A DNA stretch of 64,000 nucleotides from contig JAIPEE010000002.1 in assembly GCA_021737275.1 (NCBI GenBank), forward strand, positions 1 through 64,000, given 5' to 3'. The DNA comes from Desulfobacterales bacterium. Its GTDB lineage: Bacteria > Desulfobacterota > Desulfobacteria > Desulfobacterales > JAIPEE01. Of the stretch, positions 1 to 64,000 are shown piece after piece; within the stretch, counting starts at the first letter, position 1; each line of letters starts with the position of its first letter. A program made the position numbers and the translations under genes. The notes under the pieces are model-generated. The model was given only the letters and a program-made list of their open reading frames with translations. It was not told the DNA's origin and searched no databases.

Positions 1-169
1 GATGAATTTTAGAAAACTGATTAAGTGGCTGGAGGAGTTTTTTTATTTTTTAAATGTTTCGATAGTGTTTGGGTTAAAAATACCCCGGCTGCCTTCAGAA
101 GTGATGGCAACCGAGGAATAGGTTTTTCAGAATCGACTAGGTAAGGTGTTTCCGGAATTTATTATAATC

Positions 170-209
170 TTGACATTTTGAGCGTATGTAATTACAATGT
201 GATTACATA
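170..209 (+). promoter_or_regulatory. mazEF promoter with overlapping palindromic operator
   Basis: A perfect -35 box TTGACA lies at 170-175 and a -10 box TACAAT at 193-198, separated by 17 bases. A perfect 8-base inverted repeat, TATGTAAT (185-192) and ATTACATA (202-209) around a 9-base centre, covers the -10 box and the expected start site. AbrB/MazE-fold antitoxins usually repress their own operon by binding such a site, so this is inferred to be the autoregulatory operator of the following pair. Confidence 0.75.
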
Positions 210-231
210 TATAAAAGGTAAGGAGTATGAT

Positions 232-486
232 ATGAGAGCTCAAATCGTAAAAATTGGTAATTCTCAGGGGATTCGGATTCCAAAACCATTATTAGACCAA
301 ACTGGCATTCATGGAGATGTGGAGCTGGTTATTGATGATAATAAGATAATAATTCGAGCTGTTGCAAATCGCAGGGATGGTTGGGATCAGGCTTTTAAAT
401 CCATGTCAGAAAATGGAGATGATGTCTTGATAGACAATACTGATTCAATATCAAACGAATGGGATAAGGATGAGTGGAAATGGTAA
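232..486 (+). CDS. mazE: MazE-family antitoxin (AbrB/SpoVT fold)
   Basis: An 84-residue protein with an N-terminal swapped-hairpin DNA-binding domain (QIVKIGNSQGIRIPK, residues 3-17) followed by an acidic, tryptophan-rich tail (EWDKDEWKW) of the kind that wraps the toxin. The family neutralises MazF and represses the operon. ATG 232 is chosen because AGGAG sits just upstream at 221-225; a TTG at 178 would place translation inside the promoter. The stop overlaps the toxin start, so the two are translationally coupled. Call is by motif and by its partner gene. Confidence 0.88.
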   Translation: MRAQIVKIGNSQGIRIPKPLLDQTGIHGDVELVIDDNKIIIRAVANRRDGWDQAFKSMSENGDDVLIDNTDSISNEWDKDEWKW

Positions 487-803
487 TTAACAGGTTTGAT
501 GTTTATCTGGTAAATCTTGATCCTACTCTTGGTTCAGAAATAAAGAAAACAAGGCCGTGTTTAATCATATCCCCAGATGAAATGAATAGGCATATACGTA
601 CAACAATTGTTGCGCCAATGACTTCATCTCATAAAGATTATCCAACACGAATAAATTGTACGTTTAAAAGAAAAAAAGGGCAAATTGTTTTAGATCAAAT
701 TCGCACAATTGATAAAATAAGACTTATTAAAAAACTTGGATCAATAAGCCCGGAAACACAATCAGATGTTATCTCTACATTGCAAAGAATATTTGCTTTT
801 TAA
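480..803 (+). CDS. mazF: MazF/PemK-family mRNA interferase toxin
   Basis: A 107-residue PemK/MazF-like ribonuclease. The beta-barrel hallmarks are visible: an N-terminal RFDVYLVNLDPTLGSEIKKT-type strand-loop with the conserved basic KKTRP segment, then IVAPMTS and the DQIRTIDK stretch carrying the catalytic-region Arg and Thr. The family cuts single-stranded mRNA when freed from MazE. ATG 480 overlaps the last bases of mazE; a GTG at 474 is the alternative. Full family length with no sign of damage, so the module is probably active, either stress-responsive or stabilising the accessory region. Confidence 0.9.
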   Translation: MVINRFDVYLVNLDPTLGSEIKKTRPCLIISPDEMNRHIRTTIVAPMTSSHKDYPTRINCTFKRKKGQIVLDQIRTIDKIRLIKKLGSISPETQSDVISTLQRIFAF

Positions 804-1465
804 ATATTAATATTGAATACGGTTTCGGATATTTTAAATGCAATAAATATCCGGGGACATCATTACCTATTCATTTTTTCCGTCTTGTATTTGGGAGAAA
901 TGGGGTTATGGAATGACAGGAATGGGATTCAGGAATGGGTGACCCTATATTCTTCTTATTCGGATTAATTGTCGGTCCAATCTTCACATGCCTCAATCAT
1001 GTGTTTAAGTTCTGAAAATCCGGCAAAGGGAACAGATGCTATAAATTGAATCCGGTTATTTGGTTTGTGGTGAACTTATTATAACCTTTATCCATAAGGC
1101 TTCTCAAGTTCTTTTACTACCAAGTCACTTCTTTTTTATGCAACCCTGAGGTGTATACTTTATCAAAATTTTGAATAAATTGCAGCGGAAGTTAACAATA
1201 TGATTGGGCTTGGGAAAAGAATTTTATTTAAACATTTGCTTGGGCTAAGAAAAAGGAGCAAATTACCCGACAATTAAACTTTGCCCCCGGTTTGGTGTGG
1301 TCTCGTACATTTGGGATTTCATACTGGACTTGACAAAGGGCAAGCTCTTATCCTATGACTTCTTGCGGATGCTATGGATAATTGCGCTCAGTGATAATAA
1401 TCGGTTGTGAATCCAATGGCATTCTATGAATTACTCGAGTGTTACAAAATGGGAACAAAGTAAGT
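804..1465. other. Intergenic stretch with probable decayed gene fragments
   Basis: About 660 bases without an intact gene. Two open stretches look protein-like but lack starts: on the minus strand 965-1075 (36 residues, containing RIQFIASVPFAGF and ending MIEACEDWTDN), and on the plus strand 1249-1410 (contains WDFILDLTKGKLLSYDF). I cannot assign either to a family; they look like remnants of lost genes. A TTGACA at 1330-1335 with a weak TATGAC at 1354-1359 (18-base spacing) could be the promoter of the downstream operon. Confidence 0.35.
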
Positions 1466-3082
1466 ATGAACCGACCGTATCGTATTAAAGCAGTGCTGTT
1501 CGATTTTGACGGGACCCTGACTGAACCGGGAGCTATCGATTTTGAACTCATTCGGCACCAAATTGGTTGTCCGCCGAATATGTTGATCCTGGAGTATATC
1601 CAAAGTCTTGCAACGAGCGACAAACGTCGTGAGGCAATTTCTACGGTCGATGGTTATGAAATGAAAGCAGCCGGCAAGACACACCCCAATGCCGGCGCAG
1701 ACGGTATTATCGAAGACCTGAAAATGATGGGTGTCATGGTTGGGGTTATAAGCCGCAATAGCCGATTGGCGATCGATCGAGCGCTGAAAAATTTTGAACT
1801 CACAACGATCGAAACCTTTGATTTAATTATCTCCAGAGATGACCCCGTTGCACCAAAACCAAAACCCGACGGAATACACCATGCCGCTGAATTTTTTGGG
1901 GTGGCTGTGGAAGAAATTCTGGTTGTGGGTGATTTTATTTTAGATATCGAGGCTGCACACAACGCCGGGGCTTTAAGCGCTTTTATTACCAATGGAGAAA
2001 AGGGTGCAGTTCCGGAGCAGCCGGATTTCATTATTCAATCCCTGGCAGAGCTGGCATTGATTGTAAAGATGGGTTTGCCGCTACCAGGCGGCAAGCTTCC
2101 TCAGGATTTGCTGGATAATTTTCTCAACGAGTTTGTGTTTAGTGACCCTTCGGTTCTGAACCGGCCGGGCATAGGAGAGGATACCGCTGCAGTAGACGCC
2201 AGTGAAGAAGAGGTCGTTGTCATTACATCCGATCCGATCACGTTTGCAACGAACGCCATCGGAGAATATTCGGTGTTAGTCAATGCCAACGACATTGTCA
2301 CCTCCGGCGGTACGCCCCGTTGGTTCTTGTCGACACTTTTATTTCCGGTTAACACCACGCCTTCGGAGATACGCTCTGTAATGGCGGCGTTGGCCTCCGT
2401 CTGTAATCGCTGCAATATAACCTTATGCGGCGGCCATACAGAAATTACGGACGGGGTGTCACGCACGATCATAAACGGCATGATGATCGGTAGTGTGCGC
2501 AGGGATCATTTCCTGGATAAAAAGAATATGAGGCCGGGAGATCATATTCTCCTGACCAAAGGTGTTGCAATCGAAGGTACGGCACTTATCGCCCGTGAGT
2601 TTGAACAGCAATTGATGGGCATGGGAATAAACGAAGGGTTAATCGAACGGGCCCAGGCTTTTATTTCCGGAATCAGTGTGCTTGAAGAAGCAAAAATTGC
2701 CGTAGATATCGACGGTGTCAAAGCGCTGCATGATATCACCGAAGGCGGAATAGCGACAGCACTTGAAGAATTCTCGATCGCAGGCGGATTCGGTATGAAA
2801 ATACAGTTGGGACAGATTCCGATTCTGCCGGAAACCAAGGCGGTTTGCGCACCTTTTAATATTGATCCCCTTGGCCTGATCGGTTCCGGAAGCCTTTTGA
2901 TCTGCTGTCGTCCGGAAAGCTCGAAACGATTGCAGGATGAGCTGGCGGCTGCCGACATTGAAGCAGCTGTTATAGGATCGGTGATAGACGCTGAACCGGG
3001 CATTATGGCGATTGATGACCAGGAAAATGTGGACTGGCCTCGCTTTGACGTGGACGAAATTACCCGCCTTTACAGATCATGA
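1466..3082 (+). CDS. HAD phosphatase fused to a PurM/HypE-like (AIR synthase) domain
   Basis: A 538-residue two-domain protein. Residues about 8-205 are a HAD hydrolase: motif I DFDGTLT with both Asp at 13 and 15, motif II ISRNS, motif III around KPKPDG, motif IV VGDFILDIEAA. Residues about 215-530 are an AIR-synthase/HypE-type ATP-binding domain: GEDTAAV, SDPITFATNAIG, NANDIVTSGG, GGHTEIT, GDHILLTKG and DITEGGIATA, in family order. PurM-like enzymes bind ATP and phosphorylate or activate small molecules, whereas HAD domains usually remove phosphate; the substrate is unknown. The first gene of an operon with ECF-transporter-like genes (stop overlaps the next start), so it probably processes an imported compound. 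Start at ATG 1466 precedes MNRPYRIKAVLFDFD; GTG 1439 is possible. Confidence 0.8.
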   Translation: MNRPYRIKAVLFDFDGTLTEPGAIDFELIRHQIGCPPNMLILEYIQSLATSDKRREAISTVDGYEMKAAGKTHPNAGADGIIEDLKMMGVMVGVISRNSRLAIDRALKNFELTTIETFDLIISRDDPVAPKPKPDGIHHAAEFFGVAVEEILVVGDFILDIEAAHNAGALSAFITNGEKGAVPEQPDFIIQSLAELALIVKMGLPLPGGKLPQDLLDNFLNEFVFSDPSVLNRPGIGEDTAAVDASEEEVVVITSDPITFATNAIGEYSVLVNANDIVTSGGTPRWFLSTLLFPVNTTPSEIRSVMAALASVCNRCNITLCGGHTEITDGVSRTIINGMMIGSVRRDHFLDKKNMRPGDHILLTKGVAIEGTALIAREFEQQLMGMGINEGLIERAQAFISGISVLEEAKIAVDIDGVKALHDITEGGIATALEEFSIAGGFGMKIQLGQIPILPETKAVCAPFNIDPLGLIGSGSLLICCRPESSKRLQDELAAADIEAAVIGSVIDAEPGIMAIDDQENVDWPRFDVDEITRLYRS

Positions 3083-4395
3083 GCAATTTGGAAACCTGTA
3101 CTACTTTTTTCAGCAATTATGAAGAACGGGAGGATGCCTTTCGGAAGTCGGTGGAGTTCAAGTTGGCAAGGCGGTATGGAGGCCCGGTTCTGTTCTGGAA
3201 AGATTTCAGGCAGATCTCAGGAATAGTCACGACCCCTCGCAATGGGGATCTTGTTTCATCGATCACAAGCAATCCAAAGGATTGTCTGGCCTTTGCCACA
3301 GCCGGCCAGGTCCTTATGGCGGCCTTGATGTCAGCAGGAAAGTGGGGGAACGAAGATCAGATAGGAGACATCGCTTCTCGTTTCGGTATTGCCGATCAGT
3401 TAACCCAGCCCATCAGAACCCTCTCCGGTGGTGAATCGGTAAAACTGGCTCTGGCAAAAACATATGTGTCCATACCGTCATGCGGTAAGGTTGTAATCTC
3501 AAGCCCGTTTGCCTGGCTTTCTCCGGCAAATCGGTACTTGTTGGAAGACGTGATCGAGCAGTGTCTCCATGGCCGTAAACAGGTGTCGATTCTGGCACTG
3601 GATGGAGAAAATGATTTGTCTCCCGCAACGCCGGATGATCTTGGTTTCAGGTCCGGACAAAACGTCCTGTCTTTCTCGATGCGGATGTCTGATGTCAGGA
3701 TTCCCCTGACGTTGTCCCTTAATCCATTAGCCGACCATGTTCCTTGTGCAGCCATCGATGATACTTCCCTGAAATTGGAATCACCGTGTTTGATAACGGG
3801 AGAAAACGGGCAGGGGAAAAGTCTGCTGGCGCGCGCCCTTGCTGGTTCAATTGCTTTGCAGGGCAGGGCCTTCGTAGGAGAAGTGGATACAGAAGGAAAA
3901 GTAAGTCTTCTTTTTCAGGACGTACAGACCCAGACCCTGATGCGGTCTTTTTCCGTACTTGCCGCAGCCGGAAGGCGCACAAATAAAGTTGTCTTTTCCA
4001 TATACAACGCCATAAGGGAGGTGTATAATCTTTCTTTGGCATACAACGACTCAGGTGCAGGGCCATTTATTAACGCGCCTGGTGAGAAACATCATACCTT
4101 ACTCGATGTGAAAGCCATACTTGTGGCTGTTCGTATTGCCGCTTCCCCGGCAGCCCTTATTCTGGACGAGCCGGATTGGGGATTGAGTCGCCGAAGCAGT
4201 ATCGCGTTTGTGGATGCAGTGGTCACAGTCGCGCATGATCAAAAAATACCCGTGTTGCTGATTTCCCATAAACCCTGGTGGCAGCCCCTGATTCGCGGTT
4301 GTCTGTCGGTTTCACGAACACCTGGCGGGAACGCTGCATCATCCGATGAGCCGGAATTTACAGTATATCTTCATGCCAGTGAGGCTGGACAATGA
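3079..4395 (+). CDS. Double ABC ATPase of an ECF-like transporter, with split active-site motifs
   Basis: A 438-residue tandem ABC ATPase, comparable to fused EcfA/A' subunits. The N-terminal half has a clean signature motif (TLSGGES, about 114-120) but no Walker A and a degenerate Walker B (KVVISSPFAWLS, no Asp-Glu). The C-terminal half has Walker A GENGQGKS (241-248), Q-loop LLFQD (Q280), Walker B ILDEP (361-365) and H-loop LLISHK (H397), but no recognisable LSGGQ. Because ABC sites form between the Walker motifs of one half and the signature of the other, the protein appears to retain exactly one complete ATP site. ATG overlaps the previous stop and its own end overlaps the next gene, so it is tightly coupled. 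Confidence 0.78.
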   Translation: MSNLETCTTFFSNYEEREDAFRKSVEFKLARRYGGPVLFWKDFRQISGIVTTPRNGDLVSSITSNPKDCLAFATAGQVLMAALMSAGKWGNEDQIGDIASRFGIADQLTQPIRTLSGGESVKLALAKTYVSIPSCGKVVISSPFAWLSPANRYLLEDVIEQCLHGRKQVSILALDGENDLSPATPDDLGFRSGQNVLSFSMRMSDVRIPLTLSLNPLADHVPCAAIDDTSLKLESPCLITGENGQGKSLLARALAGSIALQGRAFVGEVDTEGKVSLLFQDVQTQTLMRSFSVLAAAGRRTNKVVFSIYNAIREVYNLSLAYNDSGAGPFINAPGEKHHTLLDVKAILVAVRIAASPAALILDEPDWGLSRRSSIAFVDAVVTVAHDQKIPVLLISHKPWWQPLIRGCLSVSRTPGGNAASSDEPEFTVYLHASEAGQ

Positions 4396-5126
4396 ACTGG
4401 AAACTGAAAGCATTAATCATCTGGGTCCTTGCGGTTCCAGCCTTTACCGGGTTTCCGATCCATTATTTACACGGGCGTCTCCTGGCTGCTGTTGATTATG
4501 GGTGGATCATCTACGGTGCAATCGTCTATGCGGCAATTGTTTTGCTGCTTGGGAAGAAAATATATAAGATTACGATCATAATTGCGTTGGCTATCACCAT
4601 CCCGTTGGTATTGTTGGGTACTTTGATATCAATTATCGGTTTATTAATATCCGGATGGAATGTGGGTGATTTAATGGATATAATCGGCCATTATGCCCAC
4701 TTGATGGCTACGATGATAGTGGTAATTCCTCTGGCTTTGTCGATGATAACGGTGCTTCCTTTCTATCGCTTGGAATCCCACATCCTGCAAAGCAGACATG
4801 GGGTGGGGATGTGGCCGAAAATTGTTTTGATGTTTCTCCGGGTATTCAACCATATCTTTTATTTTGTTATTCCCAACATTATAGAAGTTATCAGAGAAGA
4901 GGGCGTACTGCCGGGGCGAGGTGTTTTGACCTCGGGACAGACCAGTAAGAAACTGCCATTATTAAAACGATTGAGGAAAATTACTCAAGTGCTGGTTAAT
5001 ATCGGGGTTGAATCGATTTGCTCAGCAATTCGATTTATTCCACTCTGGGTAGATGAAATTTCCATGCTGCCTGATAAACATACAGTGAATATAATTACGC
5101 AAAACAAAGAATCTTCTGAAGATTGA
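4392..5126 (+). CDS. Membrane protein, probable ECF transporter T component
   Basis: A 244-residue protein with about five hydrophobic segments in its first two thirds (for example ALIIWVLAVPAF, IIYGAIVYAAIVLLL, ITIIIALAITIPLVLLG, MIVVIPLALSMITVLPF, IFYFVIPNIIEV) and a more polar, positively charged C-terminal part (KKLPLLKRLRKI). That layout and its place between an ABC ATPase and an S component fit the EcfT scaffold subunit, whose C-terminal coupling helices touch the ATPase. I do not see textbook EcfT coupling motifs, so the assignment leans on context. ATGA overlap with the ATPase gene. Confidence 0.6.
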   Translation: MNWKLKALIIWVLAVPAFTGFPIHYLHGRLLAAVDYGWIIYGAIVYAAIVLLLGKKIYKITIIIALAITIPLVLLGTLISIIGLLISGWNVGDLMDIIGHYAHLMATMIVVIPLALSMITVLPFYRLESHILQSRHGVGMWPKIVLMFLRVFNHIFYFVIPNIIEVIREEGVLPGRGVLTSGQTSKKLPLLKRLRKITQVLVNIGVESICSAIRFIPLWVDEISMLPDKHTVNIITQNKESSED

Positions 5127-5144
5127 ATGAGAGGCAATCATAAG

Positions 5145-5682
5145 ATGGATCACAATAAAGAAACCCGAATACTATTTCAGGCCGGCATTATTGCCGCTTT
5201 CAGCACGCTTGCCTTCATCGGTACGATAATGATTCGCATACCGATTCCCGTTACGGGGGGGGTATTTTAACCTTGGAGATACATTTGTCATGGCTGCGGC
5301 CCTTCTTTACGGTCCTCTGGTTGGTCTTTTCGTTGGGACAATCGGACCTGCAGCAGCAGATGCAGTTGGTTTTCCCCAGTTCATTGTAGCTACTGCAGTT
5401 GTCAAAGGTCTGGAAGGGTTAATAGTTGGGTTGATCGGGTGGAAAAGCAAGGACAGCAGATGGCGACGGATTGCAGCCCTTGTTGTCGGTGTCGCCATAC
5501 TTGTGTCAGGTTATTATATTTTCGAAGCGGTTGTCTATCCGTTAATAGCCCAGACAGTCCCGTTCTTTGCCGTCACCGACGCTAAAGCCGCATTGGCGGA
5601 AATCCCTCCAAACCTGCTTCAGGGTATTCTGTCAGCCGTTGTGGCTTACGGCATCTACAAGGTGCTGAACCGAAAAGATTGA
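5145..5682 (+). CDS. ECF transporter S component, reading frame broken at a G8 tract
   Basis: The first 41 codons (ATG 5145, MDHNKETRILFQAG...) read into a stop just after a run of eight Gs at 5255-5262. Removing one G joins them to the second open frame (in-frame codons through ATG 5290) and gives the family hallmark VTGGYFNLGDTFVMAAALLY, followed by further membrane helices to 5682; total about 178 residues, normal for a substrate-binding S subunit of the PF07155 (riboflavin-transporter-like) group. The substrate cannot be read. As written the gene is frameshifted; a sequencing error, phase variation or a real null mutation are all possible. Only the 5290-5682 part is open on its own. Confidence 0.75.
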
Positions 5683-5784
5683 GAAATCTCCCTCATCTTG
5701 ATAAGAGGCTTCTTAGCGTGCATTTTCGTATGAATATGAGCGAATCCTGATATACAATATGGTTCAATGATGGTATATGCTGCA

Positions 5785-5856
5785 TCAACAATGTTCTTCC
5801 GGTAAAAGAACGGTAAACACACTGCCTTTTCCAGGCGCACTTGATGTCAAAAAAGA
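5785..5856 (-). pseudogene. Remnant of a histidine kinase C-terminus
   Basis: A short minus-strand stretch, open for 23 codons between two stops, ends with SSAPGKGSVFTVLLPEE. This matches the last (G2-box and final strand) part of sensor histidine kinase ATPase domains, normally S-x-PGKGS-x-FTV-x-LP. No start, no upstream domain and nothing in the flanks continues it, so it is read as a decayed fragment. It lies in the 268-base gap between the ECF-like operon and tRNA-Arg, directly beyond the tRNA 3' end where integrations often occur. Confidence 0.4.
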
Positions 5857-5951
5857 TCAAAGAGATTGATGTCCTGACAGGTAATGAATAAGGTTTCGTT
5901 GTAATAAAACAAAAATGGGTTACAGAAAAAATCTGTAGCCCATTAAATTAT

Positions 5952-6028
<77 letters not shown>

Positions 6029-6069
6029 AAATTAAAAATGCGCTTATAATGAAGCGCATTTTTATTAAA

Positions 6070-6146
6070 TGGGGTGAGTGATGGGACTTGAACCCACGGC
6101 CACTTGGGCCACAACCAAGAGCTCTACCAACTGAGCTACACCCACC
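6070..6146 (-). tRNA. tRNA-His (anticodon GTG)
   Basis: Minus-strand cloverleaf with acceptor GTGGGTG/CACTCAC, anticodon loop TTGTGGC giving GTG, T-arm GTGGGTTCAAGTCCCAT and CCA encoded at 6070-6072. An extra 5' G opposite discriminator C is present, the G-1 identity element of tRNA-His. It sits 41 bases upstream of tRNA-Arg and may share its transcript. Confidence 0.95.
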
Positions 6147-6381
6147 ATATTTTCGAATCGTTTTCATCTAACAGATTGCTGGAACCATTTCAAGCAGTTT
6201 TCACAAAAGACTGCAAATTATTTTTAAAATATAATATAATTGTAAAATTACGTAAAACAGTCCTGTAACCTTGAGTTTGATTAGCCGTATTCAAGCGGCC
6301 TGCTATACAGCTGGCCGTTGACTCATACCGGCTTGTGCTGTATGTATCCACTATTATCAATAACTTGAGGGGTATTTTTCG

Positions 6382-6573
6382 GTGAACAAATTTTATATAT
6401 TAATCATGCGTGTTATTTTGGGTGCCGTTTTTGGTGTTGTTCTGACGCGAATGTTTTATCCGGACGTAGCGATATATTATTCTGCAGGGCTTGGCATATT
6501 TCTGGTGCTCATGGCCTATCTCATGGAAGCATGGCGAAACAGTAAAAAGGGTAAAGGGAATAAAAGCCGGTGA
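6382..6573 (+). CDS. Small two-helix membrane protein upstream of selB
   Basis: A 63-residue protein with two hydrophobic segments (YILIMRVILGAVFGVVL and YSAGLGIFLVLMAYLM) and a basic tail ([12 protein letters not shown]). GTG start at 6382; the stop overlaps the GTG start of selB (GTGA), so it is translationally coupled to it. No family recognised. The coupling and a regular codon pattern argue it is real, and its function is unknown. Confidence 0.65.
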   Translation: MNKFYILIMRVILGAVFGVVLTRMFYPDVAIYYSAGLGIFLVLMAYLMEAWRNSKKGKGNKSR

Positions 6574-8480
6574 AACAGATTATTCTTGGGACAGCGGGCC
6601 ATATTGATCATGGTAAGACGACCCTGATTAAAGCGGTTACAGGTGTTAATACGGATCGTCTTGAGGAAGAGCAGCGTCGCGGTATTACAATCGTCCTGGG
6701 TTTTGCGGACATGACCCTGCCCAGTGGTTTGCATGTCGGTATTGTGGACGTGCCCGGTCATGAAAAGTTTGTTAAAACCATGGTGGCCGGCGCAACCGGA
6801 ATCGACCTGGTGGCTATGGTCATTGCCGCTGATGAAGGGATCATGCCCCAGACCCGGGAGCATATGGAAATATGTTCACTCCTTGGAATTAAACATGGGG
6901 TGGTTGTATTAACCAAAGTTGATATGGTGGATGAAGAGTGGCTGGAGATGGTTACCGAGGATATCCGGTCGTTTATGGAAGAGACTTTTCTGGAAGATGC
7001 GCCGATTATCCCGGTATCCGGTGTTACCGGCCAGGGCGTACCGGAACTGATCAACACACTGGATGAAGTGTGCCAAACCATTACGCCCCGATCGTCGTCA
7101 GGCCTTTTCAGAATTCCGGTGGATAGGGTTTTTACAATGAAGGGCTTCGGGACGGTTATTACAGGGTCTCTTGCTTCCGGAAAAATAAGTGTCGGTGACA
7201 TTATAAGAATATATCCATCTGAAATTACATCAAAAGTTCGGGGAATCCAGTCCCATGGAAAGATGGTTGAAACAGCCGAGGCCGGTATGCGTACGGCTAT
7301 CAATTTTCAGGGTATTGAAAAGGAACTGGTGAACCGGGGTGATGTGTTGGCTTATCCGGATACATTGACAACCAGCTATATGCTGGATGTTTCATTCCGA
7401 TATCTCAAGGGCAATAAAAAACCCCTGAAAAACCGTACACGAGTCAGATTCCATGCCGGCTCCAGCAGTATTATGTGTAATCTTATTCTGCTGGATCGGG
7501 ATGAACTGTTGCCCGGAGAAACAGTTGCCGTTCAGCTCAGACTGGATAGACCGGTGACGCTGGTCAAAGACGATCCTTTTGTTATCCGCAGTTATTCTCC
7601 TGTAATGACCATCGGCGGCGGGCGGATTTTAAATCCGGTTCCACAAAAGCATAAGCGATATCAGGGTGATATTGTCAATGAACTTAATGCCATGGCCGAT
7701 GGATCTCCTGAAGAGATTGTTGATTATCAGGTCAGGGCTGTCGGTTTTAAAGGTGTTTCCTTTGCATCATTAAAAATTATGACCAATTTGCAGGACAAAA
7801 AGCTTGATATTATTTTACAGGGAATGCTTTCCAAAAAAGATGCCACCTTGGTGGACAAAGAAAACCGTATTTTTATCCATCATCAGAGCCTCGAATTATT
7901 ACAAAATAAAATTTCTGAATTTCTGGTTCAGTTTCATAAGAAAAATCCGCTAAAAGAGGGTGTTTCAAAAGAGGAGATTAAGTCTCATCTGCCGCCTGTC
8001 ATTAATATAAAACTTTTTACACTTCTGATCTCTCAGATGGAAAAGGAAAAACTTATCCGGCAGGATGCCGATCTGGTTGCGCTGACTGGCCATAAAGTCT
8101 CGTTGGGAGTTGATCAGGAGGAAGTAAAAAAACTTATTCTTGAAACATTAATAAAAAATGACCTGACACCACCTTACTTCAGAGATATCTGTAAAACCAT
8201 AAATATTGATAGTAAAAGGGGTAAAGATGTACTTAATCTTTTGATAAAAGAGGGTAAGGTTATAAAGATTAAGGATGAACTTTATTTTTTTAAAGAGGCG
8301 ATTAATGCATTACAGGAAAAGCTTATTGGCTTTTTGAAAAACAATGGTGAACTGACAACCCCTCAGTTCAAAGATATGACGGGAGTTTCCCGAAAGTATC
8401 TTATACCGCTGATCGAATACTTTGACGATCAGCGTGTTACAATAAGAGTGGGTGAGGTCAGGCAACTCCGTGGTGCATAA
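6570..8480 (+). CDS. selB: Selenocysteine-specific elongation factor SelB
   Basis: A 636-residue GTPase that delivers Sec-tRNA to UGA codons marked by a SECIS hairpin. Visible: G1 GHIDHGKTT (10-18), switch region [13 protein letters not shown]3 DVPGHE (60-65), G4 TKVD (115-118), EF-Tu-like beta domains, then a C-terminal run of winged-helix repeats that bind SECIS RNA. Length fits bacterial SelB. Start is GTG 6570, overlapping the preceding small gene. It implies that selA, selC and selD and selenoproteins exist elsewhere in the genome; no tRNA-Sec is visible here. Confidence 0.95.
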
Positions 8481-8499
8481 TAAATTTAAGTAATAAGAA

Positions 8500-8967
8500 T
8501 CAGTCTTCCCAGCGGATCACCGGCTCTGCCAGCATGATTTTATAGCTGTGTCCGCTTAAAATACTCATCCCGAGTATGCCGTCATTTTTCATCGTGGGCA
8601 CCTCTTCTTTAGGAATATACACCTGCGGGTTTTCAATTTTGTGAGGCCCAATAATTAAGTAATCAACAATAACCCTGCCAACACGATACGATTTACCATC
8701 ACTAAATTGAAGCCTGTAATCTTTCTGATAAACCATATCAAGTGTTGAGGCAATATCCCGGCTAACTGCAATATCTGCAGAGGCTTCATTGATTCGTAGT
8801 TTTGCAAGGGCCTCCTTGCCCTTATAACCGACAGTTACCTCAATAAATGCAATATCTCCCTCATATTCAATCGGGGTCTCTTCAAAGGAAAGAGCAGTTG
8901 ACGTAATAAAGAACACACAAAAAAAAGAAAATACCAGACAAGGAAATAGAGATTTTTTTTTCATCAT
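8500..8967 (-). CDS. Secreted retropepsin-like protein with a degenerate active site
   Basis: A 155-residue protein with a signal peptide (MMKKKSLF then a hydrophobic core to about residue 26). The mature part has the retropepsin fold order: a strand-loop INEASADIAVS aligned with the family's DTGAS-x-T-x-IS, a middle GRVIVDYLIIG strand and the late DGILGMSIL motif. The catalytic Asp of DTG is Asn here and the Gly is Ala, so protease activity is unlikely; a binding or structural role in the envelope is more plausible. Convergent with selB, 19 bases apart; an SD-like GGAG precedes the ATG. Confidence 0.6.
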   Translation of the reverse strand: MMKKKSLFPCLVFSFFCVFFITSTALSFEETPIEYEGDIAFIEVTVGYKGKEALAKLRINEASADIAVSRDIASTLDMVYQKDYRLQFSDGKSYRVGRVIVDYLIIGPHKIENPQVYIPKEEVPTMKNDGILGMSILSGHSYKIMLAEPVIRWED

Positions 8968-9049
8968 CAGGGGCTCCTGTAAAAGTAACTATAGATTTAT
9001 AGCGTTTATTATAATTATCAGTTTCAGCATTATGGTGCAAGTATTTTGC

Positions 9050-10189
9050 CTAACATTCATCTACAAATAATTCTGTTACACTGTTTTGAAGAATTTTCCC
9101 TTTTGAGGTAAGCGAGCAAAAATTGTCATTAACGTCCAGAAGGCCTTTTATAAAAAGGTGTTCAATAACGCCTGCAAATTTTTGCTGAAAATTTAAATTA
9201 AAGGTTTCATTGAAGTGCTTAATGTTTATTCCTCCAGACAGCCGCAACCCAAGATAAATGGATTCAATCATCTGCTGTTCACGGGTTAACGCTTCGATAT
9301 CGTCAACCGGCAAAAACCTTTTGCCAAGATCGGCAATGTAATCATTAATATCGGCCTTGTTCCATGATCGGTTAGAACCATCAAAAGAGTGCGCGGCCGG
9401 CCCAACCCCGATATAGGGTGCGCCCGTCCAGTATTTTAAATTGTGGCGGGACCGGGTTTTACTTGAGCTGGAAAAATTGGAAATTTCATATGACCGGTAT
9501 CCATTAGATTCCAGAGTGGTGGTGGTTGATTCAAAAAGCACTTTGATTTCCAAATCATCAAGGGGCTTAAATTTTCCCTCTTGCTTATCACGTTCCATTG
9601 GTGTGCCGTATTCATAAGTTAGAAGATAACAGGAGATATGTCCAGGGTGAAATGATATTACTTTATTAAGGTCAATTTGCCATTGGGCTGGTGTTTGCCC
9701 CGGCAAACCATAAATAAGATCAATTCCAAGGTTGTTAAATCCAGCCTTTCTTGCAGATAAAATAGCATGTTCCGCCTCATTGGCATCATGACTCCGGCCC
9801 AAAAACTCAAGATTCCGGTCATTAAAAGACTGAACACCAATTGTAATGCGGTTTATTCCGGCGTTATTGTAACCTTGATATGTTCCCAGAGTGGTCGTGC
9901 CGGGATTGGTCTCCATGGTTATTTCAGCATCCGCCTTAATATTAAATGCATTTGCAGCGGCTTTCAAAATCAGTTCGATCTGTTCCGGTTCCAGTAATGA
10001 TGGGGTTCCGCCGCCAAAATGGATTGTGTCAAAAATATTTTTGCAGCTTTGTCCGATGAGCTTTATTTCAAGAATTAATGCATCAATAAACAGAGGGATA
10101 CAGTTGTTGTCTGCGATGGAATAAAAATCGCAGTAAGGGCATTTTTTTATACAAAAAGGGATATGAATATATAATCCTGCAGGTTCCAT
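9050..10189 (-). CDS. hemW: HemW-type radical SAM protein (coproporphyrinogen oxidase-like)
   Basis: A 379-residue radical SAM enzyme. The 4Fe-4S motif C13-x3-C17-x2-C20 (FCIKKCPYCDF) is at the N-terminus, followed by FGGGTPSLL and the EITMETNPGT SAM-binding strand, then the HemN_C-like C-terminal domain. The length and the CPYCDF-type motif fit HemW, now thought to be a heme chaperone, rather than the longer HemN with its extra N-terminal trip-wire region. Transcribed divergently from the sigma factor gene that follows. Confidence 0.88.
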   Translation of the reverse strand: MEPAGLYIHIPFCIKKCPYCDFYSIADNNCIPLFIDALILEIKLIGQSCKNIFDTIHFGGGTPSLLEPEQIELILKAAANAFNIKADAEITMETNPGTTTLGTYQGYNNAGINRITIGVQSFNDRNLEFLGRSHDANEAEHAILSARKAGFNNLGIDLIYGLPGQTPAQWQIDLNKVISFHPGHISCYLLTYEYGTPMERDKQEGKFKPLDDLEIKVLFESTTTTLESNGYRSYEISNFSSSSKTRSRHNLKYWTGAPYIGVGPAAHSFDGSNRSWNKADINDYIADLGKRFLPVDDIEALTREQQMIESIYLGLRLSGGINIKHFNETFNLNFQQKFAGVIEHLFIKGLLDVNDNFCSLTSKGKILQNSVTELFVDEC

Positions 10190-10335
10190 TGGATATATTT
10201 CCGATTCATTTTATTATGCTATAGTTCACTATTGATTACCATTATCATTTTTTTTAAAATTATTTGTAAACAAAATTTCTGATTTTTACGACATATAATA
10301 TACATTTGGATAAAAAGGTACCTGAATGCTGAAAG

Positions 10336-10944
10336 ATGATAACCGGGGTGGCGGTCATAAATAAAACGAACTCTTCCAGAAATATCAATGCGGAACTTGT
10401 CGATCAAGCCAGGTCCGGAGATCGTATTGCTATTGGGCATCTCGTAGATCGCTATCAAAAAGATATCTACCGGATGGTCTATTACCGTACCAACTCAATA
10501 ATGGATGCTGAAGACCTGACGCAGGATATCTTTATCCAGATGGTAAAAGGGCTTTCTTCACTGAAAGAAGCAACACGATTCAAAGCCTGGTTGTTCAGGA
10601 TCGCTGTAAACAGGGTTCATGATTTTCATAGAAAAAAGAAAATCCTTTCTTTTTTCGGATCAAATACAAAAGCAGAAGAGATCGGCCCGGAGATTCAAAG
10701 TTCCGGTAATCCGGCAGAAAAAATAATGGCAAAGGAGTTTATTTCAAAACTTTCAGATTTTTCAGAAAATCTTTCAAGGTGGGAACGGGAAATTTTTATG
10801 CTCAGGTTTATTGACCAACTTGGGATAAGTGAGATTACAAGCGCTCTTAATAAAAATGAAAGCACAGTTAAAACACATCTTTATCGAGCCATTGCAAAAT
10901 TCAGGAATAATGCCGATTTCAGAAGTATGCTTGCAGGAGAATAA
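10336..10944 (+). CDS. ECF-type RNA polymerase sigma factor
   Basis: A 202-residue group-4 sigma factor. Region 2 spans about residues 20-95 (ELVDQARSGDRIAIGHLV, DLTQDIFIQ, FKAWLFRIAVNRVHDFHR) and region 4 about 135-195 (REIFMLRFIDQLGISEI, NESTVKTHLYRAIAKFR). ECF sigmas direct transcription in response to envelope or stress signals and are held by a cognate anti-sigma, here encoded two bases downstream. No strong SD precedes ATG 10336, suggesting low expression. The regulon is probably this four-gene cluster plus unknown targets. Confidence 0.92.
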   Translation: MITGVAVINKTNSSRNINAELVDQARSGDRIAIGHLVDRYQKDIYRMVYYRTNSIMDAEDLTQDIFIQMVKGLSSLKEATRFKAWLFRIAVNRVHDFHRKKKILSFFGSNTKAEEIGPEIQSSGNPAEKIMAKEFISKLSDFSENLSRWEREIFMLRFIDQLGISEITSALNKNESTVKTHLYRAIAKFRNNADFRSMLAGE

Positions 10945-10946
10945 TC

Positions 10947-11447
10947 ATGACAGACACGACCCATTTAAGTGAAGAGACTATTATCAGATCGCTTGTCGAT
11001 AAGAGCGATTTGAGCCCGGAAGAAGAGGTGCATCTCAATAACTGCCCGGCTTGTCTGGGAAGGGCGGAACTTATAGAAAATGAGCTGAGCACGTTTGGTA
11101 TGCTGTCTCAAAGATATGTGCCGGACCAGGGAAATGTTTTTCTTTCAGAAACAAAAGGTACGGAAAAAAATAATTTCCGCCCTGTTTTTGCAATGGCTGC
11201 TGCGGTTATGCTTCTGGCCATCTTTACCTGGTGGTTTACCCCGCGAACGGAATCACCTGAAATAATGTCAACAGCCCAAATACTCCAGGAGATGAAAGAA
11301 GACCAGCAACTCATGGCAGAAATTGATGCCTTGAATACAGCAATTTTATCAGGGATATATCCGGAAGATTCTGATGATACCATGAGTTATATTGATGATG
11401 ATTTTCTGGATTTTATAGCACCGATGGATATTGAAACTGCAATATAA
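10947..11447 (+). CDS. Membrane anti-sigma factor with zinc-finger-like N-terminus
   Basis: A 166-residue protein with a cytosolic N-terminal part resembling zf-HC2 anti-sigma domains (EEEVHLNNCPAC, the H-x3-C-x2-C core), one transmembrane helix (FAMAAAVMLLAIFTWWF, about residues 78-94) and an acidic periplasmic tail. It follows the sigma gene by two bases and is inferred to hold the sigma factor at the membrane until a periplasmic signal acts. The tail (DALNTAILSG, DSDDTMSYIDDD) has no domain I recognise. Confidence 0.8.
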   Translation: MTDTTHLSEETIIRSLVDKSDLSPEEEVHLNNCPACLGRAELIENELSTFGMLSQRYVPDQGNVFLSETKGTEKNNFRPVFAMAAAVMLLAIFTWWFTPRTESPEIMSTAQILQEMKEDQQLMAEIDALNTAILSGIYPEDSDDTMSYIDDDFLDFIAPMDIETAI

Positions 11448-11471
11448 TTTCAAAAATAGAGGGATATAGGT

Positions 11472-11939
11472 ATGAAACAGATATTTGTAATTGCAGCAGT
11501 GCTTATTTTGTTAATGCCAGGTTCTATTTTTGCTGAAATGGGGCCTGAAGGTGATACTTTGACAATTCCACCGGGAAGATGGTGGCGGCTTCCAACAATT
11601 TCGGAAAGCCATAAAATTACTGAACAGGAGCAGATAGAACTGGATCAGCTGTATATTCATACGCGCCGTAATATGATTGATCTTAAAGGGGATCTGGAAA
11701 AAGAATTTTTTGAGCTTGAACTGCTGCTTGATTCATCTGAAATTGATGACACGGCCTGCATGAATCAGTTCAGAAAAGTTCAAAAGGCCCGAAGTGAAAT
11801 AGTGCTGGAACGCTTTAAATTTGTTGTCGAAGTACGAAAACTTTTAGGTATGACGCGTTTTCAGGAGCTTAAAGAGGGGTTCCGGACAATGAGACATGCG
11901 ATGCCGGGAAACATGCCGCCCCCACCATTTGGAAACTAA
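11472..11939 (+). CDS. Periplasmic Spy/CpxP/ZraP-like protein
   Basis: A 155-residue secreted protein: signal peptide MKQIFVIAAVLILLMPGSIFA, then a mainly helical body (ITEQEQIELDQLYIHTRRN... KAARSEIV-like and VVEVRKLLGMTRFQELKEGF) ending in a proline-rich tail MPPPPFGN. The long amphipathic helices and the motif where a residue pair precedes LG-MT-xFQ resemble the LTxxQ-type repeats of periplasmic metal/stress sensors. Lies 24 bases after the anti-sigma gene, so it is probably the signal-sensing or chaperone partner of that system. Confidence 0.7.
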   Translation: MKQIFVIAAVLILLMPGSIFAEMGPEGDTLTIPPGRWWRLPTISESHKITEQEQIELDQLYIHTRRNMIDLKGDLEKEFFELELLLDSSEIDDTACMNQFRKVQKARSEIVLERFKFVVEVRKLLGMTRFQELKEGFRTMRHAMPGNMPPPPFGN

Positions 11940-12042
11940 GTAATATGGTTTATAGTGTCAGGTGCGGCTTTAGCAATAATCCGGAAATGGGATTCTTTAT
12001 AAAAGGGTTACTGGAATAATCAGTAGAGGAAACTTAATTAAA

Positions 12043-12066
12043 AGTTTTTACAAGGATGTAAAAACT
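12043..12066 (+). promoter_or_regulatory. Hairpin in the leader of the EF-hand gene
   Basis: A perfect inverted repeat AGTTTTTAC (12043-12051) and GTAAAAACT (12058-12066) with loop AAGGAT lies just before the AAGGAGG ribosome site (12075-12081). There is no T tract, so it is not a standard terminator. It could be an operator or an RNA structure affecting translation. Confidence 0.4.
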
Positions 12067-12087
12067 AAACAGACAAGGAGGTATAAT

Positions 12088-12768
12088 ATGAACATTGGTG
12101 GAATCGGCAGCCAGATGGTTGTCAATTACAATCAACAGCCACCGTCGCCACAGGGTGGTCAAAGCATGAATGGTGAAAAGCCTTCAATAGATGAGGCGAT
12201 TTCATCATTTATGCAGGATTCGGATGCTGATGGCAGTAGTACAATAAGTAGTGCTGAATTTAAAGGACCTGAAGATGCATTTTCGACTATTGACGCTGAC
12301 GGCAGTGGCGAAATAGATTCGGTTGAGCTTCAGACCATGTTTGAAAATGCTCCACCACCCCCTCCCGGTGGAATGATGGGAATGCAGGGTGGAATGGGTG
12401 GTATGAGTGGTATGGGAGGCGGAATGGATGGTGGACCGCCATCAACGGATAGTCTCATCGCTTCCTTATTGGAGAGTTTCGACACTGATGATAGCGGCAC
12501 GATATCCAGTGATGAACTTGAAACCGCTGAAGACGTTTTCAGTTCTCTCGATATCAATGAAGACGGCGTTATTGACCAGTCGGAACTGGAAACTGCAATT
12601 GGGAGCAAAACACCACCGCCCCAGGGCATGATGGGGGGTAGTCAGTTCGGGCTATCTTCTTATGAGGATGCGGCTTCTCTTTTGATGGAAAGTATTACCA
12701 ATGGGCCGGTTGAAGGCGCGGAGAGTTATTTGTCATCCTATTCAAGTGGTATCAGTGTAACTGTATAA
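12088..12768 (+). CDS. Four-EF-hand calcium-binding-like protein with Gly/Met/Pro-rich linker
   Basis: A 226-residue protein with four EF-hand loops in two pairs: DSDADGSSTISSAE, DADGSGEIDSVE, DTDDSGTISSDE and DINEDGVIDQSE, each with Asp/Glu at the ligand positions. The pairs are separated by a low-complexity linker of Pro, Gly and Met (PPPPPGGMMGMQGGMGG and onward). No signal peptide is visible. Strong SD (AAGGAGG at 12075) and its own leader hairpin suggest high or independently regulated expression. It follows the sigma/anti-sigma/Spy-like genes, so it may be a Ca2+ effector of the same stress response; the function is inferred. Confidence 0.78.
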   Translation: MNIGGIGSQMVVNYNQQPPSPQGGQSMNGEKPSIDEAISSFMQDSDADGSSTISSAEFKGPEDAFSTIDADGSGEIDSVELQTMFENAPPPPPGGMMGMQGGMGGMSGMGGGMDGGPPSTDSLIASLLESFDTDDSGTISSDELETAEDVFSSLDINEDGVIDQSELETAIGSKTPPPQGMMGGSQFGLSSYEDAASLLMESITNGPVEGAESYLSSYSSGISVTV

Positions 12769-12824
12769 TATTTTGTTAATTCCAGTAATTCTCTTTTACA
12801 GAATGCAAACCGTTCTGTTAAAAA

Positions 12825-12865
12825 AAACGGGCAAACTGATAGAATTGCTTCCAGTTTGCCCGTTT
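12825..12865. terminator. Bidirectional intrinsic terminator
   Basis: AAACGGGCAAACTG (12825-12838) pairs perfectly with CAGTTTGCCCGTTT (12852-12865), a 14-base stem flanked by an A run before and a T-rich end after. It lies between the convergent EF-hand gene and thiC and can stop transcription from both sides. Confidence 0.88.
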
Positions 12866-12870
12866 AAAAT

Positions 12871-14154
12871 TTATTTATCCAGCAGCGCTTTACTTCTCTT
12901 AACCGCACAAAGATCACCGCACATGGTGCACACTTCACCATCAATCGGCTTTGAAGATTCCCTGTATCTGCAAGCCTTTTCAGGATCTATGGAAAGCTCA
13001 ACCATCTTTTTCCAGTCAAGGTTCTTACGTGCTTCACTCATCCGGTTATCCCAGTCAATTGCACCGGGAATGTCTTTGGCAATGTCGGCAGCGTGAGCTG
13101 CAATCCTCGAAGCAATAATACCTTCCTTCATATCATCAAGGTCAGGCAATCTAAGATGTTCGGCAGGCGTCACATAACATAAGAAATCTGCACCGGCTGC
13201 TGCGGCAATGGCACCGCCGATGGCAGCGGTAATGTGATCATAACCGGGAGCTACATCTGTCACCAGCGGACCCAGAACATAAAAGGGCGCATCATGACAC
13301 AGTTTTTTCTCAATCTGCATGTTGGTCGCAATTTCATTAAGCGGTACATGGCCCGGACCTTCGATAATGATCTGAACATTACCGGCTCTGGCAACTTTTG
13401 TCAGTTCACCCAGCGTGATTAACTCCTGAATTTGAGGCGCATCCGTTGCATCTTTCAAACAACCGGGCCTCAAACCGTCTCCAAGGCTCAGCGTTACATC
13501 GTAATTTCTGCAGATTTCAAGAAGGCGGTCAAAGTGTTCGTAGAATGGATTTTCTTTTCCATTTTTTATCATCCATTCTAGTAAAATTGATCCGCCACGA
13601 CTTACCACATGAGTCAGGCGTTTGTTCTTTTCAAGACGTTCAAGTGCGTTCAGGTTTAATCCGGCATGAATGGTTAAAAAGTCGATACCATCTTCAGCAT
13701 GAATTTTTACAATATCAAAAAAGTCATCAACCGTGATGGATTTAACTTCCTTACCATATTTGGCAACTGCATCATAAACTGGAACGGTACCAATCATGAC
13801 GGGGCACTCTTTAACAATTTTTTTTCTGAAAGCCTGGGTATTCCCGAATGTACTAAGGTCCATAACGGCATCTGCTTTCATAGAAACGGAGGCACGGACC
13901 TTGTCCATCTCCTGTTCAAGATCAAAGCTGTCTTCGGAAACACCGAGATTTACATTAATCTTGGTGGAAAGCCCCTTGCCAACACCTTTTGCTTTAAGGC
14001 TAATATGGTTTTTGTTGGCCGGAATGGCAATTTTGCCTTCGGCAACATATTGCAGAAGTGTCTCTTCACTTATCTTTTCATCAGACATTACTTCCTTCAT
14101 CTGTTTTGTGATGTGGCCTTTTTTTGCTGCCGCTATTTGTGTGTCAAAGCTCAT
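12871..14154 (-). CDS. thiC: Phosphomethylpyrimidine synthase ThiC
   Basis: A 427-residue radical SAM enzyme that turns aminoimidazole ribotide into HMP-phosphate, the pyrimidine half of thiamine. Visible: [65 protein letters not shown] and the C-terminal cluster motif [11 protein letters not shown]. The length fits the shorter anaerobe-type ThiC. Last gene of the TPP-riboswitch-controlled thi operon; its start overlaps the end of the thiD2E gene. Confidence 0.97.
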
Positions 14155-15194
14155 TCGTTTACTCCTGATATAATCTGATTTAATGATATAATCTTGTTTT
14201 CTATATTATCTGCCCCGACAATATCTGTCACAAGGCAGATTGTTTTTGCGCCGCGTTTTACTACTTTATGAATATTATGTTCCTTAATACCGCCGATGGC
14301 TACAAAGGGAATGTCTATATTTTCTACCGCATATTCAAGATATTCAAGGCCGACCGGGTCACATACATCTTTTTTAGTGGATGTTTTAAAAATGGGACCG
14401 ACACCGATATAGTCAGCGCCGTCCGCGACGACAGCCTGCGCCTGTTCCGGCGAATGGGTGGAGCCGCCGATTATTTTGTTGCCGACAAGCTTGCGGACCT
14501 CTTTTATGGGAATATCATCCTGTCCGGCGTGCACACCATCTGCATCAGCCAGCATGGCCAGTTCAATATAGTCATTTACAATAAAAAGTACATCGTGGTC
14601 TGCTGTAATTTTCCGGATCTCCATGCACTCATTATACATTTTTCTGAAGCTGTTTTCTTCATGCTTTTCACGATACTGAATTACTTTAATGCCGCCTTTG
14701 ACCATCGCTTTGACAACATCAATTGTATTTCTGCCATTGGAATACTTCTCTGCCGTTATTCCGTAAAGGCCATGGGGCAGGGGGCGTTTCATCATCTGCT
14801 GGAAATTTTTTTCAATGGTATAAATTTTAAAACGAAGGCTTTCAATTTTTTTGCTCCGTTCATATTCGTTTACAATCTTAAGGTTTTCCTCAATTGTCCG
14901 AAATCCTTCTTCAATCCGTTTGAAGTTGGATGCAATCAGTTCTTTAAGGTCTGTTTTATTGTCCAGTGTGGTCTCTTCAGAAATGATTTTGCCGATATCT
15001 TTATCTGCGGCTCTGGCAAATATCAATCGGTCAGACATATCCGTAAACATTTTTCTGGCCGTATGACGGATTTCTCTCAGTGTTTCCGTAACTGCTTTTT
15101 TCTCAAAATGGAACCTTGAGATATCTTCAATAACCCGAAGTCCCTCTGATGAGCGGTTTAAATTGGCGTCTATGATGCGATAAATATCATTCAT
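14151..15194 (-). CDS. thiE: ThiD2-ThiE fusion: HMP-P kinase domain plus thiamine-phosphate synthase
   Basis: A 347-residue bifunctional protein. Residues 1 to about 130 match the ThiD2-type domain ([22 protein letters not shown]), thought to phosphorylate HMP-P to HMP-PP. Residues about 140-347 are ThiE ([70 protein letters not shown]), which joins HMP-PP and the thiazole phosphate to thiamine phosphate. This would remove the need for a separate classical thiD. Overlaps thiC downstream and thiF upstream by several bases. Confidence 0.92.
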
Positions 15195-15723
15195 GGGTGT
15201 TCACCTTTTCCAGAATCGCATGGGTCATCATTGCTGTTATGATCATAATCTTGGGTAAATATGGATTGTATTTACTCGTATCTGTTTTCATATCTCCGAA
15301 TATATGGCAATTGCCGATTTTTTTTATCCGGATATCATCGATCCGATTACCGGCAATACCGCTGGCCGAAACAACCAGCTTTTCGGCATTACCAAAAGAT
15401 TCAATCAGCACTTTTTTACTTTCGGTGCCATCAAAGCCTTCAACAATAACATCACAATCATCAAAAAAATTAAGAAGATTACCTGTGTCAAGTTTTAAGA
15501 TTTTTTTTTCAATAACAACAGAGGCATCAATCCGTTTCAGGTTTTCAGCAAGAACATCCGCTTTGTAAAGGCCGATCTGATCCTCAAAATAGAACTGACG
15601 GTTCAGGTTTGACTTTTCTATTTTATCAAAGTCGGCAATTTTAAAATGCCTGATACCACTTCTAAGTAAATTAACGGCCACATTGGACCCGATACCGCCG
15701 ATACCGGCTATTCCAATTTTCAT
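15187..15723 (-). CDS. thiF: ThiF-like adenylyltransferase (short form)
   Basis: A 178-residue E1-like protein that should adenylate the C-terminal Gly-Gly of ThiS for sulfur transfer. The nucleotide motif GIAGIGGIGSN is at the N-terminus, with DFDKIEKSNLNRQ and DVIVEGFDGTESK as conserved segments. It is about 60 residues shorter than classical ThiF and lacks the two CxxC zinc motifs, as in the short ThiF/MoeB-like forms of anaerobes. Overlaps thiH (4 bases) and thiE. Confidence 0.88.
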   Translation of the reverse strand: MKIGIAGIGGIGSNVAVNLLRSGIRHFKIADFDKIEKSNLNRQFYFEDQIGLYKADVLAENLKRIDASVVIEKKILKLDTGNLLNFFDDCDVIVEGFDGTESKKVLIESFGNAEKLVVSASGIAGNRIDDIRIKKIGNCHIFGDMKTDTSKYNPYLPKIMIITAMMTHAILEKVNTHE

Positions 15724-16835
15724 CCGAACATCTCCATCTGCCAGTCTTTGTATACCGGTTGATAGCCTCTTGCTCTTATGGCTTCAGCCATCTCATCAAC
15801 GGAACGGTGGTCTGAAATTTCAAACTGGGGCGTGGCATTTGTTTCCCTCCGGGCATAGCCGCCCACATCTGTTTTAACGCCTGCAGATAGTTTTGTGGCG
15901 CCTATGCCAATCAGATTATTTCTGAATTCCGCCTTTTCCCTGGTTGATATTGTAATGCCTGCCCTGGGAAGAAACAGGCGATAGGCCATCATGCATTGAA
16001 CAAAGGTTTTATCGCTTATTGGATAATCCGGTATATAGCCGCCTTCAGCAGGATTGATCCGGGGCATTGAAAAACTGATCTCGGTATCCAGATAGGTGTC
16101 GGCAATATATTTTGCATGAATGCCGGTAAAGAAAGCCTCTTTTCTAACTTCAGCCAGCCCGAATAAAGCACCTACAGAGATCATCCTGAATCCGGCAGCT
16201 GCACCGCGATCCGGTGCTTCGATCCGATAATGGTAGTCCGCTTTTTTTCCTGAAAGATGAACCTTCTTATAGACGGCTTTATCATAAGCTTCCTGAAAGA
16301 GTGTCAGCCCGTCCACACCGGCCAGCTTCAGACGCCGGTATTCATCGGTGTCCATGGGAAACATCTCAATGGAGATAGAAGCAAAATGGGGTTTTAAGAT
16401 ATTAACGGCACTTTCAATATAATCTATGGGGGTCACGTCCCTGGCTTCACCGGTTAGCAGCAGGAGGTGCCGCATGCCGGTTTGGGCAATAGCCTTTCCC
16501 TCTTTTTCAATTTCTTCCAGGGTCAGTTTCTGGCGATGGATCTTGTTGGTTTTGTTAAAGCCGCAATAAATGCATTCATTTGTACAATAGTCTGAAATAT
16601 AAAGTGGAATAAACAGATTGATGGTGTGACCGAAATTCTGAACGGTCAACTGTTGTGCCTTTTGAGCCATCTGTTCAAGATATTCTCCTGCAGGCTCAGA
16701 AAGCAGGTTAAGAAAATCTGAAGGTTTAATTTTACGCTTTGAAAGGCTCTCTTCTATATCGGCATTGGTGACATTGCTTAAATACGTATCAATATCATTG
16801 GCGTTATAGTTTTTTATTTCATCATAAAAGGACAT
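15720..16835 (-). CDS. thiH: 2-iminoacetate synthase ThiH
   Basis: A 371-residue radical SAM enzyme that splits tyrosine to dehydroglycine for thiazole synthesis. The cluster motif CTNECIYCGF lies near residue 85, followed by LLLTGEARDVTP and the MFPMDTDEYRRLKLAG segment typical of ThiH. This oxygen-independent route (rather than ThiO) agrees with an anaerobic host. It lies 6 bases after thiG and overlaps thiF. Confidence 0.96.
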   Translation of the reverse strand: MSFYDEIKNYNANDIDTYLSNVTNADIEESLSKRKIKPSDFLNLLSEPAGEYLEQMAQKAQQLTVQNFGHTINLFIPLYISDYCTNECIYCGFNKTNKIHRQKLTLEEIEKEGKAIAQTGMRHLLLLTGEARDVTPIDYIESAVNILKPHFASISIEMFPMDTDEYRRLKLAGVDGLTLFQEAYDKAVYKKVHLSGKKADYHYRIEAPDRGAAAGFRMISVGALFGLAEVRKEAFFTGIHAKYIADTYLDTEISFSMPRINPAEGGYIPDYPISDKTFVQCMMAYRLFLPRAGITISTREKAEFRNNLIGIGATKLSAGVKTDVGGYARRETNATPQFEISDHRSVDEMAEAIRARGYQPVYKDWQMEMFG

Positions 16836-16841
16836 GGTCAG

Positions 16842-17612
16842 TTACCTTAAAAAGCCTGTTAAAGGCGATGACGCAGATGCAGTTTTCCCGACCGTAGCCA
16901 TTTTTGCACGATAGGCATATCGGCCCGCCCGGGTTGCCATGGCAAAGGCTTTGCCCATCATGGCCGGATCATGTGCGGTGGCAATAGCGGTATTAACCAG
17001 TACGGCATCAGCACCCATTTCCATTGCCGCTGCTGCATGGGATGGTTTTCCTAACCCGGCATCCACAACAACCGGAACAGTGCAGTTTTCGATCATAATT
17101 TCAATAAGCTCTTTTGTCTTAATGCCTCGATTTGAGCCAATGGGTGAACCAAGCGGCATTACAGCGGCAGCCCCGGCATCTTCCAGCTTTTTTGCCGTGG
17201 GCAGATCCGGTAGCATATAGGGTAATACAACAAAGCCCTCTTTTGCCAGTATTTCAGTAACACGAAGCGTTTCAAAATTATCCGGCATCAGGTATTTCAT
17301 GTCGGTGATCACTTCAATTTTTATAAAATCACCACATCCGACTTCCCGCGCAATCCGTGCAATTCTGACCGCCTCTTCAGCTGTTCTTGCGCCGGATGTA
17401 TTGGGCAACAGGGTGACATTCTTTGGAATGTATTCCAGCATATTTTCTGTTGCAGCGGTAAAGTCGATCCGTCTTAGCGCCACGGTAATCATTTCAGAAC
17501 CACTGGCCGCCAGCATTTTCGGGATCAGGTCATTTGACGCAAATTTCCCGGTTCCTGTAAAAAGCCGGCTTGAAAATTCTTTAGGTCCGATTTTCAGTTT
17601 ATCATTTTCCAT
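16842..17612 (-). CDS. thiG: Thiazole synthase ThiG
   Basis: A 256-residue TIM-barrel enzyme that builds the thiazole phosphate from deoxyxylulose phosphate, iminoacetate and ThiS thiocarboxylate. Conserved stretches: [74 protein letters not shown] and VLVNTAIA. Full length, in the usual thiS-thiG order. Confidence 0.97.
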
Positions 17613-17660
17613 TATATCTGCCTGTTATTATTTTGAATAAATATAAAGCCACGAGATATA

Positions 17661-17858
17661 TTATCCGCCGCCGACAAAACTGAGAATCTCCAGATTATCA
17701 TTTTCTGCTATCCGGGTTTCAGCCCAGTTTTCCCGCTTTATAATATTAAGGTTATATTCAACAACAACCACTTCAGGTTTTAAACCCTTTTGTCGGATAA
17801 ATTCGAGAATTGAACATTGCTGAACATCTTCTTTTTTGCCGTTTACGGTTATTTCCAT
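17661..17858 (-). CDS. thiS: Sulfur carrier protein ThiS
   Basis: A 65-residue ubiquitin-like carrier starting MEITVNGKK and ending FVGGG, whose terminal Gly-Gly is adenylated by ThiF and loaded with sulfur for ThiG. ATG at 17858 is preceded by AGAGG. A longer frame from 17909 would start inside the riboswitch terminator and is not used. First gene of the operon. Confidence 0.95.
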   Translation of the reverse strand: MEITVNGKKEDVQQCSILEFIRQKGLKPEVVVVEYNLNIIKRENWAETRIAENDNLEILSFVGGG

Positions 17859-17871
17859 TTCAGCCTCTAAA

Positions 17872-17904
17872 ATAAAAAAGCCACACCCGAAAAAGGGATG
17901 CGGC
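17872..17904 (-). terminator. Riboswitch-linked intrinsic terminator before thiS
   Basis: On the minus strand GCCGCATCC pairs with GGGTGTGGC (about 9 pairs with two G-U), followed by six Ts. It lies between the TPP riboswitch and the thiS ribosome site, so it is read as the expression platform: TPP binding would favour termination. Confidence 0.78.
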
Positions 17905-17939
17905 ATCAATAAAAATCGAAAATATAAAAAACTGATTTT

Positions 17940-18030
17940 GTTGCCCGCTTCCCTTCGCCGGTATTATCCGGATCAGGTTCCAAGGGTTAGGATCAATTCC
18001 TTCTCAGCGTTAACTGCACCCCCAGCGAAA
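17940..18030 (-). ncRNA. TPP riboswitch (THI element)
   Basis: The minus strand carries the core of the THI box: GGGGGTGC, CTGAGA, the ACCCTTGGAACCTGATCCGG region and AATACCGGCGAAGGGAAGC, in the right order and spacing. It sits 80-170 bases before thiS and controls the whole thiSGHF-thiD2E-thiC operon by sensing thiamine pyrophosphate. Confidence 0.95.
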
Positions 18031-18039
18031 TATAATCAT

Positions 18040-18068
18040 AAAATATAGTTGGCCGGAGCGTTTGTCAA
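18040..18068 (-). promoter_or_regulatory. Promoter of the thi operon
   Basis: On the minus strand a perfect -35 TTGACA (18063-18068) is followed after 17 bases by TATTTT (18040-18045). Transcription would start a few bases before the riboswitch. A nearby 12-base palindrome ACAACCGGTTGT (18090-18101) lies between this promoter and msrB. Confidence 0.65.
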
Positions 18069-18192
18069 CAGATTTAAATAACAACGGGTACAACCGGTTG
18101 TGTCATTCAATTTGTGTATTATCTTATAAAATAACAAGATTCACTATATCTGGTGTATAAATGCCTCTGATAACAACCGACAGGAGTTGATT

Positions 18193-18726
18193 ATGAACCT
18201 TACCAGACGATTTTTTTTAAAATATTTAATGCTTTCAGCGCTGTTTTCAAAATTCATATATAAAACAGGTCCGGCACTTGCAGATGGTATAAATACCGGA
18301 TCTCAAGAAGGATCGGATATGACAGATAAAATTATAAAAACCGAGGCCGAGTGGAAAAAGATTCTAACTTCGGAGCAGTACGACGTTATGAGAAAAAAAG
18401 GGACTGAACGTGCCTTTACCGGTGAATATGATGGTTTTAAAGGTGAAGGGCGTTACCATTGTGCCGGATGTGACAATGTCCTTTTTGATTCAAATGCTAA
18501 ATTTGATTCAGGCACGGGCTGGCCGAGTTTCTATGAACCGGCCTCTGAGAAAAGCCTTTATGAAGAAGAGGATAACGTATTTTTTATGAAACGGACAGAG
18601 GTATTGTGCCGTCGATGTGATGCCCATTTGGGGCATGTATTTGATGATGGGCCGCCGCCGACGGGGTTGAGATATTGTATCAATTCCGTTTCATTGAAGT
18701 TTAAGGGCGATGCGCCTGGGAAGTGA
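18193..18726 (+). CDS. msrB: Exported peptide-methionine (R)-S-oxide reductase MsrB
   Basis: A 177-residue MsrB. An N-terminal export signal ([17 protein letters not shown]; a twin-Arg-like start) precedes the catalytic domain. Zinc ligands CAGC and CRRC are present, as are [10 protein letters not shown] and [17 protein letters not shown], and the catalytic Cys lies in RYCINS. It repairs methionine-R-sulfoxide, here probably in the periplasm. ATG 18193 follows CAGGAG (18181-18186); a TTG at 18187 is less likely. The catalytic residue is Cys, not selenocysteine. Confidence 0.95.
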
Positions 18727-18766
18727 TATTATCTTGGCTAAAGATTAAAGAATAACACTTAAAAAA

Positions 18767-19405
18767 TTATATCGTCTTATCCTCAGACTTACACAAATTT
18801 TCAATCGGGCAGCTTACACACTTCGGCTTCCGGGCATTACATACCGCCCTGCCGAAATAGATCAGGTGAAGCCCAAAATCGTTCCAGTTGTCTTCCGGAA
18901 TAATTTTCATCAGGTCAAACTCAACCTTAACCGCATCTTTATTTTTTGTCATACCCAGGCGTCTTGAGATCCTACCGACATGGGTATCCACGACCATTCC
19001 CGGGTACCCAAAAGCTGCACCGCGCACAACATTGGCTGTCTTTCTGCCGACACCCGGAAGTTTGACCAGCTCTTCCATCGCTTCAGGGACCTCACCGTTA
19101 TGATTTTCCAGTAAGGCTTTTGCACAGTTCTTTATACTTTTAGCCTTATTATGATAAAAACCGGTTGAGTGAATCAGTTTTTCAATGGTTGTGATTCTTG
19201 CTTTTGCAAAAGCTTCAGGAGTTTGAAGTTTTTCAAAAAGATTTGGTGTTACGCTGTTCACCTGCCTGTCTGTACATTGAGCAGAAAGAATTGTGGCAAT
19301 TAAAAGCTCAAAAGGGCTTTTGTGATCCAGCTGGGTCTTGACAATCGGGTAGGCTGTTTTTAAAATCGTCTGAATTTTTTCGAAACGGGCATTGCGCTTT
19401 GGCAT
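18767..19405 (-). CDS. nth: Endonuclease III
   Basis: A 212-residue DNA glycosylase/AP lyase for oxidised pyrimidines. The helix-hairpin-helix LPGVGRKTANVV contains the catalytic Lys, VDTHVGRISRRLG holds the catalytic Asp, and the C-terminal C-x6-C-x2-C-x5-C cluster (CNARKPKCVSCPIENLC) binds 4Fe-4S. Length is normal. Convergent with msrB and divergent from the PP-loop gene. Confidence 0.97.
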   Translation of the reverse strand: MPKRNARFEKIQTILKTAYPIVKTQLDHKSPFELLIATILSAQCTDRQVNSVTPNLFEKLQTPEAFAKARITTIEKLIHSTGFYHNKAKSIKNCAKALLENHNGEVPEAMEELVKLPGVGRKTANVVRGAAFGYPGMVVDTHVGRISRRLGMTKNKDAVKVEFDLMKIIPEDNWNDFGLHLIYFGRAVCNARKPKCVSCPIENLCKSEDKTI

Positions 19406-19463
19406 CTTTATCCTCTATTATAAATATTAATAATAATTTTTAATAAATGATCAGATAAATAAC

Positions 19464-20459
19464 ATGAATTCAATTACAAGAAAAGGTCGCGGTCTTGGTT
19501 TATGCTCGGGTGGTCTGGATAGTACACTGGCCGGGCTTGTTCTGAAATCCCAGGGTATAGAAGTGGAATGGATAAGCTTTGAAACACCATTTTTTTCTTC
19601 TGAAAAGGCTATGAAAGCTTCAAGGCTAACCGGCATACCGCTTACGGTAAAGCGGATAACAGATGAATATTTACAATTGCTGGAAAATCCGCCGGGAGGG
19701 TTTGGGAAAAATATGAATCCCTGTATGGACTGCCATGCCCTTATGTTCAGGCTGGCCGGCGAAGAGATGAAGAAAAAGGGGTTTGATTTCCTTTTCAGCG
19801 GAGAAGTGTTGGGTCAGCGGCCCATGTCACAGACAAGAACGTCTTTGAGGTATGTTGAAAAACATTCCGGGTTTGATGGATATATTCTAAGACCCCTTTC
19901 TGCAAAACGACTACCTGAGACTGTTCCTGAAAAAGAGGGGTTTGTAAACAGGGAACTGCTTCTTGATCTGGCAGGGCGTTCAAGAAAGCCCCAGATAGCA
20001 TTGGCCAAAGAATTTGGCTTTTCAGATTATCCGGCACCGTCCGGTGGTTGCCTGTTAACCGACAAAAATTTTTCAATTCGTCTCAAAGAACTTTTTGATA
20101 AGCAGAAAGAATATAGTGATGCTGATTTTGAGCTTTTAAAATACGGTCGCCATTTCCGCCTTGATGATACCACCAAAATGATTGTGGGGCGGGATGAGAA
20201 GGATAATGAAAGCATCCTTAATCTGTATGATTCTGAAAAGGATGTGATGGTTACCATGGAAGAACGTCCCAGTCCGATTATTTTGATTCCCGGCGGTGGT
20301 AATTTCAGTCAGGTACGCCTTGCTGCATCCATTTGTATTGGCTACAGCAAAAACATACCTGTTGATCCGATTCAGGTTTCTGCTACAACTCCTGATGGAA
20401 AGGAGTTTATTCAGACAATGGGGATAGACGCGAAGCAGATTAAGCATATGATTATCTGA
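19464..20459 (+). CDS. PP-loop ATPase of the tRNA-thiolation type with NFACT-R-like C-terminus
   Basis: A 331-residue protein. Residues about 9-200 form a PP-loop domain: LCSGGLDSTLAGLVL near the start, a Cys pair in NPCMDCHALMF, and FLFSGEVLGQRPMSQ. These resemble MnmA/ThiI-family sulfur-transfer enzymes that adenylate a tRNA base. After SGGCLLTDKNFS the C-terminal part has LLKYGRHFRLDDTTKMIVGRDE, like the NFACT-R (DUF814) RNA-binding domain. It is not MnmA itself. A tRNA or RNA sulfurtransferase is the best guess, with the target unknown. Confidence 0.75.
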   Translation: MNSITRKGRGLGLCSGGLDSTLAGLVLKSQGIEVEWISFETPFFSSEKAMKASRLTGIPLTVKRITDEYLQLLENPPGGFGKNMNPCMDCHALMFRLAGEEMKKKGFDFLFSGEVLGQRPMSQTRTSLRYVEKHSGFDGYILRPLSAKRLPETVPEKEGFVNRELLLDLAGRSRKPQIALAKEFGFSDYPAPSGGCLLTDKNFSIRLKELFDKQKEYSDADFELLKYGRHFRLDDTTKMIVGRDEKDNESILNLYDSEKDVMVTMEERPSPIILIPGGGNFSQVRLAASICIGYSKNIPVDPIQVSATTPDGKEFIQTMGIDAKQIKHMII

Positions 20460-20518
20460 TTCTTTTTTGAGTACGTTTAATATCATTATTGAAAAACTCA
20501 TAACTTCAGGAGGTCGCC

Positions 20519-20836
20519 ATGAAAAAAATTGAAGAAAATCTGGACTATTTTAAAAAGCATCACAGTGATATCTATAAAGCGTATCAGGATTATGGTAAGA
20601 TGCTTCACGAGAAGGGCGGCCCGCTGGACGGCAAAACCCGGTGGCTGATAAAGGTGGCCGTGTCGGCAACATGCGGGTATGAGTACGCCCTTAGAACTCA
20701 TATTAAAAAGGCATTGAAAAATGGTTGTACGGTTGAAGAGATCGAACATGCGCTTTTACTAGTGGGGCCGACAGCCGGTTTCCCCAAAACCATGCACAGT
20801 ATTATGATTTTACGTGAAGAGACCGGCGCCCAATAA
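20519..20836 (+). CDS. Carboxymuconolactone decarboxylase/AhpD-like protein
   Basis: A 105-residue all-helical protein of the CMD fold: DGKTRWLIKVAVSATCGYEYALRTHIKKALKNG with the helix bearing Cys then H-x3-AL, followed by EEIEHALLLVGPTAGFP. AhpD-type peroxidase partners have CxxC at this place; here only one Cys (TCGYEY) is seen, so classical disulfide reductase activity is doubtful. Strong CAGGAGG ribosome site. The gene lies between the PP-loop gene and a stress protein; the function is unknown. Confidence 0.85.
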   Translation: MKKIEENLDYFKKHHSDIYKAYQDYGKMLHEKGGPLDGKTRWLIKVAVSATCGYEYALRTHIKKALKNGCTVEEIEHALLLVGPTAGFPKTMHSIMILREETGAQ

Positions 20837-20897
20837 GAAGTGAATGCTTGTCCGATCTTTAAAAACTCATATGAATTTTAATTGAGGAGATTTTAAA

Positions 20898-21827
20898 ATG
20901 GGAAAAGAGATACTACTGGCCGTTGATAAATCACAACACTCAAAATATGCGGTTCAATATGCGTTATCCATGGCATCCGTTATCCGGGAATTGAATTATA
21001 CGCTTTATAGCGTGCAGCCTGCCTTATCCCAATATCTTGTCGATGAGGCGGAACAAAAACCTTCGGCAAAGGAAAAGCTTAATGATCTTCATAAAAAATA
21101 TAAAGAAGAATCCCGGGCAATTTTAGATGAAATCAAAAAACAGATGATAGATGCCGGTGCGGATGGTGCACGGATAAAAACAATTTCCCGACCGAGAATG
21201 TCGGGTATTGCCAAAGACATCATTGATTTTGCCCGGGCAAGTAAACTTGATGCGATTGTGGTAGGACGAAGAGGGATCTCAAAAATACAAGATGCTTTTA
21301 TAGGCAGTGTGACGCGAATGCTGATGGCACATGTTGAAGTTACGCCTGTATGGGTGGTGGATGACAAGGTTGAATCCCAAAAGATTATGATTGCCGTAGA
21401 TGGTTCGGAAAGTGCCATGCGTGTCGTTGATCATGTCAGTTTTATGCTGAAGGATAATTCGGACGCTGATATTACGCTCATCCATGTACAGCCTAAATTG
21501 GGTGACTATCATGCCATTGATTTCAATGATGAGACCGAAGCTTTGGGCGAGCTAATTGTTGAAGGGGAACAACGACGGGTCAACAACTTTTTCAGCCATG
21601 CCCGTAAGAAGTTTAATGATGCCGGCATTCATGAAGGTCAGCTTCATATCAAGGATGTGGCATGCCGCTTCAATGTAGGAAAAGCCATTATCGCAGAGGC
21701 CGAAAAAGGGAATTTCGGGACCATTGCGATAGGGCGAAGCGGCATCAGCAAATCTTTCTTTTTTGGAAGTGTTTCTAACTATGTTCTTGAAAACGCATCC
21801 AATTGTGCGGTCTGGCTGGTACCTTAA
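20898..21827 (+). CDS. Tandem universal stress protein
   Basis: A 309-residue protein with two UspA domains (about 1-150 and 160-309). Each begins with ILLAVDKS or IMIAVDGSE and ends with an ATP-loop-like segment: VVGRRGISKIQDAFIGSVTRML and AIGRSGISKSFFFGSVSNYVL, matching G-x2-G-x9-G-S. Usp proteins bind ATP or AMP and act in stress survival. GAGGAG ribosome site upstream. Confidence 0.93.
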   Translation: MGKEILLAVDKSQHSKYAVQYALSMASVIRELNYTLYSVQPALSQYLVDEAEQKPSAKEKLNDLHKKYKEESRAILDEIKKQMIDAGADGARIKTISRPRMSGIAKDIIDFARASKLDAIVVGRRGISKIQDAFIGSVTRMLMAHVEVTPVWVVDDKVESQKIMIAVDGSESAMRVVDHVSFMLKDNSDADITLIHVQPKLGDYHAIDFNDETEALGELIVEGEQRRVNNFFSHARKKFNDAGIHEGQLHIKDVACRFNVGKAIIAEAEKGNFGTIAIGRSGISKSFFFGSVSNYVLENASNCAVWLVP

Positions 21828-21895
21828 CAGGAATTGTTTCATTACAGGCAAATGAGTTTTATTTTTTAGCGTACTGATACCGGAGGGCAATTTTC

Positions 21896-23839
21896 TTGGA
21901 TGATTATCCGTTACCGCGAATTCTGAATTTTTTAAAAAAAGTAGTACCCTTTAATATGCTCGAATCTGATGTGCTGCAGCATATCGTTAGCCGGACAGAA
22001 ATTGCTTTTTATCCTCGTGGAGAGAAAATTATCCGGATGGGAGATAACGCATCGCCCAACCTCTTTATAATACAGACAGGGGCAGCAAGGGTTAGTATTA
22101 CAGATGAAACCGGTTCAGAGATTCTCATTGATATCAGGGGTGAGGGTGACCTGTTTGGAGGATTCAGCGTGCTTAGAGGTGCTGAAGCGTTGTTTAATGT
22201 CAGCGCTGAAGAGGATCTGATTGTTTTTCTTATCTCAATTGATGAGATCAAGGCTTTGATCAAGGCTAATCCTAAAATCAAACAATATTTTGACACGACG
22301 CTGGTCAGAAATATCAAGGCGGTTCGAAAATCCGCCGACCATCAGGCATCCCTGTTCACAAGAGACAACCAGCTCGATATCGATATGTTTCTCACGGGCA
22401 AACGGGTGTCTGAATTAATGACCGCAAATGTGCTGACCTGTCTGCCGGGAAAAACCGTTCAGCAGGCGGCCCGGGATATGTTAGACCGGCGCGTAGGCTC
22501 AATTGTTGTTGTGGATGAAAATGGCACTGTGGTTGGAATTGTGACAGATGCGGATCTGAGTAGTAAAATTCTGGCGGATGGGCGAAGTATTCAAACACCT
22601 GTTCATGAAATAATGAGCGCGCCGGTCTCTTCAATTTCATCACAGGCTTATACATTTGATGCGCTTCTTGATATGAGCCGCCACGATCTTTCCCAACTGG
22701 TGGTGATAGATGACGGGCAACTGGCGGGCATTATCAGTGAACGGGATTTTCAGATTGAGATTGGCAGCTCACCGCTTGGTATTATCAATGATATTGATAA
22801 ATCACAGTCGATTAAGGAGGTTGTGGATCTACGTTCCAATGTTGATCGTATTCTGGAAATGGCCATGCGCCGAAGTGGCGAAGTCCGGCCCATGGTAGCA
22901 CTTTTTGCAGAACTCAATGAGCGGGTGGCACGCCGGTTTGTCCATATTGTTGAAGCGGAAATGATAGCAGATGGGCTTGGTGGGCCGCCGGCCCCATATT
23001 GCTGGATGGCCATGGGCAGCGAGGGCCGGCTTGAGCAAACCTTGTTTACCGATCAGGATAATGCGCTTATATATGAAGATGTGCCGAATAAAGATAATGA
23101 TGAGGTCCAACAATGGTTTTTACAAATGGCAGAGCGGGTTGTGGGTGCCCTAGAACAGTATGGTATCCCACGGTGTAGCGGCGGCATTATGGCGAGTAAT
23201 CCCAAGTGGTGTCTCCGGCTCAGCGATTGGGAGGAGACGTTTTTAGGGTGGATTAGAAACCCCACGCCTACAGCGCTTCGGATGGCAACTATATTTTTTG
23301 ATTTTCGGGGTATTAATGGTGCGTATGACGGCGCAATACGTTTGCGGCAGTCACTCATTGATATGACAAAAAGAAGGAAACATTTTTTCAGGGTGCTGGC
23401 CCAAAACGCACTTTATAACAGGCCGCCCCTGGGATTCCTGCGCCAGTTTGTGGTGGAAAAAACGGGAGAGCATAAAAACAAACTCAATCTTAAAATGAAC
23501 GGTCTTGCACCGATTGTAGATGCCGCCCGGGTTCTGGCACTTGAACAGGGACTGGCTGTTACCAACACCATGGAAAGGCTGGAGGCGCTTACAGACCGGG
23601 GTGTAATTAACCGGGAGCTTCTTTCTGAGATTGATGATGCTTATGATTTTATCAATTTCATCCGTATCAGTCACCACCTGAAATTTCAGGCCCAGGGGCA
23701 CCTGATGACCAATTTTCTGGATCCGGCGCTGCTAAATAACATTCAGCGTAAATGGCTGAAAGAGAGTTTTGCTATTGTCAGCAAGTTGCAGGATTTTCTG
23801 TCGGTGAGGTATCAGGTCAAGTTTCTGAAGGAGGCCTGA
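21896..23839 (+). CDS. Cyclic-nucleotide-binding/CBS/DUF294 nucleotidyltransferase-like protein
   Basis: A 647-residue signalling protein. Domains in order: cNMP-binding (about 10-130; ENASPNLFIIQTG-like, RGEGDLFGGFSVLRG), a CBS pair (about 165-290; VSELMTANVLTC, GIVTDADLSSKIL, GIISERDF), a GlnD-like DUF294 nucleotidyltransferase (about 330-460; WMAMGSEGRLEQTLFTDQDNALIYED, with the G-S and D-x-D motif) and a helical DUF294_C. Start is TTG 21896, nine bases after GGAGG. Such proteins are commonly paired with the exonuclease-like gene that follows and overlaps it. Target unknown. Confidence 0.9.
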   Translation: MDDYPLPRILNFLKKVVPFNMLESDVLQHIVSRTEIAFYPRGEKIIRMGDNASPNLFIIQTGAARVSITDETGSEILIDIRGEGDLFGGFSVLRGAEALFNVSAEEDLIVFLISIDEIKALIKANPKIKQYFDTTLVRNIKAVRKSADHQASLFTRDNQLDIDMFLTGKRVSELMTANVLTCLPGKTVQQAARDMLDRRVGSIVVVDENGTVVGIVTDADLSSKILADGRSIQTPVHEIMSAPVSSISSQAYTFDALLDMSRHDLSQLVVIDDGQLAGIISERDFQIEIGSSPLGIINDIDKSQSIKEVVDLRSNVDRILEMAMRRSGEVRPMVALFAELNERVARRFVHIVEAEMIADGLGGPPAPYCWMAMGSEGRLEQTLFTDQDNALIYEDVPNKDNDEVQQWFLQMAERVVGALEQYGIPRCSGGIMASNPKWCLRLSDWEETFLGWIRNPTPTALRMATIFFDFRGINGAYDGAIRLRQSLIDMTKRRKHFFRVLAQNALYNRPPLGFLRQFVVEKTGEHKNKLNLKMNGLAPIVDAARVLALEQGLAVTNTMERLEALTDRGVINRELLSEIDDAYDFINFIRISHHLKFQAQGHLMTNFLDPALLNNIQRKWLKESFAIVSKLQDFLSVRYQVKFLKEA

Positions 23840-24600
23840 TGCTTAATTTCATTAACGCCAAACTTAAAAATCGTATATTAAGATTGTATTTGAAGGGCCG
23901 CTCCCCGGATCCGATAGTTCAAAAAAATCTATTGGCGCTTCATCATCTGCGTATATTCCAACCTGCCCTGTCTTATTCTTATGTTGTCGTCGATCTGGAG
24001 ACAACCGGACTTGATATTAAAACCGACCGAGCGATCAGTATCGGTGCTTTTCGGATCAGGGACGGTAGAGTTCGCTTAGGTGATATGTTTAACAGACTGA
24101 TTAACCCTGAAAGAAATATTCCACCGGAGTCCATCAGAATCCATGGTATTGTTCCGGACATGATAAAAGACGCTTCCACAGCGGCCGAAGCAATTGATGA
24201 CTTTCTGGGCTATCTGGGAGAAGATATACTTATTGCCCATCACGCGGCCTTTGATCTTCATTTTTTAAACCGGATGATGGCAGACCGGCACGGGTTTAAT
24301 CTTCAAAATCTTGTTATTGATACGCTTCCCCTTTGCAGCCGGATTCTGTTTCCTCAACCCTATGCGATGCTGAGCCGACCTGCGAAAGTGAACACCGGGC
24401 ATTATATTTCTCCTGCCCGACAGCAGACGTATCTCTCTCTGGATAGTATTGCCGGTCTGTTTGGCATCAAGGTATGGCGACGACACACCGCTGTAGGAGA
24501 TGCACTGGCTACGGCCATGATTTTTCAGCGAATACTTTCAAAGATGGAAAAAGCCGGTAAAGGCAAGCTGATCCATTTGATAAATTCCGGAGCAATATAA
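23839..24600 (+). CDS. DnaQ-like 3'-5' exonuclease
   Basis: A 253-residue DEDDh exonuclease. Exo I VVVDLETTGLDI, Exo II HHAAFDLHFLNR and Exo III HTAVGDALATA are all present with their metal-binding Asp and Glu residues. ATG 23839 overlaps the stop of the preceding gene (TGATG). An upstream in-frame start at 23752 lies inside that gene and is not used. Its pairing with a cNMP/CBS/DUF294 protein suggests a regulated nuclease rather than polymerase proofreading. Confidence 0.9.
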   Translation: MLNFINAKLKNRILRLYLKGRSPDPIVQKNLLALHHLRIFQPALSYSYVVVDLETTGLDIKTDRAISIGAFRIRDGRVRLGDMFNRLINPERNIPPESIRIHGIVPDMIKDASTAAEAIDDFLGYLGEDILIAHHAAFDLHFLNRMMADRHGFNLQNLVIDTLPLCSRILFPQPYAMLSRPAKVNTGHYISPARQQTYLSLDSIAGLFGIKVWRRHTAVGDALATAMIFQRILSKMEKAGKGKLIHLINSGAI

Positions 24601-24630
24601 TCTGGAAAGGGGATAGTTACAAACGGCTTT

Positions 24631-25674
24631 TTATCGTGCCTTTGCCCTGAGCTGACCACATGCTGCTGAAATATCCTGCCCCTTGCTGTATCGTGTGATT
24701 ACCGTGTAATTATTATCGACAAGAATATTTCTGAACCCCTGGATGGCTGATTCAGATGGTCGTTTATATGACGTGCCGTCATGCTCATTAAACGGTATCA
24801 GGTTGATTTTGGCTTTTACAGGCCTCAACAGTCCGGCCAGTGCTTCGGCATTTTCCGCTGAATCATTAATATCCTTGATAAGGATATATTCAAAGGTAAT
24901 TCGTTGTCTTGATTTTAAGGGATAGTTTTTACAGGCCTCTATCAGGGTTTCAATGGGATACTTCCTGTTGATGGGCATCAGGCTGCTTCTTGTTTTATTA
25001 TCGGTCGCATTTAATGAGATAGCCAGGCTTATAGACGTATCCCGGCCAAAATCAGGAATTTTAGGAACCATACCCGCAGTTGATACGGTTATCCGCCGGC
25101 TGGAAAAATTCATTCCTGCTTTGACACTTGTGAGGCTTTTAAGTGCTGATACCAGATTATCATAATTGGCCAGCGGCTCACCCATGCCCATGACAACGAT
25201 ATTCCGGAGCGGCTTTGCATCGTCTATATCATTGGCCACGTCGCGAACCTGGGAGACAATTTCACCCCGGGTCAGGTTTCTTGTCAATCCATTTTTAGCG
25301 GTCAGGCAGAATTTGCATCCCTGGGCACAACCCACCTGGGTAGATATACATAGCGTTTGATAATCTTTTTCAGGAATCAGAACGCACTCAATGAGATTGC
25401 CATCCGACAGCTGGAAAAGATATTTTTTTGATCCGTCTTTTGAAGTTTCAACTGTAATTTTTTGAAGGCGGTTGTTGCAAAAATGGTCTGCCAGTGTCGA
25501 CCTGAAGGGTTTGGCCAGATCCGTCATCTCTTCAAAAGAATTGATCTGGCGGGCATAAATCCACATTAAGATTTGACCTGCCCGATATGATGGGATATCA
25601 TACCGTTTAAGCCAGTCAATCAACTGGATTTTCGACAGTTCTTTTATATCGGTTTTGGTTACTAATTCATTCAT
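24631..25674 (-). CDS. rlmN: 23S rRNA/tRNA adenine C2-methyltransferase RlmN
   Basis: A 347-residue radical SAM methyltransferase acting on A2503 of 23S rRNA and A37 of some tRNAs. The cluster motif CAQGCKFC, FCLTAKNGLTRNLT, GMGEPLANY and the C-terminal catalytic Cys (ISAACGQL) are visible. ATG 25674 (MNELVTKTDIKELSK) gives the usual length; a GTG at 25716 would add 14 residues. Confidence 0.96.
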   Translation of the reverse strand: MNELVTKTDIKELSKIQLIDWLKRYDIPSYRAGQILMWIYARQINSFEEMTDLAKPFRSTLADHFCNNRLQKITVETSKDGSKKYLFQLSDGNLIECVLIPEKDYQTLCISTQVGCAQGCKFCLTAKNGLTRNLTRGEIVSQVRDVANDIDDAKPLRNIVVMGMGEPLANYDNLVSALKSLTSVKAGMNFSSRRITVSTAGMVPKIPDFGRDTSISLAISLNATDNKTRSSLMPINRKYPIETLIEACKNYPLKSRQRITFEYILIKDINDSAENAEALAGLLRPVKAKINLIPFNEHDGTSYKRPSESAIQGFRNILVDNNYTVITRYSKGQDISAACGQLRAKAR

Positions 25675-25781
25675 TTTCACATCTCTGTTTGATTTATTAT
25701 TTGCTTGACATAGCACCAGATTGATATTATTTTCAACGATTTTTAATCCGGGCTCAACCCGGCTTGTAATATATAGGGATT

Positions 25782-27113
25782 ATGTTTGATAATTTAAGTG
25801 ACAGACTTAATCAGGTTTTTAAGAACCTCAAGGGCCACGGCAAGTTAACGGAAGCAACTGTTAACGAGGGTCTGCGGGAAGTCCGCATGGCGCTCCTTGA
25901 AGCTGACGTAAATTATAAAGTCGTTAAGAATCTTGTTGCTGATATCAGGAAACGGGCGCTGGGTCAGGAAGTAATGGCCAGCCTTACACCCGGCCAGCAG
26001 GTTGTAAAAATAGTTAATGAATCCCTGACTGAACTCATGGGAACCCGGAATGAAGGATTAAATCTGTCCGGGGAACGGCCTGTTTGCGTTATGCTTGTCG
26101 GCCTGCAGGGCTCAGGTAAAACAACAACGGCCGGTAAGCTGGCTGTACAGTTGAGAAAAACCGGTGCAAAACCATATCTTGTGCCGGCTGATGTTTACAG
26201 GCCTGCTGCGATTGATCAGCTGAAAAAGCTGGGAAGCCAGATTTCCGTGCCTGTTTTTCAATCCAGTGCGGATATGGACCCTGTTGATATTTGTCGGGAA
26301 GCCAGAACTGCCGCTCAAAAAGAGGGGTGTGATACCCTGTTGCTGGATACGGCCGGCCGGTTGCATGTTGATGAAGAACTGATGGCAGAACTTTGCCGGA
26401 TCAAGGATGCGGTAAAACCATCCGACATACTTTTTGTTGCCGATTCAATGACAGGTCAGGATGCGGTCAATGTGGCCGGCTCATTCAATGACATGCTTGA
26501 CATCGGTGGTGTTATACTGACAAAGCTTGATGGTGATGCCAGGGGCGGTGCAGCCCTTTCCATCAGGGCGGTTACCAAAAAACCGATAAAATTTGTCGGT
26601 GTGGGTGAAAAACTTGCAGATCTGGAGGCGTTTCATCCGGACAGAATGGCATCACGAATTCTGGGCATGGGAGATGTATTATCTCTTATTGAAAAAGCCC
26701 AGGATGTTGTTGATGAAAAAGAAGCGGCAGTTCTTCAAAAGAAGCTCAGGAAAAACCAGTTTACACTGGAAGATTTTCGTGACCAGTTGCGTCAGGTCAG
26801 AAAAATGGGCTCTTTAACGGATATAATGGGAATGATTCCCGGTTTCAGTAAAATGAAACAGTTAAAAGATGTTGATGTCGATGATAAGGAGCTGGTCAGG
26901 ATTGAGGCGTTAATCAACTCAATGACGGCGAAGGAAAGACAGAACCATAGCATCATTAACGGTAGTCGCAGGAAACGGATTGCAAAGGGTAGCGGTACTA
27001 CAGTACAGGATGTAAACCAGCTGCTTAAAAATTATGCCCAGATGATGAAAATGATGAAAAAATTAAATAAAGGCGGCATGAAGGGGTTAGCCCGCAACAT
27101 GCTGCCGTTCTAA
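25782..27113 (+). CDS. ffh: Signal recognition particle protein Ffh
   Basis: A 443-residue SRP54 GTPase that brings membrane-protein ribosomes to FtsY. N domain, then GTPase motifs [40 protein letters not shown] and [14 protein letters not shown], then a Met-rich M domain ([32 protein letters not shown]) that binds signal peptides and 4.5S RNA. It is the first gene of the ffh-rpsP-khpA-rimM-trmD set. Confidence 0.98.
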
Positions 27114-27129
27114 AGGAGAAAGGAAAAAC

Positions 27130-27381
27130 ATGGCAGTAAAAATCAGATTGGCCCGACACGGTGCGAAAAAAAGAGCGTTTTATCGTATTGTTGTGGCTGA
27201 TATCGAATGCAAAAGAGACGGCAGAAACCTTGAAACAGTCGGGACTTATAACCCCGTTGCAGAACCTGCTGAAGTTAAGCTGGAAAACGAGAGAATTCAG
27301 TACTGGATGGAACAGGGCGCAACACCGACAGATACGGTAAAAAGTCTTTTGAAAAGAGAAGGATTTTTTGCTAATCTGTGA
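27130..27381 (+). CDS. rpsP: 30S ribosomal protein S16
   Basis: An 83-residue protein starting [20 protein letters not shown], with [13 protein letters not shown], the standard S16 signature. 16 bases after ffh, with AAGGAGAAAGG in front of its ATG. Confidence 0.98.
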
Positions 27382-27432
27382 TCATAAGGTTTTAATCCCT
27401 AAGTCTCACCAGCCAACAAAGGAGATGGAGCT

Positions 27433-27663
27433 ATGAAAGAACTGATCAAACACATTGCCCAGTCACTGGTTGATAATCCTGAAGAAGTTGACGTTTCAGA
27501 AGTCGAGGGGAATCAAACATCCGTACTCGAGCTGAAAGTTGCGAAAGAGGATTTAGGGAAGGTAATCGGCAAACAGGGCCGTACGGCGAGGGCCATGAGA
27601 ACCATTTTAAGTGCAGCATCGGCCAAGATCAAAAAGCGCATGGTTCTTGAAATTGTCGAATAA
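27433..27663 (+). CDS. khpA: KH-domain RNA-binding protein KhpA
   Basis: A 76-residue protein with one KH domain: [17 protein letters not shown] is the GxxG loop region. KhpA binds many RNAs, and in other bacteria pairs with KhpB/Jag. Between rpsP and rimM, its usual place. AAAGGAG ribosome site. Confidence 0.95.
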
Positions 27664-27665
27664 TA

Positions 27666-28178
27666 TTGGCTGGGAAAAATAATTTAATATCGGTCGGAAA
27701 GATCATTGGCGCCCATGGCATCAAGGGGGATCTGAAGATCTATTCCTACGCTGAAGATCTGTCAGTTTTTGAGCAGGATGGCACCATTCTGATAAGGACA
27801 ACGGATGGCAGGGAAAAGCGATATCCGGTATTGTGGGCCAAACCCCATTCCCGAACCGTATTGTTATCACTGGAATCGGTCAATGGCCGTGATCAGGCGG
27901 AGGCGCTCAAGGGCGCCGAACTTTTTATTGAAAAAGAGAGCCTGCCGTCCCTGGAGGACGGGACCTATTATTGGGCCGATCTTATCGGCCTTGACGTGTT
28001 TACGGCCGATGAAAATCATCTCGGTATTTTGGTGTCCATCATGCCTACAGGCAGCAACGATGTTTATGTTGTAAAGGGTAAGGCAGGAGAGACACTGGTT
28101 CCCGCCCTTGAATCAGTCGTTCTTGAAATTGATCTTGATAAAAAGATGATGAGGGTTGAGCTGCCCGAAGGGTTATAA
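27666..28178 (+). CDS. rimM: Ribosome maturation factor RimM
   Basis: A 170-residue protein with the N-terminal RimM beta-barrel (VGKIIGAHGIKGDLKI) and a PRC-barrel-like C-terminal domain (YYWADLIGLDV, DVYVVKG, LVPALESVVLEIDL). It helps mature the 30S head around S19. TTG start two bases after khpA stop; no good ATG is available, so the start is less sure. Confidence 0.95.
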   Translation: MAGKNNLISVGKIIGAHGIKGDLKIYSYAEDLSVFEQDGTILIRTTDGREKRYPVLWAKPHSRTVLLSLESVNGRDQAEALKGAELFIEKESLPSLEDGTYYWADLIGLDVFTADENHLGILVSIMPTGSNDVYVVKGKAGETLVPALESVVLEIDLDKKMMRVELPEGL

Positions 28179-28181
28179 TTG

Positions 28182-28931
28182 ATGAAATTTTCAGCATTGA
28201 CGATTTTCCCGGAAATGTTTGATCTTTTCTGGTCACACGGGATTGTCAGAAGAGCTATAGAGGGTAACCATATTTCAGCTTCATCAATAAATATCAGGGA
28301 CTTTGCCGAGGGCAGGCACAAGATAACGGATGATCGGCCTTTTGGTGGCGGATGTGGTATGGTTATGAAGCCTGAGCCGCTTGCTTCCGCTATAAAAGCG
28401 GCCGGAAACGATTGTCCCGGTGCCAAAACAATTTTAATGAGTCCACAGGGTCGTGCGTTTAACCAGGATACTGCCTGGGAGCTGGCCAAAGAAGAGGGTT
28501 TAATTCTGGTCTGCGGAAGATATGAGGGTGTTGATGAAAGAATTTGTGACACCTATATTGATGATGAAATTTCCATCGGTGATTATGTGCTGACCGGTGG
28601 TGAACTGGCAGCCATGATTATCATTGATGCGGTTACCCGGCTTATTCCGGGGGTACTGGGCGGTGAAGAGTCTGCTGAAAAGGATTCATTTTCCGAATCC
28701 CTTCTTGAGCATGGGCACTATACCCGGCCCAGAGAATTTGAAGGCATGAAAGTGCCGGAAGTACTGCTGAGCGGTGATCACGCCAGGATTGAAAAATGGC
28801 GGCAGGAAGAATCCCTGATCCGGACATTTTTGAAAAGAAAAGATCTGCTTGAAAGCAGGCCATTGAGCAAGCAGGAGAAAAAAATACTGGAAAGCTGGTG
28901 TCACGATATTGAAAGAATCATCAAGTCCTGA
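28182..28931 (+). CDS. trmD: tRNA (guanine-N1-)-methyltransferase TrmD
   Basis: A 249-residue SPOUT methyltransferase that makes m1G37. Conserved: [76 protein letters not shown] 28182 follows rimM by three bases; a TTG directly before it is the alternative. Confidence 0.97.
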
Positions 28932-29481
28932 GCTTTATGTGGCGCTGATGCATTATCCGGTGGCCAATAAAAATGGCGATACGGTTGCTTCAGCAGTAAC
29001 TAACCTGGATCTGCATGATATTGCCAGGGCGGCCAGAACATACGGGGTGAAAAAGTTTTTTGTGGTAACCCCCCTTGAAGACCAGCAAAATCTTGTGGGT
29101 GAAATCATTTCGCACTGGACCGAAGGGGCTGGTGCAATATATAACCCCCAAAGACGTATGGCTCTTGAGCTTATAACGGTTTCCGAAAAGCTCGAAGATG
29201 TGATCGGGGAGATTGAAAAAGAACATCATCAGGTACCTGAAACCGTTGTGACCAGTGCCCGTACAGAAGGCAGCCTCGGGTACGCCGAGTTCAGGGAGAT
29301 GTTAAAGAAAGAAAAGCCCTATCTTCTGCTTTTTGGAACCGGCTGGGGACTGACAAAAGATTTTATGGAGAGTGTTGATTATACGCTGGCGCCGGTAATG
29401 GGGCGTTCAGATTATAATCATCTTTCGGTAAGATCGGCGGTTTCGATTATTTTTGACCGGCTTTTGGGTAATGGACAATAA
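28909..29481 (+). CDS. SPOUT-type RNA methyltransferase (PF09936-like)
   Basis: A 190-residue protein with the SPOUT features [15 protein letters not shown] at the start, a [20 protein letters not shown] helix-strand, and the knot region [13 protein letters not shown] and [17 protein letters not shown] that would bind SAM. A second SPOUT enzyme beside trmD is a recurrent arrangement in several phyla. Target nucleotide unknown. TTG 28909 overlaps the end of trmD; later starts would cut the first strand. Confidence 0.85.
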
Positions 29482-29537
29482 TTTCAACGGAAAAGGTAAA
29501 AAAATCATTTCCAGATGGACATATGTAAAAAAGTGTG

Positions 29538-29556
29538 TTAACGCCTGTTGCGTTAA
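29538..29556 (+). promoter_or_regulatory. Hairpin upstream of rplS
   Basis: A perfect TTAACGC (29538-29544) and GCGTTAA (29550-29556) stem with loop CTGTT lies 66 bases before the rplS start, in the only real gap of the operon. There is no T tract. It may be a leader structure or a processing site. Confidence 0.3.
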
Positions 29557-29622
29557 AATATATTAAAATTATAAACAGTTTAGAAAACTTTAAAAAATAT
29601 AGATTTAGCTTGGGGGAACGTT

Positions 29623-29970
29623 ATGCAGACGATTGAACAGTTAGAAAGAGAAAACATTAGGCTTGACCTGCCTCAGTTTATTCCTGGAGATACGGTTAAG
29701 GTTAATGTGAAAATACGTGAAGGTGAAAAAGAACGTATTCAGGCATTCCAGGGTGTTGTTATTTCCAAACGCAAGGGAACCTCAAAAGCTGCCTTTACAG
29801 TAAGAAAAGTTTCTTATGGTGTAGGTGTTGAGCGTATTTTTCTGCTTCACTCACCCAGTATTGACAGCATTGAAGTGATCACCAGAGGTCGTGTACGCCG
29901 CTCAAAAATTTACTATTTGCGTAATCTGAGAGGTAAGGCTTCAAGAATCAAGGAACGTCGCTTCGTTTAA
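29623..29970 (+). CDS. rplS: 50S ribosomal protein L19
   Basis: A 115-residue protein with [10 protein letters not shown]-type start ([17 protein letters not shown]), [15 protein letters not shown], and [17 protein letters not shown] near the end: the standard L19 pattern. GGGGGAACG ribosome site. Confidence 0.98.
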
Positions 29971-29989
29971 AGATTGATCTGAATTTTTC

Positions 29990-30616
29990 ATGGTGAGCAA
30001 TCAGCGTGCATTTGAAAATGAAGCCTTAAAAAAAGGCTTCAGAGTGATAGCTGGAATTGATGAGGCCGGCCGGGGACCACTGGCTGGCCCTGTTGTTTCC
30101 GCCACCGTGGTATTACCCGACTTTTTTACAGATGAGGGCATTACGGATTCAAAAAAACTGACACCCAAAAAACGTAATGTTTTGTTTGACCGTATTTATG
30201 ATGATGCTGTTTCAGTCGGTGTCGGTATCGTAGATGTCGGGGAAATTGACCGAATCAATATCCTTCAGGCGTCACTTCTTTCCATGGCCATTTCCGTTGA
30301 AAATCTTCAGCTTCAGCCGGATTTTTTGCTCATTGACGGAATATTTCCAATCAACTCAAAAATACCGCAAAGACCGATACCAAAGGGCGATTCCCTATCT
30401 GTTTCCATTGCGGCGGCATCCATTATTGCAAAAGTAACACGTGATCGTATTATGGCGGATTATAACGAAACCTATCCGGATTACGGTTTTTCAAAACATA
30501 AGGGATATCCAACCGTTGCTCATAAAGCGGCAATACGTCAGTTTGGGCCCTGCCCGATTCATCGACGAACTTTTAAAGGCGTGAAAGAGTACCTTCAGGC
30601 TTTTCATATTTCATGA
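29990..30616 (+). CDS. rnhB: Ribonuclease HII
   Basis: A 208-residue enzyme that cuts RNA in RNA-DNA hybrids. Active-site segments IAGIDEAGRGPLAGPVV (Asp-Glu), LIDG and KVTRDRIM (Asp) are seen, along with YGFSKHKGYPT and the late GPCPIHRRTF motif. Twenty bases after rplS, the usual neighbour. Confidence 0.97.
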   Translation: MVSNQRAFENEALKKGFRVIAGIDEAGRGPLAGPVVSATVVLPDFFTDEGITDSKKLTPKKRNVLFDRIYDDAVSVGVGIVDVGEIDRINILQASLLSMAISVENLQLQPDFLLIDGIFPINSKIPQRPIPKGDSLSVSIAAASIIAKVTRDRIMADYNETYPDYGFSKHKGYPTVAHKAAIRQFGPCPIHRRTFKGVKEYLQAFHIS

Positions 30617-31137
30617 TCTGAAGATAATATTTCTGAAAAATTCCGTGAGCCTTGTCGACAGGTTACAGTATGACAAATGAATTGACACCTGCTTGTTTCA
30701 CCCGTAAACAAATATTTTGATTCAAATATAATATTTATAAATATTTCAAATCATTATATTCATCTCCCGAATAAATAACAGTGGCATAAATATTGCTATA
30801 TTTTTATCTGAATAACACGGATATGTTGTTAAAAGGATAAGACGAATTTTTATAAATACGTCAAGACAGTTTTATGATTTTTACATTGCATTCTTTTTAT
30901 AAACTATGTATGTGGTGCCTTCTTTCGCTGAACTGCATCGCAAGCGTATTCAGTGTATGATTTTATGACAGGACAGGGCTTGTTTACACAAGATTAATCT
31001 TTGAGGATAAAAAAAAATTAAAAAATGTAATATCAACAGGATATTAACTTGTTTATTCAGTATGAATGGTGGTATGTTTTTATCGCGCATGACTGGATAT
31101 TAAATATGGTTGATCCTGTTCTCCGGCTGAACAAACT
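30617..31137. other. AT-rich intergenic region
   Basis: About 520 bases, strongly AT-rich, with no open frame of note on either strand and no clear RNA. A TTGACA is at 30681-30686 but without a convincing -10. It separates rnhB from yraN, which usually lie close together, so something may have been inserted and decayed here. Confidence 0.4.
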
Positions 31138-31506
31138 ATGTTGAATAGAAACCAGCAATTCGGAAAAGAGAGTGAGGCTGCTGCCGTTCATTTTTTAAAA
31201 AAGAACGGATACAGGATCATTGATCAAAATTACCGCACCCCACATGGCGAAATTGATATTATTGCAAAAGAAAACGGCACTATTGTTTTTGTGGAAGTCA
31301 AAGCCAGGACCTCCGGGCGATTTGGAAACCCCAAATATGCGGTAACAGTAACCAAGCAGAAAAAAATATCCATGGCTGCGCTGACCTACCTCAAGAAAAC
31401 CGATCAAAGTGATGTTAAAGCCAGGTTTGATGTTGTCGCGATTATCTCTGATAACGGTGAAAGGATAGAGGTTGTAAAAAATGCCTTTGAACTCGCCTAC
31501 AGGTGA
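31138..31506 (+). CDS. YraN family protein (UPF0102)
   Basis: A 122-residue protein with an endonuclease-like core: GKESEAAAVHFLKKNGYRIIDQN, then GEIDIIAKENGTIVFVEVKARTS, matching the D-(E/V)-K pattern of PD-(D/E)xK nucleases. It is usually found next to rnhB and rsmI. Function in vivo unclear. Overlaps the start of rsmI. Confidence 0.93.
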   Translation: MLNRNQQFGKESEAAAVHFLKKNGYRIIDQNYRTPHGEIDIIAKENGTIVFVEVKARTSGRFGNPKYAVTVTKQKKISMAALTYLKKTDQSDVKARFDVVAIISDNGERIEVVKNAFELAYR

Positions 31507-32362
31507 TATTCAAGCAGGTGAAAAAACGGGAACGCTATATGTGGTGGCAACACCCATCGGCAACAGAGAGGATATCACTTTAAGAGCCATCCGTGTTCTG
31601 GGTTCGGTTGATCTGGTTGCTGCTGAAGACACACGGCATACAGGTAAATTGCTTGAATATCTGGAGATAAAAAATAATCTGATATCATGTTATGAGCATA
31701 ATGAGGCTGAAAAGGCTCCTGAGCTTATTCACAAGCTTCGATCCGGAAAATCGATTGCACTTGTCTCAAATGCCGGGACTCCCACCGTTTCTGATCCGGG
31801 ATACAGGCTCATTAAAGCTGCTATCGAAAAAAATATACGGGTGGTACCTGTGCCGGGCGCATCAGCCGTTATTTCAGCATTAAGTGTTTCCGGTATGCCG
31901 ATAGATGCCTTTACGTTTGCCGGCTTTGCTTCCCGGAAAAAAGGAAAACGGAAAAGCCGGCTTGAAGCCCTGGCTCATGAGACAGAGACGTTGATTTTTT
32001 ATGAGTCACCCAAACGAGCCCTGAAGCTGATTGATGAAATTATTTCTGTCATGGGTGACCGATATGCCGTTCTTGCACGGGAGATTACCAAACTGCATGA
32101 AGAATTTATTCGCGGCACTTTATCCGGGATAAAAAAAAATCTTGAAAACCGGCCTTCTATAAAAGGGGAAATGACCCTGCTTGTATCCGGATTTGAAAAA
32201 GATACGGTTGATAATGAAATTGATGTTTATGATGAATTAAAAAAACGGTTGGCTGATGGAAATATGAAGCTGACGGATATTGTAAAACAACTGACAATAG
32301 AAACCGGTTTGCCGAGAAAACAAATATATAATACGGCAATTGAAATCAGAAAGAAGGGATAA
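31481..32362 (+). CDS. rsmI: 16S rRNA 2'-O-methyltransferase RsmI
   Basis: A 293-residue tetrapyrrole-methylase-fold enzyme that modifies C1402 of 16S rRNA. Visible: LYVVATPIGNREDITLRAI, VAAEDTRHTGKLLEY, SNAGTPTVSDPGYRL, VPVPGASAVISALSVSG, FAGFASRKKGKRKSRLE and FYESPKRALKLIDEI. The start overlaps yraN by 26 bases. Confidence 0.96.
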   Translation: MPLNSPTGDIQAGEKTGTLYVVATPIGNREDITLRAIRVLGSVDLVAAEDTRHTGKLLEYLEIKNNLISCYEHNEAEKAPELIHKLRSGKSIALVSNAGTPTVSDPGYRLIKAAIEKNIRVVPVPGASAVISALSVSGMPIDAFTFAGFASRKKGKRKSRLEALAHETETLIFYESPKRALKLIDEIISVMGDRYAVLAREITKLHEEFIRGTLSGIKKNLENRPSIKGEMTLLVSGFEKDTVDNEIDVYDELKKRLADGNMKLTDIVKQLTIETGLPRKQIYNTAIEIRKKG

Positions 32363-32455
32363 TCCATAAAAAGAAAATATTAAATGATAACAAACAAATT
32401 TTGAGTATTTTATATAATAATATTAATCTTTAAATAATAAAAAGGAGATTGCGCC

Positions 32456-34621
32456 ATGAAAAGTCTTGATGCAATTTTTTCTCCAAAATCTTTAGCTGTT
32501 ATAGGCGCGTCAAGTACACCTGGAAAAGTTGGACATGACATTTTTGAAAATATTCTAACCGGTGGATTTACGGGCACACTCTATCCTGTTAACCCCAAGG
32601 CAAGATCGATCAAGAGTGTACGGGCATATCCGAGTGTTTCTGAAATACCTGATGAGATTGATCTGGGTATGATTATTTTATCTCCCGAACTGGCTCTTAA
32701 ATCTGTTGAAGAGTGCATTGGAAAAGGTGTTAAGGGTATTGTCATTGTCTCTGCGGGTTTCCGTGAAGTCGGAGCAGAGGGGAGAAAAATTGAAGATAGA
32801 ATCGTCGCCATGTGCAGTGAAGCCGGTATCCGGGTAGTCGGCCCAAACTGTCTGGGCGTCATCAATCCGAATCCTAATGTCAGGCTGAATGCCAGTTTTT
32901 CGACACGTATGCCTTCATTTGGCAATATATCCTTTATTTCCCAGAGTGGTGCGCTTTGTACGGCCGTTCTCGATTATGCAGCGGACAGGGATTTCGGATT
33001 TTCAAAGTTTATCTCAATCGGCAACAAGGCCGATGTATCGGAACTGGATCTTCTGAAGTATTTTCATCAGGATGAAGATACGGAAGTTATCATGATTTAT
33101 GTTGAAGAGTTGCGCAGGGGTATGGAGTTTATCGAAGAGGTAAAAGCCATTACATCCGGTGACCGTCCCACGCCTATTCTGGTTATCAAGTCCGGTCGCA
33201 CCAGTGCCGGTGCAAAGGCGGCCATGTCCCATACCGGCGCTTTGGCCGGATCTGAAGCGGTTTATGATGCTATTTTCCACCAGTCCGGCATCATCCGCGT
33301 AGACTCTATCAATGACCTGTTTGATTATGCCGGTGCTTTTACATTCAAGAGCCAGAGTGTTACCGGTAAATACAAGAAAAAGCTGCCCCAGGGCAACCGT
33401 CTGGCTATTGTTACCAATGCAGGCGGTCCCGGAATTGTGGCTACTGACATGACGGTTTCTTCAGGCCTCCAACTGGCTAAGTTTAAGGAAGAGACGGTTG
33501 AAACCCTGGCCAGTTATCTGCCGGAAACAGCTAATTTAAATAACCCCGTGGATGTGATTGGTGATGCCGCATCGGACAGATATGAGCACGCGCTGGCCGC
33601 TGTTATCCGTGATGAAGGGGTTGACGGTGCAGTTGTTATCCTGACACCGCAGTCAATGACCAATGTTTTAGGTACCGCCGAAGCCATTGTAAAGATTGCC
33701 GCCAGATCGCCCAAGCCGATTCTATGCTGTTTTATGGGAATTATTGATGTTTCCGTAGGCGTCAAATTTCTTCAGGAGAACGGTGTGCCGACCTTCAGAT
33801 TCCCTGAAGATGCGGCCAAAGCATTTGGTGCGCTATACCGATACAGCAAATGGCTCAACCGCCAGATTTTTGCCGAGCACGAGCAGTCTACTGACAGGAA
33901 AAAGTGTCAGGAAATTGTTAAAAAGGCGCTTAAGGCCGGAAAAACCTATATTGGCGAGATTGGCGGTCTTGAGCTTCTGCAGTGCTATGGCTTTAATACG
34001 CTGCAAACTGAGCTGGTAAAGACCGCAAAGGAAGCGGTAAAAGTTGCGGATAAAATGGGTTTCCCGGTTGTAATGAAAATTGTATCCGATCAGATAATCC
34101 ATAAATCAGATGCCGGCGGTGTTGAGGTGGGCCTGCAAAATGCGGATGAAATTATGATTGCTTATGACAAGATCATGGCCAATGCCAAAGCCTATGATGA
34201 AAAAGCCGTTATTGACGGTGTTCTGATTCAGGCGATGGCGCCAAAAGGCCAGGAAGTCATCATGGGCATGAACCGCTATGACGTTTTCGGTCCGTTGCTG
34301 ATGTTTGGTTACGGCGGTATTTTTGTAGAGGTTTTTCAGGATGTTTCATTCAGATTGGCACCTATACGTCGAAATTCCGCCCGACGGATGATTCGCGATA
34401 TCAAGGCGTTCAAACTTCTTAACGGTTTCAGGGGAAAACCCAAAACTGATATTGAAACACTGGAAAAACTGCTGGTCGGTCTTTCCAATATGGTTTGTGA
34501 CAACCCTGAAATTCAGGAGCTGGATATTAACCCGCTGCTGGTTCATCCTCAAGGCCAGGGCGCAACGGTGGCGGACTGCAGAATTTTGTTGAAACCTATT
34601 GAGGAAGAGCCAAAAAAGTGA
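32456..34621 (+). CDS. ADP-forming acetate/acyl-CoA synthetase, fused alpha-beta
   Basis: A 721-residue NDP-forming acyl-CoA synthetase. The CoA-binding domain is at the start (LAVIGASSTPGKVGHDIF), then two ligase domains (SQSGALCTAVLD; SHTGALAGSEAVYDAIF with the phosphorylatable His), and a C-terminal ATP-grasp part (VVMKIVSDQIIHKSDAGGVEVGL, MGMNRYDVFGPLLMFGYGG, ELDINPLLVHP). It interconverts acyl-CoA with ADP and phosphate into acid, CoA and ATP, giving substrate-level ATP. The exact acyl group is not readable. AAAGGAG ribosome site; overlaps the next gene by four bases. Confidence 0.93.
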   Translation: MKSLDAIFSPKSLAVIGASSTPGKVGHDIFENILTGGFTGTLYPVNPKARSIKSVRAYPSVSEIPDEIDLGMIILSPELALKSVEECIGKGVKGIVIVSAGFREVGAEGRKIEDRIVAMCSEAGIRVVGPNCLGVINPNPNVRLNASFSTRMPSFGNISFISQSGALCTAVLDYAADRDFGFSKFISIGNKADVSELDLLKYFHQDEDTEVIMIYVEELRRGMEFIEEVKAITSGDRPTPILVIKSGRTSAGAKAAMSHTGALAGSEAVYDAIFHQSGIIRVDSINDLFDYAGAFTFKSQSVTGKYKKKLPQGNRLAIVTNAGGPGIVATDMTVSSGLQLAKFKEETVETLASYLPETANLNNPVDVIGDAASDRYEHALAAVIRDEGVDGAVVILTPQSMTNVLGTAEAIVKIAARSPKPILCCFMGIIDVSVGVKFLQENGVPTFRFPEDAAKAFGALYRYSKWLNRQIFAEHEQSTDRKKCQEIVKKALKAGKTYIGEIGGLELLQCYGFNTLQTELVKTAKEAVKVADKMGFPVVMKIVSDQIIHKSDAGGVEVGLQNADEIMIAYDKIMANAKAYDEKAVIDGVLIQAMAPKGQEVIMGMNRYDVFGPLLMFGYGGIFVEVFQDVSFRLAPIRRNSARRMIRDIKAFKLLNGFRGKPKTDIETLEKLLVGLSNMVCDNPEIQELDINPLLVHPQGQGATVADCRILLKPIEEEPKK

Positions 34622-35184
34622 AAGTCTACCCGGTCATACTTCCGGTTCCAGAGGATATAAAATCTCTGACCGGAAGAGACAGGGCCGCTTTTCTGAGTAA
34701 ATTTGCCCGGCGGGCATTGAGTATCTCGGCACAAAAGTGCGGGGTGGTGTTTTCAGATCTCGAAAAAGATGAAAATGGTGCCCCTCTCCCTCAAGGTAAA
34801 AACTACTGGTCCGTTTCCCATAAACCGGAATATGTTGCCGGTGTATGTACCTCAGAAAAAATTGGCATTGATATTGAAAAAATACGACCCGTTTCAGACG
34901 GGTTGTTTATAAAAACAGCTAATGATAAAGAGCGGGGACTTTCAGATGCTGATCCGAATGTCCTTTTTTTTCGTTTCTGGACAGCCAAAGAGTCTGTACT
35001 GAAGGCTGCGGGAGTTGGCATCCGGGATCTGATGAAATGTCAGGTTATGGAGATTGTCAGCGCCAGCAGAGTTGCATTGAAATATCAGAACAACATCTAT
35101 TATGTTTCCCAGTATTTTTTTGCGGATCATATCGCATCGATTGTTGAAACCGGCGAGAATATCGAGTGGACCCTGCTTAAGTAA
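34618..35184 (+). CDS. 4'-phosphopantetheinyl transferase, Sfp-type
   Basis: A 188-residue protein with WSVSHKPEYVAGV, IGIDIEKI (metal-binding Asp) and RFWTAKESVLKAAG (Glu-Ser), the hallmarks of PPTases that load phosphopantetheine onto carrier proteins. Short for Sfp but complete for single-copy types. GTG start overlapping the preceding gene. No carrier protein or synthase lies nearby. Confidence 0.88.
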   Translation: MKVYPVILPVPEDIKSLTGRDRAAFLSKFARRALSISAQKCGVVFSDLEKDENGAPLPQGKNYWSVSHKPEYVAGVCTSEKIGIDIEKIRPVSDGLFIKTANDKERGLSDADPNVLFFRFWTAKESVLKAAGVGIRDLMKCQVMEIVSASRVALKYQNNIYYVSQYFFADHIASIVETGENIEWTLLK

Positions 35185-35439
35185 TCGTAAGCGGGGTGTT
35201 CCACAATAAATCGCTTTTCATATCCGTCCTGCAAAATCAATTTGAATTTTAAGCGTATAACTGTTATGCTCTGCATAATAATTCAAATCCAAAACTTATC
35301 AGACTCAACGGCCTCAATAGAATTTTAAGCTTTTCCGCCAGTATCTTTTCATGAACCCGGTTTTTATATTTTTATCGAAAATATTTAAGCTGTACGAGTT
35401 GACAAACGTTATTAAATTCAGATTTCGGGAGAGCCGGCT

Positions 35440-36846
35440 TTGATAGATTACCTTAAAAAAAATGTCATCAAATCAGAGAATGTCAATGATAATAAGGGCT
35501 TTGAAGAGATCTTAAGGAAAAGTGAAGGTTTTTTAAATAATATTTTCAATGCTATTCAGGATGGGATCTCTGTTCTTGATAACGATCTGAATATTATACG
35601 ACTGAACAATATAATGGAAAAATGGTACGCCCGTTCGATGCCGTATGAAGGCAGAAAATGTTATGAAGTATTTCATGGAAGAACAAAGCGTTGTGATATT
35701 TGTCCGTCGGTCAGGGCAATTGCTCAGGGTACGCCCCAGATGAATGTTGTTCCCCTGGTTGAATCCGGAAAAACTACCGGCTGGCTTGAGCTGTTTTCGT
35801 TTCCAATTAAGGATGGCAACGGCAATACAACAGGAATTGTAGAATATGTTCGTAATATTTCCGAAAGAATAAAAGCGGAAAAAGCGGTTCAGGAAAGTGA
35901 GCAGCGTTTTCGAACGGTAGCAGATTTTACCTATGACTGGGAAACATGGACCGCACCGGATGGGACATACAATTATATTTCACCTTCATGCCGGCGAATT
36001 ACCGGTTATCACGCCGGCGATTTTATCCGGATCAGGGGCCTGCTTGAGCAAATCATTCATCCTGATGACCGCAAGTTGTTTTCCACGCATGAAAAAAAAA
36101 GCATGAAGAAAGATAAACCGCTGCCGGTTGAGTTTCGTATCATAACAAAAGAAGGTGAAGAGCGCTGGATGTCTCATCTTTGTCAGCCGGTTTATGATGA
36201 AAATGGTGTCTTTATCGGCAGACGCGCCAGTAACCGGGATATTACAGAGAAGAAGCATGCATCTATTGCATTGCGCAAGGCTCATGCTGAGCTTGAAAAG
36301 CGTGTTGAGGAACGTACGGAAAAGCTGGTGAAAATTAACAGGATTTTAAAATCGGAGATTTCCACCAGGAAAAAGGCGGAAAAAGATCTGAAGCAGAGAA
36401 GTACTGAGCTGGAGATGAAAACAAAAGGGCTGGAAGAGGCCAACACTGCCCTGAAAGTTTTGTTGAAACAAAGGGAGGAAGACAAATTTGAATTTGAGGA
36501 AAATGTTATACTGAATATCAAAGAACTTGTCTTTCCCCACCTGGAAAAGCTGAAAAAAATACAGTCTGAAGAAAAACAGAAGACCTGTCTCAGTATTATT
36601 GAAACAAATTTAAATGATATTGTTTCTCCGTTTGTACACGGGCTGTCTTCCAGGTATATTAACCTTTCTTCTACGGAACTCCAGGTGGCAAATTTGGTCA
36701 AGCAGGGCAGAACCTCAAAGGAAATTGCAGAAAATATGAACCTGGCAACCAGTACAATTGATTTTCACCGGAATAATATCCGTAAAAAATTCGGTATCAG
36801 CAACAAGAAAATAAACCTTAGAACCCACCTGTTATCCCTTTCATAA
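35440..36846 (+). CDS. Double-PAS regulator with coiled coil and LuxR-type HTH
   Basis: A 468-residue soluble regulator. PAS 1 (about 25-145) includes a Cys-rich insert [20 protein letters not shown] 2 (about 150-280) has [14 protein letters not shown] and [12 protein letters not shown]; then a long coiled coil (about 285-355, [17 protein letters not shown]), and a C-terminal LuxR helix-turn-helix ([34 protein letters not shown]). It is probably a one-component sensor-transcription factor. The Cys motif could bind metal, heme or an Fe-S cluster, or sense redox. TTG start after GGGAGAG. Confidence 0.88.
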
Positions 36847-37118
36847 AACCTGTTTGAAAAGTGATTCCTGTTTTTGCAACGGGATTTAATATGGGTATTT
36901 TCCCCATATTTCCCCCCTAATTTTCTCACCTTGTATATTGATGATTATGTAGTAAATTTAATTATAAAGCATCATTGACGTCTGTACTCTTTTTGTAAGT
37001 TTTTAACAGTTTGTCTGCCATTAAAGATCGTAAAACAATATTAACTCCGGTTAGCGGTTATTAGTAAAAAAAGTTTTTCAGGAACCATACAAATTATGAA
37101 TTACAGGAGGTTTTTCAG

Positions 37119-37589
37119 ATGAGGGAATTTATCAGGTGGAATCCCCAAACGCACTCCATTATTGAGTATACCCGACTTGTATCAGGTCTTTCGCAAAACA
37201 ACCAGCGTTCTTATCAGCAAAAGAGGGTAACAGAGATGAAAAATGTTGTGAATAAAAAGCTCAGCCGTAACAAAATGTCATCAGGAATCAAAAAGCAATA
37301 TTTGAAAACAAATGAAGCCTGCAAGGTCAGATTTCGTTTGCCTGAGAATGCGGTAAATGGTGAGGAAAAAGTCTGTATTGTAGGTGATTTTAATAACTGG
37401 AACCCCAGCGCCAATCCTATGCAAAAACTAAAGAGCGGGGATTACACCATCACACTGACCCTTAAGTCCGGAAAAGAGTATCAGTATAAATATCTCATCG
37501 GTGGTACAAAATGGGAAAATGACTGGAATGCTGACAGATATGTCAGAAGCCCTTATGGAGACAGTGATAATTCGGTAGTTATAACTTAA
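37119..37589 (+). CDS. CBM48/isoamylase early-set domain protein
   Basis: A 156-residue protein. An N-terminal basic part of about 65 residues precedes an early-set/glycogen-binding domain: VRFRLPENAVNGEEKVCIVGDFNNWNP has the FNNW(N)P motif, followed by KYLIGGTKWENDW. Such domains occur in AMPK beta and branching enzymes and in stand-alone regulators. Strong ACAGGAGG ribosome site. The start is immediately preceded by a 270-base gap with only a weak 8-bp hairpin (36888-36910). Confidence 0.82.
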   Translation: MREFIRWNPQTHSIIEYTRLVSGLSQNNQRSYQQKRVTEMKNVVNKKLSRNKMSSGIKKQYLKTNEACKVRFRLPENAVNGEEKVCIVGDFNNWNPSANPMQKLKSGDYTITLTLKSGKEYQYKYLIGGTKWENDWNADRYVRSPYGDSDNSVVIT

Positions 37590-37591
37590 GG

Positions 37592-37711
37592 ATAAACACT
37601 GATGAGTTTAAAACAAATGGTTTCAAAGCACTGAAAGGCGGCACACCGGTCAAATTTGAAGTTGAAAAAGGGCCAAGGGGGCAACACGCAGGGAATGTTA
37701 AAGTTTATTAA
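37592..37711 (+). pseudogene. Cold-shock protein C-terminal remnant
   Basis: A 39-codon open stretch right after the CBM48 gene reads INTDEFKTNGFKALKGG, then TPVKFEVEKGPRGQHAGNVK. This matches the last three strands of CspA-type proteins (FxSLKEGxxVxFEVExGxKGPQAxNV). The N-terminal RNP1/RNP2 half (KGFGFI, VFVH) is missing, as is any start codon, so it is a truncated remnant. The join suggests a deletion fused the end of a csp gene to the 3' side of the CBM48 gene. Confidence 0.72.
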
Positions 37712-37726
37712 CAGTGAGCCGGATCA

Positions 37727-39586
37727 TTAAAAATCAGCCTCCATATCATCGAGCTGCTGATCAAATTTTTCTTTCAACTCATCATGTTTCAACGTTTCCG
37801 TTTCCAACTCATCAAAAAAAGCATCAATTTCTGCATGGCAGAGGTGAAGGGCCTGGGAGATGTCCGCAATCCTTTTGCCGGCCTGTGCCCCGGATGCTTC
37901 CATCATGTCACTATTGAGCGTTTCAAGCTGTTTTTCCCGGGTCTCTATCTCATTTTCAATTTTCGATATGCGTTTTTCAAGGGGGCCCAGTTCTTTACCC
38001 TTTTGGGTGATGATTTCAGATCGCATGCGCCGCAGGTCTTTTTTAGAGATGCGGTTTTCATTTTTCTGTTTTTTCTCCTCGACCGATTCCGCTTGCTGAA
38101 CAGCGCTTTCCCAACCCTCTTTTTCCAGAAACGCCTGATAACTGCCGTCAAATATGTTGACCTGATTGTTCTTGAATACAATCAGCCGGTCAGCAAGGGC
38201 ATGAAGAAACATCTCATTATGGGTAACCATAATGACCGTACCCTCGAAATGGTCAATGGCTGCAATCAGCGCATCGCAGGCATCCATGTCCAGGTGGTTG
38301 GTCGGTTCATCGAGGAGGAGCAGGTTTAGAGGCGTTACAAGCAGTTTTCCCAGCATAACCCGGCTCTTTTCACCACCGGACAGCACGCTGATTTTTTTAA
38401 GGGCATTATCACCCTCAAACATCATGGCACCGCAGATATTTCTGGCATGTTGCTGGTCCGTATCCGGATGAGAATAGAGAAGCTCTTCAGCAACAGTTCG
38501 GGTATCTACAAGTTCTGATACGTTGGTCTGTTCGTAAAACCCCTGAATAACTTTGGGGTGGTATTTTAATTCGCCTGAGTTTGGTTTCAGTTTACCGGCC
38601 AACAATTTTAAAAGCGTTGTCTTGCCTTTTCCATTTTTACCGATAACGCAGATGCGTTCCCGGGCACCAATGATTGTATTAAGATTGTTAATTAAGGGTT
38701 CACCATCATCATATGAAAACGAGAGATCTTCGATGCGAAGTACCTGCTTTGACGGAAAGGGTGCGCTTCTGAATGAAAAATCAAGAGCACTGATTGATTC
38801 AAGCTTATCCTTATGGTCCATCTTCTCAAGCGCCTTGACCCTTGACTGGACCATACTGGCCAGTTTTGCCTTGGCGCGGAAACGGTCGACAAAAAGCTTT
38901 ATCTCTTTAGCACGTCGCTCGGTGTTCTGACGGGTTTTTTCATAAACCTCTTCATCCTGGGCAATCTGTTCGTAATATTTGTCTGTGGTGCCCGCAATTT
39001 TTCTGGCCTTTTTGCGATGGATACCAACAATATCTGTCACAATTTTATCCATGAAACTTCGGTCATGGGTGATCAGCATCAGCTCATTGGGCCAGTTGTT
39101 TAAAAATTGTTCAACCCATCTGATGGAGGTGATGTCCAGATAGTTGGTCGGTTCATCCAGCAGCAGCAGGTTGGGTTCGGCAACCAGCTCCTTGGCCAGA
39201 TTAAGGCGTACCTGGTATCCGCCTGAAAACGCCGAAGGTGCCCGACTCATATCGTCCTGGGAAAATCCAAGCCCGTCTAAAATCTTTTCTGCTTTCCAGC
39301 TCTGGTCTTTTTCATGTTCGGAAAGACCGAGCATGGCCTCTTCAAGAATATTTTTCCGAGTAAAATCAAGATGCTGTTTTACGTAACCGATCCGATAATT
39401 TTTGGGGAGCGAAATGGCACCGCTGTCATAGGATGATTCACCGATGATGATTTTGAAAAGGGTTGTTTTGCCATGACCATTACGGCCGACAATCCCCACC
39501 CGTTCACGCGGGTTTATCTTGAACGTTAAACCATCCAGCAGCAGGTTGCCGCCAAAGCTTTTTACAAGATTTTCAATACCAATCAT
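37727..39586 (-). CDS. ABC-F family ATPase
   Basis: A 619-residue soluble tandem ABC ATPase. Half one: GRNGHGKTTLFK, FSGGYQVRLNLA, LLLLDEPTNYLD. Half two: GKNGKGKTTLLK, LSGGEKSRVMLG, LLLLDEPTNHLD. A charged linker (residues about 205-260) and a long C-terminal coiled coil (KELGPLEKRISKIENEIE) resemble Uup/YheS. ABC-F proteins act on stalled ribosomes. A translation-factor role is likely; antibiotic resistance cannot be read from sequence. Confidence 0.92.
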   Translation of the reverse strand: MIGIENLVKSFGGNLLLDGLTFKINPRERVGIVGRNGHGKTTLFKIIIGESSYDSGAISLPKNYRIGYVKQHLDFTRKNILEEAMLGLSEHEKDQSWKAEKILDGLGFSQDDMSRAPSAFSGGYQVRLNLAKELVAEPNLLLLDEPTNYLDITSIRWVEQFLNNWPNELMLITHDRSFMDKIVTDIVGIHRKKARKIAGTTDKYYEQIAQDEEVYEKTRQNTERRAKEIKLFVDRFRAKAKLASMVQSRVKALEKMDHKDKLESISALDFSFRSAPFPSKQVLRIEDLSFSYDDGEPLINNLNTIIGARERICVIGKNGKGKTTLLKLLAGKLKPNSGELKYHPKVIQGFYEQTNVSELVDTRTVAEELLYSHPDTDQQHARNICGAMMFEGDNALKKISVLSGGEKSRVMLGKLLVTPLNLLLLDEPTNHLDMDACDALIAAIDHFEGTVIMVTHNEMFLHALADRLIVFKNNQVNIFDGSYQAFLEKEGWESAVQQAESVEEKKQKNENRISKKDLRRMRSEIITQKGKELGPLEKRISKIENEIETREKQLETLNSDMMEASGAQAGKRIADISQALHLCHAEIDAFFDELETETLKHDELKEKFDQQLDDMEADF

Positions 39587-39883
39587 GACTAATAAAGTTT
39601 ATTAAGTTCTAAGTTCCTAAATCATTCCGCAACAGCGGGCTTATGGAATTCCGTCAAATTAAAAAAAAAGAAGCAAAGCGACACCTCAACGTCAAGCGCT
39701 CAAGAATATGCTTAGGATGTATAGTGTAATGCAGAAAATGTGTCAAACCATTATAGCCGGCATGGCCGTATAGCGGTTAAAATCTTCAAATATGGCAGGC
39801 GCTTATTGCAAGCCGGGACTATGTCTGATATACAAAAAATTTACAAAACTTGAATAGTAACCCATATTTCTCAGGAGAAATCG

Positions 39884-40057
39884 ATGGTGATCAAACAGGA
39901 ACTTCTTGATATTCTGGCATGCCCAAAGTGTAAGGGCGATATTTATCTGAACGAAACCAAAGACGGTTTGATCTGTGACAACTGCAAGCTCATGTATGAG
40001 ATCAAAGATGATATTCCGATCATGCTCATTGATGAAGCCAAACCGGTTGAACAGTAA
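39884..40057 (+). CDS. Trm112 family zinc-ribbon protein
   Basis: A 57-residue protein (ATG 39884, after CAGGAG) reading MVIKQELLDILACPKC, then LICDNCKLMYEIKDDIP. The two Cys pairs form a zinc ribbon, and the PIML ending is typical of the Trm112/UPF0434 family, which stabilises methyltransferases or other partners. Five bases before the DUF4416 gene. Confidence 0.93.
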   Translation: MVIKQELLDILACPKCKGDIYLNETKDGLICDNCKLMYEIKDDIPIMLIDEAKPVEQ

Positions 40058-40062
40058 ATTTT

Positions 40063-40599
40063 ATGAGCACTCCTAAACCACCGGAACCGGCAAAGCTTGT
40101 CATCGGCATGTTTATGAAAGACAAGGCCCTCTTTGAACAGGTGGCAGAAATTTTGTCTGAAAAATATGGCCCTGTTGATATGGTCAGTCCCTGGTTAAAT
40201 TTTGATTATACCTGCTATTACGAAGCTGAAATGGGCGGCCCGCTTTTCAGACGGGTACTGGCATTTGAGAACCTGATTCAGCAGGAGATGTTGGCGGACA
40301 TTAAACTTTATACCAACAACGTTGAAAAAAATATTTCGGGCAGTGAAAAAAGGATTATTAATATCGATCCGGGCTACCTGCTGCATGCACAGTTTATCCT
40401 GGCAACCGGTAAAAATTTTTCACACCGGATATATATTGGAAAGAATATTTACGCGGACCTCACATTGATGTACCGGAAGGGAAAATTTCAGACACTTCCC
40501 TGGACATATCCGGATTATGCATCTGAAGAGATGATGACATTCCTTGAAAAGGTCAGGGCCAAGTATTCTTATAATTTAACAGAGAGACAAAAGAGCTAA
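40063..40599 (+). CDS. DUF4416 family protein
   Basis: A 178-residue protein of the DUF4416 type: KLVIGMFMKDKALFEQV, DFDYTCYYEAEMG (here NFDYTCYYEAEMG) and IDPGYLLHAQFILATGKNFSHRIYIG. The family is common in Deltaproteobacteria and Thermodesulfovibrio-like bacteria and has no known function. It sits between trm112-like and yicC in one transcription unit. Confidence 0.88.
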   Translation: MSTPKPPEPAKLVIGMFMKDKALFEQVAEILSEKYGPVDMVSPWLNFDYTCYYEAEMGGPLFRRVLAFENLIQQEMLADIKLYTNNVEKNISGSEKRIINIDPGYLLHAQFILATGKNFSHRIYIGKNIYADLTLMYRKGKFQTLPWTYPDYASEEMMTFLEKVRAKYSYNLTERQKS

Positions 40600-40608
40600 G
40601 GAACATTC

Positions 40609-41490
40609 ATGATAAAAAGCATGACCGCATTTGCAAGCGTTGAAAAAACTGTAGACACCATAACCGTAGATGTAGAGATTCGTTCAGTTAACAGCAAGGG
40701 GTTGGACCTGAATATGAGGCTTCCCCATGGTTATCAAATCCTTGAAGATAAGGTGCGGACGTTTGTTCCTAAATATCTGGCTCGAGGGCGTGTAGATATT
40801 CGTATCAAAATTCAGGCAGAAGACGATGAGATTTTTGCATTTGAGGTAAATGAAGCCAAAGCCAGGGCGCTTATTGAGGCACTTTCCGGGCTAAAACATA
40901 AATTTGATCTGCCTTCAGAAATCCCTATCGATCTGTTTACCGGCCCCAATGGAGTGATCAGTGCAGCTGAGATTGAACAGGATCCGGATAAAATCTGGGA
41001 AGTGATGGAAGATTGCCTCAGGACCGCCCTGAAGGATCTGGTTAAAATGCGTGAAGATGAAGGCGCTTTTCTGGCAAAAGATTTCGAAGAGCGGTTGGCC
41101 TATCTTGAAAAGAGTGTTGTTGAAATTGAAAAGTCTTCAGCAGATCTGGTGCCCATGTATCAGGAGCGGCTGAAAGAGCGTATCACTACGCTGACGAACG
41201 GTGTTGCTGAAATTGATGAGAGCAGGCTTGCACAGGAAGTGGCATTTATGGCCGATAAAAGTGATATCTCCGAAGAGGTGGTTCGTGCCAAAAGCCATAT
41301 CAGCCAGTTTCGGTCTCTTATAGCGTCTGAAGAACCGGCCGGAAGAAAACTCAACTTTCTGTTGCAGGAGTTTAACAGAGAGTTTAATACCATGGGTTCC
41401 AAGGTGGGCAATGCCGATATATCGCATGTGATTGTTGATCTGAAATCTGAAATTGAAAAAATAAGAGAACAGGTTCAGAACGTCGAATGA
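40609..41490 (+). CDS. YicC family endoribonuclease
   Basis: A 293-residue protein with the YicC start [28 protein letters not shown], and the C-terminal DUF1732 part ([32 protein letters not shown]). YicC proteins are RNases linked to stationary phase and small RNA turnover. Nine bases after the DUF4416 stop; the stop overlaps an ATG upstream of remA. Confidence 0.95.
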
Positions 41491-41531
41491 GAGAAATATA
41501 CAAATACTATAACAGGCCTGTCGGGGGGGGT

Positions 41532-41786
41532 ATGGATCAGAAACTATTAAATATCGGTTTTAGCAGTACGGTTGTGGCGGATCAGGTGGTGGCCATTCTG
41601 GCGCCTAATTCCGCACCCATGAAACGTCTGAAAGATGATGCTAAAGATGCAGGGCGCCTCGTAGATGCAACATTCGGACGTAAGACACGTTCAATAATTG
41701 TGACACACAGTAATCATGTTATTTTATCTGCTATTCAGTCGGAGACCATCTCTCAGCGGTATGCACAGCTCGGGGAGGCGCAGTAA
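41532..41786 (+). CDS. RemA-like DUF370 protein
   Basis: An 84-residue protein starting [23 protein letters not shown], with [12 protein letters not shown] and [20 protein letters not shown], typical of the RemA/DUF370 DNA-binding family (a biofilm matrix regulator in Bacillus). ATG 41532 fits the family; it is preceded directly by a run of eight Gs (41523-41530) that may serve as ribosome site. An earlier ATG at 41487 overlaps yicC but adds a non-conserved 15-residue leader. Between yicC and gmk, as in many Desulfobacterota. Confidence 0.92.
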
Positions 41787-41792
41787 ACGGTA

Positions 41793-42377
41793 ATGAGGCG
41801 CACCCGTAAAGGACACATTTTTATTGTTTCAGCACCATCCGGTGCCGGAAAAACGACGTTGTGCCGGGCTGTAACGGCTCATTTCAAAGAGTTGCAGTAC
41901 TCGGTTTCTTTTACAACCCGTGCACCACGTGAGGGCGAGCAGGATGGCGTTGATTACAACTTTATTTCAAAGGAAGAATTCAACAGGTTGCTAAGTGAAA
42001 ACAAATGGGCTGAGTGGGCAAGGGTTCATGATAATTTTTACGGCACCAGCAGTGAAGTTTTGAAAGATGCCATAAAATCCGGTAAGGATATACTTCTGGA
42101 CATTGATGTTCAGGGTGCTATGCAGATTGTAAAACACTTTCCTGAAAGCGTTACTATCTTTATCATGCCGCCGTCCCATGATGCATTGAGGGAGCGGCTT
42201 GTGTCGCGAGATGCCGACAGCATGGATGTTATTGAAAAAAGGCTGAAGGAAGCTATAAGTGAAATTTCCTGGAAGGACAAATATTGCCATATCATTGTAA
42301 ATGATGATCTGATACAGGCAAAATCTGAAATCATCTCCCTGTTTGAATCATATATTAACGACCGACGGAACAGCTGA
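41793..42377 (+). CDS. gmk: Guanylate kinase
   Basis: A 194-residue kinase converting GMP to GDP. P-loop SAPSGAGKTTL, TTRAPREGEQDGVDYNF, YGTSSEVL and LLDIDVQGA are all present in the family order. Six bases after remA. Confidence 0.97.
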   Translation: MRRTRKGHIFIVSAPSGAGKTTLCRAVTAHFKELQYSVSFTTRAPREGEQDGVDYNFISKEEFNRLLSENKWAEWARVHDNFYGTSSEVLKDAIKSGKDILLDIDVQGAMQIVKHFPESVTIFIMPPSHDALRERLVSRDADSMDVIEKRLKEAISEISWKDKYCHIIVNDDLIQAKSEIISLFESYINDRRNS

Positions 42378-42385
42378 AAAATCCT

Positions 42386-43144
42386 ATGACAAAACCGGAT
42401 AAAAAAACAGAAACACTTTGCGGCATTCATTCGGTTACGGAAGCGTTCCGGGCCGGGAAAAGAAAAATCGTTGAGGTGTTTACCGTAAGGGATAACCCTT
42501 CAAAGCGGCTGCAATATCTTATTTCTCAGGCAGAAAAAAACCGTGTACCGGTATCCGTTGTCGACTCTGAAAAAATGGAAAAGCTGGCGAAGACATCCCA
42601 TCATCAGGATATTGCGGCTCGCGTCAGTTCCTTTCAGTTTGCATCACTGACGGATGTAATCAATGCATCTGATGGCAGCGGGAACCGGCGGGTGCTTCTC
42701 CTTGACGGTATTGTGGATCCTCATAACCTGGGCGCTATTATACGGACAGCCGTATGTGCCGGTGTGGATGGTATTATCCTTCCCAAGGACCGCTCCTCAT
42801 CCCCGACACCAACAGTATCGAGAATATCCGCAGGTGCGCTGGAACATGTTCTGATGGCTCAGATAACCAATATGGCCGGTGCAATCAAGGTATTAAAGGA
42901 TGAAGGCTTCTGGGTTACCGGTCTGGATGCGTTTGCATCCCGGTCCCTTTATGATATCGACATGACCGGCCCGGTTGCTCTGGTGATCGGCGGAGAGGAA
43001 AAGGGGATCCGGCCGCTTGTTAAAAAAAGCTGTGATTACATTGCTGCCATTCCGCACTCCGGAATTATCGATTCCATGAATGCATCTGTTGCAGGTGCGA
43101 TCGCCATTTATGAGGTTGTGCGCCAGCAGAAAAAAGAGAGTTGA
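42386..43144 (+). CDS. rlmB: 23S rRNA (guanosine-2'-O-)-methyltransferase RlmB-type
   Basis: A 252-residue SpoU-family SPOUT enzyme: LCGIHSVTEAF (substrate domain), LLDGIVDPHNLGAIIRTA (motif 1), LVIGGEEKGIRPLV (motif 2) and SMNASVAGAIAIYE (motif 3). It modifies a guanosine in 23S rRNA, with RlmB the closest match by these motifs. End of the gmk transcription unit. Confidence 0.93.
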   Translation: MTKPDKKTETLCGIHSVTEAFRAGKRKIVEVFTVRDNPSKRLQYLISQAEKNRVPVSVVDSEKMEKLAKTSHHQDIAARVSSFQFASLTDVINASDGSGNRRVLLLDGIVDPHNLGAIIRTAVCAGVDGIILPKDRSSSPTPTVSRISAGALEHVLMAQITNMAGAIKVLKDEGFWVTGLDAFASRSLYDIDMTGPVALVIGGEEKGIRPLVKKSCDYIAAIPHSGIIDSMNASVAGAIAIYEVVRQQKKES

Positions 43145-43213
43145 GATTCTAATCGGGAATGGCTATCTTCACCATTTTAAAAAATCAGAATCGAACAGAT
43201 TAAATTTATAGAA

Positions 43214-43339
43214 ATGAAGATTTGCAATGAATGCAAAAAAAATACAGAAAAACAGTGACGGTTCTTTAAATGTACCGGATTGTCTCATTATTCATTTTAT
43301 AGAAAAGATGGGCTAATTGACCGGGCTTTCGAGTACTAA
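43214..43339 (+). other. Candidate small Cys ORF with in-frame TGA before comF
   Basis: From ATG 43214 the frame reads MKICNECKKNTEKQ, then TGA (43256-43258), then RFFKCTGLSHYSFYRKDG to a stop at 43337-43339. Both sides look coding, with CxxC before and a third Cys after the TGA. Because the genome encodes SelB, selenocysteine is conceivable, but only a 4-5 base stem (CGGT/ACCG) follows the TGA and no ribosome site is seen. A Trp codon mutated to stop, or chance, are equally possible. Confidence 0.25.
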
Positions 43340-43352
43340 TAATGGCGGCGGT

Positions 43353-44120
43353 ATGATTCACCGCCTTGGGAACACATTTATACAGGCACTGTTTCCACAT
43401 CACTGTATGGCCTGCGGTAAATTTTTTTTGCCGGGAAATAAAAAAAGATATGGGGCGGTTTCATTTGAAGATGAAATGGCCCCATTTTTATGTTCTGACT
43501 GTTCAGGCGGTTTCCAGGCGGTTGCATCACCTATTTGTAACAAGTGTGGTTTCATGTTTGTCAGCAGGGAAGGGGATGACCATCTTTGTGGGCAGTGTAT
43601 CAAGAGGCCTATGAAATTTAATGTGGCCAGGGCATGGGGTGTTTATGACCGGACATTGATGGATGCCGTCCACAACCTGAAATATAACGGCAAAATTCAG
43701 CTTGCCAAGCCACTGGGCAAAATGTTGCTGGATACTTTTATGAAATACTGGCAACCGGAAGATGTGGATATGATTGTGCCGGTACCGCTTCATAAAAAAC
43801 GGTTCAGGATGCGCGGGTTTAACCAGGCATATCTTTTGATAAAGGCGTGGCAGAAAATATCAAGAATGCCTGATATTGGACACAATGCACTTATAAGAGA
43901 AATAAATACGGCACCCCAGATTGGCCTTGGCAAAGAGGAGCGAAGAAAAAATATTAAAAATGCCTTTGCTGTTAAAAACCCGGAGATGATAAAAGGGAAA
44001 AGAATTGTGCTGGTTGATGATGTCTATACCACGGGTGCGACGGTTGATGCATGTGCAAGGGTACTAGTGGGTGGTGGAGCTGTAAGTGTTGATGTTTTGA
44101 CATTGGCGAGGACGATGTAA
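43353..44120 (+). CDS. ComF family phosphoribosyltransferase-like protein
   Basis: A 255-residue protein. A zinc-ribbon part is at the N-terminus (HHCMACGKFF, FLCSDCSGGF, ICNKCGFMF, HLCGQCI), then a phosphoribosyltransferase fold with IVPVPLHKKRFRMRGFNQ and the PRPP loop IVLVDDVYTTGAT. ComF proteins act in DNA uptake and processing in other bacteria. ATG 43353 follows a GGCGGCGG stretch; TTG 43317 would overlap the small Cys ORF. Confidence 0.9.
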   Translation: MIHRLGNTFIQALFPHHCMACGKFFLPGNKKRYGAVSFEDEMAPFLCSDCSGGFQAVASPICNKCGFMFVSREGDDHLCGQCIKRPMKFNVARAWGVYDRTLMDAVHNLKYNGKIQLAKPLGKMLLDTFMKYWQPEDVDMIVPVPLHKKRFRMRGFNQAYLLIKAWQKISRMPDIGHNALIREINTAPQIGLGKEERRKNIKNAFAVKNPEMIKGKRIVLVDDVYTTGATVDACARVLVGGGAVSVDVLTLARTM

Positions 44121-44240
44121 AACCCGGCGGAGTTTAAAAATCTTAATCGTACTTGATCCTACTCGTAATCCCATTGAAAACCAACTATGATTATGGGTAT
44201 TTAATTTACCGGTCACATAAGATTTATTTTTGAGGCAAAC

Positions 44241-45014
44241 ATGCTGATAAACAAAAAAAACGGGCTTGAATATCTCCGGTTTCCCAATCTGGCAAAATAC
44301 CCTGAGCTTGATCACGGTATATTTACCCGTAAGGGTGGATTAAGTGAAGCACCTTTTAATGGTTTGAATGTCGCTTACAGTGTTAATGATGACTATGAAA
44401 AGGTTACAGGTAACCGGAACCTGATTTTAAAGTCTTTTGGAGGAGAGTTTCTTATTTGTGCGCATCAGGTTCATGGGATTGATGTTCATGTTATTACCGA
44501 TGATTATTTTGACCGTCCGGAATCCGCCGGCAAAAAACTGCCGGAGTGTGATGCCCTGATCACGGATATTCCCGGAAAATATATTATGATTCAGGTGGCG
44601 GACTGTCAGCCGGTGCTTTTATATGATCCTGTGAAAAAAATTATAGCGGGTATTCATTCCGGGTGGCGGAGCAGTGTGAAAAACATTATCGGTAATACCG
44701 TTTCTGAAATGAAAGAGAAAAAGGATAGTGATCCGGCAGATATTGTTGCCGGTATCGGACCATCTTTGGGGCCATGCTGTGCAGAGTTTATAAATTATAA
44801 AAACGAAATACCGGAAAAACTCTGGTCGTATAAGGATGGTCAGGATTATTTTAATTTCTGGCATATCAGTCATGATCAGTTAATTGAAGCCGGCGTTTTG
44901 ACAGAAAATATTTTTTCAAGTAACGTGTGCACCAAATGTAATACGGAAAGTTATTTTTCACATCGCGGTGAGCTGAAAACCGGTCGGTTTGCCGCAGTGA
45001 TCGGATTAAAGTGA
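44241..45014 (+). CDS. pgeF: Peptidoglycan editing factor PgeF (YfiH laccase domain)
   Basis: A 257-residue protein with HGIFTRKGGLSEAPFNGLN, CAHQVHGIDVH, TDIPGKYIMIQVADCQPVLLYD, IAGIHSGWRSSVKNI and GPSLGPCCAEF. His, Cys and His residues of the metal site are conserved. PgeF removes wrongly placed serine from peptidoglycan precursors. The name YfiH/laccase-like is an older label. Confidence 0.93.
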   Translation: MLINKKNGLEYLRFPNLAKYPELDHGIFTRKGGLSEAPFNGLNVAYSVNDDYEKVTGNRNLILKSFGGEFLICAHQVHGIDVHVITDDYFDRPESAGKKLPECDALITDIPGKYIMIQVADCQPVLLYDPVKKIIAGIHSGWRSSVKNIIGNTVSEMKEKKDSDPADIVAGIGPSLGPCCAEFINYKNEIPEKLWSYKDGQDYFNFWHISHDQLIEAGVLTENIFSSNVCTKCNTESYFSHRGELKTGRFAAVIGLK

Positions 45015-45033
45015 CCGGCATCTGAAAGCGAGT

Positions 45034-45834
45034 ATGATACAGGAAAAGGTAGAAATTTTGTGGAACCGTGAGGTTTCTCCGACATATTTCAGTATGGGTC
45101 TGACCTGTGATGCGCAGTACAAAGATGCCATGCCCGGGCAGTTTATCATGATCCGGCTTGAGGGGTTATCCCTGCCGCTGCTTCGCCGGCCATTTAGTAT
45201 CTGCAGGCAAATTTTTGGCCAGGATGGCGGTTTTAAGGGCATTGAACTGTTATATAAGGTTGTTGGTGACGGCACTGCGAAACTGTCCCGTGCCACGGCG
45301 GGTGATATCGCAAATCTGCTCGGTCCGCTGGGAAATACGTTTACTGTACCGGAAACAGTTGAAAACATCTTTTTTGTGGGTGGCGGCATTGGTGTGGCGC
45401 CAATGGTATTTCTGGCCGAAGCCTTAAAGGCAAAACAACGGGATCTTTCATCTTGTACCCTTTTTCTGGGCGGCCGAACAGGGGATGACATTTTATATGC
45501 GGAGCTGTTTTCCGATCTCGGTATGAAGGTTTGTCTGACAACAGATGATGGCAGCAAGGGCGAACATTGTCTGGTGACGGAGCCTGTGGAGCGGGCTATT
45601 CAGGAAGAAAAGCCGGGTCTGATCTGTACATGCGGCCCCCATCCCATGCTGAAAAGTGTGGCCGATATTGCGCAAAAATATAATGTGCCGTGTCAGATTT
45701 CCACAGAGACCATCATGGCCTGCGGTATGGGGGCATGTCTGGGATGCGCTGTCGAATCAAGGAGACAGAGTGAGCGATTTTTACATGTCTGTAAGGATGG
45801 TCCGGTATTTGATGCAGAAGAATTAAAGCTTTAA
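45034..45834 (+). CDS. pyrK: Dihydroorotate dehydrogenase electron-transfer subunit, PyrK-type
   Basis: A 266-residue ferredoxin-reductase-like protein: FAD motif LLRRPFSIC, ELLYKVVGDGT, NAD-binding FFVGGGIGVAPM, CTCGPHPML and a C-terminal 2Fe-2S motif (CGMGACLGCAVES ... HVC). In the known enzyme it passes electrons from PyrD to NAD. pyrD is not adjacent here, so the partner is either elsewhere or different. Twenty bases after pgeF. Confidence 0.88.
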   Translation: MIQEKVEILWNREVSPTYFSMGLTCDAQYKDAMPGQFIMIRLEGLSLPLLRRPFSICRQIFGQDGGFKGIELLYKVVGDGTAKLSRATAGDIANLLGPLGNTFTVPETVENIFFVGGGIGVAPMVFLAEALKAKQRDLSSCTLFLGGRTGDDILYAELFSDLGMKVCLTTDDGSKGEHCLVTEPVERAIQEEKPGLICTCGPHPMLKSVADIAQKYNVPCQISTETIMACGMGACLGCAVESRRQSERFLHVCKDGPVFDAEELKL

Positions 45835-45972
45835 CAGGTCGATATTTTTATAATATTTCACAGTATAAAACAGGGTTATTTTTCGTTGACTTGGGGTGCA
45901 GGGCTATGTTATTGAGCCTTGATTTTAAAATTTATGGAATGGAGTTGGTGAAGGCTTAAAGGGTCTTCTTTA

Positions 45973-46191
45973 ATGAAAAAAGAAAACAAGCAGTTTGTCA
46001 AAGATCTTGCTTATTTCAGCAGCATCGGGTTCCAGGTTTCTTTTTCGGTTATTATCGGATTTTTCCTGGGCCAGTATCTTGATAAAAAGTTTGGAACCGA
46101 TCCCTGGCTCATGTATGTTTGCCTGGTGATGGGGATTGCAGCAGCCGTAAGAAATGTTTTGCTGGCAATCAAAAGATTAAAGAAGCTCTGA
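45973..46191 (+). CDS. atpZ: AtpZ/AtpI-type F0F1 accessory protein
   Basis: A 72-residue protein with two transmembrane helices (FQVSFSVIIGFFLGQYLD and YVCLVMGIAAAVRNVLLA). The LGQYLDKKFGTDPW loop is typical for AtpZ, thought to be an ion-transport or assembly helper encoded upstream of F-type ATP synthase genes. First gene of the F0 cluster. Confidence 0.88.
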   Translation: MKKENKQFVKDLAYFSSIGFQVSFSVIIGFFLGQYLDKKFGTDPWLMYVCLVMGIAAAVRNVLLAIKRLKKL

Positions 46192-46207
46192 AACCGGATT
46201 AATAAAT

Positions 46208-46594
46208 GTGAGTATTCAGGAACGACTCATAAAATTTGTTACTCGCGCCAACTGGATTCTGTTTGTTGTTTCAAGCATGCTCGGTTGGTTATATACAACG
46301 CCCGGGTTTGCGCGAGGGGTTTTTTTCGGGGGGTTGATTGTTACAGCCAACTTTCAGATGCTGGCTCGGACACTTAAAAAAGCACTGACACCGACCCGGC
46401 CTACCTCGCATAATAAGGTAATTGTTAAATATTATATCCGTTTTGTTATTAGCGGTGTCATAATATTTATGTTGTTATACAAGAATTATGTTGATCCGGT
46501 GGGCCTGGTAATTGGGCTTTCGGTTGTTGTGGTGAGTATCACAACGGGTACACTGGTCGAATTGAAGAAAATAATTTTCAAGGAGGACGCGTAA
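46208..46594 (+). CDS. atpI: ATP synthase subunit I
   Basis: A 128-residue membrane protein with four helices (WILFVVSSMLGWLY, GVFFGGLIVTANF, FVISGVIIFMLLY, GLVIGLSVVVVSITTG). It matches the AtpI assembly helper for the c-ring by position (atpZ-atpI-atpB-atpE) and topology. GTG start at 46208. No strong motif alone. Confidence 0.82.
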   Translation: MSIQERLIKFVTRANWILFVVSSMLGWLYTTPGFARGVFFGGLIVTANFQMLARTLKKALTPTRPTSHNKVIVKYYIRFVISGVIIFMLLYKNYVDPVGLVIGLSVVVVSITTGTLVELKKIIFKEDA

Positions 46595-46596
46595 GA

Positions 46597-47295
46597 ATGG
46601 AACACCCTTATCTATGGTTTGTAAAACTTTTTGAGGCAACGGGTAGTGAGTCATTGATACATTTTGCTCATACATATCCTCATATTCTATACACCTGGGT
46701 TGTAATGGCTATACTGGTTGCACTGAGCTATGTTTCGGTAAAAAGTCTGACAATGATTCCCGGCAAAGGTCAGAATGTTTTTGAACTTCTTGTTTCCGGC
46801 CTTGAAGGTTTTATGGTTGATATTTCCGGTGAAGAGGGCAGATGGTTTTTTCCGGTTGTAGGCACTATATTCATTTATATTTTTGCCTGTAATCTGATCG
46901 GACTTGTGCCCGGTTTCTTTCCGCCGACCGCCAGTCTTAATACGACAGCCTCCTGTGCTATCACCGTTTTTATTTTTACACATTTTATCGGTTTTAAATA
47001 TCACGGTCCCAACTACTACAAACATTTTATCGGTCCTGTGTGGTGGCTGATTCCGATTATTCTGCCGATCGAACTGATTGGTCACTTTGCCCGTGTTCTT
47101 TCCCTTTCCATGCGTCTTTTTGGTAACATGAGCGGCCATGAACTCGTTCTGTTTATCCTGTTTGGTCTGGGCGGCGCATTTTTTGTTCCGCTGCCGATTA
47201 TGGCCATGGGTATCTTTGTTTCATTTGTTCAGGCATTTGTATTCTTTATGCTTTCAATTATGTATTTTGTCGGCGCAATGGAGCATGCGCATTAA
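46597..47295 (+). CDS. atpB: ATP synthase F0 subunit a
   Basis: A 232-residue membrane protein. The helix with the essential Arg (LSMRLFGNMSGHELVLF) and FVQAFVFFMLSIMYFVGAMEHAH at the end are typical for subunit a, which forms the ion half-channels facing the c-ring. AAGGAGG precedes its ATG by several bases. Confidence 0.96.
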   Translation: MEHPYLWFVKLFEATGSESLIHFAHTYPHILYTWVVMAILVALSYVSVKSLTMIPGKGQNVFELLVSGLEGFMVDISGEEGRWFFPVVGTIFIYIFACNLIGLVPGFFPPTASLNTTASCAITVFIFTHFIGFKYHGPNYYKHFIGPVWWLIPIILPIELIGHFARVLSLSMRLFGNMSGHELVLFILFGLGGAFFVPLPIMAMGIFVSFVQAFVFFMLSIMYFVGAMEHAH

Positions 47296-47378
47296 TTAAG
47301 TAATAAGTGTTATTTTTATATAAATGGGTAACCGGAAGAAGCCCAAAGACAAAACTCAACTAAGGAGGAATTTTTAAA

Positions 47379-47660
47379 ATGGAAGCAGAAGTATTAAAAC
47401 TTTTTATGTATTGTGGTCTTGGTGCAGGTTTTTGTATTGCTATTGCAGCATCTTTTTGTGGTATCGCTCAGGGTCTCGGCCTGAAAGCAGCTGTTGAAGG
47501 TATTGCACGTAATCCTGAATCTTCAGGTAAAGTTACTGTTACCATGCTGATCGGTCTTGCTATGATCGAATCTCTGTGTATTTATGCACTTGTTATCTCT
47601 TTCATGCTGCTTGGTAAAGTTCCGGCACTGGATATTCTTACAGGCCTGCTGGGTCATTAA
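47379..47660 (+). CDS. atpE: ATP synthase F0 subunit c
   Basis: A 93-residue two-helix c-ring subunit. Helix 1 has GIAQGLGLKAAVEGIARNPES and helix 2 has the ion-carrying Glu in LAMIESLCIYALVI. A Gln in helix 1 and Ser right after the Glu match the Na+-binding pattern, but the next residue is Leu rather than Thr, so ion choice is uncertain. AAGGAGG ribosome site, followed by a strong terminator; no F1 genes in this window. Confidence 0.94.
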   Translation: MEAEVLKLFMYCGLGAGFCIAIAASFCGIAQGLGLKAAVEGIARNPESSGKVTVTMLIGLAMIESLCIYALVISFMLLGKVPALDILTGLLGH

Positions 47661-47680
47661 TAAGAATTCAGTAGTATTTA

Positions 47681-47715
47681 AAAAGGCTGTACCGGGATCC
47701 GGTGCAGCCTTTTTA
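47681..47715 (+). terminator. Intrinsic terminator of the F0 operon
   Basis: AGGCTGTACCGG pairs with CCGGTGCAGCCT (12 pairs, one G-U) around a GAT loop, followed by a T run. It lies 20 bases after atpE; the A-run before the stem means it may also stop minus-strand transcription from uvrA. Confidence 0.92.
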
Positions 47716-47783
47716 TTAGAAGCGATTCTAAAACCTCGTCCAGGATTTTTTAAACGCCATCAGTTTGGATGAGGTGTTTTGTT

Positions 47784-50600
47784 TTATGTCAAAATCTTTT
47801 TCAGAAACTGCCCTGTATAGGATGCCTCATTTTTAGCCAATGTTTCCGGTGTTCCCGTGCCCACTATACTTCCGCCGTCATTGCCGCCTTCCGGGCCAAG
47901 ATCAATGAGATGGTCGGCGGTCTTAATTACATCCAGGTTGTGTTCAATAACAATAACCGTATTGCCGTTATCCACCAGCCGGTTCAGAACGCCTAACAGT
48001 TTTTTGATGTCGGCTGTATGAAGGCCGGTTGTAGGTTCATCAAGGATATAAACGGTCCGTCCGGTGCCGCGTTTACTCAGCTCCCTTGAAAGTTTAATGC
48101 GCTGGGCTTCACCACCGGAAAGAGTTGTAGCCTGCTGGCCGATATGAATATACCCCAGCCCCACGTCAACAAGCGTCTGAAGCTTGGTTCGGATCGAACT
48201 GATATTTGTAAAAAAGGCAAGGGCCTGATTGACGGTCATGTCCAGTATATCTGCAATGTTCTTACCTTTGTATCTGATTTCAAGTGTTTCCCGGTTATAG
48301 CGCATGCCGTTGCAAACATCGCAGGTGACATACACATCCGGGAGAAAATGCATTTCAATCTTGATGATACCGTCACCGCTACAGGCCTCGCAACGCCCGC
48401 CCTTTACATTGAAGCTGAAACGGCCGGGAGTATAGCCTCTCATTTTAGCATCAGGTGTTTTTGAAAACAGCTCGCGGATAAAGGTAAACAGGCCGGTATA
48501 TGTCCCGGGATTAGATCGTGGTGTCCGGCCGATCGGAGACTGGTCAATATTGATAACCTTGTCAATATGTTCAAGGCCTTTTATCTCCTTGTGTTTGCCC
48601 GCGGGTACCCGTGACTGATAAAGGTGTTGTGAAAGCGAACGGTAAAGTGTCTCCAAAACAAGCGTGGATTTTCCGGAGCCGGATACGCCGGTCACACAGG
48701 TAAATCTGCCCAGCGGGAAATCTACGTCTATCTCCTTCAGGTTGTTTTGAGATGCTTTTTTGATGGTTATCTTCTCCCCCCGGGATGATCGTCGTCTGGC
48801 GGGTGTTTCAATGCGTTTTTTGCCGGAAAGATAAAGGCCGGTCAGAGAGACTTTGTTTTTCTTAAGATTTTTGGGCGTGCCTGAAAAAACAACTTCCCCA
48901 CCGTTCATACCGGCACCCGGTCCCATATCAACAACATGATCAGAAGAGAGAATGGTTTCCTCATCATGTTCCACCACAATAACGGTGTTGCCGAGATCAC
49001 GCATTTTCATAAGTGTAGAAAGCAGGCGCCGGTTATCCCGTTGATGAAGACCGATGCTGGGTTCATCCAGCACATAAAGCACGCCGGTCAGTTTTGAACC
49101 GATCTGGGTGGCCAGACGGATCCGCTGGCTTTCACCACCGGAAAGCGTATAGGCGGACCGGTCAATGGTAAGATAGGAAAGCCCGACACTTTCAAGAAAT
49201 CCTAAGCGTTCCTTGATCTCCTTCAAAATTCTTTCGGCGATTAACTTTTTTTTACCCTTAAGTTTCAGGTTCTTGATAAAGTCGAATGCATCTGAGACTG
49301 AATAGGCCGTAATGTCTGAAATGCCGTGGTTATTTATCCTGACGGCACGGCTGGCTTCGTTCAGTTTGGCGCCCCTGCATTCCGGGCAGGGGATGAAATT
49401 CATGTACTGCCGGATTTCATCTCTCGCCTGCTGGGAGTCAGTTTCAATATAACGCCGCTGAAGGTTGGGCAGCAGCCCCTCAAAGGTTTTCCTGTATGTA
49501 AAGCGGCGGTTGTTCTTTTCAAAATAAAGGGTAATCTCTTCACCGTCTGATCCAAATAGCAGCACGTCCTTAAAACGTTCCGGCAATTTTTTATAGGGTG
49601 TAAAAATATCCACGCCATAATGGCTGGTCAGGGCATCAAGAAATTCCGTGAACTGGACGGAGCTTCTGTTGGCCCACAATGCCACTGCCCCATCTCTTAA
49701 TGAAAGATCCTTATTAGGGATAATCAGATCCGGGTCGAACTCCGTAGCTGTTCCCAGTCCGTCACATTTTGGGCATGCACCCTGGGGAGAGTTGAATGAA
49801 AAACTGGCCGGTGTAAACTCGGGATAGCTGATTCCACAAGAGATACACGCTGATTTCTCACTGAATAGAATCGGATCTCCATCAACAACATCCACCGTTA
49901 CCAGCCCTTCAGATTGGGACATGGCCAGTTCAAGAGAATCGGCCAGACGGTTTTTGATGGCATCTTTAATAACCAGGCGGTCCACTATGACATCAATGGT
50001 ATGTTTTTTATTCTTGTCCAGTTTGGGTGCATCTTCTATGGCAAAGGTATCTCCATTGACTCTTATCCGTGCAAACCCCTCTTTCCTGAGGCGTTTGAAC
50101 AGCTTTTCAAAGGTGCCTTTCTGGCCGTTAATCAGCGGAGAAATGATGATAATTTTGGTGCCTTCACCCAGATCCATGACGGTATCGACAATCTGATCAA
50201 GGGATTGCGAGGTAATGGGTTTACCGCACTGGTGACAGTGAGGTGTGCCAACCCGGGCAAATAGCAGGCGAAGATAATCATAAATCTCTGTTACCGTACC
50301 GACCGTTGAGCGTGGATTATGACTGGCCGTTTTCTGTTCGATGGCAATAGCCGGAGAGAGGCCCTCTATGTGATCCACATCCGGTTTTTCCATGCGTTCA
50401 AGAAACTGACGGGCATAAGTGGAAAGAGACTCTACATACCGTCGTTGGCCTTCAGCATACAGAGTATCAAAGGCTAATGTGGATTTTCCTGATCCTGACA
50501 GGCCGGTGATGACGATTAGTTTATTTCTGGGTAATTTCAAATTGATATTCTTGAGGTTGTGCTGTCGGGCGCCTCTGATGCTTATCTCTTCCGCTTTCAT
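47784..50600 (-). CDS. uvrA: Excinuclease ABC subunit A
   Basis: A 938-residue damage-recognition ATPase. Walker [20 protein letters not shown] near the N-terminus and [15 protein letters not shown] in the second half; two [24 protein letters not shown] signatures; zinc modules with [13 protein letters not shown]...CPKCDGLG and CEACSGDG...[18 protein letters not shown] and [12 protein letters not shown] as Walker B. Full length. No SOS-type box recognised upstream. Confidence 0.98.
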
Positions 50601-50707
50601 ATTTATAAGTCCTTGTGGAAATCTAATAATCCGGAGCTTTAATCAATTTTATTCAGGTCATAACACATAAATATAATCATTGAGAAATATAAATCCAGCG
50701 TAAAATT

Positions 50708-51718
50708 TTAACGGATATCTCTATTTACAGCCTGCAAGGATGCCATTTCTATAGCGGCAATGAGGCTTCCGGGGTCAGCCTTGCCGGTACCTGCAATGTC
50801 ATAGGCAGTGCCATGATCTACGGAAGTTCGGATGATAGGCAGTCCCAGGGTTGTATTTACACCATTTTCAAAATGGATCATTTTAAAGGGGATCAGGCCC
50901 TGATCATGATACATGCAGACCACCGCATCATACCGGCCCTTTGCCGCATAATGAAACAGTGTGTCCGGCGGAAACGGACCCACCACATTAAATCCTTCGG
51001 CCTTTGCTTTCTCCATGGCCGGGATGATCAGTTCCACCTCTTCATTGCCGAAAAGACCGCCTTCACCGGCGTGGGGATTCAGGGCGGCAACTGCAATTTT
51101 TGAATCTTTGATACCAAAACGATCCCGAAGGGAATGGCCGGTGATTTGAATGGTTCTAAGAATATTTTCAACCGTTAACATATCTGCCACATTGCCAAGA
51201 GCGGTATGAATGGTCACCAGGACAACCCGGAGCCTGTCACCTGCCAGCATCATGGCGTAATTGCTGGTATTTGTCTTTTTTGCCAGCATTTCGGTGTGAC
51301 CGTTAAAGTCATATCCGGCCATTTTAATTGCCATTTTGTTAATAGGGCAGGTAACCACTGCATCAATTTTTTTGGCCATAGCCATATCTATGGCGGTCAT
51401 GATATACCCGACCATGGCATGACCGGTTTCGGTAGTCGGGGTCGCCCATTTTACAGTGTCTTCAAAAATTGTTTTACCGGGTAAAATATCCACCGTGCCA
51501 GGTGCATACTTGCCTTCATCAGGAAGATTAACAGGGTTTATATTAAGGTTGATATTTAATATTTTTAATGTAAATTCAAGTATTTGCATGTCACCAATAA
51601 CAAGGGGTCGGCATAGATTATAAATAGATTTCCGTGAGAGAGCCATGAGAGAAATTTCAGGACCAATGCCTACAGGGTCACCCATTGTAATGCCAATCAG
51701 CGGTCTTTTTTTATTCAT
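50708..51718 (-). CDS. pdxA: 4-hydroxythreonine-4-phosphate dehydrogenase
   Basis: A 336-residue enzyme of the pyridoxal-phosphate pathway. GITMGDPVGIGPEI, TCPINKMAIKMAGYDFNGHTEMLA, AALNPHAGEGGLFGNEE, GPFPPDTLF, VCMYHDQGLIPFK and SVDHGTAYDIAGTGKAD are all in place, with the metal-binding His residues. It may instead belong to a PdxA2 paralogue, but the motifs are classical. Confidence 0.95.
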   Translation of the reverse strand: MNKKRPLIGITMGDPVGIGPEISLMALSRKSIYNLCRPLVIGDMQILEFTLKILNINLNINPVNLPDEGKYAPGTVDILPGKTIFEDTVKWATPTTETGHAMVGYIMTAIDMAMAKKIDAVVTCPINKMAIKMAGYDFNGHTEMLAKKTNTSNYAMMLAGDRLRVVLVTIHTALGNVADMLTVENILRTIQITGHSLRDRFGIKDSKIAVAALNPHAGEGGLFGNEEVELIIPAMEKAKAEGFNVVGPFPPDTLFHYAAKGRYDAVVCMYHDQGLIPFKMIHFENGVNTTLGLPIIRTSVDHGTAYDIAGTGKADPGSLIAAIEMASLQAVNRDIR

Positions 51719-52277
51719 ATTATATCGCCTTGGGTTAATAGTTTTCTGAGATTATTATCTTACAGAATGAGAAAAAAAATTCAATTTAAATTCTTAACGT
51801 GCAAAAATACAAGTAGTTTTGGGGAGATAAGAAAGATTTAAAAGAAAGATGAACAATATATTTAAAATTAATAGAAAATAGGAGAAAAATGAAGCTATTC
51901 ATAGATTGCGATTTTCGTCACCCAAAACGGATAACTTTGGATATGTTTAAAATTTCTATCAAAATTTGAATTTTCGAAATATCACATTTTTTGGGAGTCT
52001 ATCTGATTTGTGAATATATATATATATAAAAACAGTAATATATAAATTGTTGATAACTTGTAGCCGGATAATTTTAAAATCGGTTTCATCAGGTTTGACA
52101 GTTTTGCCTGGATGCTTTAAATCTGCTTCCAGTTTTTTTGATCACTTGCCGTACAAAAACCCGGGCGTTTGATTGGAATGTTTTTCGGCTAAGTAGTTTT
52201 TAGTAAGTCCCTTCTTGAATTTTTTTTAGTTTATATTTGAATAATTTTTTACTCAGGAATGCAGAAATCGTAGGCCT
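51719..52277. other. AT-rich region upstream of dnaA, possible origin
   Basis: About 560 bases with no gene. It is very AT-rich, with a TA repeat at 52014-52028. Three weak DnaA-box-like sites with a TTATC core occur on the minus strand: 51929-51934 (TTATCC), 52048-52056 (TTATCAACA) and 52066-52071 (TTATCC). None is the full TTATCCACA. Its place just before dnaA makes it a candidate oriC or autoregulatory region, but dnaN does not follow dnaA, so this is only a suggestion. Confidence 0.35.
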
Positions 52278-53630
52278 ATGGAATCTATTTGGAACCAGGT
52301 TAAACAGACACTCAGAGATCATGTGCCGGAGCAAAGTTTCAGGTTGTGGATTGAACCCCTCGAACTTAAAGAAAACCAGGAGGGCAATACCGTACTTATT
52401 TGCCCCAACTTCTTTTCAAAGCGGCGTGTTAAAGAAAACTACAGCTCGCTGATATCAGCTGAGCTTTCACGTGTTACAGGCCAACAGTGTGAACTGGCGA
52501 TTGATATTGCCTCTTCAGACAGTCGTGCAGCTAAAAAATCCACCCGGCCTAAAAATAATGATAGTCAGCTCCCCCTGCCCAATATTCCGTCATGCCATTA
52601 TAATGGCCGGATGTTGCAGAAGGATTATACGTTTGAACGGTTTGTTGTCGGCGGAAACAATGATTTTGCTTACTCTGCAGCGCTGTCTCTTGCCTCGGGC
52701 CGCAGTACAAGCCAGCACTCCCTGTTTTTACTGTCTGATACCGGAATGGGTAAGAGTCACCTTTCACAGGCGGTAGGTCATCATATTCTTTCTGAGTCTC
52801 CTAAGGAACGGGTATATTATATGACGGCTGAAGATTTTACCAACGAGATGGTTCACTCTTTCAGAAATAACACCATTGAACAGTTTAAGGGGAAATACCG
52901 TAACCAATGCGATGTGCTGCTTCTTGAGGACGTTCAGTATCTGTCCGGAAAAGAACGGACTCAGATAGAACTGGCGCTGACACTGGATACTCTCTATGAG
53001 TCCGGCAAGAAAATTATTTTTTCAAGCAGCTATCTCCCGGCAGATATACCCAAAATTAACGATAAATTAAGATCCCGCCTCTCTTCAGGCCTGGTTTCCA
53101 ACATCGATGCCCCTAATTTTAGAACCCGCGTCAGAATTCTTCAGAATAAGGCAAAGAAAAATGGATGCTATATGCCCGAAGATGTCATCCATTATCTGGC
53201 CGGCGAACTTTCTGAAAATGTTCGCCAGCTTGAAAGCGGCCTGATTGGCGTGGTATCAAAATCTTCTCTGTTGGGTACACCGATCAATATCAGTCTGGCA
53301 CAAAGTGTTGTTAAAAATATTGTACGGCAAAGCAAAACGATCTCCATTGATATAATAAAGAAAATGGTCAGCAAGTATTTTAACATTACGGTGGCCGACA
53401 TTGTATCCAAATCACGCAAACAGAATATTGTCCGGCCCAGACAGATGGCGATGTTTCTGTCCCGGCGGTATACGGACCAACCTCTTCAGACCATTGGAAA
53501 GAGTTTTAACCGCTATCATGCAACAGCCCTGCACTCTATCGGTGCGGTAGAGCGTGACATGAAACAGAGCAGTATTATCAAAAAACAGGTTGAATTCTTT
53601 TCCCAAAAACTTGAAACCGGAAAATTTTAA
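52278..53630 (+). CDS. dnaA: Chromosomal replication initiator DnaA (divergent)
   Basis: A 450-residue DnaA with domain I (IWNQVKQTLRDHVPEQSFRLWIEPL), a linker, an AAA+ domain and a C-terminal HTH. Walker A reads SDTGMGKSHL (usual GGVGLGKTHL), Walker B reads LLLEDVQYL (usual IDDIQFL). Domain IV has RPRQMAMFLSRRY, conserved, but its recognition loop is FNRYHATALHS where the classical is FGGRDHTTVLHA: Asp to Tyr and Thr to Ala at base-contacting places. The length and all domains are present, so it is likely functional but with shifted DNA preference. It is not followed by dnaN. Confidence 0.92.
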   Translation: MESIWNQVKQTLRDHVPEQSFRLWIEPLELKENQEGNTVLICPNFFSKRRVKENYSSLISAELSRVTGQQCELAIDIASSDSRAAKKSTRPKNNDSQLPLPNIPSCHYNGRMLQKDYTFERFVVGGNNDFAYSAALSLASGRSTSQHSLFLLSDTGMGKSHLSQAVGHHILSESPKERVYYMTAEDFTNEMVHSFRNNTIEQFKGKYRNQCDVLLLEDVQYLSGKERTQIELALTLDTLYESGKKIIFSSSYLPADIPKINDKLRSRLSSGLVSNIDAPNFRTRVRILQNKAKKNGCYMPEDVIHYLAGELSENVRQLESGLIGVVSKSSLLGTPINISLAQSVVKNIVRQSKTISIDIIKKMVSKYFNITVADIVSKSRKQNIVRPRQMAMFLSRRYTDQPLQTIGKSFNRYHATALHSIGAVERDMKQSSIIKKQVEFFSQKLETGKF

Positions 53631-53688
53631 TTCAGCCTTTTTTTATCCGGGGTTGATTTGAATAAAATTTTCTTCTAACCTGTTATTT

Positions 53689-55095
53689 ATGAAGCTTACC
53701 AAAAAGAAGGCCTTCAGTAATATCAAACGTATTGTCGGCAAAGATAATTTCAGTTCAGCAAAAGAAGATCTCGCCTGTTATGCCTATGATGCCACAGCGC
53801 GAACCTATCTGCCGGACGGTATTGTTTTCCCCGCAAATACCCGGGAAGTAGCCGAAGTCATGGCGGTGGTCAACAGGGCCGGTATACCGGTTATTCCCCG
53901 TGGTGCCGGATCAGGTATGACCGGAGGTTCTCTTGCTGTTGAAGGCGGGATTATCCTCTCTCTGACGAGATTTGATAAAATCCTTGAAATTGATACTGAC
54001 AATCTGATTGCCCATGTGGAGCCGGGCGTGGTGACCCGCCATTTCCAGACGGCTGTTGAGGAAAAGGGCCTGATGTATCCACCGGACCCGTCAAGTGCGG
54101 ACTTTTCAACACTGGGTGGTAATCTGGCTGAATGCGCAGGCGGCCCGCGTGCTGTTAAATATGGTGTTACACGGGATTATGTATTGGGACTTGAGATAGT
54201 GTTACCGGCCGGAGAGATTATCAATACCGGTGTCCAGACAGCCAAAGGTGTTGTCGGTTATGATCTGACAAGGCTTTTTGTAGGGTCGGAAGGTACGCTG
54301 GGTATCATTACAAAAATGACATTACGGTTATTACCCCTGCCGGAAGCGGTTCGAACCATGACGGCTGTTTTTAGTACCATGGCCGATGCAGCCGAAGCCG
54401 TATCTGAAGTGATCCGGCGTAATATTATCCCCAGAACCATTGAATATCTTGATAATGCCTCAATCCGGTGTGCAGAGACGCATCTTAAGGTCGGGTTGCC
54501 GGTTGATGCAGCGGCCATGCTGATCATAGAGGTGGATGGCAAGGATAGTGTCGTGGATGAAGATATTAATCATCTGGCAGAGCTCTGCAGAGAAAAGGGT
54601 GCCGACACTGTTAATATTGCCAAAACGAAAGCGGAATCGGAAGCCCTTTGGAAAGCCCGGAAAGCAATTTCACCATCCCTTTATCTTTATGGACCGGATA
54701 AGATTAATGAGGACATCGTTGTGCCCAGAAGCAGAATTCCCGATATGGTTAGGAAAATAAGTGAGATGCGGGAAAAGACCGGCCTTACGATGGTCAGCTT
54801 CGGGCATGCGGGTGACGGCAATATTCATTTTAATATAATGCTGGATAAGAAAAACAGGATTGAGCTGGAAAAAGCAGACGCGGCCATTGAAGAGATGTTT
54901 GACTTTACTTTAGCGTTGGGGGGTACCATTTCAGGTGAGCATGGCGTCGGGATTACCAAGGCGCCCTATATTGAAAAAGAGATTGGAACAACGGAGCTGA
55001 ATCTGATGTGGAAAATAAAAACGTTGTTTGATCCCAACAATATTCTTAATCCGGGCAAAATATTTCCTGACAGGTTTAATCCGGTATCAAAATAA
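53689..55095 (+). CDS. GlcD-type FAD-linked oxidase
   Basis: A 468-residue flavoprotein of the glycolate oxidase/D-lactate dehydrogenase group. The PCMH FAD-binding domain has VIPRGAGSGMTGGS, MYPPDPSSADFSTLGGNLAECAGG and GLEIVLPAGEIINTG; the C-terminal cap has SFGHAGDGNIHFN and GTISGEHGVGITKAP. It oxidises a 2-hydroxy acid; substrate not readable. The FeS partner GlcF is not beside it. Confidence 0.93.
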   Translation: MKLTKKKAFSNIKRIVGKDNFSSAKEDLACYAYDATARTYLPDGIVFPANTREVAEVMAVVNRAGIPVIPRGAGSGMTGGSLAVEGGIILSLTRFDKILEIDTDNLIAHVEPGVVTRHFQTAVEEKGLMYPPDPSSADFSTLGGNLAECAGGPRAVKYGVTRDYVLGLEIVLPAGEIINTGVQTAKGVVGYDLTRLFVGSEGTLGIITKMTLRLLPLPEAVRTMTAVFSTMADAAEAVSEVIRRNIIPRTIEYLDNASIRCAETHLKVGLPVDAAAMLIIEVDGKDSVVDEDINHLAELCREKGADTVNIAKTKAESEALWKARKAISPSLYLYGPDKINEDIVVPRSRIPDMVRKISEMREKTGLTMVSFGHAGDGNIHFNIMLDKKNRIELEKADAAIEEMFDFTLALGGTISGEHGVGITKAPYIEKEIGTTELNLMWKIKTLFDPNNILNPGKIFPDRFNPVSK

Positions 55096-55156
55096 AGACT
55101 GTCTCTATACGCATTCATGTTAATGCGGGTTACATTTTTTAAAATATAAGAACCCG

Positions 55157-55178
55157 AAGCCTGTCATTTGACAGGCTT
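55157..55178. terminator. Hairpin terminator between convergent genes
   Basis: AAGCCTGTCA and TGACAGGCTT form a perfect 10-base stem with a two-base TT centre (so the real loop includes a few stem bases), followed by TAGTTTATT. It lies between glcD-like and the small minus-strand gene and may act both ways; the T tail is weak. Confidence 0.6.
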
Positions 55179-55196
55179 TAGTTTATTAAGCCGTTA

Positions 55197-55394
55197 TTAT
55201 TGCATCCGCATATAGAGTTCTTCAGATGCAACAAGATCTTCAAGAATCTCCATGCGCACATTCTGATCAAACTCGATGGCACAGCGCAGGCGCAATGCAC
55301 AAAGTTTTTTACACATGGTATCCATGCTCCGGTAATGGCCGAAACAGCCCAAATGGTTATCCAGGGCCTGTTCATCCAGTAATGTTTTTTTCAT
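55197..55394 (-). CDS. Small Cys-rich protein coupled to suhB
   Basis: A 65-residue protein with HLGCFGHYRSMDTMCKKLC and LRLRCAIEFDQNV: Cys at 17, 28, 32 and 38, spaced C-x10-C-x3-C-x5-C, plus His residues, so a metal-binding mini-domain is likely. Its ATG overlaps the stop of suhB (ATGA), so it is translated with it. I do not recognise a named family; the CFG-x(7)-C-x3-C pattern looks like a small zinc- or cluster-binding module seen in Desulfobacterota, which is from memory and unverified. Confidence 0.62.
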   Translation of the reverse strand: MKKTLLDEQALDNHLGCFGHYRSMDTMCKKLCALRLRCAIEFDQNVRMEILEDLVASEELYMRMQ

Positions 55395-56179
55395 GCCTTC
55401 TCCTTAAGTTCCAATAATGAAAGCATTTCATTATGTATATTGCCGTTGGTGGCAAGAACTTCCTTTTTATATATACTAAAATTACGGTTTTGAAAATCAG
55501 TTATTTTTACACCGGCTTCTCCGGCAATAATTATTCCGGCGGCTGTATCCCATGGGTTAAGATTCTGCTCCCAGAAACCGTCGAACCGGCCGCAGGCAAC
55601 AAAGCAGAGGTCAAGCGCTGCAGAGCCCAGTCGGCGAACGCCCTGTGATGCCGCAAGGCAGTTCTCAAACCGGGTTATCAGTTCATTAAAAACGGTTTGG
55701 TGGTTGTAAGGGAAACCGGTGACCAGAAGGCTTTCGGAAACGGCAAGCGTACTGCTTGCTTTTATTGCTGTACCATTAAGTGTGGCACCCTGTCCGGCTG
55801 AGGCATGAAACAGCTCATCCGAGACAGGATTCAGAATCGTTCCGGAGACAATCTCACCTTTATGGGCATATGCAATGGACACACAGAACTGGCCCAGCTG
55901 GTGGGTAAAATTCGTTGTGCCGTCAAGAGGGTCAATGATCCATAAGTGATCAGCATCCCTGTTGCTTTCACCGCTCTCCTCAGCAAGAATTGAATGGTTT
56001 GGAAATGCGTCACGAATGGTTTCAATTACAACTTGCTCTGAACCGGTATCTGCTTCAGTAACAAGATCGATAGCACCCTTTTTATCAATCTTTTTAATCC
56101 GGCCAAGGTATGATTTAAGCACTTCAGCACCTTTTTTGGCCGCACTGATGCTTATCCGGTTTATTTTGTTGAACGTCAT
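55391..56179 (-). CDS. suhB: Inositol monophosphatase family protein
   Basis: A 262-residue Mg-dependent phosphatase: DLVTEADTGSEQVV, ILAEESGE, WIIDPLDGTTNFTHQLGQFCVSIA and NPWDTAAGIIIAGEAGVKITD, the conserved metal-binding motifs. It dephosphorylates inositol-1-phosphate or a related sugar phosphate; SuhB also joins transcription complexes in E. coli. End of the hflX transcription unit. Confidence 0.93.
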   Translation of the reverse strand: MTFNKINRISISAAKKGAEVLKSYLGRIKKIDKKGAIDLVTEADTGSEQVVIETIRDAFPNHSILAEESGESNRDADHLWIIDPLDGTTNFTHQLGQFCVSIAYAHKGEIVSGTILNPVSDELFHASAGQGATLNGTAIKASSTLAVSESLLVTGFPYNHQTVFNELITRFENCLAASQGVRRLGSAALDLCFVACGRFDGFWEQNLNPWDTAAGIIIAGEAGVKITDFQNRNFSIYKKEVLATNGNIHNEMLSLLELKEKA

Positions 56180-56270
56180 TATATAAATTTAATTATTTTT
56201 GAATAGAAGTCAATTAAATAATCAGAAGATGTTGTGTCATTAGCGAAACAGATCTCAATATATGGTACAA

Positions 56271-57896
56271 TCATGATTCACCTATGGTGTTGGAAAGCTT
56301 TTCCATAAGCATCACTAACGTGGCCGATTTTCTGGCGGAAACGGCAATGCCATCCAATCTTCTGCAGAGGGCCCGTGTTGTTTCAGGGTCAACAACATCC
56401 TGCTTGTTGAGCACCCTGATTGTCGGAATTCGATCAAGAGACAGGTCGGAAAGGATTTTTTCAACAGATGAAATCTGCTTTTCAAACCTCGGATTACTGA
56501 TATCGATGACGTGAAGCAGGATATCAGCACTTTCAAGCTCTTCAAGGGTTGCCATAAAAGCCGTTACCAGATCTTTGGGCAGATCTTTTATAAAACCAAC
56601 CGTATCCGTGATGATCACTTCTATATCACGGGGAAATCTTAAGCGTCTGCTTGAGGGATCCAGTGTTGCAAACAGCCTGTTTTCAGCCGGAACACTGCTT
56701 TTGGTCATGGTATTCAGCAGCGTAGATTTTCCTGCGTTAGTATAACCGACAATGGAAACGACGGGAATCTCTCTCTTTTCTCTCCGTGTCTTTTGCTGTT
56801 TGCGCTGTTTTTTGACCCGCTTGAGTTCTTTTTCAATGCGGGTAATACGGTCACGCGCCCGTCGGCGGTTGATTTCAAGTTTTGTTTCTCCGGGTCCGCG
56901 TCCACCGATACCACCTGTTAATCGGGACATGGCCGTATTTTTTACAACAAGGCGCGGCAATAAATATTTTAACTGGGCCAGTTCAACCTGCAGCTTGCCT
57001 TCCCGGGAGTGTGCCCGCTGGGCGAAGATATCCAGTATCAGCTGGGTTCGGTCAATAACTTTCAACTCCACTTGGTCTGTTATGGCACGGATCTGTGACG
57101 GATTCAGTTCCTGATCAAAAATAATAAGAGAAACTGCATCCTGAAGTGCTTTAAGATAGAGATCCTGCAACTTTCCCAGGCCCATCAGAAACTTTGAATC
57201 CACTTTGCGTCGTTTTTGAAAAATAACATCAGAGACCGCTATGTTGCACGAGAAGGCCAGTTCTCTGAGTTCGTCAAGGTTATCCATGGCTTCTTTTTTT
57301 GATGCGGTTGTGACGCTTACCAGGAGTGCGCGCTCTTTTCCCGAGCCCGCATCGCGCAGATTTGTCTGCCCGGCCAGCTCAGCCTCAATGGCCTGAATCA
57401 TTTCAAGGCAATTAATATCAAGATGGTGCGGGTCTGCAGGCGGCAGGAGCCGGTATGCTTTTCCCTTATTTGTTTCCGGGAGGATATGGCCCATAAAAAC
57501 ACTATCCGGCCGCCCCTTTTCAGAAACCGTAATAGCAGCCATTATATCCAGCCTGAGCAGTTCGAGGTCCGTACAATCATCTTCCGTCAGGGGCTCATCG
57601 TTAAGATGGGTATGAATACACCGGACACCCTTAAGGCGGCCCGGTGCCATCCGGTATTCATCTGTTACCGGGATAACAATTTTATGGTGGTCTCCGACAA
57701 TAACATAAGCAACTTTGCCCATTCGATTGACCAGCAGACCGATCTGACGTCTGAGTTCACGGGAAAGTTCACTGATTTCACGTGCAATTTCAAAGGTCAG
57801 CAGATGATCTCCGGGCACACGACGACCATAAAGTTTTTCAAGTCTTCGCATATGGCCAGCTTTAAGTCCGCCGGTATTTCCCCAGATTTTTTTCAT
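56271..57896 (-). CDS. hflX: GTPase HflX
   Basis: A 541-residue ribosome-associated GTPase, longer than E. coli HflX because of an N-terminal domain of about 170 residues (KKIWGNTGGLKAGHMRRLEKLYGRRV...). The GTPase has VSIVGYTNAGKSTLLN, ATLDPSSRRLRFP, ITDTVGFIKDLP and VLNKQDVVD. The HflX-specific GPGETKLEINRRRARDRI is present. ATG 57896 lies 40 bases after dnaB; a start at 57980 would overlap it. HflX splits stalled ribosomes after stress. Confidence 0.92.
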   Translation of the reverse strand: MKKIWGNTGGLKAGHMRRLEKLYGRRVPGDHLLTFEIAREISELSRELRRQIGLLVNRMGKVAYVIVGDHHKIVIPVTDEYRMAPGRLKGVRCIHTHLNDEPLTEDDCTDLELLRLDIMAAITVSEKGRPDSVFMGHILPETNKGKAYRLLPPADPHHLDINCLEMIQAIEAELAGQTNLRDAGSGKERALLVSVTTASKKEAMDNLDELRELAFSCNIAVSDVIFQKRRKVDSKFLMGLGKLQDLYLKALQDAVSLIIFDQELNPSQIRAITDQVELKVIDRTQLILDIFAQRAHSREGKLQVELAQLKYLLPRLVVKNTAMSRLTGGIGGRGPGETKLEINRRRARDRITRIEKELKRVKKQRKQQKTRREKREIPVVSIVGYTNAGKSTLLNTMTKSSVPAENRLFATLDPSSRRLRFPRDIEVIITDTVGFIKDLPKDLVTAFMATLEELESADILLHVIDISNPRFEKQISSVEKILSDLSLDRIPTIRVLNKQDVVDPETTRALCRRLDGIAVSARKSATLVMLMEKLSNTIGES

Positions 57897-57936
57897 GAAA
57901 AATTTGTTGAGATGCCAATAAGATTGATCAGGAAGG

Positions 57937-59319
57937 TCATTGTGCCATATTACTGTAGTGGTCAGGCGCAAGATCTTCAAAACGGGTATAGCTTTTCAGG
58001 AAAGCCAGATGTGCCACACCTGTCGGGCCATTTCTGTGTTTTGACAAAATAATTTCAGCCTTGCCTCTGTTTGGATTGTTTTCATCCTTGTTATAAACTT
58101 CATCACGGTAGATAAAGGCCACCATATCCGCATCTTGTTCAAGAGCACCGGATTCTCTGAGGTCGGAGAGCATCGGTCGTTTATCGGCGCGTTCTTCAAG
58201 TTTACGATTTAACTGGGATAGTGCAATGATCGGAATATTCATCTCTTTTGCCAGGCCTTTAAGGGAGCGGGAAATCTCGGAGATTTCAAGATCCCGCCGT
58301 TCTGCTGACTGACGACCCTGCATGAGCTGGAGATAATCAACAATAACCATACCGATATCTTTTTCTCTTTTCAGTCGGCGTACTTTGGCACGAATTTCCA
58401 TGGCAGAGATATTCGGTGTATCATCAATATATACCGGTGCTTCAGATAATACACCCGCAGCATCGGTCAGCCTCACCCAGTCTTCACGGCTGAAAAATCC
58501 GGTTCTGAGCCGGTTGGAATCAATTTTGGCCTCTGCACAGAGAAGACGCATGGATAGCTGCTCTTTTGCCATTTCAAGTGAAAAAATAGCCGTCGGTGCA
58601 TTTCCGTCAATGGCCGCATTTCGGGCCACATTCAGGGCAAAGGCTGTTTTACCCATACTGGGTCTGGCAGCCAGAATAATCAGATCAGAGCCCTGGAGTC
58701 CGGACGTTAAAGCATCCAGCTCTTTATATCCGGTTGCTATGCCGGTGATCAAAGATTTGTTACCCTGCCGCTCTTCAAGCTGGTCAATATTGATATCTAT
58801 AATTTTGCTCAGAGGCGAGTAAGGGGCTTTAAGTTTATTTTCCGCTATTTCAAAGATAGCAGATTCAGCATAATCAATGACTGAATTAACCTCACCATTA
58901 TCCGCAAAACACCTGGCTGTGATCTCCCCGGCCTTAGCAATCAGCCGTCTGAGGCAGGCCTTGTCATGTATGATTTCAGCGTAGTGTTTGGCATTAACGG
59001 CCAGTGGAACGGTGTCTGTGAGCCGTGCAAGGTATGTGGCGCCGCCGACGGATTCCAGATGGCCGGCTTCCTTTAAACGGTTGCTGACCGTAACAAGATC
59101 TATGGGGGTGTTACTAACAGAAAGTTCTGAAATTACAGTGAAAATTTGTTGGTGGGCTGTTTTGTAAAAATCATCTGCAATAAGGACATCCATGACTTCG
59201 ATCAAGGTCTCGTTGTCCAGCAATATGGCACTCAGAAGAGATTCCTCTGCCTCCAGGTTATGTGGCGGCACTTTATAAAGAGACGGATCCCTGATAATAT
59301 TTTTAGCGTTTTCGGCCAT
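57937..59319 (-). CDS. dnaB: Replicative DNA helicase DnaB
   Basis: A 460-residue hexameric helicase. The N-terminal domain (VPPHNLEAEESLLSAILLD) and RecA-like motor (LIILAARPSMGKTAFALNVA, MRLLCAEAKIDSNRLRTG, IVDYLQLMQG, SRSLKGLAKEMNIPIIALSQLNR, SDLRESGALEQDADMVAFIYR) are complete, with no intein. It lies in the rpsF-rpsR-DUF2232-rplI-dnaB order typical of several phyla. Confidence 0.97.
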   Translation of the reverse strand: MAENAKNIIRDPSLYKVPPHNLEAEESLLSAILLDNETLIEVMDVLIADDFYKTAHQQIFTVISELSVSNTPIDLVTVSNRLKEAGHLESVGGATYLARLTDTVPLAVNAKHYAEIIHDKACLRRLIAKAGEITARCFADNGEVNSVIDYAESAIFEIAENKLKAPYSPLSKIIDINIDQLEERQGNKSLITGIATGYKELDALTSGLQGSDLIILAARPSMGKTAFALNVARNAAIDGNAPTAIFSLEMAKEQLSMRLLCAEAKIDSNRLRTGFFSREDWVRLTDAAGVLSEAPVYIDDTPNISAMEIRAKVRRLKREKDIGMVIVDYLQLMQGRQSAERRDLEISEISRSLKGLAKEMNIPIIALSQLNRKLEERADKRPMLSDLRESGALEQDADMVAFIYRDEVYNKDENNPNRGKAEIILSKHRNGPTGVAHLAFLKSYTRFEDLAPDHYSNMAQ

Positions 59320-59344
59320 ATGTCCTTATTTTGTAATTATTTAT

Positions 59345-59376
59345 CCAGGGCACCGGCTATCCGGCAGATGCCCTGG
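59345..59376. other. Hairpin between rplI and dnaB
   Basis: CCAGGGCA (59345-59352) pairs with TGCCCTGG (59369-59376), and inside it CCGG-CTAT-CCGG can form a second stem, giving a stable structure in the 69-base gap. No T run follows on the minus strand, so attenuation or RNA processing is more likely than full termination. Confidence 0.4.
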
Positions 59377-59388
59377 TGATAATAACGT

Positions 59389-59832
59389 TTATTCAGGAAC
59401 AATTTCAACAGATATTTCTGCTTCAACACCCTTATAAACACGAACAGGCACTTTAAACGTACCCAGCGTTTTAATAGGTTCGGCCAGCATCAGCATTCTT
59501 TTGGGAATTTCAATATCCTGTTTGGTCAATGCCGTGTAGATGTCATTTACCTTTACAGAACCGTAGAGCTTCTCTTCATCAATGACCTTTGCAGAAATTG
59601 TACATGATACACCTTCAAGACGTTTGGCCATTTCTTCGGCGTGTTCCTTTTCTTTGGCAATCTGAAGCTTAAATTTGGCTTTTTCCTGCTCAAGCACCTT
59701 GCGATTCTGGGGTGTTGCCGGCATCGCCTTGTCCTGGGGCAGAAGATAGTTTCTGGCATAACCATCTGCAACCGTTACTTCGCTGCCGATGATACCCAAA
59801 GAGTCAATTGTTTTTTTCAAAATCACTTTCAT
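59389..59832 (-). CDS. rplI: 50S ribosomal protein L9
   Basis: A 147-residue protein starting MKVILKKTIDSLGIIGSEV, then VADGYARNYLLPQDKAMPAT, the L9 signature, and a two-domain layout joined by a long helix (EQEKAKFKLQIAKEKEHAEE). CCGGAGGTTAT precedes ATG 59832; an upstream in-frame ATG would be out of place. Confidence 0.97.
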   Translation of the reverse strand: MKVILKKTIDSLGIIGSEVTVADGYARNYLLPQDKAMPATPQNRKVLEQEKAKFKLQIAKEKEHAEEMAKRLEGVSCTISAKVIDEEKLYGSVKVNDIYTALTKQDIEIPKRMLMLAEPIKTLGTFKVPVRVYKGVEAEISVEIVPE

Positions 59833-59858
59833 TTTATAACCTCCGGTAAAAAAGCATA

Positions 59859-60809
59859 TTATTTGCTTTTGTTTTCCAACTTTCTGAAATTGAGCCACAT
59901 ATCAAAAAAACCAAGTCCGATAACGAGCAGTACCGCAATCTGCTGGATGGCAATCAGGCTATATAGAAAAACCCTGAGCATTCGGGGGAATTTTTTTTTT
60001 TCAAAATAAAACGAGACAATGGCAATGCCCCCGAAAAAATATACGGTCGATAATATCAACAGGCCGTTTGATGCAAACAGAACGGTGGTCATGTTTGACA
60101 AAAACATCATCAACCCGAAGGCAATAACACCCCATACGAGATATTCCGGTGCCTTCCAGTGATTAAGCGGGCCGAAATCGGGGTAGGAAAGTCCCCTGTT
60201 CATCAATAATGGCTTGGCCAGCAGCAGTGTTGTCCACGTAATAAAAAGAGTGGCAACTGTCATCATGCCCGGTGTAATACCGGTCATAACCTGAACAACC
60301 ACATCTCTATAAGTCATGATGATGTGGATGATCTCTTCTGCATTTTCCTGACGCTGATATATGGTCAATAAAAGATCAATTTTTTTATCAAAAAAATCCG
60401 ATATAAAAGGAATAATTTCCATATTGGACTTATCACTGAAAAGAATCAGTCCGGCGCCTGTAATAACGAGTAGCGAGGTACAGGCATAAAGAACTGTCTT
60501 TTCAACTGAAAGACGCTTTTCAAAGAGTTCACCCATTATAAAACCGAGCAGGATCAGTTCGGAAAAATAGAGAACATCAACTGTCAGGCCGCCAAGCAGT
60601 ATGGTCAAAAGACATATTACGACTGCGGGTATTATAGCGGCAGACATTCTGCCAAGTTTGATCCGGAAAAAAAGAACCGGCAGGGGAATAAAAAGAGCAC
60701 AGATAACACTGAAAAAAGGTAAATAGACAGACAGTGCAACAATCACGCACGTTATTGCAATACCCTGTGTAATATCCTTTGCTGTTTTCCCCTGGACCTG
60801 ACTTGGCAA
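59859..60809 (-). CDS. DUF2232 membrane protein
   Basis: A 316-residue integral membrane protein with about eight hydrophobic helices (for example IAITCVIVALSVYLPFFSVICALFI, IIPAVVICLLTILLGGL, VLYACTSLLVITGAGLILF, LVWGVIAFGLMMFLSN). It lies between rpsR and rplI as DUF2232 genes commonly do; function unknown. TTG 60809 (MPSQVQGKTAKDITQG) is chosen because GGGGAG lies just upstream and it starts after the rpsR stop; other starts would overlap rpsR. Confidence 0.8.
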   Translation of the reverse strand: MPSQVQGKTAKDITQGIAITCVIVALSVYLPFFSVICALFIPLPVLFFRIKLGRMSAAIIPAVVICLLTILLGGLTVDVLYFSELILLGFIMGELFEKRLSVEKTVLYACTSLLVITGAGLILFSDKSNMEIIPFISDFFDKKIDLLLTIYQRQENAEEIIHIIMTYRDVVVQVMTGITPGMMTVATLFITWTTLLLAKPLLMNRGLSYPDFGPLNHWKAPEYLVWGVIAFGLMMFLSNMTTVLFASNGLLILSTVYFFGGIAIVSFYFEKKKFPRMLRVFLYSLIAIQQIAVLLVIGLGFFDMWLNFRKLENKSK

Positions 60810-60834
60810 ACCCTTTTCTCCCCGGCGCCTCTGA

Positions 60835-61110
60835 TTACATGTCAAATGTGCCGACAAACGGCAGCAGAGCAATCGTTCTTGCGCGTTTGATCGCAGTCTG
60901 AATTTCACGCTGATGTTTGGCACAAGCACCGGAAATACGTCTTGGAATAATCTTGCCGCGTTCGGTTGTGAAATAGTTGAGCGATCTTGAGTCTTTATAA
61001 TCTATAACAAGGCTGCTGTCCGCACAAAATCGGCAAACTTTACGTCTATGAAAAACACGCCTTTTTTTCTTGAAACCATTTGGTTTTTGTCTTCTGAATG
61101 CTGCAGTCAT
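60835..61110 (-). CDS. rpsR: 30S ribosomal protein S18
   Basis: A 91-residue protein: [62 protein letters not shown]. The CxxC and C-x2-H residues show the zinc-binding form. Three bases after rpsF stop. Confidence 0.98.
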
Positions 61111-61113
61111 TGA

Positions 61114-61584
61114 TTATTCCTCCTTATCACTTTCGGCTTCGGCTGTTTCAGGTTTTTCAGGTGCTGCCTCTTCAGTTGCAGCAGCTTCTGTTTCAGTTTC
61201 TTCAGTGACTTCGGCTTCCGGTTCGGCCGGTGCTGCAGCTTCTTCAGCAGCCTGTTGTGCGGCTTCAATTTCAGCCTTTGCGGTTTCAACATCAACCGCT
61301 TCATCAAGCAGAACGGTCATGTACTTGAGCGCACGATCATCAATCCTGAAAAATCTTTCCAGCTCAGCAACAAGCGCACCATCACCACAGTAATCCAGGC
61401 GAATATAGTGTCCACGGGATCTTTTTCTGATGTTATAGGCCAGCTTTTTAACGCCCCAGTCATCAACCAGGAGCAGGGTGCCACCCTGCTGGGGAATAAT
61501 CTCTTCCAACCTTGGCACAAAAGATTTTCGATCTTCTTCTGCAAGGTCCGGATCCACAATAACAATTGTTTCATACCTTTTCAT
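61114..61584 (-). CDS. rpsF: 30S ribosomal protein S6 with acidic tail
   Basis: A 156-residue protein: YETIVIVDPDLAEEDRKSFV, VDDWGVKKLAYNIRKRSRGHYI and RIDDRALKYMTVLLDE are the S6 core (about 105 residues). The rest is a low-complexity Ala/Glu/Pro/Thr tail (about 50 residues), comparable to the glutamate tail added to S6 by RimK in E. coli. AAGGAGG precedes ATG 61584. Confidence 0.96.
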   Translation of the reverse strand: MKRYETIVIVDPDLAEEDRKSFVPRLEEIIPQQGGTLLLVDDWGVKKLAYNIRKRSRGHYIRLDYCGDGALVAELERFFRIDDRALKYMTVLLDEAVDVETAKAEIEAAQQAAEEAAAPAEPEAEVTEETETEAAATEEAAPEKPETAEAESDKEE

Positions 61585-61609
61585 TAATAACCTCCTTATG
61601 GATAATAAA

Positions 61610-61672
61610 GCCCTGAAACCGGTCCAGAGCAAGGATTCTTAGCAAACAGCCAACAACTTGGCTCAGTGCTAA
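61610..61672 (-). promoter_or_regulatory. Structured rpsF leader, possible S6:S18-binding site
   Basis: In the minus-strand mRNA leader two hairpins occur. The first (61639-61672) pairs TTAGCA/TGCTAA and AGCCAA/TTGGCT around a 3-by-3 internal loop. The second (61610-61630) pairs GCTCTG with CAGGGC around a loop containing ACCGG. A CCG-containing loop before rpsF is the known feature of the S6:S18 autoregulatory motif; the match here is suggestive only. Confidence 0.42.
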
Positions 61673-61843
61673 AAAATAGCCGAAATCTAAAAACAAACCT
61701 AACTATCATTACATGAAAGAAACTGTCAAGATGAATTATCTGGCCGGATTTACATTAGTTTTTGGCATCAGTCGTTTAATCAAATTTTAAATGGTTATAA
61801 AAAATAAAAAAGGAACCAGATTTTAAGCTGCTTCCTGAGTTTC

Positions 61844-61920
<77 letters not shown>

Positions 61921-62042
61921 GGAATTTTGTTAACAACCGGGTGCTTCGTATCACCCTTTATATAAGGTTGTCAAATTATTTCAGGCCTGATTTTCCATAA
62001 AAGAGTTAAAAAAAATAAATTTTTATGTGAAGGAAAATTGTA

Positions 62043-62786
62043 TTAATCCCACAAGGACTCTTTTTCTTTTCTGATCCTTTTACGGTCTTTTTTCCAGGAC
62101 TGATTTTTATCCTTTTGATAGCGCTTAGATGGTTTTATCTGATCTTTTGTTATATCCATCATAAAGCTGCCCGGGGTTTTGGCTTTTTCCTCTCTCTTTT
62201 TATCAGCAGTCTTTATTTTTTCAGGCTGCTGTTTTGGCAGCGGCGGTCCGGTAATACATTCCGGTGGAATTTCATCTGAAAGAAACAGGTGATCCCCATA
62301 TTTTAAAAAGCAGACACCAGTGTCCTGAGCCATATTTGCATGTATGGTCAACAGTACAGGCTTCCGGTCTAAAGATTTTCCATATTTGTTTGCAATCACC
62401 TGTTCAGATGAAAGCATAATATATGGACGGCTGGAAACGATCAGGCCTTTTTTATGGACAAATGGCCATGACTTTCTTTTAATGGCTATATATAGCAGGC
62501 CGGGAAGGTGATCGGCAGTGACAGGCTCGGGCAGCATCTGCCGGTCTGTAGCCCGTATAAGAGATTCTTTAATTTCAATTGGCGGATCCGGAAGGGTATA
62601 AAGAATCTCATCTATATGTGAAGCACGGACATGCCTGAACCCCTCTTCACAGGCCAACGCTTTTAACAGGTCTTTTATTTTGACATATCCGTCTGCATCA
62701 GGCAAAAGTCCGAAATGATCCGGTTTTCTGCCGAGTATATAGGAAAGAAATTTTGCCAGTTTTTTTGCAGACTGTCCGGGTTTCAT
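62043..62786 (-). CDS. KptA/Tpt1-like RNA 2'-phosphotransferase with degenerate motifs
   Basis: A 247-residue protein. The fold signs of the NAD-dependent 2'-phosphotransferase family are present: KFLSYILGRKPDHFGL, DADGYVKIKDLLKAL, VRASHIDEI, then VLLTIHANMAQDTGV and LFLSDEIPPECITGPPLP. Key places differ: the RH of LRHKP is GR, the QGHS stretch is absent, YHGT reads YIAIK and RxHVHLS reads SRPYIMLS. The C-terminal 60 residues are Lys/Arg-rich. It may be a divergent enzyme with another substrate, or a binding protein. Confidence 0.72.
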   Translation of the reverse strand: MKPGQSAKKLAKFLSYILGRKPDHFGLLPDADGYVKIKDLLKALACEEGFRHVRASHIDEILYTLPDPPIEIKESLIRATDRQMLPEPVTADHLPGLLYIAIKRKSWPFVHKKGLIVSSRPYIMLSSEQVIANKYGKSLDRKPVLLTIHANMAQDTGVCFLKYGDHLFLSDEIPPECITGPPLPKQQPEKIKTADKKREEKAKTPGSFMMDITKDQIKPSKRYQKDKNQSWKKDRKRIRKEKESLWD

Positions 62787-62905
62787 TCTAATTCCAATTA
62801 ACGGTTGTTATGACAAAAGCATTCTTGACCTGATAAAGTGTGTCTGGTATTTTTGCACCCTTTATTAATAAAATGTCAACAAAATATCATTGGAAAGGAT
62901 ATTGG

Positions 62906-64000
62906 TATGATTACAGATAAATCTCACAAACTGTTTGAAAAAGCCCGGCAAGTTATTCCCGGTGGTGTTAACAGCCCGGTTCGCGCCTGCCTGTCCGTAG
63001 GCGGAGAGCCGCTTTTTATTGACCGTGCAGACGGCTGCAGGGTATTCGATGTGGATGGCAATAGCTATATTGATTATGTCGGTTCCTGGGGCCCCATGAT
63101 ATTAGGGCACCGGCATCCTGAAGTGATCAAGGCGCTGAGCCTGGTTCTGGATCGCGGTACCAGTTTTGGCGCTCCGACAGATCTTGAAATTGAACTGGCT
63201 GATCTGGTTATTGAAGCCGTTCCATCTGTTGAGATGATACGTGTTGTCAATTCCGGCACGGAAGCTACCATGAGTGCTATCAGGCTGGCCAGAGGTGTTA
63301 CCGGGCGGGATAAGATTATCAAGTTTGACGGCTGTTATCATGGTCATGCCGACACGCTTCTTGTTGCTGCAGGGTCTGGTATTGCTACACTGGGTATCCC
63401 GGGCAGCCCCGGTGTACCGGAAGCTTTTGTGGCAAACACACTTTCCCTGCCATATAATGATATTAATTGTATTACTTCCCTTATGGAAGAGCGCGGCAAT
63501 GAGATTGCCTGTATTATCGTAGAGCCCATTGCCGGCAATATGGGTATGGTGCCGCCGGTTGCGGGCTTTCTTGAAGCATTGCGTGAACTGACAGCCAAAC
63601 ATGGTGCTTTGCTGATCTTTGATGAGGTTATGACCGGTTTCAGGGTTGCTCATGGCGGTGCCCAGTCACTATTTAATATTACACCGGATTTGACGACAAT
63701 GGCCAAAATTATCGGCGGCGGCCTGCCGGTTGGCGCATATGGTGGGAAAAAAGAGATCATGTCCCAGATTGCACCCAGCGGATCAATTTATCAGGCCGGT
63801 ACACTTTCCGGTAATCCCCTTGCCATGGCGGCAGGTATTGCAACGCTTAAGGAGTTAAAAAAACCCGGATTTTATGAAGCGCTTGATGAAAAAGCTGAAA
63901 AACTGATGCAGGGCCTGAATGGCGCAGCTCAAAAAGCCGGAATCAAGGCATCTGCCGGGCGCATCGGATCTATGCTGGGATTCTTTTTTACGGATGTTGA
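62906..64000 (+). CDS. hemL: Glutamate-1-semialdehyde 2,1-aminomutase (partial)
   Basis: The first 365 codons of HemL; the gene runs off the window end. It converts glutamate-1-semialdehyde to 5-aminolevulinate, the C5 route to tetrapyrroles. Visible PLP-enzyme motifs: [56 protein letters not shown] and the Lys region [19 protein letters not shown] 62906 follows GGAAAGG. Confidence 0.97.

Follow-up and report, generated by a model that had tools for sequence, protein, structure and literature searches.

The window, by which we mean the whole stretch of 64,000 nt from a Desulfobacterales bacterium that was analysed here, carries near its start three consecutive genes, which we refer to as A, T and S for an ABC ATPase, a T-like membrane component and an S component, respectively. 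The ORF of A is a real gene, and its product is built of two halves that are both related to the NBDs of ABC transporters. The genes and the motifs of the A protein are listed in Table 1. The start of A is overlapped by 4 bases by the stop of an upstream gene (1439-3082) that appears to encode a fusion of a HAD-type phosphatase and an AIR-synthase-like domain (HypE/ThiL/SelD-like, all under curated cut-offs). Among the relatives examined, this neighbour was seen as a full gene only in a Desulfofustis relative, where it is 71% identical. Further upstream (178-803) lie two small ORFs that overlap each other and, judged by eye, resemble a toxin-antitoxin pair of the MazE/MazF type. The window also holds a TPP riboswitch on the minus strand (17933-18033, 80.6 bits), which has no link to the A-T-S operon.

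Table 1. Genes of the A-T-S operon and motifs of the A protein, with positions in the window and residue numbers of A.
Feature	Position	Strand	Residues of A	Remarks
A component, tandem pseudo-NBD / NBD protein (P0001)	3079..4395	+		438 aa
Candidate N-half P-loop/first-helix vestige	3166..3207	+	30-43	invariant G35 and F39; putative P-loop equivalent
N-half Q-loop/Q-helix remnant TSNPKDCL	3265..3288	+	63-70	Pro 33/33; Q-loop Gln and Q-helix Gln lost
N-half ABC signature LSGGE	3421..3435	+	115-119	invariant 33/33
Degenerate N-half Walker B VVISSP	3490..3507	+	138-143	Ser-Ser replaces Asp-Glu
C-half Walker A GENGQGKS	3799..3822	+	241-248	motif and alignment
C-half Q-loop Gln and ECF-type Q-helix Gln (QDVQTQ)	3916..3933	+	280-285	Q280 and Q285 both invariant
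Erased C-half signature HTLLDVK (LSGGExx position)	4093..4113	+	339-345	profile alignment and member alignment
C-half Walker B and D-loop LILDEPDWGL	4156..4185	+	360-369	motif and alignment
C-half H-loop LISHK	4258..4272	+	394-398	ISHK at 395-398
T-like membrane component (P0002)	4392..5126	+		244 aa; overlaps end of A by 4 bases
S component gene (PF07155)	5127..5682	+		frameshifted at 8-G run 5255-5262; intact in relatives

The motifs of the two halves were compared over an alignment of 33 family members, whose identity to the window protein ranges from 22 to 58%. The C-half has a Walker A motif, a Q-loop that reads FQD (aa 279-281), a Walker B motif with D-loop and an H-loop, and its entire cassette aligned with canonical NBDs in hhalign (probability 98.9-99.4%). 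At the position-by-position counterpart of LSGGE it reads HTLLD (aa 339-343). The N-half has kept LSGGE itself. With canonical NBDs it can be aligned only from aa 54-57 onwards, immediately before the Q-loop, to beyond Walker B (hhalign probability 96.5-98.1%). The pattern GxxxxGK[ST] was sought in the N-half and no match was found. The H-loop His is absent from this half in all 33 members, where the position is held by Glu, Asp or another residue but never by His. A direct comparison of the N-half and C-half profiles gave no significant alignment, so that the halves must be regarded as strongly diverged. Neither domain thus holds the full cassette of Walker A, Q-loop, signature, Walker B and H-loop; the two halves together make up one set.

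The AlphaFold (AF2) model of A as a single chain had a pLDDT of 88.9 and a pTM of 0.90. In the N-half of this model a helix begins at the invariant G35, and the stretch before it contains no more than a single short strand (8-11) and a pair of short helices. We searched the model for a strand leading into G35, as expected of a P-loop strand, and found none. The antiparallel beta subdomain of the N-half is also largely gone, being down to one short strand. We rejected a hidden Walker A in the N-half on the basis of the missing pattern match, the lack of any profile alignment upstream of aa 54 and the model without a P-loop strand. At the candidate P-loop vestige (aa 30-43), Gly-Lys is retained in only five distant members of the 33-member alignment, and because these keep it there, the alignment suggests that G35 is a fossil of the N-half P-loop.

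The closest PDB folds to A are fused tandem ABC proteins, namely ABCE1, DppD/OppD and the MCR A2 component. We regard it as unlikely that the complete site forms between two chains, with the tandems paired head to tail, or that a different ATPase contributes to it. Our view of the assembly is based on the sequence and a monomer model, which leaves room for such a site, but the pTM of the single chain indicates a confident intramolecular arrangement, the best fold matches are themselves intramolecular tandem pairs, and one chain holds exactly the elements of one site. We therefore prefer a composite site within the single A chain.

When 58 genomes from the order were searched at the protein level, seven orthologues with 30-43% identity turned up in other families. 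A scan of a genome collection added further relatives, nearly all of them from Desulfobacterales, together with one Nitrospirae MAG, one Saprospiraceae MAG and the isolate Mucilaginibacter aquatilis; most of the relatives are MAGs, and the placement of two of them in Saprospiraceae and Nitrospirae depends on MAG binning. At a strict cut-off, only the own genome and one partial match passed among 395 genomes of the phylum, and the isolate was the sole match among 296 genomes of its phylum. These samplings indicate that the A family is patchy and rare outside Desulfobacterales. A search for plasmid carriage gave no match.

The motif losses are the same throughout the family. In the N-half, the Asp position of Walker B is Ala, Cys, Ser or Val and never Asp, the Glu position is Ser in 32 members and Thr in one and never Glu, and the Q-loop Gln is absent from the 33-member alignment. 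In the C-half, both signature-Gly positions are hydrophobic in every member (Leu, Val or Ile at one, Leu, Val, Ile or Phe at the other). The catalytic residues of the C-half, in contrast, hardly vary: Gly, Asn, Gly, Gly and Lys of Walker A (GxNGxGK) are each found in 33/33, as are Q280 and the DEP of Walker B, and H397 is found in 32/33. For comparison, the genome encodes 74 further NBDs that could be read, and a simple pattern found an intact Walker A in 72 of them. The presence of the pattern in all 33 members, along with these intact NBDs, rules out chance, sequencing error and simple decay. Judged by the alignment, the complementary motif loss is an old, selected state and not an error.

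An earlier note on this sequence had described a first half with LSGGE but neither Walker A nor Walker B, and a second half with Walker A, Q-loop, Walker B and H-loop but no signature. Both descriptions were borne out. Its proposal that each chain has one complete composite site and one fully lost site holds at the sequence level for the whole family. No orthologue with intact motifs was found among the 33 members, and the predicted structure shows no hidden P-loop in the N-half; the note had counted such observations among those that would refute it. The comparison with EcfA proteins that it had also suggested points to an ECF ancestry, as follows.

In ECF ATPases the Q-loop is followed by a Q-helix of the form X-P-D/E-X-Q-hydrophobic (PMC6828968). 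Each half of A has this motif in part: the C-half has the Gln in 33/33 but neither the Pro nor the acid, and the N-half has the Pro in 33/33 but no Gln. The Gln five positions after the Q-loop Gln (Q+5) was found in 16 of 16 EcfA proteins encoded beside CbiQ-type T genes, whereas only 4 of 72 NBDs of the own genome have it, among them the EcfA of that genome. Since the Q-helix Gln is invariant in the C-half and the Q-helix Pro is kept in the N-half, the sequences make it most likely that A is descended from a fused pair of ECF-type NBDs.

The S component belongs to a recognised S-component family. As measured on an intact relative, it scored 103.6 bits against PF07155 (cut-off 26.7, E 1.5e-29), and it matched the solved ECF S protein 4hzu_S with an E-value of 7.4e-14. 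We take 4hzu_S, its nearest solved relative, to be an HmpT-type S component, which is a weak lead only to the substrate. Helix 1 of S is rich in Ala (VAAFATLAF), with an exact AXXXA seen by eye in some members only; an AXXXA motif in helix 1 is described for S components (PMC11109136). Within the family S is far more conserved than its partners, with a mean identity of 61% vs 36% for A and 34% for T. The order A-T-S was found in 26 of the 30 loci on genome contigs, and most of the remaining loci are cut by contig ends. The A, T and S distances correlate with r 0.92-0.94, a correlation that common ancestry would also produce. A riboswitch was sought at 14 of the loci and none was found. Across the loci there were no consistent gene neighbours beyond A-T-S. 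Several relatives (three loci) have, ahead of the operon, a gene for a small membrane protein with multiple spans, which by eye resembles YhhN/lysoplasmalogenase.

In the window the reading frame of S is broken, and the break coincides with a run of eight G. It reflects an error of the assembly, slippage at a phase-variable site or a transporter that is dead in this strain. As S is the only PF07155 gene found in the own genome, the transporter may be off in this strain, or the base may be erroneous. Together with the truncated N-half, this frameshift is what speaks for A being a decaying or regulatory remnant that does not hydrolyse ATP and acts only as a scaffold or sensor. We hold this improbable, given the near-invariance of the residues of one site described above and the high conservation of S, which is intact in the relatives.

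T was less readily placed. It had no match in Pfam, CbiQ (PF02361) included, and the profile comparison with CbiQ-type T proteins gave an hhalign probability of 4% and thus no similarity, on which basis we rejected T as a member of CbiQ. The CbiQ family search does pick up true CbiQ proteins, both in the own genome and in 18 out of 20 related ones. A fold search of the PDB with T placed the EcfT chains 4rfs_T at rank 1 and 4hzu_T at rank 4, both as weak matches (E 0.75 and 1.6, probability 0.54 and 0.38). The invariant residues of T include R150, E169 and E170, while R168 is found in 23 of 30 sequences and E222, at the second motif position, in 28 of 30. In the alignment of CbiQ-type T proteins, R163 and R202 are invariant. 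Unlike in these canonical components, the two coupling motifs of the X-R-X (Ala-Arg-Gly) type are not strictly conserved in T, and the acid in the helical subdomain of A that normally binds the Arg of T is not conserved either. The sequences are consistent with a rebuilt coupling interface between T and A. One may speculate that the bridge has undergone a charge swap, with Glu of T facing Arg/Lys of A at aa 67 and 289; the main group agrees with this, but many T proteins retain R168.

The presence of ABCE1 among the best PDB sequence and fold matches could mean that A is soluble and, like the tandem ABC proteins ABCE1 and ABC-F, has a role in translation or DNA repair, so that its gene merely adjoins membrane genes. 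The recurrence of the T-like and S genes downstream of A at most loci makes this very improbable, as do the correlated A, T and S distances (with the reservation on common ancestry given above), the invariant ECF Q-helix Gln and the fact that A was found to have neither an FeS domain nor an ABC-F arm domain. Finally, a gene-call or sequencing artefact that hides the P-loop upstream or in another frame, for which the probable homopolymer error in the adjoining S gene might be cited, can be dismissed, as the same losses occur in 32 other sequences and the orthologues refute it.

Taken together, we consider it likely that A, T and S form a divergent, dedicated ECF-like importer of a micronutrient that runs on one ATP site, with the other interface as a nucleotide-free hinge. 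From the motifs we infer that the complete site is active and the lost one empty. A single ATP would be bound between the Walker A, Q-loop, Walker B and H-loop elements of the C-half and the LSGGE of the N-half. The second interface is not expected to bind ATP, as it is without a P-loop, Walker B acids and the H-loop His and has Leu-Leu-like residues in place of the signature Gly; it may serve as a nucleotide-free hinge or a packing surface. One ATP per cycle would then open and close the NBD pair about the hinge, and this opening and closing would drive the release and reloading of S through the T-like protein.

The gene set is that of the ECF (type III) transporters of groups I and II (EcfAA'T + S; BioMNY, CbiMNQO), as A, T and S occur together, S is a PF07155 relative of 4hzu_S and the C-half of A retains the Q-helix Gln. 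Fused A1-A2 forms also occur among canonical ECF transporters (PMC6828968). The present system differs from these in that one ATP site is erased and T is unrecognisable as CbiQ/EcfT by profile. In the canonical ECF-FolT2, ATP is found at both sites in the trapped closed state (PMC10368641), and in comparison the A-T-S family would be a one-site version of this cycle. We searched the open-access literature and found no paper there that describes an ECF A component in which one site is erased.

The nearest parallels to the motif pattern come from other transporter classes. Among type II importers, RbsA and NupO of B. subtilis have fused NBDs in which one site follows the consensus and the other is degenerate; in NupO, the second half lacks the Lys of Walker A and the Asp/Glu of Walker B (PMC11466899). 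A resembles them, as its single polypeptide combines a consensus composite site with a degenerate one. The own genome encodes an RbsA-like protein with a mirror-image complementary loss, in which the N-half has GENGAGKS, ILILDEP and LNVAE and the C-half has GLVGCGFE, FLFNEP and LSGGN. In this protein the order is reversed relative to A, the degenerate P-loop (GLVGCGFE) is still recognisable and the transporter class is another one. Pdr5 and other exporters with a degenerate site (CFTR, TAP, TM287/288) share with A a site in which all motifs have changed opposite a canonical site, and according to a review the degenerate site of the Pdr5 type is thought to hold ATP as a glue (PMC7756269). These are exporters in which a substituted P-loop persists, whereas the P-loop is gone from the N-half of A, and for this reason we would not expect a nucleotide at the second site as in the Pdr5 type. 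The mycobacterial OppD/DppD, ABCE1 and the A2 component of methanogen MCR likewise have tandem NBDs in one chain in a similar arrangement, but they are not ECF proteins, have longer chains and show no link to an S component.

The pattern in A had been called more extreme than the usual asymmetric ABC pairs. This stands in so far as the P-loop itself has been lost. It does not stand for the complementary loss in a fused NBD pair, which is known in kind from RbsA, NupO and Pdr5. What sets A apart is that the P-loop has been deleted rather than changed, that this has occurred in an ECF-like transporter and that the accompanying T is not recognised by family models.

Why dead ATP sites are retained in many ABC transporters is an open question, and current models place ATP there as a hinge; in the published case of Pdr5, restoring the dead site killed the function. 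The A-T-S family offers a second site that is expected to be ATP-free, in about 30 genomes and in an importer class that normally has both sites intact, and it would therefore allow a clean test of one ATP per cycle. More tentatively, and with some doubt on our part, the family could form a distinct class of ECF-like importers, in which a separate T family has dispensed with the canonical Arg-Asp bridge for coupling and the second site of the ATPase is without any P-loop. If so, it would represent a natural ABC motor that works with a single nucleotide and has, at its degenerate site, a hinge that never holds one, and ATP as a glue in a degenerate site would not be required. Because current family models do not detect its T component, the A-T-S family would widen the definition of an ECF transporter.
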